Assembly: GCF_002994745.2 (NCBI RefSeq)
Contig: NC_037092.1
Coordinates: 77,199,824-77,263,823, forward strand
Length of the DNA stretch: 64,000 nt
Origin: Rosa chinensis
Lineage: Eukaryota > Streptophyta > Magnoliopsida > Rosales > Rosaceae
Direction: 5' to 3'
This document shows positions 1-64,000 of the stretch, in pieces; position 1 is the stretch's first letter; each line of letters opens with the position of its first letter. A program made the position numbers and the translations under genes. The notes beneath the pieces are model-generated. The model made no database searches and was not told the origin of the DNA. It was given only the letters and a program-made list of their open reading frames with translations.

Positions 1-233
1 CACAGGGACAGATGGCATTCAGCTTGCTCACTTCTTAGGGCCCAAGGACAAAAAGAAGGTGCTCTCATACTTAGCCGTTGCTCTTTTGATTACTCTGTTT
101 TTATATTCTAGTCTATATCTTTTCTGCGCTTGTATATTTTCTGTTGGGCCTGGTCTTTTGGATACTAATTACTTAATTAGAATCTTAAATATGCAGGCAG
201 CCGCTAACAGCTATACAGCAACAAATTATTAGG
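1..233 (+). other. Possible 3' end of an unidentified gene
   Basis: The window opens in an open frame (frame 2) reading TGTDGIQLAHFLGPKDKK. A GT at about 56 and a TATGCAG acceptor at about 197 would join it to AAANSYTATNY and a TAG stop at about 230. The donor (GTGCTC) is weak, and without splicing the same frame also runs through to that stop. I do not recognise the peptide. It could be the last exons of a gene whose body lies left of the window, or chance. Confidence 0.22.
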
Positions 234-2240
234 GTGGCCCTGCCGCTTTTACCCACCGCTTTCGTTTACCCCCAATATTTTTCATGGCTGGCATTGGAAA
301 TCCAACACCACTCTGTTCAAGCAAATTGAAATTTCAGGTCAGTAGCCATTTGAACTTCCCCACTTCTTAAGCTTTCATTGTCAAACATTGCTTCTATTAT
401 TATCCTCCATTTTAGAATTTGGATTCGAAAAATTAAGAAAACCATACATATGATCCATATCTCAAGAATCGAATCTTCCATATCACCAAGCAAGTGCATT
501 CAATGTTTGCATCGGAGGCTGCATGTTTTATATTTTCTCTAAATTGGTGAAAGATGTCTGTTTTTCCTCTACTTTATTCATTTGGTTATAATATGCAGTA
601 AAAACAAAAAGTTTACATGGATCTCACCGTCTAGAGCTTAGAAGTTTTTCTTCTTCCTAGAGCTTAGGGGTTTGAAACTTGAAACTGAAAACTGAAACTA
701 TATAGGAACACGCGTTTTCTGAGGTAATGCACTAAAACAAATTCAACTTCTATGACCCCATTTTCCTTACTACATGTCTAAGAGTCTAATTAAAACCACA
801 GACTTGGTTTATAATCAAAGATAGGGAAAAAAATGCTTCACTACTTATATGCAAACAGCTATTCTTTGCAAGTAGATCACAACTTCATCCGTCTTTTTTT
901 GTATTAATGACTGATTTCTTGTTGTTGAATATGTGTTAAAACTTGTGATTCGCTTGTATAGAATAACGACTTACTTACATGTAATGAGTCAAGAGTTCTG
1001 CAGTAAGATAAACTATGTAGTTAAATAAAAGAGAGATACGTATGCCATGACAGCTAGGAAAGAGTGCTGTTTTCCTCGGAACAAAAGATTAGAAGCTTGG
1101 AATCATGTGGAGAACATTAAATGCAAGAGAGTGAGAATAGGTCTTAGGGTTCCACACTTCCTAATTGTTTTAGTTTCAATCTCTCTCGAAACGGGTTTCC
1201 TGTTTAATAAATTCTTAACCCTTTGCTTCATGTCGGATCTCATTAATTGGGTCACATTAATTTCCTGGTGTGAGTCGTGTTATCATGTATGCTTAATTGT
1301 ACTAATATAATGTATACATGTGATGAAGGATATTGAAAATTAATTGAAATATATTACAGTACTGGTTGTGACGTGTTAATACTGGATGGTTCGCAGTCAT
1401 GCAATGTTGTACATGCATGTATTATTATTCCTTTTTTCGTTTAAGTATTTCAGGAACTGAGATTTGAATTTGATAGAAGAAAACAGAGGTGTGACTCCTA
1501 ACCTTTGATTCAAGCACTTCTCTGCCTTATTTGACCTGTTCCTCTGTTATCTTCTCAAATTTTATAGTTGATTAACTGTCTGCATGTGTAGGTGTGATTA
1601 TAATAAACTGGTACAGACAATTTCTCAAAAATATCTAAGTATTGCTTTTGGCTCACAGCAATGTCTCTTCTATGCATGTCTTTGCAGCTAGGATAGCTAT
1701 ATCTGCAGCTAGGATAGCTCTATCTGTACAGCAATAGACTTGTTTCTTTGATTTCCGTATGTGTGGATTTGTATGACTGATAGATGATTAAGAACGTAGA
1801 AGTATTAAAAACCAAGTTATACAAGAGGAAAGAGAAAAAAGTAAAGTATTAAGGACCTGTATGTGTATACTGGAAGCTTTACTTAATACAACACAATCAT
1901 AATTAATGTCTGTCAAATGTATATGTTCTTTTTTTTTTTTTTGGAAATGGTCAAATTGCATATGTTTAATTCAAAGTTATACATGATATCCTCTTGAATT
2001 AAGAGTTTAGATCTATATACAAAAAGCTGTAGATGATACATGTAAAATCATAATGTTTGTCAAAAAATTTATGTTTAATTTAGATGTCATATATGAGATC
2101 CGTAACATCAAGGTTTAAGAAATTGATATCAAAGAATTGTTGTTGGTCAAGACTAATTATAGGACCGCATGAAAATTAGAAACAGGGCCATATATAATTA
2201 GTATACACTTCCTAGATGTATCAAAGTTAAAATTTGGTTT
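234..2240. other. Intergenic DNA upstream of the LBD gene, no supported gene
   Basis: AT-rich sequence with only short open frames (for example 1047-1310 +) that lack splice context or recognisable residues. A poly-T run sits at about 1930. I see no repeat termini or TSDs. Confidence 0.5.
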
Positions 2241-2249
2241 TTGGGGTGT

Positions 2250-2461
2250 GTGAGATAGAGTGAGAGAGAAAGATTAATGTCACAAATGTAATGTTTCTCC
2301 ATGTGAATGTCCGCCCAACAAACATTCACGTTGAGTCGACCATCTCTCTCGGTGTCTTGGTCCGGGCTAGGGTTTCACATCACTTTCATTTGTGTGCATT
2401 ACTTTACCCTAATCACCCTCTCTCTCTCTCCCATTAATGGCTTCCACATTATCTAGGGTTT
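2250..2461 (+). promoter_or_regulatory. GA/CT-rich and telobox motif cluster upstream of the LBD gene
   Basis: Seen: a GA-rich run at about 2251-2273, a CT run at about 2418-2431, two teloboxes TAGGGTTT at 2368-2375 and 2454-2461, and a direct repeat CATTTGTGTGCA bracketing the second part. Known: in Arabidopsis, GAGA motifs (BPC factors) and teloboxes (TRB and other factors) together mark Polycomb recruitment elements, and developmental transcription-factor genes are common targets. Inferred: candidate Polycomb response or other developmental control region for the LBD gene. Confidence 0.35.
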
Positions 2462-2921
2462 AATATTCATTTGTGTGCAATTTCAATAATCACTTTCTTT
2501 TTTCTTCTCTCCCCCCTACTCGTTTTGCTCATACCAAGACATGAAAATGCAGAAGAAGCAGAATGGAAATAGAAGGGTCAAATTAGAACGTGAAATCCAC
2601 ACAACTGCATGGCATTTCCAACCTATTGCTGTTTCATACCCTTCACGCGCCTAGGCGGTGGTCAACCACAGAAGGATCTATTCTGCAATGCTGCAGAGGT
2701 AAGTGACAGAACTGCCCTTCCTAGTCACATTAATCCAAGGAAGTTATGGCTAGAACGGGAACTTTCATATATGAAAACACTTAATTTGTCTCTTTTGTAT
2801 TATCCAGATTCCCAGGCTTTAAGTCTATGAATTGGATTATAATTGTTAATTACGTTAGTACCATATTTTATTGGTAAAGCATGTGGAACCATTCTACCCT
2901 AGACCACCACCCTTGGACTAA

Positions 2922-2929
2922 TATAAATA
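2922..2929 (+). promoter_or_regulatory. TATA box of the LBD gene
   Basis: TATAAATA about 145 bp upstream of the LBD start codon, followed by a pyrimidine-rich leader (CTCCTTCCCCTTC) typical of a plant transcription start. No other good TATA lies between it and the ATG. Confidence 0.55.
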
Positions 2930-3073
2930 TGCAATCTCAGCTCCTTCCCCTTCAACACACACATGCACTTAGCTAGTTTCCTTCTGTTATAGTTCTCCAC
3001 TAGCTCTAACTTTGTTCCTTTATCACATATACTTCTACTTCAAGAGAGAAATTTGGATTGTTCTTAGGGTGAA

Positions 3074-3757
3074 ATGGGAGGAACTTCACCATGTGCTTCG
3101 TGCAAGTTGTTGAGGCGCCGCTGCGCTAAGGACTGCATCTTTGCCCCTTACTTTCCTTCCGATGACCCTCATAAGTTTGCCATTGTTCACAAGGTCTTTG
3201 GTGCTAGCAATGTCAGCAAAATGTTGCAGGTTTCTATTTCTCTGTCATTTACGAAAACTAACATGCAACCGTTGCATATAACTTTTCTCTCGCATTGTTA
3301 CATGACAGTCATGTGACCAGTTTAGTGAGACTGAAGTTGTGTAAACTAGCTAGGTTTTATGTGCTAATTGTTCTGCGATGTACAGGAGCTTCCGCTTCAT
3401 CAGAGAGGAGATGCTGTGAGCAGCTTGGTGTATGAAGCAAATGCAAGAGTGAGAGACCCGGTTTACGGCTGTGTCGGTGCTATATCTTTCCTGCAGAATC
3501 AAGTTTCGAATCTGCAAATGCAGCTCGCGGTGGCTCAGGCTGAAATACTCTGCATCCAGATGCAACAAGAGCCAGTTGCAGCGACCTTACCCGCATCGCA
3601 GATGCTAGATCATCACCAATATCAAGATCACGATCAGAAATCCCTTCTCTTGTCCAATAGTCACGACTTCAACAACATTCCACAGTACCTCAGCAGCTTT
3701 GCTTCTTCCAGCAATGTAATCCAAGACCCTCTTAAGAGAGAGTCTCTATGGACTTGA
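3074..3757 (+). CDS. LBD12: LOB-domain transcription factor, class I, LBD12-like
   Basis: Two exons, 3074-3229 and 3386-3757, joined at a phase-0 GT-AG intron placed after the codons for KMLQ, the usual intron site of class I LBD genes; product 175 aa. The LOB domain holds the zinc-finger-like CX2CX6CX3C motif (C7, C10, C17, C21), the GAS block (FGASNVSKML, about 42-51), the RDPVYGCVGAI block (about 75-85), and a leucine-zipper-like spacing (L88, L95, L99, with I106 last). Family members are nuclear DNA-binding regulators of lateral organ boundaries and vascular or meristem development. The conserved N-terminal half is closest, from memory, to Arabidopsis LBD12/ASL5; the Gln/His/Ser-rich C-terminus is variable. 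A TATA box lies at 2922. Intact, with no lesions. Confidence 0.93.
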
Positions 3758-4352
3758 ACATTTTGCTTATGATTTCGAATCGATCGAGCTTTGTCAATCC
3801 ATCATCGTTAATTTCAATACTAGTTTCTTTTAATCTCTGTGTGCGATCCGCATGTGCAAGAACAAGGCATGTGTTTCAATTTTTGTGCGTGTGAGAAAAA
3901 GAGAAAGGGGATGATGATCTGGAATTCTGGGTCAACCCCTGCATGTGGGAGATGGAGTAAAGTAGGGTTTACAAAGCTTCCTTTTTCTTACTATAGACGT
4001 CAGCTTGTAAAGTAGTCCCTCTTTGACTAGTATTTTCATTTCAATTTTTCTTTCATTTTCGTTTACCCGTTTGCATTGGACCCATAAAATTTTTCCTGCG
4101 AGTTATCCTATGAGTAGAGGAAAAAGAAAAATACCCAACTACAAGAAGTTGTATGCAATATCTCTATCACGATAATCTGTGATAATAACACAGTCAGAGA
4201 ATGAATATGAGAACATGTTGTACACGTTAAACCTACTAACAGAATTTCTCTATACGAAACCGACTTATAAATTTGATAGATATTATTACCTCATTTCGTA
4301 ACAAATTACTATTCACTGTGTTAGTAGAATATATGTACTTCCCCTCAATGTC
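3758..4352. other. 3' flank of the LBD gene
   Basis: Probable 3' UTR followed by AT-rich spacer; another telobox-like TAGGGTTT occurs at about 3964. No gene seen. Confidence 0.4.
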
Positions 4353-5004
4353 AAGAATGGGTAGGGGTGTAAATGAGCCTAGCCGGAGCGAATACCAAGG
4401 TGATTATGTTTGGCTCATTTGTTTTTTTATAGAGCTCGAGCCAGGCTAAAGCTTGAATTTTTTTTTCCATGCTCAAGCTCAGCTCGGCTTGAATATTTTT
4501 CTTAAGCCCGAGCTAGGCTCGATTTATTGGACAAGATTGAGTTTAAATATGCTCGGCTGGATTCATTTGACTTTAAATTTAAAAATTTTAAAGAGAGAAA
4601 GAAAATTTAAAATAATAATCCAAAATTTGATGTCTAACCATCACACAAATCCCTTTTGAGTTTTGACTTTATTGTAATATATTTTACTTAAAATCTCATA
4701 TTCTCTTCTAATTGAAAAGGAATATAATAAAAAGAATTAAACATTTGAGATTAGAAAAATTATATTTTTATTTATATTATAAATTTTCATGAATCTAGTT
4801 TTAACAAACGTTGAGCTTTAACAAACTTGAGCTACTCATGAGTTAGACGAGCCGAATACATCCTTGTTCAAGCTCGGCTCGTTTTTTTGTCGAGCCTAAT
4901 ATTGAGCACATACTCGGCTCATTTATCTTACCAACACGAGCCGAACAAGCTAAAATCGAGCCGAATACGAGCTGTATCGAGCCCATTTACAACCTTAAGA
5001 ATGG
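4353..5004. mobile_element. hAT-type non-autonomous element with 8-bp TSD
   Basis: The direct repeat AAGAATGG at 4353-4360 and 4997-5004 flanks an element of about 636 bp. Its ends are imperfect inverted repeats: left GGGGTGTAAATGAGCC, right (reverse complement) AAGGTTGTAAATGGGCTC. The interior is full of GAGCTCGAGCC, GCTCGGCTTG and CGAGCC words in both orientations, as in a widespread plant hAT family with 'GGGGTGTAAATGAGC' ends. No transposase reading frame. Confidence 0.8.
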
Positions 5005-6140
5005 GGTCACCTCTAGGCTAGGGGTAGAGCGAGTCAAGAATCCAACCTTTGCGTTACATATGGTATGTTTTCACATTAGACCATCGTTGTGCCTTTGAAG
5101 CTTTAAGACATTATGAAGTGAGATATATATGACACTCATTATATGTACTTTCTTGTAGAATATATCACCAAGATGAAAGTTCATAGTAGAGACAAATGTG
5201 TATGTCCCCTAACTAGCTAAGTAGGTTTACATATATATGTTCACATTACTCTAGTGTAACTAACTAGAATGTGTTTTTTTTCCTAATTTTCAACGTATAA
5301 TCGGTGTAGTCTTGTCTGAGCCTTGTAATGCTGACAAGTGAGATTCTTCAGTCGCGTTCAAAATAGGAGTGCATGGCAACTCAACTCGATCAATCTTTAG
5401 GCCAAACACCCCTACAAATTTATATTACAGCTAGCTAATCAAGCTTCCTTTAAAAATTTGAAGGCCTAGCTAGCTAGGGTCTCACATGAGGGGCTACAAA
5501 CCAAAACGAAATATCCAGTTCAAATTTTAATACAAAATAATTAGATCAGACGACCACAATGATCTGTATTTTAATAATGTGCATTTGCAACTATATATAG
5601 TATTAGTATTAGCACAAATTGTCAAGGCAAGACCTTGGATTTGGAATATATGGGCGGTGGGTCTGTGTGTGTGATAACGTACACATTTGTCCTCTTAGCA
5701 GCTGGAACCATTTTTCTCTGCCATATATGAATGTTGGCTGGCTAGCTATCTAGCTTGCTACTGATTCATTTGAGGAGACTAGGAGTCTCTCTACTCTCTA
5801 GCCCATGTTTGTCTTTGAGTGTAAGTATCGATCTTGAGTGAGAATGAACAACTTTAACCTAATCTTTTGTTCTTTTCCTCAAATGAAGAGACACGATCAG
5901 GGGCAAATCCAGGATCAAAATATTATTGGGAGGTGAGCTAGATTTATATAAAATCTTTTCTTGCCGAAACATTTTGTTGTTTGAGTTTTGAACTAAGAAA
6001 ATTAGGGATTGACGGTCGAAGTAGAAAGAGAAATAGAGAGGGAGGAAATGATGGAGGAAGACTGGATGAAGAAATTTTTCAGGAGAAAGATGCATGTTGA
6101 AGGATATCAGGTTTATGTATGCCTTACTAAATTAGAATTA
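5005..6140. other. Intergenic DNA, nothing identified
   Basis: AT-rich spacer. A minus-strand open frame at 5859-6095 is Phe/Leu-rich and looks like translated AT-rich DNA, not a gene. Confidence 0.45.
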
Positions 6141-6149
6141 CTTTCTATT

Positions 6150-6312
6150 GTTGTAATAGTAGAGAATGTTTTAGATTCCTAGTTTTAATTAGAATAGGAT
6201 TCCTTATATTTCAAGATTATGTACTTGTACTCCCTAAAAATAGAGGCTCTTTTTATTAATAAAAAACACAATTATTCTCTCAATTCTCTCTTTGCTTTCA
6301 ATATTCTTAAAC
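6150..6312 (+). repeat. Possible remnant of a copia-type LTR
   Basis: The block around 6170-6300 resembles short plant copia LTRs: GGATTCC words, then CCCTAAAAATAGAGGCTC (TATA-like with a short leader), then a run ending in CTCTCAATTCTC. I could not find clean TG/CA termini with a matching 5-bp TSD, so this is a resemblance only. Confidence 0.3.
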
Positions 6313-6412
6313 AAAAGAGACATTGAATGATTTTTCTTCTCTAGTTAGACTTAATATACTCTATAGGATTTCATTTTTTACCAGAATTCTGTGTTGGGTT
6401 GCAACCTATGCA

Positions 6413-6975
6413 GTATAGGCATAGATCCATCACTGGACACGATATTTGATAAAATACCTCCAAGAGAAGTGAAAATGATGAAATTTATTTTTAAATAGCT
6501 ATTAGTCTCCCATGAAATGTTTGACTTGAATATTGTGAGTATTGTTTCTTAAGTTTTAGTATTGTTCTGTCTATGTGCACCACATTTAAAAATCGAAGTG
6601 GTATTAGCTCAGTGGTTAGAGCATCCACTACCTAAGATCAAGGTTATGGGTTCGAGTCACCATGGGAGTACGTAGAAGTGAAATCCTTTGATCCTTTAAA
6701 AAAAAAAAAAAAACCGCAGTTATGTTTCTTGATCGAATTATTTTTTCAAAATAGAGACAAAATGTCTCTTGATCTATGCTTAGGTTCCGGCCTACGCAGC
6801 CTAGGCATACATACAGATATTTGAAAAATACCTCCAAGAGAAGTGAAAACGGTGAGAATTGTATGTCTGAATAGCTATTAGTCTCCACTCTCCAACCAAA
6901 CATTTAATTTGAATATTGTAAGTATTATTTTCTAAGTTTAAGTATTGGTTTGTCTCTACGCACCGCATTTAAAAA
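6413..6975 (+). repeat. Imperfect direct duplication, one copy interrupted by a SINE
   Basis: Two copies of a unit of about 190 bp, starting near 6413 and 6791, share TACCTCCAAGAGAAGTGAAAA, AATAGCTATTAGTCTCC, and ends of the type CATTTAAAAA(T/C)CG. The first copy is interrupted at its end by a tRNA-derived SINE (6596-6713). The second continues uninterrupted into CCGCAGTTATG, so it preserves the pre-insertion sequence. Confidence 0.7.
6596..6713 (+). mobile_element. tRNA-derived SINE, full-length copy
   Basis: Carries an internal RNA polymerase III promoter: A box TAGCTCAGTGG (6605-6615) and B box GGTTCGAGTCA (6649-6659). A non-tRNA tail follows (GTGAAATCCTTTGATCC), then a run of A's ending near 6713. 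Flanks AAAAATCG and AAAAACCG are a probable TSD with one mismatch. Two related copies are at 14654 and 56038. It is not a functional tRNA gene: the acceptor and anticodon arms do not pair and a tail is present. Confidence 0.8.
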
Positions 6976-7259
6976 CCGCAGTTATGTTTCTTCATTTCTT
7001 TATTTAACAATAGAGACAAGATATTCAATAAAATATATCTAAAAAAATGACAGAGATAATAAAGACTATGCTTGAATGGCTATAAATCTAGGTATCTGTC
7101 CCACTAGTCAGTATTATTTTCTAGTATTTACTCATTTAGACCATTCTAGACCAATGACAAGTTCTTCATAACCCTCATTTTCAATTTAACAGTTATTTAT
7201 GTACATTATGCAGGACGTTACAAACTTAATTTTGAGTTGCTCTGATTTTAATAAGTTCT

Positions 7260-8160
7260 ATTGCTAAATTAGTGAACCCTAGAGTTCGAGTATAGCGACG
7301 GTGACAGAATTAGACTGTCGGTCCTCTCTCCATGTCGAGTTGAGTAGGCCTCTGGCCTTTGTTAGATCGCGGTTTTATAGGGAGAAGGAGTTGGCTTTCG
7401 TGGCTGGGTCTGTACAACGATTGTTGTGTTGATCAGATCTCGGGCTGGTGGGATTGCCAGATTGGGAAGTGAAACAAATGCAGGTGTCTGGGTATCGACG
7501 CTGCACAGACTCTGTATTGGCGAGGTGCGGGAGGAGCTGTCAAGGTTAGAGCAGCGGGGATTCTCCTTTCTGGCCGGTCCTTTGTGGGATTGAGGACTGT
7601 TGACCGCGTAGGCAACAGGTCATCGATGTTGATGCACGGGAGGAAAAGCCAGCCGCCAGAGCTATGGTCGAACAGTATGCCGTTGGAGGATATGATGACA
7701 GTGAGGCAAAGGAGCATCATGATTCTCCTCCTTTGTTGTCTTGGGCTCAAATTTGGGCTGATGGGGCAGGGGAGTCTTCCTGTTAGGCAAGACTTGATTT
7801 GGGCTTGGGCTCAGGTTAAGGCAATCTGGGCCCTAATGTATTAGAGTATTGAACTTATGTGAGGTTGGATTATTTTCTACGAGTCTTCTATGATGTTTCT
7901 AGTGTCTTGCTTGTACCACAATTGAGTGATTGGCAAGTGGGAACTAGTTGAATTATTTCTTTTCCGTAGGAGGCGAGGCTTTTTCATTCTTTTATAGGCT
8001 CGCTTAAATGTGAGTGTTCTAGTAATATTTAATAGTTTGCTTTAGCTTAGATAGGTTACTCCAGAACTTCTTGCCGGATTCTTATGTAAATTTTGGTAGA
8101 CTACAACTTTTTTACTGTTGATCTAATGAATTCAACTTCTATTTCAAAAAGACTACTATG
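7260..8160 (+). repeat. GC-richer degenerate block, possibly a truncated LINE
   Basis: About 7290-7850 is visibly more GC-rich than its surroundings and has overlapping open frames on both strands with no recognisable domain. It is followed by T-rich sequence ending in GTTGATCTAATGAATTC and a short A-rich end near 8155, the style of a plant LINE 3' tail. No TSD was found. Assignment is weak. Confidence 0.3.
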
Positions 8161-8168
8161 TGAGTAGG

Positions 8169-8313
8169 CATTGCAAAAATACCCAATTGGGTGCCGGCTA
8201 CTATCAACCTCCACGCTTCCGGCTTCCCCCTCTCTCTAGAAAGAGAGAGAGGGTAAAGAGTTGGAAGTCGAGGGTTGTGGGATGTGAATATCCCAATGAG
8301 TAGTTTTGCCATT
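8169..8313. mobile_element. Fold-back MITE
   Basis: A near-complete imperfect hairpin occupies 8173-8309. The left arm GCAAAAATACCCAATTGGG pairs with GGGATTGGG-type sequence in the right arm (read in reverse: GGCAAAACTACTCATTGGG), and the centre is a clear inverted repeat, CCCTCTCTCT and AGAGAGAGAGGG, around TAGA. CATT on both sides may be the TSD. About 137 bp, no coding capacity, superfamily not determined. Confidence 0.6.
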
Positions 8314-8536
8314 ACTAAATATGGGGCTTCTCTATAGAATGCAGAGAGACTGCCTCAATAGACAATAGGCATGGGATGATAATATCTTGCTTTACCAACA
8401 ACGCCCCACAAGTTGGGAATGCCAACAACTGGGCTTCTGGCGTTTTCCAATTATAAATCTAAGACTGTAACTTTAACAATATGGGTCTTCTTTATACTCT
8501 TCCTGATTATATCTGGACTGCATACATGACCATTTT

Positions 8537-8800
8537 CTAGATCTTTTCTTTCTTGAAGCTACTATATGCTACTCCACTATGGCTGTCAACATATGCACAT
8601 ACATACAGAGCAACTGAACAAACCCTTTGATGATCCTTGCTTATCAAAGCTTTTTGTTCACGTGCTTCATGCAACATTTGAACAAAGTCTTTTTGGTCAT
8701 ATGCATATTGCATGTAGTAGTAAAAAGGCTCTGTAGGGTCCTTCTCTTCAACTTCTGATGAGGGCATGAACCAGCCAATGGGGAGAAGATAAGGTGACAC
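8537..8800 (-). other. Unassigned minus-strand open frame, possible exon remnant
   Basis: An 87-aa frame whose first 55 residues look protein-like (charged helices, for example EVEEKDPTEPFYYYMQYAYD and DFVQMLHEAREQKALISKD). A possible donor CAAAG/GTTTGT lies at about 8622. The remainder reads like intron. It lies in the promoter region of the CCT gene on the opposite strand. I cannot name the family. It may be an orphan exon of a decayed gene or chance. Confidence 0.25.
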
Positions 8801-8915
8801 GTAGGACGAAAAGAACCCTATATACGTTTTCCATTTTCTTATGCTACATTCAAATTTGGGTGCTCACATAGTACATACAAAGAAAGAAAAAGAGACTATG
8901 GGATAAGATACTAAG

Positions 8916-10295
8916 ATGAGGTACCATTCATTCTTAAGAAGCCCAAAGAAGGAGGAGCAGCAGGTGCCGGACAGTGCTAATTCTTCCGAGGATTTCTCTG
9001 ACACTACCAAAGATGGTTATGTCAATGGAGAGGTTGATATCATGGATGACTTGGAGCGCATTTGGGGGATCGAAGACGATGAGAAGCTACCGAAGGGTCA
9101 CAACATGTTTACTGGTCAGGAACTTAACTGGGATTTCATGGATTGGGATGAGTTTCCTAATGGTGAAGAAGGGGATGGAGAGGTAGAGAATGAAGTGTTT
9201 GGTGATTCTGCTGAGAGGTGCTTTTTCGAAGAGGAAAGCTACTGTAAGAAGGTTGTGAAGAGAGAGAGTAGTACTGTTGGGTTTTGGGATGATGATGAGG
9301 ATATGAAGAAGGTGCAATTGAATTTGAACTTGAATTATCAAGAGGTATTGGATGCTTGGTCTGATCGTGGTTCTCTTTGGGCTGAGGATTGTTCATCACA
9401 TTCTTCCAAGGCTGCTAGCATTGGCAATTATGTTAGTACTACTACTCCATTGATTTCTCATTTCATTCTCCACTTTTTGCACCTTTTCACTTTCATATTT
9501 TCCCCAATTTCAAAATGCCCTTAGTATTATAACTTGCATTTATTTCCCTTCTCCATTAATGGTTTCAAATAAGGAATGCTATTCGCACTCTCCAGTTGTA
9601 TTCTTGTACTTCTGCGTGAAAGTGCAAATAACACCAATAAACTTGTGCCTATCTCTTCTTCCTTTTCCCAAAAACTTGAGGTACGGAATTCTTTTTCTTT
9701 TAAGGAATGCAATGATAGTTACTCACTAACTTGATATTAATTCATTTCTCAAAAGCAATTGTTATTTAGATTTCTATTTTTAGCTCTCCAAAATCAATAT
9801 CTTAATCTCTTAAAACACAAGAAGCTAGAGAGCGCATAATGGCAAACTAAAAATAAAAATGATAGACCTTACAAAAATTAGTCGGTGTCGAGTCCGAAAA
9901 CTACATTCTAATTATATATAGATTGAGTATGCTTGTTCTGTGTAAATGTATCTGGGAAATGGAATATTTTGCTTAGTGTGCATTTCTTCTGATGATGATT
10001 AGATGGGAGAGGTGCCAGTAATGGAAGAAGAGAAAAGTACAAGAAGGGAGGCAAGTGTTCTGAGGTACAAAGAGAAACGTCAGTCTAGACTCTTCTCCAA
10101 GAAGATAAGGTACCAAGTCCGCAAGCTCAATGCAGATAAAAGACCTAGACTCAAGGTAAGTCATTAGGTCAATTCTTTGTCTTCACCTCTCTCTCTTTCT
10201 CATCTCTTTCCCTATCATGGATTTGAAAGTTCTGGAATTTGAAACTAAAGTTTGGTTTGGTATTGCAGGGTCGATTTGTGAAGAGAGTTTCGTGA
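8916..10295 (+). CDS. CCT-motif family protein (CIA2/ASML2-like group)
   Basis: Three exons, 8916-9431, 10003-10155 and 10269-10295, all phase 0 with GT-AG introns, give 231 aa. The N-terminal two thirds is acidic ([31 protein letters not shown]). Residues around 140-160 hold [20 protein letters not shown], a block typical of CCT-motif proteins outside the CONSTANS B-box class. Residues about 187-229 form the CCT domain ([41 protein letters not shown]), basic and probably nuclear-targeting. No B-box is present. Such proteins are transcriptional co-regulators acting in chloroplast-gene, sugar or flowering control; which applies here is not shown. A TATATA at about 8819 is a plausible promoter. 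The exon 1 donor (TAT/GTTAGT) is inferred from phase and from the reading that continues in exon 2. Confidence 0.85.
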
Positions 10296-12203
10296 TAGAT
10301 CGATGAAATATCTCAACAAATATCTCATCCAACCCGTCGACTTTTCCTTTGCAGAAAATATCTTCCTCCTAACTACGTGGAATTAAGAACCAATGATGAA
10401 AAATATCTCTATTTTTTTTTTTCTGGAAGTACTTGATTAAAGCTTCTGTTTCTGGGGTCTACTTATCATCAAGACATGATCATATGTTATAAGGTCCCTC
10501 TTGGATACAGTCTTTCCTATGACATGTTCAGGAGTAATTATTATGTACATCGAATACATTACGTTGTGATCATTAATGACGTATTTGACAGATTGTTAAT
10601 CGACATATTGTTAGTGTATTGCCTTTTGTTTTCTTTTATATATTTTTTTTCTTCTCTAAATTTGATAATTAAAAGACAATCTAAACTTAAATTTTAGTAA
10701 TTCTTAATTTACTCCAAATTGATAAGTTTACATTCGAAAACTCAACATTGTTATGTAATGTAGCAGATATACTAGGTAAATTAGTTTGTGACTGGAATTT
10801 TTGTGTATAATCTCGATCATAACTCACGAGAAATGAGCAAGAGTCAACTTTATTTCAGTGGACTGTCAAGCATTGGAATATTTCATGGACACTATTATTG
10901 ATATCAACTGATGGCATAGTAGTGGTCCATCTCAAGAACCATTTTCTTTTGCTTACTCTTTGTGGTACCTCATTGTGTAGGTAGTAGTGTCATTGTCTTT
11001 ACAAGTATGCTCGCACAAGATCACTCACGTAATGTGATCACTCATCCAAAGTCAAGTGAGACTCCAACAATTGTGTTCATATTGATCTAAATTATTTTGA
11101 TGAAGTTGATTTGAAGACAATCATTCACTAATCCATGTGCAGTTGCAATCAAAGATCCAACATTTCAATACGAACTTGTACTGAATGTGCATTTGTGGTC
11201 CATATAGCATACTGTTCAACATGATTTTCTTCAATTCTTGATTTAAGCTAGGTGAAAAGCTTTTAAATGAGAGTGATTGATGTTTAGAATATTTAATTCG
11301 TTAGGTCGTGTTTCACTTATGAATGTTTTATAATTGAATTCAGTTTAACGTACATGGCATAAGGATTTTGGTATCTCCGAGTCAATTTAATTGTTGAAGT
11401 ATTGATAATTTTTGTTCATAATAATGTGATCTTAAATTAGAATTCGCCCTCCATAAAATAAAGAACACAACTTTTCTACAATAATTTTCCAACCTTTAGT
11501 CCTTCCGTGGTGGATCAATATTTTCGAATAGTTACCTTCGACTGATGCTACTTTTACCTTTCTTTATATCATTTTGTTTGTGTTGTATAACTTTTGTATT
11601 ATATGTGGTCCTTTGAAAGAATGGGACAATCACAGTGGACCATAAGACTTCGCCAGAAGCTCACCCCATATGTCCTCTTTTGCAAGAGGGAAAGTTTCAA
11701 TTCAAATTTTCTTACAACAATTTCAGAATACAACAAAAATTATATATGAAAGAAACTAGACAAATCAGAAAAAGAACTGAGCGAAACAACTAAAAGTGTA
11801 AATTCAAATGTCTTCGTATAATATGTCACATGAAACTGAAATTGTAATGATCGTAATCAAATAGCTAAAGAATACTCGAATTGGCTATTTGTTTGCATTG
11901 ATAATTCTTGTAAAAATATCTAAAGAATGGTTCCTTGGACGGCAGGCGATACAAATTACAAAGAATGAACAGAAAACGCTCGAATATGGGTTCCAAAATG
12001 ACCCAAACTCACGGGCTTTGCGAGAGTAGGCTCAAATAGCCCAACAAATAGAAATGACGTCTACGTAATCGAATCTCTTTTTGGCGCTATATTAACCGCC
12101 GGTCTCTTTCGTCGTCGTCTTCCTCGTTCTGCTCAATCCTCTTTTATCTTCTTCTGCTTTCTTTCTCCCTCCTCGAACTATCAGCCCACTCCCAACGACC
12201 CTA
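10296..12203. other. Intergenic DNA between the CCT gene and the first UGT87 gene
   Basis: AT-rich spacer with no supported gene or clear repeat termini. The proximal end includes an ACGT core (about 12062) and TATATT at about 12088, 115 bp before the UGT start, the best candidate promoter for that gene. Confidence 0.45.
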
Positions 12204-14405
12204 ATGGACCTCCACACTCCCCATCCAACCACCCCTAGTTGCCACGTGGTCGCATTGCCCTTCCCCGGCCGCGGCCACATCAACCCCATGATGTGCCTCT
12301 GCCACTCCATCGCCGCCATCTCCCCCGACACGACCGTCTCCTTCATCCTAACCGAAGAGTGGCTCGGCTTCATCGGATCAGATCCGAAACCCGACAACGT
12401 GCGATTCATCACCATTCCCCAGGTCATTCCCTCGGAAATCGGTCGCGGCAAGGACTCTCCCAGCTTCTACGAGACTGTTCTGAAGAAGATCAGAGCGCCG
12501 GTGGAGGATCTCCTCGATCGGCTCGTGCCGCCGGTGACGGCCTTGATCGCCGATACGTACTTGGTGTGGTCGGTTGAGATCGGGAATGTGAGGAATATTC
12601 CGGTGGCTTCTCTTTGGACTATGTCGGCTTCTGTCTATTCGGTGTTTCAATATTTTGATCTACTCGTTCAGAACCAGCATTTCCCGGTCAATTTGGCGGG
12701 TACGTAAATCTAACTTGATAATTTGATTTCATTTTTACTTAGAGAAAATTACAATTTACAGGGTTATAATTTTACAGGTTTTCAATTCGGAAGTATTGAT
12801 CTAACTTCATATATAGAGTGATAAACTAGTTTCTTGTGATGTATTGATGTTTATAGATCATTCTACCACAATATGAAACTGGCCGTGCTATTACACAAAG
12901 CCGAAGTCAATAGGAAGTCCAATGTAGATAAACTAGTTTCATTAAATGTTATCAGCTAATTTTTGCGACTACTTACATGAATTGGACCTATCATCAGATA
13001 AAGTTATAATGAAAAATTATATTATGTATCCAACTACATATATTTAAATATAGAGAAATTTCGTATGATAGAATAGTTTCATGAAATATTCAAAAGTCAG
13101 ATCACTATATAAAACATGGCTACCATCACATGGAGTTATATTGAGAAGTTCTATTACGCATTTAAGATTTGACACATGATTTATAGACTTTATGTCGTGA
13201 TAGACTAGTTTTATGAAATATTAAGATACCGATATACTATTATATGAAATTGACATAACAACAGAGTAAGTTTGTCTTTTTTACTATATTGATTCTTTAA
13301 TGCACCACAAACAATTTTGCTCTAAATTCTCTAATACAAGTATGGTTTCAATTTTATGGTCTTGATTCTTTGTATACGTAAAAGGCATATGTTTCAATTG
13401 GTAATAAAATTAGTCTACCAAATTGATGAAACTAAAAGGTCTGTCCTCAAGCTCCCACAATAAGGCAACTTACCATGCATTATTGATACAATCAATAAAA
13501 CCGTATTGTTTTTTTTTTTTTTTTTTGTAGAGAGTGGAGAAGAGAGGGTGGACTATATCCCGGGGCTTCCTTCTACACGTGTGGCGGACCTTCCTACGTG
13601 TTTTTACGGAAAAGGGCTTAATGTCCTGAATAGAGCTTTAGAATCAATTTCATGCCTATCTAAAGCACAATGCCTTTTGTTACCTTCAGTTTACGAGCTT
13701 GAACCAGAAGTGATCGACGCTTTGAGGCAAAGTGTTCCGATCCCGGTTTACCATATTGGGCCTACCATACCCTGCTTCAAAGTGGAAGCCCATTCAATGC
13801 CCAATGAGGATCACTATTTTGATTGGCTTGACAAGCAACCTAGAGGTTCAGTTTTGTATGTGTCACAAGGCAGTCTGCATTCAGCTCCTCAAGCTCAAAT
13901 GGATGAAATCGCCGCCGGGTTGCAGGCCAGCGGTGTCCGGTTCTTTTGGGTGGCGCGTGAGGAAGTGTCGAAGCTAAAAGAGAAATGTGGTAACATGGGG
14001 ATTGTGGTGCCTTGGTGTGACCAATTAAAAGTGTTATGCCATTCTTCTTTGGGTGGGTTTTGGTCACATTGTGGCTGGAATTCGACCTCTGAAGCTGTTT
14101 TTGCCGGTCTTCCGATGTTGACTTTTCCTATATATTGGGACCAAGTACCTAATAGTAAGATGATCGTTGAAGATTGGAAAATTGGGTGGAGGGTGAAGAA
14201 GGGTTCGGGAGAAGAAGGTTTGGTGAGTAGAGAAGAGATTGGTGGGCTTGTTAAAATTTTTATGGATTTGGAAAATGAGGAGGGGAAAGAAATGAGGAGA
14301 AGAGCAAGAGAGCTTAGTGAAATTTACAAACAAGCAATCAGAAAAGGTGGGTCATCTTATAACAGTGTTGAAGCCTTTATCAGTGACATATCAAAGATGA
14401 AATAA
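12204..14405 (+). CDS. UGT87A: UDP-glycosyltransferase, UGT87A type (copy 1)
   Basis: Exons 12204-12699 and 13531-14405 join in phase 1 (the codon GAG is split) to give 456 aa, normal for a plant family-1 UGT. The N-terminal acceptor domain has PFPGRGHINPMM with the catalytic His at 25, and IADTYL with the likely catalytic Asp at 117. The C-terminal domain holds a complete 44-residue PSPG sugar-donor box (W327 to Q370: WCDQLKVL, HCGWNS, and final DQ). The last residue is Q, usual for UDP-glucose users. Family 87 enzymes are cytosolic and glycosylate small acceptors; Arabidopsis UGT87A2 is linked to flowering time and stress. The acceptor here cannot be read from sequence. Odd: the normally conserved SLGS reads SQGS (YVSQGSLHS), and exon 1 is GC-rich at third positions while exon 2 is not. 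Tandem with copy 2, 1.2 kb away. Confidence 0.92.
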
Positions 14406-14653
14406 AGATGCGAGAGAAGCAATGTTGGATCAAATGGCATTGTGTCATTGATATATGATGTACGATTAGTGGAAATAAAGATTCAAATAATTTAACTAAT
14501 TAGCAGCTGCATGTAGTTCTTGTTAATTAATATTAAATTTTAATTAGTTTCCATGATCAAATTCCTATTTCCTAAAGTTAAAAAATCAAAAACCAAAACA
14601 ATGCACATCCAAATAATAAAATACTAAAAATAGACAATTCAAATTCACCTTCA

Positions 14654-14760
14654 TGCACCCACTACCTAAGATCGAGATCATGAGTTCGAGTCACCATGAG
14701 AATAGGAGTGAAAATGTGAAATCCTTTAATCCTCTTTTGAAAAAAGTAAACAAAAAAAAA
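14654..14760 (+). mobile_element. tRNA-derived SINE, 5'-truncated copy with 11-bp TSD
   Basis: Shares CACCCACTACCTAAGATC, GAGTTCGAGTCACCATG and GTGAAATCCTTTAATCC with the copy at 6596, but lacks the A-box end. It ends in an A-rich tail. A perfect 11-bp direct repeat ATTCACCTTCA (14643-14653 and 14761-14771) marks the insertion. Confidence 0.85.
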
Positions 14761-14771
14761 ATTCACCTTCA

Positions 14772-15582
14772 ACTCGAGATTTGGTTTAATTTATGTTCAA
14801 AGGCTCAACTCAAGCAGAGATGTAGCCATATACAAGATTACTTGGGCGGCAACCCAATCCAATTTTCTCCCAAAAATGTTTATATATTATGAAATGTACA
14901 ATACTTACATGAGTTTCTCAAAAATTAGTTGGTTAAATGTTTGGTTTAACACAGATTAGGTCTTTGGTTTGATCACTAAGAGCATCTCCCATGGTAGGCT
15001 AAAAGCCAAATGGTTTTAGCCTACCAAAAACAGAATATTCCCTCTAATATGCTTTTTTAGCCTACCAACAAAAAACAGTGCTGCTACCGTAGGCCAAATT
15101 CTGTAGGCCAAAATCAAATATCATTACATCTAACGGCTTAGAATATATTTCCGAGGCCAAATTCTCTAGCTTTGGAGGTTTAAAATCCTTACTTAGTTCT
15201 GTAAAAAAAAAAAATTAAAGAAGGTAAAATGGATTTCCAGTTGATAGAGGAATGAATTTACGAATAAAATTTTCGAGCCAAATATGGTAGCAGACAAGTT
15301 AGCACCTTTAACTATGCTCCGATGCAGTTAATAATTCTCTTTATATCTTGCCAAGGTGCTTGCTCCCACAGTCCACTTCTTGATAATTCCCACCAAAATG
15401 AGGGCCTGGTTTGGTATTTCGACCAGTTTCATGATGAGCTCATGACTTAGCTAATCAACAGTAGCCTAGTTAGGTGGCTTCATCAATGCCATGATGGCTA
15501 TCCCAGTATCAATAAGATGGCCATGACATCAAAACCCTGAAAGCTTCAGCAAACCTTCAACCTTCACTGGTATATATCAGAA
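14772..15582. other. Spacer between UGT87 copies, with a possible MITE fragment
   Basis: At about 14980 the phrase GAGCATCTCCCATGG begins a segment rich in AGCCTACC and TAGGCCAAA words, resembling one end of a common plant MITE that opens with GAGCATCTCC. No matching second end or TSD was found. The remainder is promoter-proximal DNA for UGT copy 2. Confidence 0.3.
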
Positions 15583-18142
15583 ATGGGAACGGTGAAGCTC
15601 GAGCCAATCGCTCCTTGCCACCTGGTGGCGCTGCCGTACCCCGGCCGAGGCCACATCAACCCCATGATGAACCTCTGCAAGCTTCTCGCTTCTAAAAAAC
15701 ACGACCTCCTCATCACCTTCGTCGTCACCGAAGAGTGGCACGGCTTCATCGGAGCCGACCCGAAACCTGACAACATCCGGTTCGCCATGGTGCCCAACGT
15801 CATACCCTCCGAACTCGGCCGGGCCAAGGACTTTCCGGGATTCGTGGAGGCCGTGTGCACCAAGCTGCAAGAGCCGTTCGAGCTGCTTCTGGACCGGCTC
15901 GAGCCGGAGGTAAGCTTTATAGTTGCGGATCCATTTGTGGTTTGGGCAGTGAGGGTTGGGAATAAGAGGAATATTGCGGTGGCTTCGCTTTGGCCGATGT
16001 CGGCGTCTGTGTTCTCGACGTTACACCACTTCGAGCTGCTCAAAGAAAATGGCCACTTCCCTGCTGATGTGTCAGGTACTAAATTAGTGAAAGTAATCGC
16101 ATGGAATTCTGTGAAAAAAATTTGGTTATGCTGAGTATCTTGACTTGGTGCTTTTTTTTATTATTCTATTTTATTTTTTATTTTTTTAAGAAGAAAATAC
16201 AATATGACAAAGGAAACATCAGCCCAAACTTCTTTTATAAAAGAGAAACAAAATATAATTGAAAAAAGAAACAAAACAGATGCAGCAAGGATGCACCATA
16301 GACCAATGAAGATATGTGATGTACTAAACCCAGACACTAGAAATAGCCATGAGAAACAAACCAACCGTAGAATTGACTCTTGGAGACACCAATTAAAACT
16401 TGCCCATTACAAGTAGTAAAAGGGTTGGAAAACAAGTCTAAATCACAGTTTTATAGAATATTAACGTATTGGCAGTAAATGAAAGATAAACCAACTCTCA
16501 ATAGTAACAGGCCAATTCCCTAACTCGAGATTAGGCTATATTAGTACATGTAGTCGGTCTATCTCTGTATTGAACAGTGTACTTAATATATCAGTATATT
16601 AATCTATATATTGTAGACTAATTTTATGTGGTAACTAATTGGTGTGTCAATGACATATCAACTGGAACATATAGTTATTTCAAGTTGAAAAAAGTGATAC
16701 ACTTATTTACAAATTGGGATTGTATCAATTGAGGTTTACATGATTCACTTTCAGAACAAGAAAATAAAACTTATATAGATAATTATTGCATTCTATGACC
16801 TATTTGAAAAATTAAGATGTATCATGGTTATCTTATCAATTTAGGAGCTTTCTCTCCTCTCATTGTAACAATTGATTTCATTAATAAAGTTTGTCACACT
16901 TCATCAATTGAAAAAAAAAAATTGGAAACTCGAGATTTAGATTTTTTTAAATTTTTCTTCATATATCATCAATTGTAATCGACAGTATCGGTTTCTTTCA
17001 TCTCAAAATTTAGTCTAAACTAATTAAGATTATCTATATATGAAATGTTTAGATTGTAGCTAATAGTACATACATAACATCAAACTGGATGCAAATTTTG
17101 TATTCTTGATAGAGGTATCTGGTTAGACAAATATGTTTATATATCACGAGCCGGCCAAATTGCATGTGCTGCTAGGCTATCTTAAAGCCTTTCCTCATAC
17201 CAATTGATTGTTACCGGAATTTTTCTTATGTTCCTCTGTGCCAAATGTGTATATATAGTCCGTGGAGATGAAGTAATAGATTACATCCCCGGAATCTCCA
17301 CCACCCGCCTGGCAGATCTTCCCACTGTATTCTACGACGACGTTCAACAAGTCCTCAACAGAGCCCTTGAAGCTGTTTCCAGCACATACAAAGCACAATA
17401 CCTCATATCAACTTCATTCTACGAGCTTGAGCCCCATGCCTTTGACACATTGAGAGCCAAACTGTCTTCGCCGGTCTACCCTATTGGCCCAAGCATCCCA
17501 CACTTCGAGATTTCAAAAGGTGCTCATGACAATGACCTAAACTATCTGCACTGGCTAGACTCTCAACCTAAAAGTTCTGTCATGTATGTCTCACTGGGGA
17601 GCTTCTTGTCTGTTTCGAATGCCCAGATGGATGAAATCATTGCCGGGGTGAAAAACAGCGGTGTTAGGTTCTTGTGGGTGGCGCGTGGGGATGCTTCTAA
17701 GCTGAAAGATGGCGTTGGTGACATGGGTTTGGTGGTGCCTTGGTGTGACCAATTGGGGGTGTTGTGTCACTCTTCCATTGGAGGGTTTTGGTCGCATTGT
17801 GGTTGGAACTCAACTCAAGAAGCTGTTTATGCTGGTCTTCCTGTTCTTACTTTCCCTATATTTTTTGACCAAATCCCAAATGGGAAGCAAATTGTTGAGG
17901 ATTGGAAGATCGGGTATAGGGTGAAGAAGAAGAAAGTTGGAGGTGGAGACATAGTGACCAGAGAGGAGATTGCAGAGCTTCTGCAGAGGTTTATGGATGT
18001 CGAAAGCAATGAGGGGAAGGAGGTTAGGAAAAGAGCAAAACAACTTCAAGAGACTTGTCAAGGAGCAATTGCAAAGGGTGGTTCTTCTGATTCCAACCTT
18101 GATGCTTTTATTAAGAATATTTCACGAGGTTATAGCCCTTAA
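15583..18142 (+). CDS. UGT87A: UDP-glycosyltransferase, UGT87A type (copy 2)
   Basis: Exons 15583-16075 and 17259-18142 join in phase 1 at the same place as copy 1 to give 458 aa. The 1.2 kb intron acceptor (TATATATAG) was chosen because it restores the conserved GDEVIDYIPG reading. Catalytic His24 lies in YPGRGHINPMM, probable Asp116 in VADPFV, and the PSPG box runs W326 to Q369 (WCDQLGVL, HCGWNS, DQ). The SLGS motif is canonical (YVSLGSFLSVS). The first 330 bp of the coding sequence are strongly GC-rich, as in copy 1. It and copy 1 share motif order and intron site throughout, so they are tandem duplicates. Probably cytosolic; acceptor unknown. Intact. Confidence 0.93.
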
Positions 18143-18536
18143 TTAAGCTCCTGATTGTTGTATTTCTTTCCTATTGCTAGCTCCATGTTTTCCGGCCATA
18201 AGGTTCAGTCTTAGATTGGACAACCTTGGTGGTGTTCTAAAGTGTCTTCATCCATTTCTTAATAGTAATGTTAAAATATGGAGTAACTTTCAAATTGTCT
18301 CCCTTTTCAAAAAACACTTTCAAATTGTCTCTATTATTAAGAAGCTGTATGGAATAATTAATGTGTATTCCGCTGAAAGATGTATTTCTCAATTTTGTGT
18401 ACGTGGTTTGCTACTCACAATATACGTGATGTTTAATAAATTTGTGGTAAATAAATGTGATCGTCATATAATGGTTGTCTTTATTATGATTTCATACTGA
18501 TAAAACAACATCAGTTAATTATGAATTGTGCATCTC
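18143..18536. other. 3' flank of UGT87 copy 2 up to the CACTA insertion
   Basis: 3' UTR and AT-rich spacer. Two near copies of CTTTCAAATTGTCTC lie at about 18287 and 18318. No gene. Confidence 0.4.
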
Positions 18537-18666
18537 CACTACAACAAAACTGGTCTTTTACGACACACAATGTGCGTCGTAAAAAACAACTTTACTGCAC
18601 AAAGAAGCGTGTCGTAAAATACCATATTGTAAAAGACAAATTTCTCGTGGCACACAAAATGTGCGC

Positions 18667-21048
18667 TGTAAGGCCCCGTACCTTAACATCTCTATGAAGT
18701 ACGTTTTTATTGGTTTTGACCGAGGAGTTGACTTTCTATTTTGTCTGTTACGTCGGTATATTCCTTGAGTACGTCGTAAGTTGCGAAAAATTTAGTTCGT
18801 GGACACGCAGTTTGTATCGATCGGAGTTTTTATGGGAAAGTTGAGATTTAAGTGTTGGAAGGTACTGTTCCTTATTAAAATGTTGGTTTTTTTTTTTAAG
18901 AAGGGGAATTAGTTAATTAAAAGGAGAGAGAGAGAGAGAGAATCGGACAGAGCCGACCTCCCGAACCCTCCTCCTTGCTTTTTCTTCTTCTCCCCGAACC
19001 GGACTCATTTTCCGGCGATTCACCTCAGCCGGACCTCGTTGGACTCGCCTCCGGCCACCGCAGCTTCCCCTCTTCATTCTCTTTCATCTCAGATATATGA
19101 TTTTAGCTGGGTAGCTTTGATTTGAACGATTTTGGGGGAAGATTGCCGATCGGGTTTGAGAACCTCCGGCTAGGTTTTTGATTTCTGGCAGTCTCCGGCC
19201 GGAAATCCTTGTGATTTTGGTTCTCTGTGAAGAGTTGAACACTTTTCCAACCTCCTTGTAGCTTGATTTGGCCGGAGGAAGTGGTAGGGATGATGAACAG
19301 TGGCTGTCGGGTTTTTTTTCCGATTTTGGGTTGATTTCCGACCACCTCTGCTTAGTTTTAGCTGTTATTGCAGGTTTAAAGATTGTTGGGTTTGCTGTGG
19401 TGAAGTGTTTAGGCTTGTTAGGTTGGCCGGAGATGGGGTTTGGTGTGATGGCGCATGAAACCACGCACCGCCACTGGTGGTGGCGTGTTGAGTGGTTATC
19501 AGGCTAGTTAACTACTTTGTGAGGTGGTGTTGTTGTTGGAACCTTCGGTTGGCATTATTTTAGACTTGTGATTAATTGTTTGGTTGGTTGTTTTGATGTT
19601 ATGGTTCACAAACTTCCGGGTTAATCCCTTGATAAATTGCTAATAGGCCTAGTACAGATTTAATCTACTTGGTTGAGAATTTGAAGTTGATATGGAGATT
19701 TTTAGAAAAGGAAATTATATTATTTTGGTGGATAATTGTGATTACGGATTTGAAATTTATTGTTTGAGAAGTTACAAGTGACTTTTGAAGGCTAAAAAGA
19801 AATTAGAGGATGTTGAGAATGTTAGGATTTCTGTTGTCGGATGTTAAATATCCAAATTGGAAGGATTCGAAATTGTAGAGGAATTGTTGAGTAACGAGTT
19901 ACTTAAATTTTCAAGGGAATGAGTTTTAATTCTTTAATGATTTCCTTTGTGAGGTTAATTTTATCATGCCCAATTATTACAGGACGTACTGAGCCCTCGA
20001 GCGAGGAGGACACGGCCAGGCAGCAGGATTAGCTGCGGGACTCACTTGTGAGTGGATTTTTATTTTGTTTAAATAATGCATGCAGCATGGTATTAAGTTT
20101 TCAGTTGGTTTATTATTTGAGAAAATGTGACTTTGTGGAAAGTAAAGGATTTAAAAAGAAAGCAGTTGACAAGGAGGCCAGTTTTGGCGCATGCGTATCT
20201 TACCTAGTTGGCAGTCCCTTCTAGGTAATAGTCTGGTTGGCAGTCCCATCCGATGCGTCATCTGGTTGGCAGTCCCTTCCAGATGACATGAGGTAGTTAG
20301 TTGGCAGTCTCTTCTAACTACCTGTGGCTAGTTGGCAGTCTCATCTAACCACCGCCTCCTATTCCTGTTGGCAGTCCATTCCGATGCGTCATCTGGGTGG
20401 CAGTCCCTCCCAGATGGCATGAGATGCCTAGGAAGCAGTCCTTCCTAGTCATCAAATGAGTTTTCTTGGAAAAGGATTGAGTTGGAATTATTATAGAGTG
20501 TCGCTGCATGTTGGTTTTGTTGAAAAGAGAAATGGGGAAGCATTCTATTAATTGTTTCAGATTTTGTTTCAGTTTTGTCCACTCACTCTAACGGTTTTTA
20601 AATGTTTTCCCCTGAGCCCTTCGTTTTCAAATGCCCAGATTTCAGATTTGCCGAGATCGCGTCTAGGCTCTAGAGACTTTGGAATCAGCGCTTCCGTTTT
20701 GTCTGTAGGTTATTACTTAACCTACCTTGTATGATATCGGCTTAGTTATTAGTGTTGGTCTGATAACCCTTTTTAAATTTGGTGGATGTTTTTGTTCGAA
20801 TTGATGTTTATTACGGAGGTTGTGATAAGATTTGAACTTTCTGAATGTAATATATATGCTTGGAATGTAAATATGGTATTGTGGGTTGAGTAGAAGTTAA
20901 AGTTTTAATCATGTCCAGGTTTGTGAACATTTTGGGTAGCCCATATTTAGAGGAGGTTCTGCCGATTTTTCGGTAGGATTTCACTTAACGTGGGCCCCGC
21001 AGGCTCGTATTCAGGATTACGGGATGTTTCTTGGGTCGGGTCGTGTCA
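18667..21048 (+). mobile_element. Solo LTR of about 2.38 kb with perfect 5-bp TSD
   Basis: Starts TGTAAGGCCCCG and ends GGGTCGTGTCA (TG...CA), flanked by TGCGC at 18662-18666 and 21049-21053. Removing it and one TSD restores a CACTA sub-terminal repeat (AATGTGCGCCGTAAAA), which proves insertion into that element. No gag or pol follows, so it is a solo LTR formed by LTR-LTR recombination. Terminal style and length suggest Ty3/gypsy, which is an inference. Contains a GA microsatellite (about 18925-18941) and a stem-loop array (20200-20448). Confidence 0.85.
20200..20448 (+). repeat. Array of stem-loops with constant loop and variable arms
   Basis: The core TTGGCAGTCYCWT (small variants) recurs eight times in 250 bp. 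In six units it is the loop of an inverted repeat with different arms: TTACCTAG/CTAGGTAA (20200-20228), GTCATCTGG/CCAGATGAC (20257-20287), AGGTAGTTAG/CTAACTACCT (20291-20323), GTGGCTAG/CTAACCAC (20324-20352, one mismatch), GTCATCTGG/CCAGATGGC (20388-20418, one mismatch), CTAGGAA/TTCCTAG (20428-20448). Units at about 20235 and 20366 have the core but unpaired flanks. The loop is 13 nt in the first five hairpins. Confidence 0.85.
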
Positions 21049-21303
21049 TGCGCCGTAAAAAACATTTTTTGCACATCATAAAACACTCGTTTGCGCGTCG
21101 TGAAAGATATTTTACAACTTTAATTGTGTGCCGTAAAAGACCATTTTGCGTGTCGTAAAAATTGTCTTCATTCAATCTTCTAATAGATAATACTTTCAAT
21201 TAAACCCTTTCATTCAAGCATAGTAAACAAAAGTATGCATGTAGTAAATTAGATCAATTAAATAACTTCATATTACAAAATCATAGTATAATTAAACTGG
21301 TTT

Positions 21304-21576
21304 TCAAATATAGAACATGCTATCTAGATTAGAATTGTCTTCAAATTGATTACATGAGTACTTAAAGGGGCTGATTATAGCTTGATTTGATGCCACATGC
21401 CAACCATTTCCCATAAAGAAGTTGTGCATCATAGAGCCTACAAAGACAAGCAATGACAATTTAAGCATTAGTGAAGTCTGCCCTTCAATCATTCCAAATG
21501 AATAATCCATAGAAGTGAAAACAAATAACCCCAAAACAAATACCATACCAAAATTCGTGGCAGGATCTACTGCCAT
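21304..21576 (-). other. Unassigned hydrophobic open frame inside the Pack-CACTA
   Basis: A 90-aa frame beginning MAVDPATNFGMVFVLGLFVF, with two hydrophobic stretches and codon-like composition. It is on the same strand as the captured gene fragments further right. It may be another captured exon or chance; I do not recognise it. Confidence 0.25.
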
Positions 21577-22437
21577 ACTGCTAAAAGTCTAAGACCTCAT
21601 AATCAAACAGAACTAGTAAGAACTACCAACACCTGAATCTTCCTCCCTTCATTTCAAAATGGGCAGGTCCCTCGTCTTCTCTACTAACTTTGCTCTGAGA
21701 TTTAGGTCTCAAAGATTTGGACTTTCAATTATTAAACCAACATGGGTCTCAAAGATTCACTATTAAGAGCACAATGAGTCTGCATTGTCTTAGATACAAC
21801 TTCATTACTCTCGGCAGAAGTGGATACAACTTCATTTCAAAATAACCTATCATATTTTAATTCCCCACGAACTAAAAAAGGAAAAAAAATCCACTGACCA
21901 AGACTCAGTCATCAATTTCATCAATCACACCACCAAATTCCAATCCCAAACAAACTAATGAATCAAACACTTCTACTGATATTTATGATTGATAAATATG
22001 ATACAAGCACTTCTACTGTATTCATCTATTGTGCACCATTGCATTTCTAAACAAGGTCTAGAATTACTCTTTTCTTCTCACGCTCACGCTCACGCTCAAG
22101 TTCATTTTATGTTTAATCATATCATTGATCATCACATTGGTTTATTAGAGAGAGAGAGAGGGGTACAAAGATCTAGTTCCCAGTTAAAATACCATAAATA
22201 GACTACAGACTTACATGCCCTTTCTTTTCAACGTTCTCCAATGCCCTTGCTTGCTAAGCACTCTCCAATCTCTCGTTGACCATTTGCAAAAACAGAGGGA
22301 ACCTGATCATTATATATTTAACTGTGAATCTCTGATAAAAGAAATATTTAAACAAACATAGCAACCTACATTTCATATAAAAATCCAGTCATAGCAATGA
22401 ATAATAACCACGACCACAAACAGAGGCTCATAACAAC

Positions 22438-22523
22438 CTTGGTTCAACAACCTGCAGCAATTCGGTAGCACAGGGAGGAATGGACCGAGCTTGTGATGCT
22501 CCCCGAGTAGCTCAGATAGATAT
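22438..22523 (-). pseudogene. Captured exon of a KH-domain RNA-binding protein
   Basis: An 86-nt exon with a CTGTGCAG acceptor side and CCAAG/GTTGTT donor reads [15 protein letters not shown] and [13 protein letters not shown]. This matches the N-terminal block (YLSELLAEHQKLGPF...LLNQ) of plant STAR/Quaking-like KH proteins. Only this exon is present, without the KH domain. It sits inside the CACTA element. Confidence 0.75.
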
Positions 22524-23434
22524 CTGCACAGAAAATTAATAGATTCTATCATGCTGCTACGGCTTATTTCAATGTAACCAAAGATGACTATATCCAAATT
22601 CTTTTTGACTACCAAGAGGAACAATTAAGGCAGATGCCCAACTCCCACAACTAAGTCTAATAGTTCATTAATCTACCTTTACTCAACAATAGCCCACAAA
22701 TCTATACAATCATTTCACCCAAAATCAAACAAACATATTATTGTGAAGAACATGGAAGAGCAAAAAAGAAAAAGAGGGGCTCGAGTAAATGACCAATTGA
22801 TCAAAGTTGAGATCTACCAACTTGAAGGATACTTGAATAACGTCACCTAAAAACGATCCATCAAGCATCTAGGCATCCAATTGTTCAGACTAAACTAGGA
22901 CCAAAACTATGAAACAACATCCCATGCATAATAAATTCATACAAATATTCGCAATCATCCCTGCAAGAGCATAATCACACAAGTGATTTAAGAGTAACAC
23001 AAAACATACCAAAGGCATTGGGAATCTGGACGTCGAGCTCAGACATGAAAATTGCTTGATTCAGGCTTGCTAACTAGAATGCTCAGACATAGAACAAATT
23101 AGAAAACTGAGAAGCAAATTGAATCCACAACTAACAAACAAGAATCGCTAAGACTGAAATCGAATCCATATGAACAAATAAAAGCTAAGAAGCTGAGAAG
23201 CTAAGACTGAAAACAAATCCCAGTTAGAGGCTAATTGATAGTGTCATTACATTCTTGTTGTTTCTATATAAGAAAATTAAGCAAGTGCAAAGATATACAT
23301 TCACTAAGATAAAACAAGTACAGCAATTAGTGTGATATTGAGCCAGTGCAGATAAATGACAAATTGAAATAATGGAATTGATCCAAAACATCAGCTCATC
23401 AAAAAAAAGAACATGTAATCTAAGAAGTTCTCAC

Positions 23435-23578
23435 CACTCAATACACATCCATACCAAATAGAAGATCCTCTTCCCACTTGAACATCACCAACGATGGAGG
23501 CACTTGGGGCCACAAATGCATCCTTGTCAACAACAGGAGCTTTATCGAATACATTCATGAGAGTCCGATGCCTAGACA
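23435..23578 (-). pseudogene. Captured exon of a mitochondrial gamma-carbonic anhydrase
   Basis: A 144-nt exon with TTGTGCAG acceptor and GAGTG/GTGAGA donor reads SRHRTLMNVFDKAPVVDKD, AFVAPSASIVGDVQVGRGS, SIWYGCVLSG: the start of the left-handed beta-helix of plant complex I gamma-CA subunits. The metal-binding histidines lie in later exons and are absent. No stop or frameshift within the exon. Confidence 0.88.
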
Positions 23579-24114
23579 CTGCACAAAAGAACATCATCAC
23601 TACCATCTTTAATGCAAGGAAGAAGGCAAAACCAAAAAAAAAAAAAATCCTAAATGGCACAAATAAACTAGGAACAAGTTCTGCCTGGTAAAATCAGTGC
23701 ATGTTATAAATTTATCATTCTCAGTCGTCTAGTTCCTCCTTCTTATGAATTAAGAAACATATAGCTCAATGGTCATCCAATCAAAAACACGCCACCACTT
23801 CACCACCGCAAGGAAGAAGACCTAATGGCTTCCAATACTCAAAAAGCCATTCCCAAATTTTCTATATTTCACGATAAAGTCCATCTACAATTTTTGACAT
23901 TGAAACTATCTTCTATCACTTCTTCTGTAAATGCTAGATGGTAACGATCAAAGTACTATACTTCGGTAGATTATAATCCAATATTGAAGCACACTCCTAC
24001 ATTTAAGACATTATCAAATCTAAAGGATACACACTGGTCTAGCACAAACAGATAATCCAAAACGAAAAACGAATTGCAGAGATTGAAATCGAAACCCTAA
24101 TAAAGGATACACAC

Positions 24115-24149
24115 CGGTCGCGAGCATCGACAAGAAGAATCCATCGCAC
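24115..24149 (-). pseudogene. Captured exon 2 fragment of a SIS3-like RING E3 ligase
   Basis: After a CTTTGCAAG acceptor the frame reads (W)CDGFFLSMLAT, continuing the exon 1 fragment at 24232-24260; the plant SIS3 family reads WYDGFFLSMLATS here. Homology ends at the codon for T, followed by unrelated DNA that happens to supply a GT (G/GTGTGT). Confidence 0.78.
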
Positions 24150-24231
24150 CTTGCAAAGCAAAAAAAATCACAATTCGAAATCAGAAACCTGGCACAGTTA
24201 ACCTAGGCAGAGCAAGAAGAAAGGTACTGAC

Positions 24232-24480
24232 CATTTGAAATCGACGCCTCTGATGGTCATGGAGGTCGAGCTATGCACGAATCACTGCGAGTGAGATACA
24301 AGATCCGACAATACTCATTTGAGGAAGGAAATGCTTGAATCGGACGTCGATCTTTTGCGGACGGAGAGAGGTCGCCGGAAAAAGAGAGAGGCGGTGAGGG
24401 AGTAAACAGTGAACCACCACTGAGTCGGCGAGTCGGAGTCTTTGGACTCTGACTCTGAGATGAAATCAATTAGATCTCGA
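24232..24480 (-). pseudogene. Captured 5' end (leader and exon 1) of a SIS3-like E3 ligase gene
   Basis: The ATG at 24260 begins MTIRGVDFKW, followed by a donor (AAATG/GTCAGT) that splits the Trp codon, as expected if exon 2 starts with G. The upstream 24261-24480 is GC-richer, leader-like sequence. The family is a membrane RING E3 ligase involved in sugar response in Arabidopsis. The captured segment could supply a promoter or leader for the other captured exons downstream on this strand. Confidence 0.72.
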
Positions 24481-25199
24481 GAGAGAGGGCTTTGCTTCGA
24501 TATTCATCTGGAAAATACAAGCAGAGAACAAAAATGAGGAAAAATAATATTTTGAAAAAAAAAAAAATTAATACTTTATAACTCATTTACGACATGCTAA
24601 AAAAGCAAGTCGTAAAAAACTAATAAAATAACTCATTTACGACACACATATTGTGCACGCCGTTAATGAATAACTAAATTTACAACACACATAAGATGCA
24701 CGCTGTGAATGACCTGAATAAAGACATTCCAACGGCACAAGATGTGTGCCGTAAATAACAGTCTTTTACGGCACACGTCAAATGTGAGCCGTAAAATGTG
24801 TGCTGTAAAAGACTGATTTTGCTTTAGTGCACGAACTTTATCATACAACGGTACAAAATCTATTTCTGTTGTGTGAATAATGAAGCAAATTGAAAACCTT
24901 TTTTTTAGGAAGATATTGGACAACTGATTTAAGAAGTTTATGTTGTGTAATGGAGAGGCCTAGAATGGAGGGAAATGAGTACATAATTCCCTCCAAGAAC
25001 AAGCTCACCAAAATAGAATTTGAACTAAGCACACAATAGTTTTTTTTTACTTCTGTTGTCTGAGCATGGAAGCAAGTTGCACAGCGGAAAAGTTTTAGTT
25101 TGATGAAACCTATGTAGGCATGTACAGGCGGAAAATTTTCCCTCCCAGCCGGCTTTGTCATCATACACTCACACAACGATCACTTTTTTATCTGTTGTT

Positions 25200-26279
25200 G
25201 GAGAAACTTAAGACAAATTGAAGTCTCCCACCAAAAAACTTAATTGAAACCCGACAACCACTCTTATTACTCCTTTTCTTTTCCCCCAATTACATACTCC
25301 CCCCAAACCTGACAGTCACTCTTTCTCAACTCCTTCCAAAACAGCAAGCCACTATTACTCAAAACCAAATCCAAAACAGCCAGCAACCAAAGGGAAGATC
25401 TCTACTACGATTTTGATAACGATTTGGAAATCAAACCCGCTCTTACTCAAACCCTAGAAATCAAACCCATTTCTCTACTAAGAAGACCCTACTACGATTT
25501 GGATTTCGATACGAAGATCTTCAGGTTCTATTCGCATTCGCCTTGTTTCAGTTTTCTCTTGTTTTTCCAAATGAAAGAGTTAGTGATTGAGGGTTTGTTT
25601 TAGAGTTCGGTTCTGATGGTGGACTGAGGTTTACTCGTTCCTGCTTAATTTGGAATTTCTTTCCCCAAAAAGGTTTGTTCTTCTTCTTCTTCAGCTTTGG
25701 ATAATTTAAGTGGATTTGTGCAGATTTCGGTCTGTCTTGACCGTCAACCACCGACGGTCGACGTTACTTCGCCTGATAATTTAAGTGTCTCTCTTTCTCG
25801 GACTATTACTTTGCTGCTCGACTTTAACAAGAGCTGATTTCAGGTGTGCTTTACTTCTCTGGTGAAATTTGGGCTTTTTTTTCAAGAATGTGGTTGATGT
25901 TGTTTGCTGGTTATATTGTTGATGTTGTTTTTTTGCAAGAACTATGAAAAATCTTGAGTGAAAGACTGGGTTTATATTAAAATTGGAATATGATTGTTCA
26001 TGTTGTTTGCTGATTATATAAGATGGGGAATTCTATTGTTGCTTTTCTGTATTCCTTTGGTTAATGATGGTCGAAGCATGTATATGGTTGACTGAGCTTA
26101 GGTTGATTGGGTTCAATTGGGTTCAATTGAATTCATATGGTTCGATTTACGCTTGAGTTTAATTAAAATCACTTGAAATTGGTTGCTGCTAGGCAGATTG
26201 TTGATTGCTGGGTTTGGTCTTGGGTTATTGCTAAGTATTGTGGTTGTTTGTATTGTTATTATGGCTTGCATATATTGTT
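25200..26279 (+). other. Presumed leader/intron region of the large CACTA
   Basis: Between the sub-terminal repeats and the copia insertion lies C-rich leader-like sequence (CCCCCAAACC, AACCCTAGAAATC) passing into T-rich intron-like sequence. It resumes at 32770 after the copia element and leads to the first TNPD exon. No gene seen. Confidence 0.4.
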
Positions 26280-26284
26280 CTCTT

Positions 26285-26505
26285 TGTTTAAGTAAAACCC
26301 TAGTTTGTGTTTGGCCCAAACTCTAGATTACTTGACCTAGTGGTAATAGGGTTAAATTAGAAGGATCTAGATTCCTATTCAATGTATGATTACTTTCCTT
26401 GTATGATTGAGATTCTATGCATTGTAATCCTCTATATAAAGAGGCCCCTATTATCAATGAGAATACACAGTGATTTCCTCTCAATTTCAGTTTCTCTACA
26501 ACACA
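26285..26505 (+). repeat. 5' LTR of the copia element
   Basis: TGTTTAAGTAAAACCC to CTACAACA. Contains TATATAAAGAGG at about 26432 as TATA box, and GAGATTCTATGCATTG. Pairs with the 3' LTR at 32546. Confidence 0.9.
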
Positions 26506-27429
26506 TTATCATCACGAAGCCCTAACCCTGAAACAAATAGCCAAACCCTGATTCAAGAAGCTAAAAACCTTGAATCCGAATACAAAACCTTGAAGCCTTT
26601 TCTGCCTCCACCTCACACATTAAGAACTCGATTCCAGGAATCCAGAACCGGCGGCGGCACCCCAAGAACAGGCTAGAAACCCACCGAACCGGCCACCGGA
26701 AGCTCCATACAACTCACAGCAAATATTCCACCGGTTCACCATCTTCCGGACCTCTAATTTCCACTAAATTTTGATAGCAGAAGCCCATTGATCTGAAGTT
26801 TCAGGAACCGGAAGAAAAAGTTCAAAAACTGGCCTAAAAATACGTGAACCGGCCACCTGAGCATCTGCGTCTTGAACCGGCAGAAAAGAAGAAGAGAAGA
26901 AAAGAAAGAAAAAAAAAAGGGGAAAGGAAAAGAAGCCCAAGGCAGAGGCCCACTGACGCAGGCCCACTGCCACGTCAGCAGCAGGACCCACTGCCACGTC
27001 AGCCCTCCGGTTAACGACTTTTCCAGCCACTTTTTCTGACCACTTTTTCCGGTCAAATTTTCCGGCGACCTATTTTGAGGTATTTTTTACTAAACGTTCC
27101 CCTTTTTTTAGAGTTTTTAAATTTAATTTCTCTTCTTTTTCGGGACTTGCAACCTCCCTTCTTCTACCCCCCTTTCTTTATCATAGGGGAGACCAAATTA
27201 AGCCGAACTGTGGGGGTTCGTGCTCACTCCAAGCTTGGAGCTTGTAGAGTTCTCCAAACTTAGAGTTTGTTGAGATAAAACGATCGACCGCAAACATCAT
27301 TGTTTCAATCTAATCCAACCTCTCTTGGAATCGAATTTCTTGGAAGCGACTACGCTCATAAATTTTATTTGTTTTCGTGGTAGCCTTTTTCGCTTCGAAA
27401 CTAACCCTAATTTCTTGTTCTCTTTCAAG

Positions 27430-28487
27430 ATGAGTAACTTGAACAAATTGGACTTTGCTCCATTGGGAACAACTGGTTCTGAATATCACAGGTGGGTTCG
27501 TGATATCTGCCAGCATCTCAAGGCTGATGGAATCTTGGATACGATTCTCGAGCCTAGCCAGGATGTACTAACTGCTGAACAAGCTCAAGCTTTGGAAGCA
27601 AATAGAGCAGCCTTAGAGGCAAATAAGGCGAAAGCCATCATTCTAATGACTCGTCATATGGATAATTCGCTCCAGTACGAGTGTATGAATGAAGAAGACC
27701 CCAGAAGGCTGTGAGTCTCACTCGAAGATAGATTTGGCAACGTCCGTGACTCCCTGCTTTCTGACCTAGAAGTGAGATGGCATAGCCTCCGCTTCTGTGA
27801 TTTGAAGTCAGTTCTTGACTACAACTCGGAAGCACTTCACATTAAATCCTTAATGGAATTCTATGGTAAAGAGATCACAAATGCGATGTTGATTGAGAAG
27901 ACTATCTCTACTTTCCCCATCTCTGCATTGATGGTTGCTAAGAACTATCGAATCGATGTTACTGCAAGATGAATCACAAGGTTTCATGAGCTCATTGGAG
28001 CTATGAATGTCGCTGAAAAGCATGACAACATCCTTGTGAAGAACTATAATTCAAGATCCGTGGAAACAAAGCATATTCCGGAATCCAATTATAGTCGCGC
28101 CCCAAAGAGAGGGCGCCAAGAGTGAAACCCTAATCTTAGGAATACATTTGGATGTTCTGGTCCATATAATCGCTCTACTTGGGAAGCTAACGCCAAAATA
28201 GGCGAACACGGAACCGAAGAGGTAAACGTGGAAAGAGAGAGGGAGGCAACGCCTCTGGCCATGTTGGTGGCGCCACCAACACTAAGAGCCATCTAAATGA
28301 CGCTTTCAAAGCGCCTCAATCAATGGAGTTTGAGCAAAGAGATGTATGTTCTCGATGTGGAGTGTCTGATCATTGGGCACACATTTGTAGAGCTCGTGAA
28401 GAAATCGTCACCGCCTACAAAGCATATTGTGAAGCAAGAGAAGCTCACTATATGGAACAAGAAGATCAAGAAGATGATCTAGAGTGA
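27430..28487 (+). pseudogene. Copia gag relic
   Basis: Starts ATG at 27430 (MSNLNKLDFAPLGTTGSEYH), typical of copia gag N-termini (UBN2-like). In-frame stops occur at about 27712 and 27970. A CCHC zinc knuckle (CSRCGVSDHWAHIC) is readable at about 28348-28390, followed by an acidic C-terminus ending at 28485-28487. Gag would package the element RNA; this copy cannot make the full protein. Confidence 0.8.
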
Positions 28488-28869
28488 AGGGTTGAAGACT
28501 ACAAATCTGGCTGGGATTAATAGATCGCCAATTATGTTTAAGTCTTTATTTTTCCAAGAGATGTAATAGGCTATTGCCATATATTTTTGTAGTAAATGCC
28601 AATGGTTTAGTTTTTCTTCAAAGTAGGCTCACTCAAAGTAAGTGTGATGTCTAGGAAGGTTATGAGATTAGTGGTACTTAAGTGAGCCTTGCTCCACCGA
28701 CATCTCTCTACTCACCTGGTCACATTTATTTTGGAATTACCGAAAGAAGTTAGATGACTACCATTGTTTTGCATTAACTATCATTTTGGATTAGATTTTG
28801 TTTAGTCAAAGAGACAATGATGTAACTCCGTTGGCTTATGAATAAAATTTCAAATTCTTTATGACTCCA

Positions 28870-31800
28870 TTTTGATTCTGAGCATATGACTTTTGTGACT
28901 ATGATGGCTGGGCCATTAGTATTAATTCAAAGACATGGAATAGCCCAAGTTCCACTTGCCAAATGGCACCTTAATCACTGTCACAGAAACTCTCTACGCT
29001 CCTAAGACCAATCGCACCTATGAATAGCCAACGGATTCCATGCAAAAACTCATGTAGAGAATGGAAATGAGTTCCTTTGCAATACCTCTAATGATTGCGA
29101 ACAAAGGCGCATCTTAGAGAAGTTTATGTGTCTCTCTAGTGGATTCTATGTCACTATTTGAGCTATTAATCCAATAAAGTTATGAGAGAAGATCTTTTGA
29201 ATTTAGACACATATTGGTTTTGTCACGACAGGATAGATCATCCTAGTCATGATATGATGATCCGTCTACTAAAGACTTCACATGGACATCATTCCTTTCG
29301 AGCAAAACGAAGCATGAATCAAAAGTTGATTTCTGGACTAAGTGTCACTGATGCTGCTGCCTAGGGCACCGCCTCCGTCCACCACCAGCCTGGGGCTTGC
29401 ACAGTCCCTATCCATGACACCATGGATAGCGTCCATCATGGTGATGGTGCCCCAGGTGATGCTGCAATCATCAACATGCTTCAAATAGCGTTTCAGACGC
29501 TTAGGCCTAACCAAAATACTCATTGGTTGCTTCTAAAGCCTCTCGCTTGTTTTACAAAGCCCGTTCCTTAGGGAAATTAGGACTAAGACCGTCCTATGCA
29601 AAGGAAATGAACATACTCATTCTGTTCTTACATAGAATCCATGGGGATTCTATGGATTGATTCAACCAACTTGCGGACGCTTAAATATTTCATGATGTTG
29701 GTTGACACGCAAACATGCTGATCACGTGTTGTGCCATTGTCCACCTATAAATGCTGCTTATGCTACACTCCTAGCACATATCATATGACAACGGGCTCAC
29801 TCCCCGGATCATCCTATTCAGTCAATTGGATTTGACTATGCTAGAGAGTTTACATTGAAAGACTTTCGATGGATATTGCCATGGGACTGATGTTGGACAT
29901 CACATTCCGATGTACACACCTAAATGGTCTTGTGGAAATGACTACGATGGTAGTCCGGACATTGGTAATGCGCACCAATCTCCTTATATCCGCTTGGGGT
30001 GATGTAATATTGCATGCAGCCATGCTAATTCGTCTACGACCCACCGCCACTCAATGTACCTCTGCGTTACAGCTAGTGACTGGGTACAAGTATCGTACTT
30101 ACGCATATTTGAGTGAGCAATGTATGTGCCAATTGCGCCGCCACAATGCTCTATGATGGGTCCTTACAGACGAATGGGCAACTACGTTGGATTTGAGACT
30201 CCAACAATCGTCCGCCACTTAATGCCCTTGCAAGGCAATCTCATTACCGCTAGATTTGGGGGTTGTCACTTTGATGAGACAGTCTTCCCGTCGTTAGGGG
30301 GAGATAAGAACACGGATGTTCAGAAGGAACGACAGGAATTGTCGTGGCCTGTCCCCACTATGTCTCATCTCTATCCTTGTTAAAGTGACGAGATCACACA
30401 AATATGCTGCAAACAAGCCTGCAAGGAAAGACGTCCCTACCAGAGGACGTAGCACCACCCTACACAGAGGTAGACATGGCGCCAACGCCAAAGAGAGTGG
30501 CACTCTGGCGTTACAGGCCATGGCCCTAGCTAGGATGCATGGGAGGCCCGTAAGTTCGAAGGATGCTTTGGCACACTCCAATCCTTTGATCATCGACACT
30601 CAAAATCTGTCTCATGAGAATCTTCCGGGTTATGGTTATCGTTGGGGGACGCCTCAACGTCAGAATCTATTTTTGAGAATATAGAGCTCTATGAAAATTA
30701 CACTAGTGTATATGAGACGTGGGATAGAAACTCCATCATGATTGATGATGTAATCGAGCATTTCGTTGCGCGTGAGTTTGTTGAGTCTGATGATATCGAA
30801 CCACGCTTCATTGATGAATGAATGCCAACGTAGAGAAATCTGGCCTAAATGGAAAGATGCAATCTAGGTTAAGATGGATTCTCTAACGAAGAGGAAGGTT
30901 TTCGAGCTAGTGATGCCAACACCTCCTAACATAAAACCTATTGACTAATGGGTCTTCGTTAGAAAGCGTGATGAGAAAAAGATATGGCAATCTCGCCTTA
31001 TGGTGCAAGGCTTATGACAAAACGCCCTGGAATCGACTACGATGAGACATATTCTCTCGTAATGGATGTCATTGCACTCCACTACCCTGTCAGTTTGGTA
31101 GTTTCCAAATAACTGAACATGCAGCTTTCAAATGTGATCACTACGTATCTCTATAGGGATCTAGATACGGAATATACATGAAGGTTCATGGTGAACTTCA
31201 TTTACCCAAGTCAAGTGGCTCTAGACCACGGAGCGCGTTTACAAAGAGGTTGAAACGCTCGCTAAAATGACTACTTGATTGGGAGGGGATATGCCCATGC
31301 GTTTCCATAACAAGTTTCAGATTCCATCGCGGTTCATGTTGGACATGATCTTCATTAGAAGCCCTTAAAGAGTTAAGGGAAACCGCTGAACACTTCAAAT
31401 CCGAGTTTGAGATGGAGGATTTTGGGAGAACACGATTATGTCTCGGTTTGGAACTTGAGCATCGTGTTGATAGATGCTTAGGCATTTTGAAAAGGTCAAA
31501 CCTTCAAGTACCCTCATGATCGTTCTTAGTCTTGATCCTGAAAATGATCTTCTTCGTCTGAAGGATGATGACGAAGATGCGCTAGAGACAGAAGTGTCTT
31601 ACTTGAGTACAATAAACTCATTATTGTACTTAGCTCAATGCACAGGATCAGACATCTCATTTGCAGTGAACTTGTTAGCTAAGGTATAGCTCTGCGCCAA
31701 CGCAACGCCATTTTGATTGGTGTAAAAGACATCTTTCAGTACTTGAGATGTACGATTGATATAGGCTTGTTCTATCCATATAGAGAGATGATGGATTCGG

Positions 31801-32450
31801 ACCCATCCCACACCAGAAAAGCCGCCAACACTGGCCTGCGTTCTCTATCCCCATCCCAAAACGATATAAGTGGTTTGGAAGGTTTTGCTGATGCTGGGTA
31901 CCTCTCTGACCCACACAAAGGTCGCTCCCAAACTGGTTAAGTGTTCACCATGGGAAAAGACCGTGATATCTTAGAGGTCTACAAAACAGACCGTAGTCGC
32001 TATATCTTCGAACCATACAGAGATTATTGCTCTTCATGAAGTGTTCGTGAATGTTTATGGATTGGATCCATAATTACGCATGTTCGAACAAATTGTGGTT
32101 TGAAGTCTACCACAAGATGAGCCTACAAGCATTTAGGATAATGCTGTTCGTTTTGAACAAATGAAGCTAGGCCACATCAAAAGCGACAACACCAAGTATA
32201 ATCAGCAACAACAGACTCTGCTCAAATACCAAAGTGAACTAGGTTCGATCTGAGGATAATGTGGCAGACTTGTTTACTAAGTCATTGCCCAAATCCACGT
32301 TCGAGAAACATGTGGCAAGAATTGGCTTGCGGAAATTATCTAAACTCTCATTATAGTAGTCATCAGGGGGAGACGCAGACATCAGTGGGAGATGTCTATA
32401 TGTTCACCTCGAAACGTGAAGGGTGTGTTGTGCTCTTTTCCCCCTTCGAC
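28870..32450 (+). pseudogene. Copia pol relic (integrase, reverse transcriptase, RNase H)
   Basis: Pieces in several frames: the pre-integrase block (CHDRIDHPSHDMMIRLLK, about 29215-29275), the integrase C-terminal block (YVGFETPTIVRHLMPL and FGGCHFDETVFPSLGGDK, about 30185-30310), reverse-transcriptase pieces near 30840-31130 (KMDSLTKRKVFEL), and the RNase H end near 32250 (a NVADLFTKSLP-like reading). Numerous stops and frameshifts. A protease region was not recognised. Confidence 0.75.
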
Positions 32451-32545
32451 TGAGATTATTTTTGTCCCACTGGGTTTTTGTTACTCGGCAAGGTTTTTAA
32501 CGAGGCAACGAGAGAAGCACCGCGTTTGGGCAACACAAGGGGGAG

Positions 32546-32764
32546 TGTTCAAGTAAAACCCTAGTTTGTGTTTGGCCTAAACTCTAGGTTACTTGACCTA
32601 GTGGTACTAGGGTTTAATTAGAAGGATCTAGATTCCTATTCAATGTACGATTACTTTCCTTGTATGATTGAGATTCTATGCATTGTAATCCTCTATATAA
32701 AGAGGCCTCTATTATCAATGAGAATACACAGCGATTTCCTCTCAATTTCAATTTCTCTACAACA
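32546..32764 (+). repeat. 3' LTR of the copia element
   Basis: TGTTCAAGTAAAACCC to CTACAACA, preceded by the polypurine tract and followed by the CTCTT target duplication. Confidence 0.9.
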
Positions 32765-33064
32765 CTCTTTTATTTAATTTTTTTTTTTTGGGATTTGTTC
32801 TTCTATACTGAAGGTATATTGGATAAAACATAATCTTGGATTGGTAGCTGTTTCAGCCCATTGCACACCGAGATTCCCTGTTCTAGTACCTATCAGTTTA
32901 AAGTTAACAAAAAAAATTAATATTGTGTTTTCCTGTTTGTGTTCCTGTTGAGCAGATCATTCATTAAGTTTGTTGTCTTGTTTCATTTTCTGTTTGTGCA
33001 TAGTATAGATGGATAGAACATGGATGGTTGCTGATAGGAGATCTGTCAATATAAGTTAGGGGTA

Positions 33065-35242
33065 ATGGAGTTCTGTAAATTTGCCTTGGATAATGCTCAA
33101 GACCCTAACCACATTAGCTGTCCTTGCACTAATTGTGGAAATGTTGAATATTTTTCTGCTGGTGTAATTAAGGATCATTTGTTTGTGAATGGAATTCATG
33201 AGAGTTATGAGAAATGGACTGAGCATGGGGAGGCTATGGTGGAATTAGGAATAGCTAAAGATAGTAATGGCATGGAAACAGACTCAGATCAATCCGAATC
33301 TGTGGATGGTAATAAGGGCAGAATATGAAGTAGAAGTAGGTAGTGACGTAGAGCTGGAAAGTGAAGAGGATTAAGAGCTTTCAAATGAGTGTAACGACTT
33401 TAGAAACTTTGTTGATGATGGTAATAAACCTTTATATCCTGGTTGTGATAGTCATACAAAGTTGAATGTCCTCGTAAGGCTTTAGAACTTGAAAGCGAAG
33501 CACGGTATGAGTGATGTTGCTTACTATGATTGGCTGATTGCCTTCGCAGAGTTTCTTCCAGCATGTAATGAGATACCTGCCTCTGTGTATGAAGCGAAGA
33601 AGACCTTGAGTGCTCTAGGAATGGATTACACTAAAATTCATGCCTGCCCTAACGATTGTATTTTTTATAGAAAAGAGTATGCTGATGAAATTAAGTGTCC
33701 TACATGTGGTCTTTCAAGGTGGAAAGTAGGTAAAAACTCCAAAGAGAGGGAAGGTGTACCTGCAAAGGTACTATGGTACTTTCCCCCTATTCCTAGGTTT
33801 CGAAAAATGTTTCAATCAAGTGAAACATGTAAGAGTCTGATTTGACATGCTACGGACCGAAAACGTGATGGCTTGATGAGTCATCCGGCAGATGCAGCTT
33901 CGTGGAAGTTAGTAGATGATAAATTTCCAGACTTTGGTTATGACCCTGGAAACCTAAGACTTGCTTTGTGAGCAGATGGGTTCAATCCCCATAGTTCATT
34001 AAGTAGTAAGTATAATTGTTGGCCGGTAATTCTTGTGATCTACAATCTGCCTACATGGTTAATAATGAAGAGAAAACACATGATGCTATCATTATTGATA
34101 TCCGGGCCAAAACAATCAGGAAATGACATCGATGTGTACTTGGCACCTTTGATAGACGACTTAAAGTTGTTGTGGGAAGGAGTTAGGGGAGTTTATGATG
34201 CAAGACTAAATGAATACTTTACTCTCAAAGGTGTACTATTCTGGACGATCAACGATTTTCCAGCTTACGGTAACCTTTCTGGGAGTATTGTAAAAGGGTA
34301 TAATGCATGCCCTATTTGCCTTGAAAAAACAGAACCTACAAGGCTAGTTAATGGAGGGGAAATGGCCTACATTGGCCATTTGAGGTTTTTAGGAAGAAAC
34401 CATCCCTATCGAAAGCAAAAGGCTGCTTTCAATAACTTCCCTGAGCATTCACCTCCTTCTGTGCCTTTGACTAGTGAATAAGTATTGGGTAGGGTAGAGC
34501 AAGAAGTTCGGAATTGGCCTTTTGGAAAGAAATATCCTCATCCTCCTTATAAAGGTGCGGATGATGAAACCAGGCCTTGTTGGAAGAAAAAGTCTATATT
34601 TTTTTAACATGAGTACTGGAAATTTCTACCTGTTCGGCACTGCCTCGATGTGATGCATATTGAGAAAAATGTATGTGATAGTCTAATAGGGACCTTGTTG
34701 AATATTCCGGGAAAAACAAAGGATGGGGTGAAAACTTGGTTAGATCTGGTGGAAATGGGTATTAGATTAGGATTGAGGCCTAATCTTGAAGGTCCCAAAA
34801 AGGAGCGCTTGCCATTGGCAAGCTGGAACCTAACAGTAGGTGAAAAAACATGTATGTGTAGGTCTTTTTTTAATATGAAGGTTCCTAAAGACTATTCCTC
34901 CAATATATCAAAACCTAGTTTCCATGGATGATTTAAGGCTTAGTGGACTTAAATCCCATGATTGTCATGCCTTAATGCAACAACTCCTCCCTGTTGCCAT
35001 TCGAGGTGTGCTTGAAAAACCGGTGAGAATTGCCGTTATCAGGTTATGCATATTTTTTAATGAAATCTGCAGCAAGACTATTGATGTGTCAAGGCTGCCG
35101 AAAATCCAAAGTGAACTTGTTCGAACATTATGTGAGTTGGAAAAGTACTTTCCCCCATCCTTTTTTGACATAATAGTTCATCTAACAGTCCACTTAGTTA
35201 GAAAGGTGGAGTTATGTGGACCGGTTTGCTTTCGATGGATGT
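33065..35242 (+). pseudogene. CACTA TNPD transposase relic, 5' part
   Basis: Reads through the TNPD domains in order: a transposase-associated zinc-binding block (CPCTNCGN...VIKDHLFVNGIHESYEKW, about 33110-33220); the Transposase_21 core (KLNVLVRL*NLKAKHGMSD, about 33455-33510; ACPNDCIFYRKEY; CPTCGLSRW; LLISGPKQSGNDIDVYLAPL; NACPICLEKT); and the DUF4218 region (LPVRHCLDVMHIEKNVCDSL, about 34630-34685; LPKIQSELVRTLCELEKYFP). Stops interrupt it at about 33326, 33373, 33484, 33843 and 34480. It is cut at 35242 by a second CACTA element and resumes at 40094. Confidence 0.85.
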
Positions 35243-37109
35243 CACTATGCCAATAACCTCATCAGACGACAGACAAGTTGATTTATGTCGTCTGATATAT
35301 TTTAACGACAGACAATGAAAAAACTGTTGTCTGAATATAACAACATACCATGGTAAGTTAGTTTTGAGAATTAGGTTTGTCTTGACACAACATTTATCTG
35401 TCGTCTAATCAAAGGAGATAAATTTGATTTCAGCTCATGTCGTACCTGTTTATTCTATTTTTTGTTCAGACGACATTTATCTGTCGTCTCATCAAAGGAG
35501 ATAAATTGACCTTGAATTTTGTCTTGGCTTTTTTTTTTTTGGCACAACGTGAAGCGATATATGCAGAATTTTAAAGTTATTTCTCTGTCCCCGACAAATT
35601 TATCAAACTCGATCTAAACCTTTCCCAGCTTCTTCTTACACAACACTACCTTCTCTCACCCAAATTGAACCCAAGTTCGTGCCGCCAAATCGAAGTTCTC
35701 ACCCAAATAAAAAATCCAACTGAATCAAAACCTAACCCTTCGATTCATACCCCTCTTCGAGAAAGAAAGGAAACCTTAATCTGCATCTGATCCAGACTTT
35801 GTTTCAAAACCTAACCCTCCAATTCATACCCCTCTTCGCGAAATCATCCAAACCTCATTGCTCATTTCATGGGTGTCAATCAGTAGTTCTTTATCTATGC
35901 TGGTAAGCCCTTAGATTCTGGGTTTTGGTTTTGGGGATTTAGGGCTTTAATAGGAAATTTCCTTTGAATCTTGATTTTTTTTTTTCTGGGTTATATTCGA
36001 ATTGGGGATGGAAGGTTATCAAAGCAGATATAAGTGTTAGGGTTTTTTATTGAAGTCGAATTTGGTGTTAAACGTCTGTTTAGAAATTAGGATTGCTTGT
36101 GTTATATCAGTAAATATGCATAGAATCAACTTTGAATTGCAGTATTAGATTTGCACTTGTTCTTCCTCTTTTGCAACCTTTTCTTTATTACTATTAATTA
36201 GACCTTCATAGACCACTTTCATGAACATAGGTCTTTGCACTTGTTCTTCCTTACTTTGAGATTTCGTGTAATGGGTTTGTATTTGTATTGTTTTGCTGGT
36301 ATATTTTTGTGTGGCTTTCAGATTTCATTTTAGTTTGATGCTACCTAAACAAGGTACCCTGTTGCGTTAAGCACTCTGAAACACTGCAGCAATTTTTGGA
36401 TGAGATTTTTTTTTTTTTTGGTTTGATTACAGTTTAAAGGTGGGATTTTGATTTATGTAGAAAGAGGAGAAAAAGCGATTTTGAAATAATAGCTAAGAAT
36501 GGTGTTAATGGGTTTTAGTCCTCTGTTCATCATTTGCATTATAAGGATGGCCTCAGTTAGTGTTACTCTTGTCTTTTGGAGCTCAAGTAGGTGATATTGT
36601 GTTTGGGCTAATAGAGTTATGGATCTAGGAAGATGTTATTTTGTGTATGCCTTTGCTGCTTTAGACCCTATATCATTAAACTATGGACCTTCTGGTCTGC
36701 TATCAACCTTTGTGCATGATGTGGTAATTGCTATGAACCTTTCATATTGTACGCTCCAGACCTTAATGATCTCTATTTTAACCAGATTATAATACGAAAG
36801 GTGCCTTTTGGCTTTTCAATTTTCACGGTTTATTGGGATATTGTCATCTCTCTTTCCTGTACATGACTATTGAAATATAAGATTAGTGTTTTGATAAGAA
36901 CCCGCATCTGAAAAACTAGTCTTTATAATACTCTTGTTGCTGTCTTCCTCAATTATAGCTCTTTGCTATTATCTGTTTAAAACATAATTGTAATTTTGTG
37001 TAAATGGACATTCTTGAGAGTGAAATTTGTGATAGTTAATGGTTTCAAGTGCGTAATTGACCGAGTGTAATGTCTATGATTTCTAATTACTTTGTTTCTC
37101 TGCCAGTAG

Positions 37110-37220
37110 CCGAAGCAAATCCATGAGATCAAGGATTTCCTCCTGACTGCAAGAAGGAAGGATGCCCGTTCTGTGAAAATCAAGAAGACGAAGGACGCAG
37201 TCAAGTTCAAGGTTCGATGC
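37110..37220 (+). pseudogene. Captured exon of 60S ribosomal protein L38
   Basis: 111 nt after a GCCAGTAG acceptor reads [37 protein letters not shown]: eL38 residues 2-38. A possible upstream exon ends ATGCTG/GTAAGC at 35897-35902, which would supply an in-frame start. The rest of L38 (about 30 residues) is absent. No stops in the exon. Confidence 0.88.
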
Positions 37221-37826
37221 AACCTTTTCTTTATTACTATTAAGGAAGCTTTTGCAACTCGTATTTCTGGATCTGCTGACCTTTACAAAGTAAGCATGGC
37301 TGTTTCATAAATTATTGTTGAATAGTGACTATTACCCTTAATTTCATTTCGTGTTTTATGACTGTCAAACTTGTTAAGCTATCTTGACTAAAACTGGCAG
37401 AACACCAGATACCCCTCCTTACTAGGATGCTTTTATAGAGATGCACCCTCATGCTCATGCTTAACATTATTGACCGTGTATTTTTCTCTTCTAGTTTCTA
37501 TAGGACCCCTAAATATAATGTTTAAAGTTTCTCTTTGTATAATTGAAAGAAGTAGGTACCAATGCTGCAACCTAGAATTAGTAATATTATTTCTTTTATC
37601 TTATGATGCTACCTATCAATTTCATAACGTCGATGTTGGATTATTCTACCTGAGAAAGTGTTGGCTTCTCTTTTGAATTGTTATGGATTTTCCTTCTATG
37701 AAACTTAATGAACTATAGCTTTGTACTGTGTATATGTTTGCTTAATGTCACTTGTCTTTGTTATGTGTTCACTTTCGGTTTCGCTAATGATATTTATTCT
37801 CTTTTGTATTACCTCTTTTTCGGCAG

Positions 37827-37912
37827 TGCATGGGAATTTGCCTTCTCAAAGCCAGTTAGCGGATTAGGAATTCGTTGTTACTCAGCATTCAGCTGTACCA
37901 AAGGGGATTTTG
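37827..37912 (+). other. Exon-like segment inside the second CACTA, unassigned
   Basis: 86 nt bounded by TTTTTCGGCAG and G/GTGAGC reads AWEFAFSKPVSGLGIRCYS and AFSCTKGDFG. Splice borders and composition suggest another captured exon. I do not recognise the donor gene. A second such segment ([15 protein letters not shown], about 37230-37275) precedes GTAAGC. Confidence 0.35.
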
Positions 37913-38517
37913 GTGAGCTTGTGTTTCTTTGTTTTTGTAGAAATTATGAGACTATTTTGGAAAAGAATTTAAACTATTTTCTGTGAATAACTGATTATGT
38001 TTAGAAATTGTGATTGCTTGTGTTATCAGTCATTATAGCGATTTCACTGCTGCTGACTTTGTGGACCATCCACCTCCACTTTCAGTTCTGGAGACTGTAG
38101 CTACTGTATAATGGTTGCATTATAGTTAATACAGAGAGGAATTCTTCATTTTAAGATCTTGTCAGTATATATTCAATGACAGAATCTGAAGAAAGAGACA
38201 AGATGAAAGGCATGTAGCAAATCAACTGCGCGCCAGTCAAAGAACAAACCACCGGTCATTTTGGAATGATATTGCCACTCCATTTTTGCTTCTTGCAGAA
38301 ACTAATCCCCTATAGTCAAAGCCTCAAAGGCTAATCAAGTGCTTCACATTCCCTGGAAATATCAAAACAGATCCCACAATAGCATGTCCCTGGTATAACT
38401 TTTCTCTCATTGATTCTCATTATAGTGCCTTTGCTTGGTTTTCACTTAATTTCAAACTGATAAAAGTCTCTCCATCCTTACAACCTGTGGTTGAAAAATT
38501 TGATCATGTAAGCGATT

Positions 38518-38970
38518 ATGGCAAGAACAGGCGATAAGAATATACAAGCCAAGCTGATGGGTATGTCTTCGTTTTTTTTCTTTCATTCATTTGTATGCAT
38601 GAATTGGCCTAATACTGATTGGCAATCTATTCTTGTTTAATATATACATGATATGTTTGTTTAGGGAAAGCAATCGAGTTCTGTGAGGATCCATGATCAA
38701 ATTATGTTCTCAAGTTACCTCTTTGACTACCATTTAGGAATTCAGAATTTTGTCTATGCCCAAAAGTTAGTTTCCTGTGGAAAAGCACTTCCCTTTGTAT
38801 TGTTACATTTTGTGCTTTAAAAATTTAGTATTGAACATCAGCAAGAGGAATAGATGTTGGTTGATTCACTATATTATGGATTTCGCAGGTGCTTCTTGGG
38901 ACATTGGAGTTGGGAAAACAAGTTTGGTATTGAGATTTGTCACAGGAAAATTTTTGGAGTACCATGTTAC
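38518..38970 (+). pseudogene. Captured 5' exons of a Rab5/RABF2-like small GTPase
   Basis: Exon 1 (ATG at 38518) reads MARTGDKNIQAKL, like the RABF2 N-terminus. Exon 2 starts at 38889 (TTTCGCAG/GTGCTTCTTGG) and reads VLLG, then after a 1-nt deletion IGVGKTSLVLRFVTGKFLEY, the P-loop (GxxxxGK[ST]) and following helix. The frameshift at about 38901 and the absence of switch I/II and later G boxes show a non-functional fragment. Rab5 homologues control endosomal trafficking. Confidence 0.75.
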
Positions 38971-39240
38971 TTTTAACATCAGACCATCAGAGTCTTTGTT
39001 ATTGTATAATTTTTCATTATTCGTGCATGTTCTTTCGCATCAGCATTATAGTATAATTCATTGCTTCTAACATGTGTAAGCTGCAGGAATCACCAATTGG
39101 AGCAGATCTCTTCACTCAACTTCTGTCATTGAATGAAGCTACCATAAAATTTGACTTGTATTAAAAGTTTTTTGACTTGTATTTCATTTGTTTAGTCCAA
39201 TGGTAACTGAAATAATGTTGGTTGATGTTGTCACAAAAAA

Positions 39241-39438
39241 ATGGTCCTCACTTTGGAAGCAGAGATCTATCAGGGCAGAAATGATCAGGAAGCAGAGATG
39301 ATCCTTAGTCTGCAGAAGGCAAGTAGAAAACAAGTTGTGATGTCTTTGACCAAGGCAGTAGATACACTGCTGATTACTCATGGGACAAGTACACCCTTCA
39401 TGAAGGACCTTTTGAGGAGGTTGGAGCAACCGTGCTGA
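39241..39438 (+). other. Unassigned open frame near the right end of the second CACTA
   Basis: A 65-aa frame containing AVDTLLITHGTSTPFMKDLL, protein-like in composition. It could be a further captured fragment. No confident identity. Confidence 0.25.
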
Positions 39439-40093
39439 AATTTTTATCAATGGAGTATATTAGTTTATACTGCTGTTAACAGACTGTATTTTATGATTTG
39501 AGTATGACTTTTTCATCATTGGGATATATGATAGTACTTTGGAAGTTATATATATATCTTTTTTGATAATATTAAACAATAGAAAGTTACCAACAACTGT
39601 TGTTTGAAACAAGTACACACAACAGAAAGACCAAAGACACTACAAGCATCTACACATTCAAAGGACATTTAACTGTCTTTTTACAACAAGAGATACAATA
39701 GATAACTAACAACGGATGTTGTTTCAATAAAGTTCACACAACAAATTTAGCAAAGGAACATTGAAATTCTACACATTCAGACGACATTTTATTGTCGTCT
39801 CAGATTAAAACAAACAACAGATTATTTGTAAAGTCTGTTGCTAGAGTTTGACAACAACAACATTTGACTGTCGTTCTATTTGATATCTAACCACATATAC
39901 TTACAATTTGTGCATATTTAAGCACATTCAGACGACAGATTTTTTTTAGGTGTCTGTCGTCTGAGTGAACTTCTGACGTCGGGCTTTACCCGTCGTCTGA
40001 ACGTCAATCAGATATCAGCTTAATAGACGACAGATTTTCTTCATATCAGACGACAGTCAATGTCTGTCGTCTGATGGGTTTGTTGGCATAGTG

Positions 40094-41371
40094 TGTATCC
40101 ATTCGAAAGGTATATGAAGGTGTGTAAAGGATATATGCGAAACAGAAATAGGCCGGAAGGTTGCATTGCCGAGTCTTACATTGCTGAAAAGGTGGTTGAG
40201 TTGTTGGCAGAAACTTTCTTTGACGACAAAACTATTGGCATCCCGGCTGCCCCCAACATAGATGACAAGCCTACCTTAGGTGCTACAGTTGTTAGTGTTT
40301 ATGGGAAGTTATTTGACCAAGCTCATCTCTGTGTGCTTCAAAACACAGATGAATTCAGAAGTTACTTTCGGTAATTTACTGTCCCTCTATCTAGCTTTAT
40401 GATTTCTGTTAATATTTTAAGTTAAGTTAACACAAACATTCACTAATACTATACCCCTGTTTGTTGGTTATTGCAGTGAACACATAGAATATTTATAGAG
40501 GGAGTTTCCAAGATTCAAAAAGAATGACAAGTAGCTTACGGACAAGCAAAACAAGACAATTGCTGATTGGTTGAAAGAGAGGGTAAGTATGTTGATGCAG
40601 TAAGTCCATTTTTAAACTTCATATATAGCAATTGTTTATTGTTTAAATTTGATTTACATTACCACATATAATTATGTTGCTAACTAAAGGACATTAACTG
40701 TTTTGCGGCTTACTTCGCAGGTTGCTGATCAACTCAGTGAATCAGATTGTGATATACCTGAGATAGTGAGGTGGCTTGCAAATAAACCAAGCAATGAAGT
40801 TCCAAAGTTTAGTGGTTACAAAATAAGGGGAGTTCAGTATAACACGAAGACCCGTGATGATCTTCGATCAACGCAAAATAGTGGTGTATACGTGCTTGCT
40901 GAGACACCACAAGTTGCGAGTGCTAGGGATAAAAGGCTTATTATAGATGATATGAGCTTTTATGGGGTGATTAATGAAATATGGGAGCTAGACTATGAGA
41001 AGTTTAGAATCCCTATATTTAAGTGCGATTGGGTAGAGAATGGAAGGGGTGTTAAAGTAGATGATATAGGGTTCACGTTGGTGAATCTGAATAGGAAAGG
41101 TCATCTAAAGGACACTTTTGTTTTGGGAAACTGTGTTGAGCATATCTTTTATGTTGAAGACCCTGTTGATCCTGTGTGGTCAGTTGTTATAAGAACTCCA
41201 ACAAGATATTACAAAGACTTTATTATTGATGATGAGCTTGGTGACATTGGACTTGTTCATCGTCCCATCGCCACAGTGATGCCATCAATTGAGTTATCTG
41301 GTAACTTAGCCGAGGAGGAAGAAATGGCCTACATGCGGGCAGGAAAAAAGGATATAGTTGTTGATGGATGA
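40094..41371 (+). pseudogene. CACTA TNPD transposase relic, 3' part
   Basis: Continues the DUF4218 end (YPFERYMKVCKGYMRNRNRP, EGCIAESYIAEK, 40097-40200) to a donor at about 40372. A next exon carries in-frame stops TAG at 40496-40498 and near 40533. The final exon (40721-41371) is the DUF4216 region (DDMSFYGVINEIWELDYEK, FRIPIFKCDWVENGRGVKVD), ending in a TGA stop at 41371. TNPD binds the TIRs and carries out cleavage in En/Spm elements. Confidence 0.85.
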
Positions 41372-41727
41372 TGCTGCTGTTTTAAGTTCGAAGCTATTGT
41401 TTTAAGTTCACTCATTCTTCTAGGTTGCTGATCAATTATACTTGATCAGTAGTGTTCTTTTATCTAAAACTTTTGGTGAATTGTTTGAAGTCTGATTTGT
41501 GTTGTTAAATCAAGTCGAATGAAACTTAAGGTTTATATATTTCAATGCTTGTTGATTCGCAGATATTGTATATGGTTTATATATTTCAATGCATATTGAT
41601 TCGCAGATCTTGTATATGGTTTACCTGTACTGGAATTTTTTTCTCATTAAATAACTTTGTGACCAGGTATATTAAGGTTTTTTGGGGACTTTTTTTTATT
41701 GCTAAACTACTTTTTTCTTGTGTAGAT

Positions 41728-44084
41728 ATGGCACCATCCAAATGTGCCCCACTACCAAGCAAGACTAAGGACAAGAGATTGAAACCAAAGATGAGAAAGT
41801 CCAAGTTAGGGGATTCATCATCATCAAGATCCTCTGATGCATTTATCTCAACCAAGAAGGGGAAGTCTAAAAAGAGGAAAGAGGATGAGGAGACCGGGGG
41901 ACTTAAGCTACTGAAGTGACATTGTGACACTCGAATTTCAAGGCGCAAAAGCTTAAGATAAAAGAAGGTAGTTCTCTTCAACAGAAAAGGAACTCCATGT
42001 GGGAAGGCGGCAAAGGAGATGCAATCGTACATCGGTGTGTTAGCTTGTAGGAAGATACCTATAATAAGAAGTACCTGGAGGGCCGTCACAGCCGAGGAGA
42101 AAGAGAAAATTTGGCAACGTGTGTAGGTATGTAGTGTTGGATATATGATGCTTTTGTTCTTAAGCTAAATGAGTGAATATACTATTATATTAAAGGAAGG
42201 ATTGTAACTTATATTAACTCTTGCTTTATTTCTTTTTCTGTATGCAGGTGCCATTTGTGCTTGGACCTGAAAACCGAAAAATGGTGATTGAATCTGCTGC
42301 ATCAAAATGGAGGGAATTCAAGTCTCGACTCCCTAGGAATTACATTATCCCTTTCCTGAATGATCTAGAGTCCTTAAAGTATCCTCCAGATGATTACAAA
42401 TTCACCAATGCAGATAATTGGACTGCATTTGTGGCTGAACAGACAATTCCAAAGTTTATGGTTTGTACTACATTAATGCATTACATTGTTTTTTGTAATG
42501 AATCCATATGAAAAGCTATTTAATTCAGTCCATCTGTTTTGCAGGAATTACGTCGGATCCAACAAGAGTGGCGCTCTAGGAACAAATATCCACACCGAAT
42601 GTCCCGTAAGGGATATGCAGGATTGGAGGAAGAGTTGGTTAGTTAACGATCCAACTAATTAGTGTTGAATTAAGTTGCCGACCTGTTTTTATCTTTGACT
42701 TTTACTGAACTCTTCTTTTTGGTAGTCTGAATCACTAGACAGCGACGAAGTTGATAGGGCAACACTGTGGATTAAAGGACGGCAGACCAAGCAGGGCACA
42801 TTCAAGGATGAAGAGACAAAGAAGTGTGTTGAAAAAATTGTGAGTGCAATCCAGTGAAGATTTCAATGTGTATATCTAATGTTATGTTGATAATATGCTT
42901 ATTTTCTATACTGTCAATATGTTAGGTTACCTTGAAGGAGAATGTTGCTACTGGAGAACTAAACACTTATGGAAGTGATGATGTATTGACGTTGGCTTCG
43001 GGGACTCCTGAGCATCTTGGAAGAGTGCGAGGCGTGGGAGGCTATGTGAATCCCTCGTCGTACTTCCACCTCCCTAAACGTAGAAAGGAGTCCATCCAAG
43101 AAACGGTTAGAGTGAGTGTGCAGAAAATTCTACAAGAGGAAAAAGCAAACATCATTGAAGAGGCTAAGGAGAAGATCATTGAAGAGGCTAAGGAGAAGAT
43201 TTTACAAGACCATAGAGACAAAATCATTGAAGAGGCCAAGGAGAAGATAATTGCATATGAGAGGGCATTTTGGGTTGCTCAATTTGCACAGTTAGAAGCA
43301 AAGGTAGATGGAAAAGCTAAAGCAGGAAATACTCTGGTGATTGAGAAAAGTCCGCTACGATTTTCTGTGCAGGGTAGTTGTTTCAAAACCATTGAACATG
43401 AAGAACCAAGCGAGGATCGGGTGGAAGAAGAAGCAGTGAATCTTGTTAAATATAAATCAGTTCAAAAGGCACTAATTAAAATTTTAGATGCAATGGAGGA
43501 ACAACTGGTGCCTTCCACAGTGCCAAAGAAGAAGGAGATTCATGACAAATCTATTTCTGTCTCCACCACCAAGGAGATTGAGGAAGTGTTTTGCGTGGAC
43601 AAGGTTGCAGATAATGCAAAACAGCAAGAAGATCAAGAGCATGATGTGCCCGTAGAATATGCAGATTTGACAAAGCAAGGATTCAAATCAAAGGAATCCA
43701 CATTGGTTTGTGAAATTAGTGCAGATTAGTATAGTTATACACACACACACATATGTATATATATTGGAATTTATGCCTAGTTGTTTGTTGCAGCCAATTG
43801 GAACTGAGGTTGAGGCCAAGTCAGCGTTAGGTTCAATTGACCATATTGTAGCTCTTGCTACTGTTATTGAATGCGATGACCCCTCCCAAACTTGTCATGG
43901 TTATCCACTGGGAGATAGTAATATGCGAGTTTCGATCTATTGTGCTATAGAGGAGAAAGCAAAAGTTTCATTTCCTATGCCCAATGAAATTGAAACTATT
44001 AAGCAAGCCATGGGAAGTTGGGTAGCATGGCCGAAAGACCTGGTCATAAGGTCACCTGAAAAGGTAATTTCTTATTATAATTAT
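41728..44084 (+). pseudogene. CACTA TNPA-like gene relic (Transposase_24 type)
   Basis: The first exon (ATG 41728) is Lys/Ser-rich (KDKRLKPKMRKSKLGDSSSS) and ends in a stop at 41917-41919. Spliced pieces follow: 42248 onwards (VPFVLGPENRKMVIESAASK, WREFKSRLPRNYI), 42546-42637 (ELRRIQQEWRSRNKYPHRM), 42726-42840 (TLWIKGRQTKQGTFKDEET), and 42926 onwards (LKENVATGELNTYGSDDVLT). The last exon holds three tandem repeats of EEAKEKI(I/L), a likely coiled coil, at about 43150-43250. This is the usual plant Transposase_24 arrangement; in En/Spm the equivalent protein binds sub-terminal repeats. Disabled by at least one stop. Confidence 0.72.
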
Positions 44085-44189
44085 TAACAATAAGTTTGGT
44101 ATTTCATATTAACTTGCTCTATAATGTAACCTCAAAAGATCAGAAGGCCTTACATTAATTGTCTAAATTTGTTGTAAAAACTTACTAAG

Positions 44190-45614
44190 GATAAAACTGA
44201 GAGGAGGAAGAGAAAGAAAGGGGTTCAAGATGAAGATGAAAACTCTGCGTTACTAGCTAGCTTGAAGTCATTGGGACCTTCCTTGCCAGCTGCATTGAAG
44301 ACACTTTGCGATTGGAGTGAGGAAACATTTAAAGATAGGCGTGCTATCACATTCGAAATGGAGTATTAAATTATTTGGGTATCAACGGAAGATGTTTATA
44401 CTAGCATCAGATGTTCAAAGAATTGCAAGCATGACAGAAGTTACTGGAAACTGCATAGTGGTATACCAGAGGTAAATAAAAAGTCTTTTTATATAATTTT
44501 TGTTATATATTCTATATCCCTAAATGTATTGATGTGAATTTCTTGTTGCTGAGTTCAAACTTGGTATATATGCATGTTAGGTACCTTTATGATGTCTTGA
44601 ATCAATATAAAATGCTGGATATGGTTGCTTTTGTTGATCCTTCATTGATCGGTGGAATTGGTTGTGGGGATGGCCATGCGAGGTCACAGCACATCAAGGA
44701 TAGGCTCACAACGGCAAAACAAGGCCAGATGTTCATGCTGCCTTATAACTCAGAGTAAGTGATTCATGAAAGTTTTCTGTTATACATGTGATACTTTGCA
44801 TTTCTATTTAAGTAAGGATTTGCAAAGTGGAGAACTAAACGTACACTTGTTAATTCTTTGTATATAGTCAACATTAGATGCTCACTATGGTGGATCTGAA
44901 CAAAGAAATTGTTTATTTCATGGATCCCATGAAGAGGCGGTTTACCCACTGGAAAATGGAGATCAGTTGTTGATATGTAAGTCATAGTCTACATATATTA
45001 CAATTTTTAAGTTATCGAATACTAAAACTGATGGAAAGAAGAAACTGACTGTAACATCAAACTTTAAGTGTCAATTTCTTTACATGCAAAAACTGATATT
45101 GTGGTAGTTCTATTTTAGTGCCATTGCTATGTATAATGCACACAAGGGAAGGAAAGGCCAGAGTTCAGTTTTGTGGAAAAATTTATCGGTACGCATGCAT
45201 GTCTACACTAGTTTGGAACTTGAAATTGTGCTTCTGTTTACCTGGTGCATATTTTGACTAGGTTCTGTTTGTTGTTGAATTTATCGTTGTTCAATTCTTA
45301 GGGTATTCCTCCCCAACCTAATGCTAAGGACTGTGGGTACTTTGTGATGCGCTACATGAGAGATATAATTGAGGATAAGGATTTAACATTTGTCAACAAG
45401 GTATACACTCGTAATTAAGATCTGTTTGGTCTTCTAGCTATATGTGTTTGAATGATGATCTGTTTGGTACTGTTGACCGACACTTTATATAACTTCGCTT
45501 TGTTACTTGAAATCATTTCAGTGGGAAAGGAGAAGCAACCTTGTGTATAGCCAAGAGGACATTGATGTGATGCGGTGTGAGGGGGCAAAGTTTGTCGTCA
45601 AGTCATATATGTAG
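44190..45614 (+). pseudogene. CACTA-encoded ULP1-like cysteine protease relic
   Basis: Exons read ENSALLASLKSLGPSLPAAL, VDPSLIGGIGCGDGHARSQ, then H*MLTMVDLNKEIVYFMDP (44872 onwards), and GIPPQPNAKDCGYFVMRYM (45301 onwards), ending at TAG about 45612. The Cys in KDCGYF (TGT 45332-45334) is the C48-family nucleophile; the catalytic His would be the H before TAG. That TAG (44875-44877) stands where HWM expects TGG, a nonsense mutation. ULP1 domains in plant CACTA and Mutator elements resemble SUMO proteases; their role in transposition is unsettled. Non-functional here. Confidence 0.75.
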
Positions 45615-45811
45615 GAGCCATTTAGTGGTAGGCTGAAGGAAACTGCAGATCATTTTGTTTAGTGCTTCTGCTGATAGATGCATATGAATATTGCTAGCAG
45701 TAGCTGCATGCACATAGATGCATATATATGGTTTTGGAACAAGTATATTGTCTTCTGCTGTTTTCATGGTGCAGCTAGAATGTGGTTTCTTTACTTGCAG
45801 CATGCAGTTGG

Positions 45812-45881
<70 letters not shown>
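45812..45881 (+). repeat. (AT)n(GT)n compound microsatellite
   Basis: About 14 AT units pass directly into about 20 GT units in the 3' part of the large CACTA. The open frames of Tyr/Ile and Cys/Val repeats here are translations of the microsatellite. Confidence 0.97.
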
Positions 45882-45884
<3 letters not shown>

Positions 45885-46597
45885 TGGGACAAGTTTCAAC
45901 TTTTGCATGCTATTTTCAATATATATATGGTCAACTTTTGCTAGAATATAATGCTTTCTTTGTTGGTTTTATGAATTAGATAATGAAGAAACAACAGTTC
46001 ATAAATTGCGTTGTATGAGTAGTTGTATGTTTGTAAATCACACAACAAATTTGGTATAAATCACATAACGGTTGCAAAAGCACTTTGTCCTCATATTTGA
46101 ATACACACAACATCAGAAACAAAAACCAGTTGTCTAATTGCTAAATCACACAACGTTGTTGAAAAGATGTGTTGTACAAATGCAAATAATCTCTCCCACA
46201 TACAACAGTCATAGCTTGCTCACAAATACAATTACAACTATCACACCACATATATTTTGAAATATCTGTAGTGGTAAAGATAGTCCAACAACAGTTTACA
46301 ATATTTCTATTGTCTGATCAGGTAACCAACATCATCTTGTATCTTAAGTCTGTTGTGTGAGCAGCCATTGAAACAACAAATGCATGCGGCACATGTGCCT
46401 AGCATCCAACTTTTGGCATTGACATGCCCAAAATTGGTACAACGGTTCTAAGATAGCCGTCGACCCTATGATCGACACATAACTGTGTTTCACAGTTGTC
46501 TGAGTGTTGTGATCACACAACACCGAGATAGACGACATAACTTTCCTCTTGGGACAACGGTTAACCACCGTTGTGTGATGCATTTTTTGTACTAGTG

Positions 46598-47811
46598 TCA
46601 ACAACTTTTTTGAGAGAAAAATGTTAATTCATTAATAGTTCACTGAGAAAACAAAATAATTCCCTGCCTTGTGGCACTGACAAAAAGAATCACTACTTAA
46701 GCAATTTCATCTTTTCTAAACATGAGAGAGCCATATAAATAAGCATTAGTAGATTCATGATTTAACCTACGACCCAAATCCATTTGCTAACCTATCACAT
46801 CTTCCTTAGTTAGAAGAGGTCATTGACCCTTCATCCATTATAATGTGCTTCTTCTTAAGCCCCTTAAGTTTGGGTAGTTGTGCAATAAGTGTAGCAGACT
46901 CTCTAATATGCTAAAAGTAGCGTCCACTTTAAGCCTGCAAGATTGTCAGATTGTAGTATAGAATAAATAGGGTTCGTTCAAGGCTAGGGATTGAGGGTAC
47001 ACAATTAATCACGCAAACAAACTAGCTAAAATACAAAACAAAACAAACAAAATAAAAAGAAGGGGGAAGAGAAGAAGAGAAAACTCAATTTAAATTGGGG
47101 ATTTTTAGGATTTAATGAACATTAAAAGGAAAAGTAAAAAGAGAATTTGGTTTTAGGTTTTGAAAGATCAAGAGAAGAAGATGTTAGAAGCTCAGTTATC
47201 CACCACCAATCATGCTCAAAACAAGTTATGCATCCTAGTTTCAATTACTAAAGTTATGAGGAAGAAATCAATCAAGAAACAAGTTGGAGAAAATCATGTC
47301 CCTTATTTTTACTTCCCTTAATTACTTAGTCTATGTGAACGCACAATAGTTAAGCCTATCAAACATGCAATCAAGATATAGAATGCTATGCTATTAACAA
47401 CACAATTAGTGTCAAGATGTTTAAACCATTAAGCACATATGGAAGTTTGATTGATTATAGAGTTGCATCCTACTGTGGAACGCCTACCTAGCATGCTCTT
47501 CTAATTGTTTGAAATATTAACTTTTGTCCAAAGCCTTTACTACTTATGAACAAAGAAAACAAGACGATTAAGTGAATTGTTTATAAGTCCTAGCTCCAAT
47601 TACATGCATATATCCTAAGTGTCGACCCGAAGAACACAAGCACATAAAAGTTTTCAATCAAGCAAAATCATACAATCAATCTCAAGAACCAAGTTTACTA
47701 AGATAGCATAACAAAGAGTTTATAACGTACATAATTGAGGCTTCAAACTTTGCCCCTAACAAAAAGAAAGTTAGTTACACATAGTTTAAAAACCAAAATA
47801 AAAAATATAGT
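46598..47811 (-). repeat. Diverged repeat DNA, possibly a reverse-oriented LTR fragment
   Basis: The segment 46935-47010 (GCAAGATTGTCAGATTG, GGGTTCGTTCAAGGC, GGGATTGAGGGTAC) loosely resembles the complement of the 3' end of the solo LTR at 48743-50225 (CGTGCACTTGCGAG, GAACGACC). No termini or TSD could be fixed. No gene. Confidence 0.3.
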
Positions 47812-47842
<31 letters not shown>

Positions 47843-48006
47843 CAACAACAATAATAACAACAACAACAACAACAACAACAATAACAACAACAACAACAAC
47901 AACAATAATAATAACAACAACAACAACAACAACAACAATTATAATATATTATTATTATTATTATTATTCTTGTTGCTGTTGTTGTTATTAGTATTATTAT
48001 TATTTT
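47812..48006 (+). repeat. Long (TAA)n/(AAC)n/(TTA)n trinucleotide microsatellite
   Basis: About 195 bp of TAATAA, AACAAC and ATTATT blocks, with (TAA) at the left and its complement (TTA) at the right, so the tract can fold on itself. The Cys/Tyr homopolymer frame on the minus strand is an artefact of this. Confidence 0.97.
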
Positions 48007-48159
48007 TTTAATCAAACCCAAACTGGATGCCAATATATTGTAACATAAGCCAGAACATGCCATTACATACCCTTCTGCGGTAGACAAGAAGATAGTGGTA
48101 GTACCCATAGTGGTACATAGCTATATATGGACCCCACTCATTAGACAATTAAATATGTA

Positions 48160-48737
48160 GACATAGTGAGAATCCTCCTTTGATACTACTCCAGAGGCGC
48201 TAGAGGTACATAGAGTGCAGAGAAATGCATAACTTCCTAATACAAAGAAATTATTGTAATTAGATAAACTAAAAAACATAGGGATGGGCCTAGGGAAAAA
48301 CAACCCAGCCCAAATTAAAGCCCAAGAAGGCATCCCCAAGAGAATGGGCCCAACTCAAGGCCCAGTAGCGAAGGGATGACTTGAGCTTGCCACACCATCC
48401 CCAACCTCCAGCCGTCGACCACGCTGCCCGACCTACAGCCGCCACGACCTCCCCTACGAAACCGCACAGAACTGCACAGCTATGCCACCCCAGCTATCCT
48501 CCCAGACCACCAAAGCCCCGCCTCCACACCGATCTGCCCCGAAAACTGCCATAGCCAAGCCACACTGATAGGTCCTGGAAATCCCCAGCTGAAGATACTC
48601 GTCGCCACATGTCCTGGAAGCTCTCGATGACCACCGTACCTGCACAATCTGACTGTCCCAGACTCCACCATCAGCCAATCTGCTCAAACCTTGAGCCGCA
48701 CCACCCTTATAAGACTACCGAGGTAATAGCTTTCAAG
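48160..48737. other. GC-richer unidentified segment left of the solo LTR
   Basis: C-rich, Pro/Ser/His-rich in translation on both strands, no domain seen. It resumes at 50231-50350 beyond the solo LTR, so it is probably one older repeat interrupted by the LTR insertion. Confidence 0.35.
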
Positions 48738-50230
48738 TACCCTGATGTGCTCATATTATCCTATATTTCTGTGCCTCTTAATCTTGACATTTATGTTTAG
48801 TTCTCTTGATTTATGATTCATTTACATCTTTTAATGTTTTTGTAGGTTTGTTCCATAGAAAGAAGAAAAGAAGCTAAAATGAGCTAACTAGGATTGAAAG
48901 GCAATGTGCAATCTGAGACTGAGAATCTGCCTGTGCAGAACATCCAACTTCGCCGAATTACTGAAAAATTCTCAGATAGAATCAGACAATAAGCCTTATA
49001 TCATTAGAAAGCTATGGATGTCTACTTTCTGTAGAATTTTATGGATCTTGATTTCGATACTTTTAGAGCAAGTTATGATTATTTGATTGAAGATAGGTCA
49101 GAACAAAAAACCTGCTCGGGAATTTTCATACATTCGTGGAGAACTCAAGTTTCGTGGCACAAGATTGTCAATCATAATGTTTCAAGGAAGTTAATTCAGA
49201 TGAGGATTCAATGAAGAACTTATTCCTACTTCTACAAGAAATATTTCAAGCTTTTCCCATTCCAAATCAAGAAATGAATCTAAACCCAAGTTTTACAAGG
49301 AAACATGAAGCCAAAGATGAGCAGAAATCTTCCCTATATAAGGGAGCACGAATTTTACATGAAATAAAGTCTCAGAGCATATTGAAGACGCCTAAGGAGC
49401 AGAGACAACTCATCCATCTTTCCCTTCTTTTCCCCTTCCATTCTTTTTATGTTTTTCCCATGTTTTATTAGTTATCTTTTGTTAAATCTTTTTCTAGGGT
49501 TAGGATGATGTCCTAGCATGATTGTTTATGTACTTTGATATTATATTGATGGATTTATAGTTTCTTTATATGAATTCTTAGTCACTATTTGAATTGATGC
49601 TTTATGTTTAAGTTCTTTGATTGATCACCTTAGGGCTTTGCATCTAGTAATTAGAAGATTAATTTGAGGCGTACCTGCAATATAATTCAAATTAGCTTCT
49701 TGTGATTAAGAGTTATGAATTACATTATTGTCATACCTGAAGTAATGGTTTGCATGATTCTCTTGTTTTCTAGAATGTAATGAGTCCTATGTGTTAAATT
49801 TATGCCGTACCTGGATAGACTGTATGTTAGGATATACGACCTCTTCCGTACCTGGAGAGAATCATACACTTAAGGAAAATTGTGGTCTAAGTGCCGTACC
49901 TAGACTTAGATACGGGAATTGTCATCAAAAGATTCAAAAGAATTTGTTAATTGCATTGAAACATAAATAGGATTGTTAGTGGTTGATTCTGAAACCCTAG
50001 GTTTTATCATTATTTGTTTCTTTCTTTAATTTTCACATTATTTGTTTAGTCGAAAACCTCAAAACCATATCTTCTTTCGTTTGATTGTTTATGTGTTTTT
50101 GTGTTTAGATTAATTGAGTTAGGATTTAAATTGATTATCAATCTTCAATTAGAACGACCTCGTACCTGCACACTATACTAACGACGATTCGTGCACTTGC
50201 GAGTTTTAATTAAAATTTCATAACATACCT
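48738..50230 (+). mobile_element. Solo LTR of about 1.48 kb
   Basis: Starts TGATGTGCTCATATT (48743) and ends TTTCATAACA (50225), flanked by TACCC (48738-48742) and TACCT (50226-50230), a 4/5 TSD. The end region CGATTCGTGCACTTGCGAG is typical of plant Ty3/gypsy (Tat/Athila-like) LTRs. GTACCTG/GTACCTGGA recurs several times at 49670-50180. No internal coding region. Confidence 0.6.
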
Positions 50231-50350
50231 GCCCTGCAGCCGCCCAGTACCGGCATGGCGAAACCAACTCCGATCTCGAGCGCCGCTGGACGAGAAGAAA
50301 ATCACAAAACCTAGGCGCAGAGTCTGAGTTTTTCTAGAATGTATATAGTA

Positions 50351-51344
50351 CTCTTTCTAGGGCTAGGATTTCTGAACCGAGAACCGACGTACTGCTCCTA
50401 ACCGAACCGGAATAGGGCGGTTCAGTCCGGTTCTTTATATAAAACACTTTATTTTTTGGAGGATCCGAACCGGTCTACAGCCTGCAGTTCGGTTTCGGTG
50501 CTGACTTTTGCAAACTAACAAGAACCGGAGGAACCGGTCACTAGTCCCATTTATCCATTATGCCCATATATGGCTTATAAGCCCATATACTCATGTCCCT
50601 ATCTGAAGTCCATAACCCATCTTTGATTAACTCATCAACAAACTAAAAGACAAAAAAAATCCATTTCGATCACAAATCATTCATCCATAATTCCATATCG
50701 AACTATTCTTCTTTAGTTCTTCGACTTCCTCCCTTCTTCGTTTTCCCCCATTCAATAACCTAAAAAAAACTGAGAACCCTCATTCAATCTAAAATACAAA
50801 ATCGGCCAATCCCCGCAAACCCTCATTCAATCATCTCATTCATTTGAAATCCCAGAAAACCATAAACCTTCTATCTTCACTTCTTCCCCAATTCGAAAAG
50901 ACGAAAACCCAGAAAACCATCCAACAAGTTCATCTCAAATACGAAATCAGCAAATCCCAAACCTCGCTCCTCATTCAATCTTCTGAAATCCCAAATCACA
51001 AACCTCAATCCTCATTCAATCTTCTGAATTCCCAAATCCCAAACCTCGATCCTCATTCAATCTTCTGCAAAGAGAAAGAGGGCAAAGAAGAAGTCACAAG
51101 CAGCAACTTCATCAAGGGAGAGAAGTTGAATTTGGAAGCACTTCAATTTGGACCACCCGGGTTGACCTGAAAAACTGCAAAACTGGGGCTGTTTGATGCT
51201 GTGTGCAAGAACTGGAAATAATGCATAACCGAACCGGAAAAAAGGGTTCCGGAAATGAAAAGTTTCATAACCGAATCGAAAAAAACAGTCCGGTTCCGGC
51301 AAAAAATGCCAAAATGAGAACTGATCCCAGGCCTAACTCTTTCT
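50351..51344. mobile_element. hAT-type element with 8-bp TSD
   Basis: CTCTTTCT at 50351-50358 and 51337-51344 flanks 978 bp. The ends AGGGCTAGGATTTC and (reverse complement) TTAGGCCTGGGATC are imperfect inverted repeats. Both ends are dense in CCGAACCGG and GGAACCGG words. The interior holds a direct repeat of about 42 bp, about three copies (CCTCATTCAATCTTCTG, 50970-51066). No transposase frame recognised. Confidence 0.75.
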
Positions 51345-52709
51345 GTAATGCCAAAGAAAGACCACTTTGAAGTATCCTTGGATGTGCTAGAATGTGAAGT
51401 TTTTCACCATATCTCCTATTCTCTATTAGGTTACTTGACTCTCAATACTTTTCGAAGTGGTATGAAGATCTAAATGAGTAATGTACCAGGTTTTTGGTGA
51501 CAACCTCCAATTTCCCTCAATAGGATTGCTTGATATGTACAATTTAGGAGGAGCGCACTTGAATCTCTAGATGTTAGCAACAATCTACTCTTAACAAAAA
51601 ACCCAAGTGGGTTGCACATCAAAATGCCGTATTTGACATCTGTTGATAAAGGTATAATAAATTTTGATGCAATTCTTACCGTTGTGAATATGTAGCAGAT
51701 GTAATGTGATGCTTATGCAATGTAATGTTTTTACAGGATGATACTCAAATTGTGACAGCTTCTGGTGATTAAACTGTAAGTTGTTTAAGTCCACTTCAAT
51801 TTTCCAGACCCATAGTGCTTTGTTTTTGTTGAGATGAGTTCAGAAAAGTTGAAATTGACTAACCAGGATTAAGAACTTGATTAGTAACACATGAATGAGG
51901 GAAAATGTAATGAAATCTGGTAGGAGGAAAATGTCATTAGTAATCCTGCCTCATATTGCAGTTAATTTAGTTTTTAAGTGATTGTGCTGTTGTTTTTTTT
52001 TTTTTTTCTCCAGGATAAGGTATGGGATGGCTGTGGCTTGGCCGAGTAGTTTGTCCACTCTGATTTTTCCGACTCTGTTTTACACAAAATCTAATGGTTT
52101 TTACACTTTTGAACAATGTCAATTAGCAGCGAATGTAGTTATGAACATCTACTACATAGCAGTATTTTGTAACAAAAATCAGACCAACTATTTTTTTGTT
52201 TGTACACATGATGCATACAAAATCCATCTCCTAGATCTAGGGCGAAACAATATATTCTATCACTGAATGAACGTCCCTTTTATATTAAATGTTTTTGAAT
52301 TTACATTGATGTCTCTTGATTGATAGTGAGAGGACCCTTCCATAATCTTAACGTAACAACTGTAGCCCGCGGCATCGCGCGGGTAAACTTTCCTAAAGAA
52401 TCGTGTATGCATTGATATTAATTACGAAGTGGCTCAACAAAATACGTGATTCAACAATTGAGAAGAATGACAAACGATAGAAGAAGACTAATCAGTAAAA
52501 AATAATGCATAAATTATTATACAACTAAAACTAAAATAATGTAAAACAAGTTAACTGGTCCGCACTATACATAAAAGCCGGATATGGACAAGTTTAGCAA
52601 AAGTGTTGCTCCATTTGAGCGTTCATGTGAAATGGCATACTTGTCTACCACCCTCCAACTCTTCTCTGGAAGCACGTAGTCATTTCTCAACAAAAAAAAC
52701 ACTTGAGAT
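51345..52709 (+). other. Spacer containing a WD40 gene relic
   Basis: Apart from the WD40 relic (51737-52040), nothing coding. A GC-rich inverted repeat CCCGCG...CGCGGG lies at about 52366-52383, within an otherwise AT-rich stretch that runs to the UGT87 pseudogene. Confidence 0.4.
51737..52040 (+). pseudogene. WD40-repeat gene fragment (perhaps CDT2/DTL-like)
   Basis: After an ACAG acceptor the frame reads DDTQIVTASGD*T, then GTAAGT. After a pyrimidine tract and CAG at about 52013 it reads DKVWDG. Together this is the WD40 signature ...ILTASGDQT-IKVWD with Q changed to a stop (CAA to TAA). The intron position between T and KVWD matches across the gap. Naming CDT2 is a guess from the motif wording. 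Confidence 0.5.
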
Positions 52710-54172
52710 ATGTCCAGGGAGGAGAGCTCCGACATGGTTGACCCAACCTTTTCCCCCCACGTGGCAGCGATGCCTTTTCCGGGCCGAGGCCACATCAACC
52801 CGATGATGAACCACTGCAAGTTACTCTCTTCCAAAAAACCCCAACTCCTCATCACCTTCATCGTCACCGAAGAGTGGCTCGGGTTCATCGGCTCCGACCC
52901 GAAACCCGACAACATCCGCTTCGCCACAATCCCAAACGTCATCCCCCCGAGCGCCTCAAAGCTGCCGACTTTCCCGCCTTTTATGAAGCCGTCATGACTA
53001 AAATGGAAGACCCCTTTGACCAACTCCTTGACCGGCTCGAGCCGCCGGTGACCACCATCATAGCCGATGTAGAAGTACTCTGGGGAGTTGGGGTTGGTAT
53101 CAAAAGGAATATTCCGGTGGCTCTGTTTTGGACTATGTCTGCCAAATTTCTTTCAATGCTTCACCGTTTTAATTTTTCAGGTAAGTTTGCATATACATGA
53201 TTACTGTGTCTGTCTACAAATTTTGTAAAACCCAACTGAGATTGATATGGGAAATATTGGGTTTGTTTGGTTTTGTGTTATAGATTATGGAGACCAGGAA
53301 TTGGATCAAATAGAAGAGCTTGGAGAAGTCTTTGAAGCAAATGATCCAAAGGTAATGAAGCTTGCTCTGGAATGCATTGAAATGGTTCCAAAAGCACATT
53401 ACCTTCTATTCACTTCAGTGTATGAGCTTGAACCCAAAATCTTTAACTCTTTGCAAGCTGAATTTGCTTTCCCTGTGTACCCAATTGGTCCTGCGGTCCT
53501 GCCATACCTTATTTAGAGCTAGAATATGATTCAAGTAGTGACAATGGCCTTGACTATCTAAAATGGCTAGATTCCCAACCAAAACGCTCTGTCTTGTACA
53601 TTTCACTGGGGAGTTTTCTTTCGGTTTCGAGTGCCCAAATGGATGAAATTGCTGCCGGGTTGCGAGATAGTGGGATTCGGTTCATTTGGGTTGCGAGGGG
53701 AGAGAGTTCTAGGTTGAAAGAGAGCTGTGGTGATATGGGGTTGGTTGTGCCATGGTGTGAGCAATTGAAGGTTTTGTCTCATTCTTCTGTTGGGGGGTTT
53801 TGGACTCATTGTGGGTGGAACTCAACTCTTGAAGCTGTTTTTGGTGGTGTTCCAATGCTTACTTTCCCTCTGTTCTTGGATCAAGTGCCCAACAGTAGGC
53901 AAATTGTTGAAGACTGGAGGATTGGAAAGAGGGTTAGAGAGGTACAAGGCGATGAGAGTTTGATGACAAGGGACAAAGTTGCCGAGCTGGTGCAGAGATT
54001 TATGGATCTTGAAAGCGGCGATGGAAAGGAAATGAGGAAGAAAGCGAAAGAACTCGGGGATTTGTGTCACCAAGCAATTGCAGAAGGTGGTTCATCTGAT
54101 AAGAACCTTGATGGTTTGATCAGGGATATAACCAAAGCTGCAGCCATCAAGAGGACTGATGTTCCTATTTAG
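52710..54172 (+). pseudogene. UGT87A-type glycosyltransferase pseudogene (copy 3)
   Basis: Starts ATG 52710 with PFPGRGHINPMM and catalytic His. A 1-nt deletion in a C run at about 52942-52948 breaks the frame after IPNVIP; the correct reading continues in another frame (KAADFPAFYEAVMTKMEDPF). Exon 1 lacks about ten codons before its donor (CAG/GTAAGT, 53182). A 100-bp intron ends at about 53281. Exon 2 replaces the conserved YIPG...LADLP block with a shorter, unrelated-looking stretch. An 8-bp tandem duplication (GGTCCTGC, 53487-53494 and 53495-53502) shifts the frame again before IPYLELEYD. The C-terminal part to TAG 54172 is open and holds a complete PSPG box (WCEQLKVL, HCGWNS, LDQ). It is the same type as copies 1 and 2, same strand, 34.5 kb away. 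Sequencing error is an alternative for either indel. Confidence 0.85.
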
Positions 54173-55002
54173 CGAGTTACCGCTTCCTTATTATTTACTT
54201 GTGCACCATAGTGTATATACATGGCCTTGGTGGCCTTGGGAGTGTTCAAAATGAAAATCAGCCTTCATGTTTTTGATGATGTATGTAGCCCTTTTTGCTT
54301 TGGAATCTAAATAACTGCTTCAATTAATGCTCTTTTGGCTATTTTGGGACAACATCAGATGATCAGTGCTCTTAGTTTGTTGTCTTTTTTTTTTTTTTTT
54401 GGGAGAGAAAACAATGAAGGATGCAGTTCAACTGCTAGATGTTAGGCTTTGTTCAAAATTATTATGTTTGTTGGTAGAAGTGTAGTGAAGAGTGGGTTCA
54501 AATTGAACCCTGTAAGGATTTGTTTTCTTCGTCACATGGATGCTACTGCAATTTCTCCTGATCAAGTGACTACGTGGCCTTGTAATTAGTGGGAACTTCT
54601 CCGATGAATCAGTTGTTCGGGATGCAATTGCAGGCTGAAAACGCGATTCTTTCAAGTAACGTATTATGACATGCTACTTTCATATTGTTCAATCCAAATT
54701 TGCTTGCAAATTAACGGGTGTTGTCAAATTTGACGGAGCTATACTAGTCTATGGTTTTCTCAATGAAGGTTTTTCATTTTGGCGGTAGCTGTATACGGTA
54801 CTGTTTCTTAACCATATTGAAATTGAAGAGTTTAGAAGAGTATTCCAGCACCCACCAACTACTGGTTTTCTCAATGAAGGTTTTTCATTTTGGTGGTAGC
54901 TGTATACGGTACGGTGTTTCTTAAACATTGAAGTTGATTTGATGTATACGGTACGGTGTTTCTTAACCAGATTGAAGTTGATTTGATTAATGGCCGGAAT
55001 TT
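54173..55002 (+). repeat. 3' flank of copy 3 with a local triplication
   Basis: TGGTTTTCTCAATGAAGG...GCTGTATACGGTAC occurs at 54752 and again at 54863 (111 bp apart). The part TGTATACGGTACGGTG...TTGAAGTTGATTTGAT is repeated once more 42 bp further (54943). No gene in the region; a poly-T tract is at about 54386. Confidence 0.75.
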
Positions 55003-55383
55003 AGTTTAGGGTTCATATTCAAAACCAATTGACAATAGATGGAGTGACCCAAACCCTTATAAACTCATAAGCAAAGTTATATTTTTCCAATGTGGGAGTT
55101 ATATTTATACACATTCTCAACATGCCCCTGCACGTGTGGCGATTTCTCAAGCCATACACGTGGACAAATTATATTGGGTGACGGTGAGCACGTGTGGCCA
55201 TCGCTGAAACCAAACACGTGGGTAATCTGATTTGATACCATGATAAAGTAATATGAGGTTTACATCTAAAACTAATTGGCAATGGATGAAGTAACTCAAA
55301 CCTTTATAAACTCTTAAGCAAAATTATATTTTTCCAATATGTGAGTGTATAAATGTTATATTTATACACATTCTCAACAAGTT
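55003..55383 (-). mobile_element. TRIM (terminal-repeat retrotransposon in miniature)
   Basis: Two direct repeats of about 120 bp (55007-55122 and 55254-55379), read on the minus strand as TGTTGAGAATGTG...; internal region about 130 bp. Next to the minus-strand 5' LTR is TGGTATCAAATCAG, close to the initiator-Met tRNA primer-binding site TGGTATCAGAGC. Next to the other LTR is a G-rich tract, GCAGGGGCA. AGTT flanks both ends as the visible part of the TSD. No coding capacity. Confidence 0.75.
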
Positions 55384-55749
55384 GCCAGTTCTTTCAATTT
55401 GGTGGGTGTTGATGGAAAGTTGTTGTTGCCACGTACTATAGTGAGTTTATTACTGTTTCAGTGATGATGATCGTTCAATTTTAGTTATATTGAAGTTTTG
55501 TGAAGAGTATTATACACAACCAAGTGACTATCGAGTGATACAAATTGATTATACCGTAGAAGAAGTGAAAACATTTTTTCGTTTCTTCATCTTAGTTATA
55601 TGTACATCAATCCACGGAAATGTATTTAGGCAATGCATAAAAATTACATTTTTATTTCATGTATTTTAAGTTTGGGTTAGATGGTTCATTCGATGTACTT
55701 GTATCTGTTTGTAATTTTTTGATATTCAATGAAATTTTTTCTACTTTTT

Positions 55750-56340
55750 ATCTACTATACATCGCCCGAAAAGCCCGATCCGCTAGGGCCGAAAGGGTCG
55801 GGTAGGGCTGACCTTCCGAATATGGCCAAATATGGCCAAAAAGGGCCATATTTTGTTTAACAAAAAAAAAAAAACATTATTTTTTTTCCTCAAAATATGG
55901 CTCATGATTATATAGGTAATACAAGACTCATTGTTTTTTGTTGATCATATTTAATATATTTATACATAGAGGAATTAACTTATAACATTTATTAATATTA
56001 GTTAAAGTTGTTATATTCAATTAATTATCTCTCTAAAGTTGTTATTTCACCATGGGGGTAGGAGTAAAATTCTTTGATCCTCTTTTAATAAGAAAGAGAA
56101 AAAGAAAGTAAAAAAATAAAAATTAATTATCTCTCTAAATCTCCCAATACTAATTGTTGTGTAACAAAGAAAATAAAAATTAAAGAAAACAAAGCTTACA
56201 AAATCAATTATAAAGAAAGAGAAAAATTGCATATTATAGAAAAAAGAGAAATATAATTTAAAAATAGAAAATTATTAGGGCTTATTCGGGCGGGCTTAAA
56301 GTGCCGGGCCGGGCTTGGACCTAATGAGCTCAAACGGGCT
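55750..56340. mobile_element. Possible hAT-like element with GGGC-rich ends, hosting a SINE
   Basis: The left part (GCCCGAAAAGCCCGATCC) and right part (GGGCTTATTCGGGCGGGC, GTGCCGGGCCGGGC) are islands of GGGC/GCCC words around an AT-rich core, the look of another common plant hAT-type family. Exact termini and TSD were not resolved. Confidence 0.35.
56038..56120 (+). mobile_element. tRNA-derived SINE, 3' fragment with 19-bp TSD
   Basis: CACCATGGGGGTAGGAGT and TTCTTTGATCCTCTTTT match the tail half of the SINEs at 6596 and 14654. A 19-bp direct repeat AATTAATTATCTCTCTAAA (56019-56037 and 56121-56139) brackets it. An A-rich tail is present. Confidence 0.8.
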
Positions 56341-59300
56341 GGGCCAAAGGGCTTCATTTTCATAGAAATTGAAGGTATTGTTCCAAATGTCGTTTGCATT
56401 TATATCTCCCTTTTAGGATTTGAAATGTGCGTACGGGATGTCTTGTGCTTTGTTGGGTATCAACATTAGCCCCCTTGATTATGTAGGCTATGCAATGACT
56501 ATGAAATAGGCTACATAATCAATAAGAAAGTAGCTCGAGACAACCATAAAGATCGAGTATATAAAAGCGCGGAGTTTTGCATGAGTACTTGAAGTGTTTG
56601 CGTGATTAGCTTTTAAGGATACAAGGAGATTGATTGCTTGTCTCTAGGTGTATGATGGTAAATAAGTAGGCGTGAGATAATAAGAATGAGTTAAGTAAAA
56701 CCAAATTGATGATGATTTAGAGTAATATGAGAGTGAACTTGAATTCGAAAGACGGAATGACTAATACGGTTAGAAGCCATGTATACGTTTCGTAAAGCAT
56801 GAGCATAATTGACTTAATGAATTGAAGATTTTAAAATTAAGCAAATAAGTATATGCATGAAACAAACATGGATTGTGAAGAAGAACTTGTGTGTATGCTA
56901 AGAGCGAATTTGAAAGTAAAGCATGTCCATGATTCAACATAGAGTAGGAATAATATGGTAAAGGCTTGTAGACGCGAGGGAAAGAGAAAATTTTAGACAT
57001 AATGAAAAATGCGTGAATGGTCCAGCATAGTTTCTGGAATTAAGTAAGCAATAATGAGCAAGCGAGGATAATCATGAGATTTAGAAAATAAGTTGTTCTT
57101 TCGAAAATGAAGAACATGCGTATGAGTAGATGAACATGCGTATGAGTAGATGAATGAGTAATTTGGCGAGTGGAAATAATAAAGTAAAGAACAATATAAC
57201 GCCCCTTTTTTTTTTGTCTTCAAAGTTGATAACAAAGAGCATAATGACAAAATATTTGTAAAATAATTGGCAAATGAAAGAAAGTTCAAACAAAATAGGT
57301 AAGTATATGTGTGAAATATGATACATGGTTAGAGTAAAGTAGGGTGAGCAAGATGAAAATAGCGAGCATATAAAGTTTTAAAAGATAGAATACGCATTTG
57401 CATTTGGCTTATAGATATGCTTGATTGTTTGCGTCATATGGTGTGTAAAAAGATATATTTTCTTTGCTTGGCTTATACATGCTTGTTTACATGTTTGGCA
57501 TGTGTAGAATGAAAGTTTGTGTTATGGTTGACTTAAATTTGCTTGAGCTTGGGGTAACTATGCTTAGGCATGTGTTAGGCATGTGCGTTGATCGCTTAAG
57601 GTTGCCTTAATCATTTAGAGGACCAAGGGAGAGTGCGTGGACTTTGAAATATGCATGCTTAGGAGAATAAACTTGGCATGACTCTCATATGGTCTCAAAT
57701 AGATGCATGACCTTGACAAAGAGGGGCTCGGTATTGTTGATTAGTAAGTGCTTGGCATGAGCTTGAATAAGGCTTGGCGTGTCTCTTTTGGTCGTGAATC
57801 CGCTTGGCGTTGTGTTTAGCTTGGCACGGCTTGGAGTATGCATTAGCTTATCGCATTTATGATTTTGCATATGAATTAATAATATGCATGAAGATGAAAA
57901 ATGAATGATAAGAGTTCTCTTAAATATTTTGAAAGATGAAGAGAGAGGGCATGTGCATGGGCTTGTAAGAGAGCTATCACGGGCCTTTGTTTATGGACTA
58001 CCTTACTTATGTAAACAAATGAGGTTAACGGGTAAATATACTCTGCCTGAGTTTTTTTTTATAAGAATATGTCATTTTCTCATGTTGCTGCAGGGTAAAA
58101 TGGGAGGTAAGGCGAAAATCTCCTTTTCTCACCAAATCATAGGTTTAAGGCTAAGAGATATTCTAAGGGATATATGCTTTTTTCTAATTCAGTACCAAGG
58201 CTGAAAAATCAGGGGATTTTCTTCTTCATGGGCTAAGCTCTGGGAGGTAAGATGATTACTGCAGTGGTAATTTTTCTCTGGCTTTTGAATGGGTAGGCTT
58301 CAAATGTTTGAAAAACTGCATGTAGAGCTTGATATCTAGGATGTTTAGGCTTGATTTATGAACTCATGGCAAGTGAGGGTTTAATTTTGAGTAATTGCTT
58401 GTTGCATTATAGAATTTTGTTTTGGGATTGTATACGAATTTACATTCGTAAAGCATGATCCAATTATGAGCATTACTGAGGCATGACATTTTCAATTGAC
58501 AAGCAAGTCAGCTTCAATGTAGGCGTGGATCTTCACTTACTGCGGTGATCACTGCAGCAATTGACCATGAATTGGGCCTTAATCGCGAAACTTCCAGATG
58601 TATAGACAAAATTGAGGAGCAATTGGAAAACAAGATCAGACTATGCTCTTGTAGTTCAAATCGATCCTCGCTTGAGGTTCACTGTGCAAGTAAAACTTCT
58701 GGGTAGCCTCTGTAAGTACACTTGCTTGTATCCATCGATTGCATTGAATAATTGAGATTTTTTTTTCTTCTTCTTTAGCGTGTAATCATTGCGTTCCCTT
58801 TCTTACTGCGGGGAATTGTAATTTCTTCTTCTACTGCAGGGATTTGTCTGAAGTCTTACGCTTTCTTCAATTCGTGGAGTTGATTGCATGATTCTTCTCA
58901 TCTCAGGTAATCTTGAATCCTTGGGACTTGCTGAATTGGGTAATTCTCGCTCTTCCATGTTGAATGGCTTATGCATGCAGATGGGTTATGGGTTGTTGGG
59001 ATGTCTTGTGATGCCCAGAGTGAATGTTGATATTGAACCAATCTTTGCCTTTGCTGCGGCCGACATTCAAATTGCTTCTGCGATGACAAACTCTGTTTTC
59101 CCTTTTTTTTTTTTTTTTTGTCTATGCTCAATCTTCTTCTGTTATGACCTTGAATCGATGTCGTTTATGCTTTTGCCTACGCTATCTGATCATATTGACC
59201 TGGTGAGCTGCATCCTTGCCTTAAACGCCATGAGTTGTGATGCAATTCTGTAGAAGATTTCATAATTGATTTGAACTGTTCCCTTATGCAGTGATCTTTC

Positions 59301-61710
59301 TAACACTAACTTATCATCCTTTTGTTGTTGCGCTTGATTGCATGGCTTCTTCTTCTTCTTCTTCTTCTTTTGGGACTTAGTTTATCGAATTGAAAGATAT
59401 TTCTGAGGCTATTCTTGATTTTCATCAAAAATCCGCATCCCCCTTGAGAAGGAGGACTTAATTGAGGAGCCTGCTACCATACATTGGTTTCTAAATTGCT
59501 TGATGTCTTCGTGTGTGATAATGTTAAATTGGCTATTTATGTCTCAAATGAAAATAGGTTTTGGCAAGAAAAGGATTTTTGTTGTAATAGAATCTACTTC
59601 CAATTCTGTTTTTGGGTTCTACCTATTCAAGCCTTGAGCTTTCACCGATGGGCCAATTTAGTGATAATAGTATGTAGTTATCAACAAATTTTGGGGAAAG
59701 GGTTGACTTTGGTGTTTTTAGAAGACACTGATTTGCAAACTTTAGATGCTGGGTGTGAGCCTGATGGATTTGATGAAGAAATTGAAGGTATAATGGAACA
59801 ATTTGAACAGGTCAGTAGTGAAGATTTGGCAGCTAGTGATTCTGAGAAGCCAAACACATTGGAGTCATTTTGAGAACATTAAGGATGGATAGAGTAGTTG
59901 GAAGTAGACTTCACGAAACATAGAGCTATGATGAGTTGTAGGCAAGCTTGTCAACTTTTACTGAGTTCGATAAATACAGTAGCACAACTTCTATTTTCTC
60001 TTCATTTTTCTTCTCTCCAGGCTTTTTCTCTTCAAGCTAACAAGAATCACCGCAGCTAACTCTTCCATATTTTTTTTTTGTGCGCACTGCGTGGGTATAT
60101 GTATGTGCATTGTGCTTGTGTTTGAGGTAAGTACTATGAAGAGGAAAAGGTATGCGGCTTTAGCTTGTATGCTTGGAGTTGATCAAGAATAGCGTTTTAC
60201 TGTCTGTTCGTCTTGTTTTTCTCCTTTTTTTTTTTTTTTTTTGTGCATGGGCTGACTTATTAGGATATATCAATTTTGAGCAGGGCATGAACATGTCACA
60301 TGTTGGCTTGGCTTGTGCATTGCTTGACTTCCGTTATTCATTTTTTGATGTATTGTACATGGCATGACTCATGTGGTGATCTCAATATCTCTTTATGAGC
60401 TAGCTTGTGAATAATTGCTTGACTTCGTTCTACTCATGACTTGATTGCAAGAACCATGCTATTTGCAATAACATTAATTCCAACTACAGTGACTTGTAGA
60501 CTTGTAGACTTGTGAATTCTATGGGTGCATAAATGAATTCTTTGAGTATGAAAAAGCTTCTTGCTTGATATCTAGCATATAGATCTTTGCTTGACTAATT
60601 TACTGCATAGACATTTTGTTCAAGATCAATGACAATATCTGTAATTTTGCTGTGGGTGGTAGTTGACCACAAAACATAGGTCTAAGGTAATAGTTGTGGA
60701 AAGCTGTAGAAAAAGGATCTGGGATAGAGTTAAAATTCTTAAATTCTGGAGTTTGGACATGGATTTAGGAAAAGTTAAGTTTATGAAGCTGGTTCTGATA
60801 ATAAATGTGTGTGTTCACTACCGCGGTAAACATGGTAAAGAGTCTTGGTTCAAGGAAAGGTTTAAATGTGAGTTTTGGGTTTGAGTTGATATGGTTTGTT
60901 GTTGAAAAGTACTGTGTCTAAAGGATTGAATTTGTGGATCTCAAATTTTGTTGCTTGAAGTTGTGACTTCTCCATGGTAGAGGACACAAGGTACTGAAAA
61001 TGGCAAATACCATGCATGAACTAGACTAAGTGTACTAGCATGACTACAAGGATAAGCCTATAGTGTAACATAGAATTTGTGATTACTGCTTATGGGGTTT
61101 TGCTTGCTGCAGTTGTAAAACTTTCGACATAGTACTAATTATTTTGGTTTGACATCAGGCCTAATTTGGTAGAGCTCAGCGTTTTGATCAATGTTGAGGT
61201 TTAGGTTATGGAGTAGAATAGTTACTGTAGTAGAAGTTTTGGCTACGGCAAGAAGCTTTCTATTGTTGTAGTGAAAGTGTGAAACATGACTGGGAGCTGC
61301 GGGGAGAAAGAATAATCCATAATACAAATCATAGTATTAAGACTAGCATTCGTTGTTTGGCTTGGATAAAGACTTGGAATAAAAATGTCATTTCGACATT
61401 AGAATCACTTAACCATGGTGGAAAACAATGACTATGGCATATTTATGATCATGGCTGACACAAAGGCTTGGGAGAGGTATTGGCTTTTTCATACGTGAGA
61501 GAAGGGAATATTGAAATATATGTGCTTGAACTACAATATATGATGATCACATGAATGTACTAGGGACTAAATTAAAACTTCACAGTAAGCCTGAACAAGA
61601 TCACCATTAGTTAGCCCCCAAGTGTCATAGCATATTACTATGAGATACTGATTGTTTTTTAGTGTGATGATGGATAATGCCTTTTGCTTGGAGTTGGCTT
61701 GATTGAATAG
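56341..61710. other. Gene-poor AT-rich region, no supported gene
   Basis: Rich in GCTTG, GGCATG and TTGGC words, with many poly-T tracts (57207, 59103, 60225). CATTAGCCCCCTTG at about 56465 is of the kind that recurs at 61612 and 63637. An open frame at 59484-59873 ends in an acidic stretch (DGFDEEIEGIMEQFEQVSSE) that looks protein-like but has no recognisable domain. No RNA genes, TIRs or TSDs found. Confidence 0.45.
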
Positions 61711-61941
61711 TGATTGCTTGCTCTAATGCTTTTGGCTTGATTGAGTATTACTTGCTTGTTCTAATGCTTTTGGCCTGATTGAGTATTGCTTGCATATTCT
61801 AATGGTTTTGGCTTAACAGAGTATTAGTTGCTTGTTCTAATAGTTTTAGCTTGATTGAGTATTGCTTGCTTGTTCTAATGCTTTTGGCCTAATTGAGTAT
61901 TGCTTGCTACTTGATTGAGTAGTGATTGCTTGTCCTAATTG
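61711..61941 (+). repeat. 38-bp tandem repeat, five full units plus partials
   Basis: Unit consensus TGCTTGCTTGTTCTAATGCT followed by TTTGGCTTGATTGAGTAT. Units start at 61711, 61749, 61787, 61825 and 61863, each exactly 38 bp with a few substitutions; partial units follow to 61941. A minisatellite in otherwise unannotated DNA. Confidence 0.92.
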
Positions 61942-64000
61942 TTTCCTTCGATGTGTGTTTAGTATTTCAAATCAACATGGTTGAGGCAATGAGCTTTAGG
62001 AAAGAGCATGAATGGCTTGGCTAGCTCTTTATTTTTTTAAGTTTGGATTTCTCGTTTTGACTTGAAGGCTTGAATGGATAAACATGTATTACAGTAAGTC
62101 AAGAAAAGTTCACTGCAGCTTACAATGCGCTTATGAGAGGTACCAGCTTGATTTGGTGGGTGTGAATATACATGTGAAATGTGGGATTAAAGTATGGTGT
62201 TGGAATTTGTGTGCTTGGCTAAAATTTTGGTTTTAAGCTTCTAGGATAATAAAGCTTAGCATGCTAGGGTAGGTCTGGTTTGCTGAGCAAGTGCCTTTCT
62301 ACAATTCTACTGTTGCAATATTGACTTTTTAGAGTCACGTATATGACTGCTGTGTAAAAGAATGCTTGCATATTGTGTAAGAGGCGTGCTTGTGCCTTTA
62401 TCGCAGTGCACTTTTTTTCTTTTTCTTTTTTTTGTGTTTTTTTTAAGTGCTCACAGCAGTAACATAGCTTGGAATGCTTGAATTGCTTGATGTGAATAAG
62501 GCTTTAAGTGCATGATGCTTAAATTTCTTGCTCTGAGTTTTTTTTCAATAGTGTTGCTTTTTCTGGTTCAGATATGGAAGAATAATAGAGTGATGAGGAA
62601 AGGTTACACTTTGTTGGATTAAAGATAGCATCAGGTTTAGCATGGAGCATGATTGTTTTTATTGGATTTGTCAGCATGAGATTGACACTGTAGCATGAGA
62701 ATAAAGAAGGGCTTTTTTTATCATAAGAGATTTGGTATTTTGCTACAGCACTAATGGAATGAAATATATGGTCTGAAATTGAATTCTGGTGTTGAGTGGA
62801 TATTGGATAACAAAACTATATATAGTAGTTTGGCTTTGATTTTTGTGACAAACTTGAAACATGAACTTATCTTGACATAAGGTGATTTGGCTATGGCAGG
62901 TGAGGATATGGCACATTGAAGGTTTTGGCTAGTAGAGAAAGCATGTTTTAGCTTGTTGAGATTTGCTTGAAGCCAAGAACATTAACGGAGTGATGGGTGA
63001 GAGGAAATAAGGGATCTAAATAAATAATCCGGAACTTCTTATCCGGCAAATCCCTCACACTCAGGGATGGATAAAATCAATGAAAATTTTGGCTTTAACA
63101 GCAGATGCATTGGCTTGAGAAAAGCTTGTAATAAGAATTTTGGTTTGACTTCAAACATATCCCTATTTTATTACTGCAGTGAAAAATTGTACTATGCAGG
63201 AAAAGTTGGTTTAATAAAGGCTTGAAATAGTTGGTTTGACTTGATATCAAGCTTATTTGATCTTGAATAGTTTGATTACTGCAAGTGAGGTTTTGGTTAT
63301 TGCGGTGACAGCTTTGAGTCTGATGGTCGATGTTTTTGTTTGAGCTTTGACATCAGGCTTATTTAGGTACAAAAAGAGGAGGTGTTGGTTACATCAATGA
63401 GAGTTTTAGCTATGGCATAATCTACTTTGGTTCGAGGAGGCTTGTAATAAGGAACTTGCAAACTATAGTGGAAATTGTTACTGTGGCTTGATTTTGGCAA
63501 TGGGAATGTTTGACTATAGCTGTGAATATTTCCTTTTGAAAATGCTAGAATGCATAAAGCAGGAATGGATTAAGTCTCTATTTTGGCATGAACACAAGTG
63601 AATGATCCTGACCAAGAGTTAAACCTTCACCCTTCAGCCCCCAAGTTCATTAGCATAAATATAGATGTAGATTAAGGTATACTCAAATGCAATTCAACAT
63701 TATACATCACAAGAATTACTGATCAAGCTTGTTTGCATGGCATGAATTGCTATTGTGAACTATAGCTGTGGGTGGTTTTATTGTGGTAGAGGATTTGGCT
63801 AAGATAGTAAAAAATTTAGCTAGGCATTGAAAGTTTTAGATCTAAGAAAGACTTGTAACAAAAAGTTCTGGTTTGAAACATTTTCAAATATGGCAGTGAA
63901 AATTCTGGTTATTTCTGTGAAGACTCACACTTTGGCAAGGAAGGCTACAACTTGGAAAGGGACTTCCTATAAGAACTAATTTGTTTTGACATCAGGCTAA
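61942..64000. other. Diverged reiterated sequence, no gene
   Basis: Phrases recur loosely: TTTGACATCAGGC (61149, 63350, 63988), AGCCCCCAAGT (61615, 63638), and TTTTGGCTA(C/T)GGCA-type words. This suggests old, heavily diverged duplications at roughly 2-2.2 kb spacing, perhaps parts of a decayed LTR element. No coding evidence. Confidence 0.4.

What the first reader, a model, noticed from the sequence alone, without database searches (positions are those of the whole stretch)
20200..20448. Stem-loop array with constant loop and covarying arms inside a solo LTR
Eight copies of a 13-nt core TTGGCAGTCYCWT lie in 250 bp. In six, the flanking arms pair with each other (8, 9, 10, 7/8, 8/9 and 7 bp) although arm sequence differs from unit to unit. 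A normal tandem repeat would conserve the arms; here the pairing and loop are kept while the arm sequence changes, which is compensatory covariation. Two units with unpaired flanks both carry CCGATGCGTC and look recombined. Possible meanings: a structured RNA element of the parental retrotransposon (packaging, dimerisation, protein-binding loops), or a hairpin-generating replication process. I know of no described feature with this form.
Basis: seen in the sequence. Interest (0 to 1): 0.8.

Follow-up and report, generated by a model that had tools for sequence, protein, structure and literature searches.

The report
Conserved hairpin array in retrotransposon LTR
A plant jumping gene carries a row of small hairpins that show the same loop but have different stems; such rows recur in great number in the genome and are kept in versions of the element whose surrounding sequence no longer matches, so the row probably folds to do a job, perhaps marking the element's RNA.

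Summary
The array is real and not chance. Eight 29-nt units sit at 20200-20452 in a 2382-bp solo LTR (18667-21048, 5-bp duplication). Six form hairpins: 8-9 bp arm, 2x2 mismatch, GG:CC, loop CAGTC. The genome holds 3963 overlapping three-unit matches against 1 for the reversed pattern. Copies lie in paired LTRs of a Ty3/gypsy element (L010) and a non-autonomous one (L009). In 88 distinct arrays (740 units) pairing far exceeds chance and ends at arm position 9-10. LTR groups whose flanks no longer align share the array.

The covariation claim is partly right. Between unit types the arms differ yet pair (0 of 200,000 permutations). Between copies of one type there is little compensation (own arms 5.54 of 8, swapped 5.32; no clear excess on trees). 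Two types are conserved with mismatched arms. Strand and molecule are undecided.

The array lies between splice-donor-like and acceptor-like sites. Best reading: a multivalent RNA-hairpin element of the unspliced leader, perhaps a packaging mark. Function is inferred. Nearest known: Sirevirus LTR palindromes; viral multi-stem-loop packaging signals.

The parts
18667..21048 (+). Solo LTR, 2382 bp, TG...CA, LTR group I of a Ty3/gypsy element
   Evidence: relative L010 has the LTR pair, gag, protease, RT, RNase H, a Tf2-1-like integrase SH3 and a chromodomain match below its curated cut-off
18662..18666 (.). target-site duplication TGCGC, left
21049..21053 (.). target-site duplication TGCGC, right
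19983..20047 (+). predicted small exon (ACAG | 65 nt | GTGAGT); borders of this kind also in groups II and III
   Evidence: prediction, no RNA data
20048..20055 (+). splice-donor-like GTGAGTGG; motif within 3 substitutions upstream of the array in 33 of 35 group I, 14 of 14 group II, 15 of 20 group III copies
   Evidence: reversed flanks: 2 of 35, 0 of 14, 1 of 20
20200..20228 (+). hairpin 1 (type A), 8-bp arm
20229..20257 (+). unit 2, arms mostly unpaired: fusion of type B left arm and type C right arm
20258..20286 (+). hairpin 3 (type D), 9-bp arm
20293..20321 (+). hairpin 4 (type E), 10-bp arm
20324..20352 (+). hairpin 5 (type F), 8-bp arm with one C.A mismatch
20360..20388 (+). unit 6 (type G), conserved but with mismatched arms
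20389..20417 (+). hairpin 7 (type H), G-C at core 1/13, one G.U
20424..20452 (+). hairpin 8 (type I), core fully paired GAAG-CAGTC-CTTC
20573..20645 (+). second conserved microdomain shared by LTR groups I and II
20917..20918 (+). splice-acceptor-like AG; counterpart ..CTACAG|GTTTTGGG.. in group II (14 of 14 within 4 edits)
   Evidence: prediction, weak in group I (23 of 35 v 6 of 35 reversed)

Best explanation
It is a cis-acting structural element of an LTR retrotransposon: a row of usually 7 to 11 short units, most of them hairpins offering the same GG(CAGUM)CC head on an arm whose letters matter little as long as they pair. Shown: the array, its pairing, its spread, and its presence in LTR groups whose neighbouring sequence no longer aligns. 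Inferred: that it acts as RNA on the sense strand; that it lies downstream of the promoter in a leader intron, so only unspliced genomic RNA carries it; and that the repeated heads bind a protein in several copies, most probably the element's Gag, to mark genomic RNA for packaging.
For: Pairing 79.4% of cells v 63.6% shuffled (0 of 500) and 41-55% for slid registers, all 10 pairs with two-sided changes (70 of 352 distinct units). Watson-Crick pairing 56-58% at arm positions 5-8 v 26-29% shuffled, at chance (21 v 20%) by position 10 (no type dropped there). Type-level permutation: own 65 of 81 v mean 38, 0 of 200,000 (I/II); 71 of 90 v 43, 0 of 200,000 (III). Mean arm pairing 0.634 v 0.276, max 0.417 of 150, under a tree null. 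Loop CAGTC in 412 of 472 detected units. Flanks between groups near shuffle level while the array aligns locally at 80-91% between I and II. Donor-like sites upstream and acceptor-like sites downstream. TATAAATTTG in L009 about 1.6 kb upstream of the array. A non-autonomous element (L009) keeps the array.
Against: No RNA, binding or packaging data. Little compensation within unit types; no stem pair was significant by mutual information against a tree null. In one search the count of further pair types was not unusual (81 of 500 shuffles reached it). The minus strand had the better fold z in 8 of 12 arrays, and two group III arrays fold weakly on the sense strand (z -0.8, -2.0). G.U is not clearly favoured over A.C (30 v 22, p = 0.17). 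Two unit types have conserved mismatches. Splice sites are predictions; the group I acceptor is loose (23 of 35, reversed control 6 of 35).
Confidence: 0.4

Rival explanations
1. A selfish or neutral palindromic minisatellite: units spread by unequal exchange and by LTR-to-LTR recombination during reverse transcription, and imperfect palindromes are repaired from their own other arm (hairpin-templated correction). Pairing is then a by-product.
For: Unit number varies (4-13 detected), even between the two LTRs of L010 (9 v 8); fusions and higher-order duplications occur; the 5' part of the array looks exchanged between groups I and II; no clear excess of compensation within types.
Against: T.T and C.C mismatches beside the paired head persist instead of being repaired, and types C and G keep mismatched arms in all groups. 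The order of types is largely kept (and by eye). The array is kept where flanks are not.
Confidence: 0.25
2. A DNA-level regulatory palindrome cluster, as proposed for Sirevirus LTRs: binding sites, or a source and target of small RNAs, controlling LTR transcription or silencing.
For: Palindromic arrays in LTRs are known in Sireviruses (PMC2829016); no strand preference found here.
Against: Arm letters differ between units, which suits structure rather than sequence-specific DNA binding; the array lies in the 3' part of the LTR, downstream of the TATA-like box of L009; arms of 8-10 bp are short for Dicer (general knowledge, not tested).
Confidence: 0.2
3. A splicing-control element: the hairpins sit in a leader intron and regulate how much RNA stays unspliced.
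For: Donor-like and acceptor-like motifs flank the array in most copies, above reversed-flank controls.
Against: No transcripts examined; donor-to-array distance varies from about 140 to 1240 nt in the rows shown.
Confidence: 0.12

Closest known systems
Sirevirus LTR repeated motifs (RM boxes), PMC2829016 (passages and section 9 read)
   Same: High-copy palindromic units clustered in an LTR of a plant retrotransposon; 8 or more units; one listed RM (Sorghum) contains GGCAGTGCC, close to the GGCAGTMCC head here; variant units TCGGCAGTCCCGT carry a CGG...CCG frame.
   Different: Sireviruses are Ty1/copia; here Ty3/gypsy. There the stem is the constant part (commonly >85% identity within an element); here the loop is constant and the stems differ. 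There the boxes lie upstream of the TATA box in the upper half of the LTR; here in the 3' part. A passage of PMC5311732 calls the maize Sirevirus palindrome regions highly variable in sequence; here the array is among the best kept parts.
Multiple stem-loop packaging signals of RNA viruses (PMC6281560, passages read)
   Same: Several stem-loops sharing a recognition motif while other letters vary.
   Different: Dispersed through genomes there, one contiguous array in an LTR here; no protein binding shown here.
Retroviral leader packaging signals downstream of the splice donor (general knowledge)
   Same: Leader position below a donor-like site, several hairpins.
   Different: Here the donor is predicted, the array lies within the LTR, and unit number varies.
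BARE separate RNA pools for translation and packaging (PMC3735527, passages read)
   Same: A plant LTR element in which spliced and packaged RNAs differ, with a parasitic partner that keeps dimerization and packaging signals.
   Different: Ty1/copia; its intron lies in gag; the term stem-loop has 0 occurrences in that paper's main text.

Membership tests
Sirevirus RM boxes | Host element is a Ty1/copia Sirevirus | tested here: not met
   L010, between array-bearing LTRs: Retrotrans_gag and Ty3_capsid; then protease, RT, RNase H; then Tf2-1-like SH3 and a sub-threshold chromodomain
Sirevirus RM boxes | Palindromic units whose stem sequence is constant between copies | tested here: not met
   arms differ between unit types; loop constant
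Sirevirus RM boxes | CGG-CCG core signature | tested here: inconclusive
   seen in TCGG...CCGT variants only; the common cores are TTGG...CCTT and TCGG...CCCT
Sirevirus RM boxes | Located upstream of the TATA box in the upper LTR half | tested here: not met
   array at LTR positions 1534-1786 of 2382; the TATA-like box of L009 lies about 1.6 kb upstream of its array; promoter not proven
Multi-stem-loop packaging signal | Repeated stem-loops with shared loop motif and variable stems | tested here: met
Multi-stem-loop packaging signal | Binds capsid or Gag and directs packaging | not testable with these tools
   needs binding and particle assays
Leader packaging signal below a splice donor | Present only in unspliced genomic RNA | tested here: inconclusive
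   donor-like and acceptor-like motifs above control; no transcript data
Ordinary tandem repeat | Whole unit conserved at similar level | tested here: not met
   not reported by Tandem Repeats Finder; arms differ between units
Rfam families | Match at gathering score | tested here: not met
   0 in the window; best sub-threshold match in 20180-20470 E 0.64, 14.2 bits v gathering 43

The most novel reading that the evidence does not exclude
A plant Ty3/gypsy lineage carries a modular packaging (and perhaps dimerization) platform built from tandem hairpins with one shared protein-binding head, placed in a leader intron so that only unspliced genomic RNA is marked. The cassette is exchanged between autonomous and non-autonomous LTR families. 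The conserved GATGCGTC beside types C and G, self-complementary with two G.U pairs (my reading of the letters), could serve RNA dimerization.
Probability: 0.25. Interest if true: 0.8.

Novelty: new variant of a known kind. Interest (0 to 1): 0.6.

Why it matters
How plant LTR retrotransposons tell their genomic RNA from their mRNA is little known. A compact, very abundant array with a constant loop and changing stems would give a direct handle: the hairpins can be probed, bound and mutated one by one. It would also show how a non-autonomous family can share the autonomous one's machinery. Even under the neutral reading it is a large natural data set on how palindromes persist.

Tried and rejected
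Chance: rejected by shuffles and permutations and by genome counts with reversed control (4100 v 11; 3963 v 1). Known RNA family: none at gathering score. Ordinary tandem repeat. Hairpins elsewhere: a covariance model searched over the window, L009, L010 and L028 gave 44 matches at E < 0.01, all inside LTR arrays (8 window, 20 L009, 16 L010, 0 L028), and one stray at E 0.62 in L009; the model was built from units of some of these arrays.

Results against the covariation reading: swap between LTR groups 5.54 v 5.32; mutual information against a tree null (60 simulations), one column pair significant and it is not a stem pair; same-branch double changes 23 v 50 expected, of which pair-to-pair 7 v 5.7. 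Strand test: a first count (25 v 13, majority plus recurrent) suggested sense-strand RNA but faded with more copies (30 v 22, p = 0.17). Minus-strand fold z was better in 8 of 12 arrays. Orthologue alignment of types E and F: 88.8 v 84.7% paired, 0 of 500; rows were 30 of 40 E and 18 of 48 F, picked by hand, and E and F are themselves different types.

Rows and filters: one search used 70 of 352 distinct units, the first 70 of a random sample of 130. Searches dropped units more than 6 letters from every prototype. The strand counts used 8 of 10 types (C and G left out). The 472 units include some false ones (a spurious L039 cluster and '?' units). Types D and H have nearly the same arms, so the types are not fully independent. 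L027 was left out of later sets because L059 covers the same array. The number of arrays in the genome was not counted.

Splice-like motifs were first counted without a control; one search added reversed and shuffled flanks: donor 2/35, 0/14, 1/20 reversed and 8/35, 2/14, 1/20 shuffled; acceptor 6/35, 0/14, 1/20 reversed and 1/35, 1/14, 2/20 shuffled (groups I, II, III). GT was intact in 32 of 33, 13 of 14 and 12 of 15 donor hits.

Literature: searches returned no paper; some searches returned listings in which I saw no description of such an array in a Ty3/gypsy LTR (titles and abstract starts). Passages were read in PMC2829016 (plus its section 9), PMC3601003, PMC3735527, PMC6281560 and PMC5311732. 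The Genome Research 2016 paper on Sirevirus palindromes was not read (recalled, and seen as a reference in PMC5311732). The name Rosa for the genome is recalled from size only, not tested.

Full report
Observation. The window is part of a 515-Mb genome in 53 contigs; its LTR retrotransposons and genes point to a plant (inference; Rosa is recalled from size and untested). At 20200-20452 eight 29-nt units lie in a row inside a solo LTR, 18667-21048, with TG...CA ends and a TGCGC duplication on each side. Six of eight units pair: Watson-Crick counts in the first eight arm positions are 8, 2, 8, 8, 7, 2, 7, 7. The own-arm sum of 49 is reached by 0.01% of all 40,320 re-pairings of left and right arms. 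The RNA fold has z = -5.93; on exactly 20194-20450 it is -5.2 on the plus and -5.5 on the minus strand. In fixed 290-nt windows along the LTR the strongest are the minus strand of 19247-19536 (-4.6) and the plus strand of 20697-20986 (-3.3); the fixed window holding most of the array, diluted by flank, gave -2.3 and -2.7.

Architecture. The units follow one plan: an arm of 8-9 bp, a 2x2 mismatch (mostly T.T/T.T, or T.T/C.C in group III), two G:C pairs and a five-letter loop, CAGTC, or mostly CAGTA in group III. That is 29 nt, equal to the commonest spacing, so hairpins abut; other spacings (30-31, 35-36) leave a short linker. Of 472 detected units in the first set, some of them false, 412 have the loop CAGTC. 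In the 454 distinct units of 88 arrays, Watson-Crick pairing at arm positions 1 to 10 is 83, 73, 82, 50, 56, 56, 58, 58, 48, 21%, against 82, 46, 59, 43, 26, 29, 26, 26, 33, 20% when right arms are dealt out anew (no unit type left out). Position 1 is nearly constant and position 10 is at chance; positions 2, 3 and 5 to 9 carry the signal.

Spread. The exact 13-mer occurs 4100 times, its reversed control 11 times. A three-unit pattern occurs 3963 times, control once; these overlap, so they are not a number of arrays. A DNA search had 1244 first-look candidates, of which 40 were scored. L010 is a Ty3/gypsy element with arrays in both LTRs (94% alike; 9 and 8 units) and matches to gag, protease, RT, RNase H, an integrase-type SH3 and a chromodomain below its cut-off. 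A TGGTATCAGAGC stretch follows its 5' LTR (that this is a primer-binding site is recalled). L009 has LTRs 99.9% alike and no stop-to-stop frame above 145 aa, so it looks non-autonomous.

Three LTR groups. By neighbouring sequence and core the copies fall into group I (window, L010; 35 arrays), II (L009, L011; 14) and III (20 arrays with TACCC cores). Between the window and seven group II and four group III copies, 200-nt flanks are near shuffle level (0.57-0.64 v 0.58-0.60), except L083 at 0.64 and 0.70. The array aligns locally at 80-91% between the window and five group II copies over 189-283 nt, and at 75% with L027; global array identity is 0.56-0.82 because unit numbers differ. A second block, window 20573-20645, is also shared. 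The order of unit types is largely kept in groups I and II and, by eye, in III. Part of the sharing may be exchange rather than selection: some group II arrays start like group I (cgtatcttacctag) and others like group III (gcattacctag).

Covariation, for and against. Between unit types the evidence is strong. On 70 units all ten pairs have two-sided changes, 79.4% of cells pair v 63.6% shuffled and 41-55% slid; the weaker measure, further pair types, was reached by 81 of 500 shuffles. With one left and one right arm per type, own pairing is 65 of 81 v 38 for re-pairings in groups I/II and 71 of 90 v 43 in III, 0 of 200,000 each; for positions 4-9 alone the fractions are 5e-6 and 2e-5. Leaving out types C and G, arm position 5 shows all four Watson-Crick pairs among seven types. 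Between copies of one type the evidence is thin. Majority letters differ on both sides in a few places (E and F position 8, I core 3/11, H position 5; F and H by plurality only), and the E plus F alignment exceeds its shuffles. But swapping arms between groups costs little (5.54 to 5.32). Tree simulations show no clear excess of double changes in any type, although overall pairing across all types (0.634) exceeds every simulation (max 0.417 of 150). Mutual information against the same kind of null gave no stem pair. So the stems look old and held; how they diverged is not seen in present copies. Types C and G are mismatched at arm positions 4, 5 and 7 in all groups yet conserved in sequence, which a simple all-hairpin model does not explain.

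Which molecule. G.U-type against A.C-type variants do not separate the strands (30 v 22, p = 0.17), and the minus strand had the better fold z in 8 of 12 arrays. I favour sense RNA because the array seems to lie in the transcribed leader. L009 has TATAAATTTG followed by a CT-rich stretch, about 1.6 kb upstream of its array and, if its LTR starts at the TGTGACG that follows a purine-rich stretch, about 260 nt into the LTR (my reading). Upstream of the array a small block bounded by ACAG|G-like and GTGAGTGG-like borders recurs: the inside differs between groups, while group II shows TACAG|GG about 62 nt before TACT or TACA|GTGAGTGGAC in most of its 14 copies and several group III copies show TCAG|GA. 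The donor-like motif is found in 33 of 35, 14 of 14 and 15 of 20 copies (reversed flanks 2, 0, 1), and an acceptor-like motif downstream in 23 of 35, 14 of 14 and 11 of 20 (reversed 6, 0, 1). If these are splice sites, the array is in an intron of about 870 nt in the window and marks unspliced RNA only. This is prediction.

Mechanism and verdict. The best reading is a multivalent hairpin platform in the unspliced leader, recognised through loop and stem rather than arm letters, most likely for packaging; its retention by a non-autonomous element fits. The main rivals are a neutral palindromic minisatellite, a DNA-level or small-RNA element as in Sireviruses, and a splicing regulator. Compared with Sirevirus RM boxes (PMC2829016), the element class, the constant part (loop instead of stem) and the position differ; a GGCAGTGCC in the listed Sorghum RM is a curious likeness that I did not follow. 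I saw no description of such an array in a Ty3/gypsy LTR, within an open-licence library and listings only. I file it as a new variant of a known kind.

Noticed in passing
G000 C7:24302117-24647596: Group III type matches recur every 15-55 kb or so over about 350 kb with nearly identical units, suggesting a local amplified segment that carries one old LTR copy along.
   Followed up: no
window 18550-18666 and 21049-21160: The solo LTR is inserted within another repeat with recurring GTGCGTCGTAAAA-like motifs, perhaps a MITE.
   Followed up: no
window about 20252-20259 and 20383-20390 (beside the two unpaired units): The conserved flank contains GATGCGTC, self-complementary with two G.U pairs, beside both unpaired units.
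   Followed up: no
L010 5' and 3' LTR arrays: The two LTRs of one element differ by one unit (type B lost by fusion), the same fusion as in the window.
   Followed up: partly
L024 about 1065-1600 (element orientation): An array split by an insert of about 500 nt between units C and D.
   Followed up: no
window 61694-61908: Tandem array of a 38-bp unit, 5.7 copies.
   Followed up: no
G000 C1:11193453-11193560: Units with a CCCCT core, intermediate between the CCCTT and TACCCT groups.
   Followed up: no
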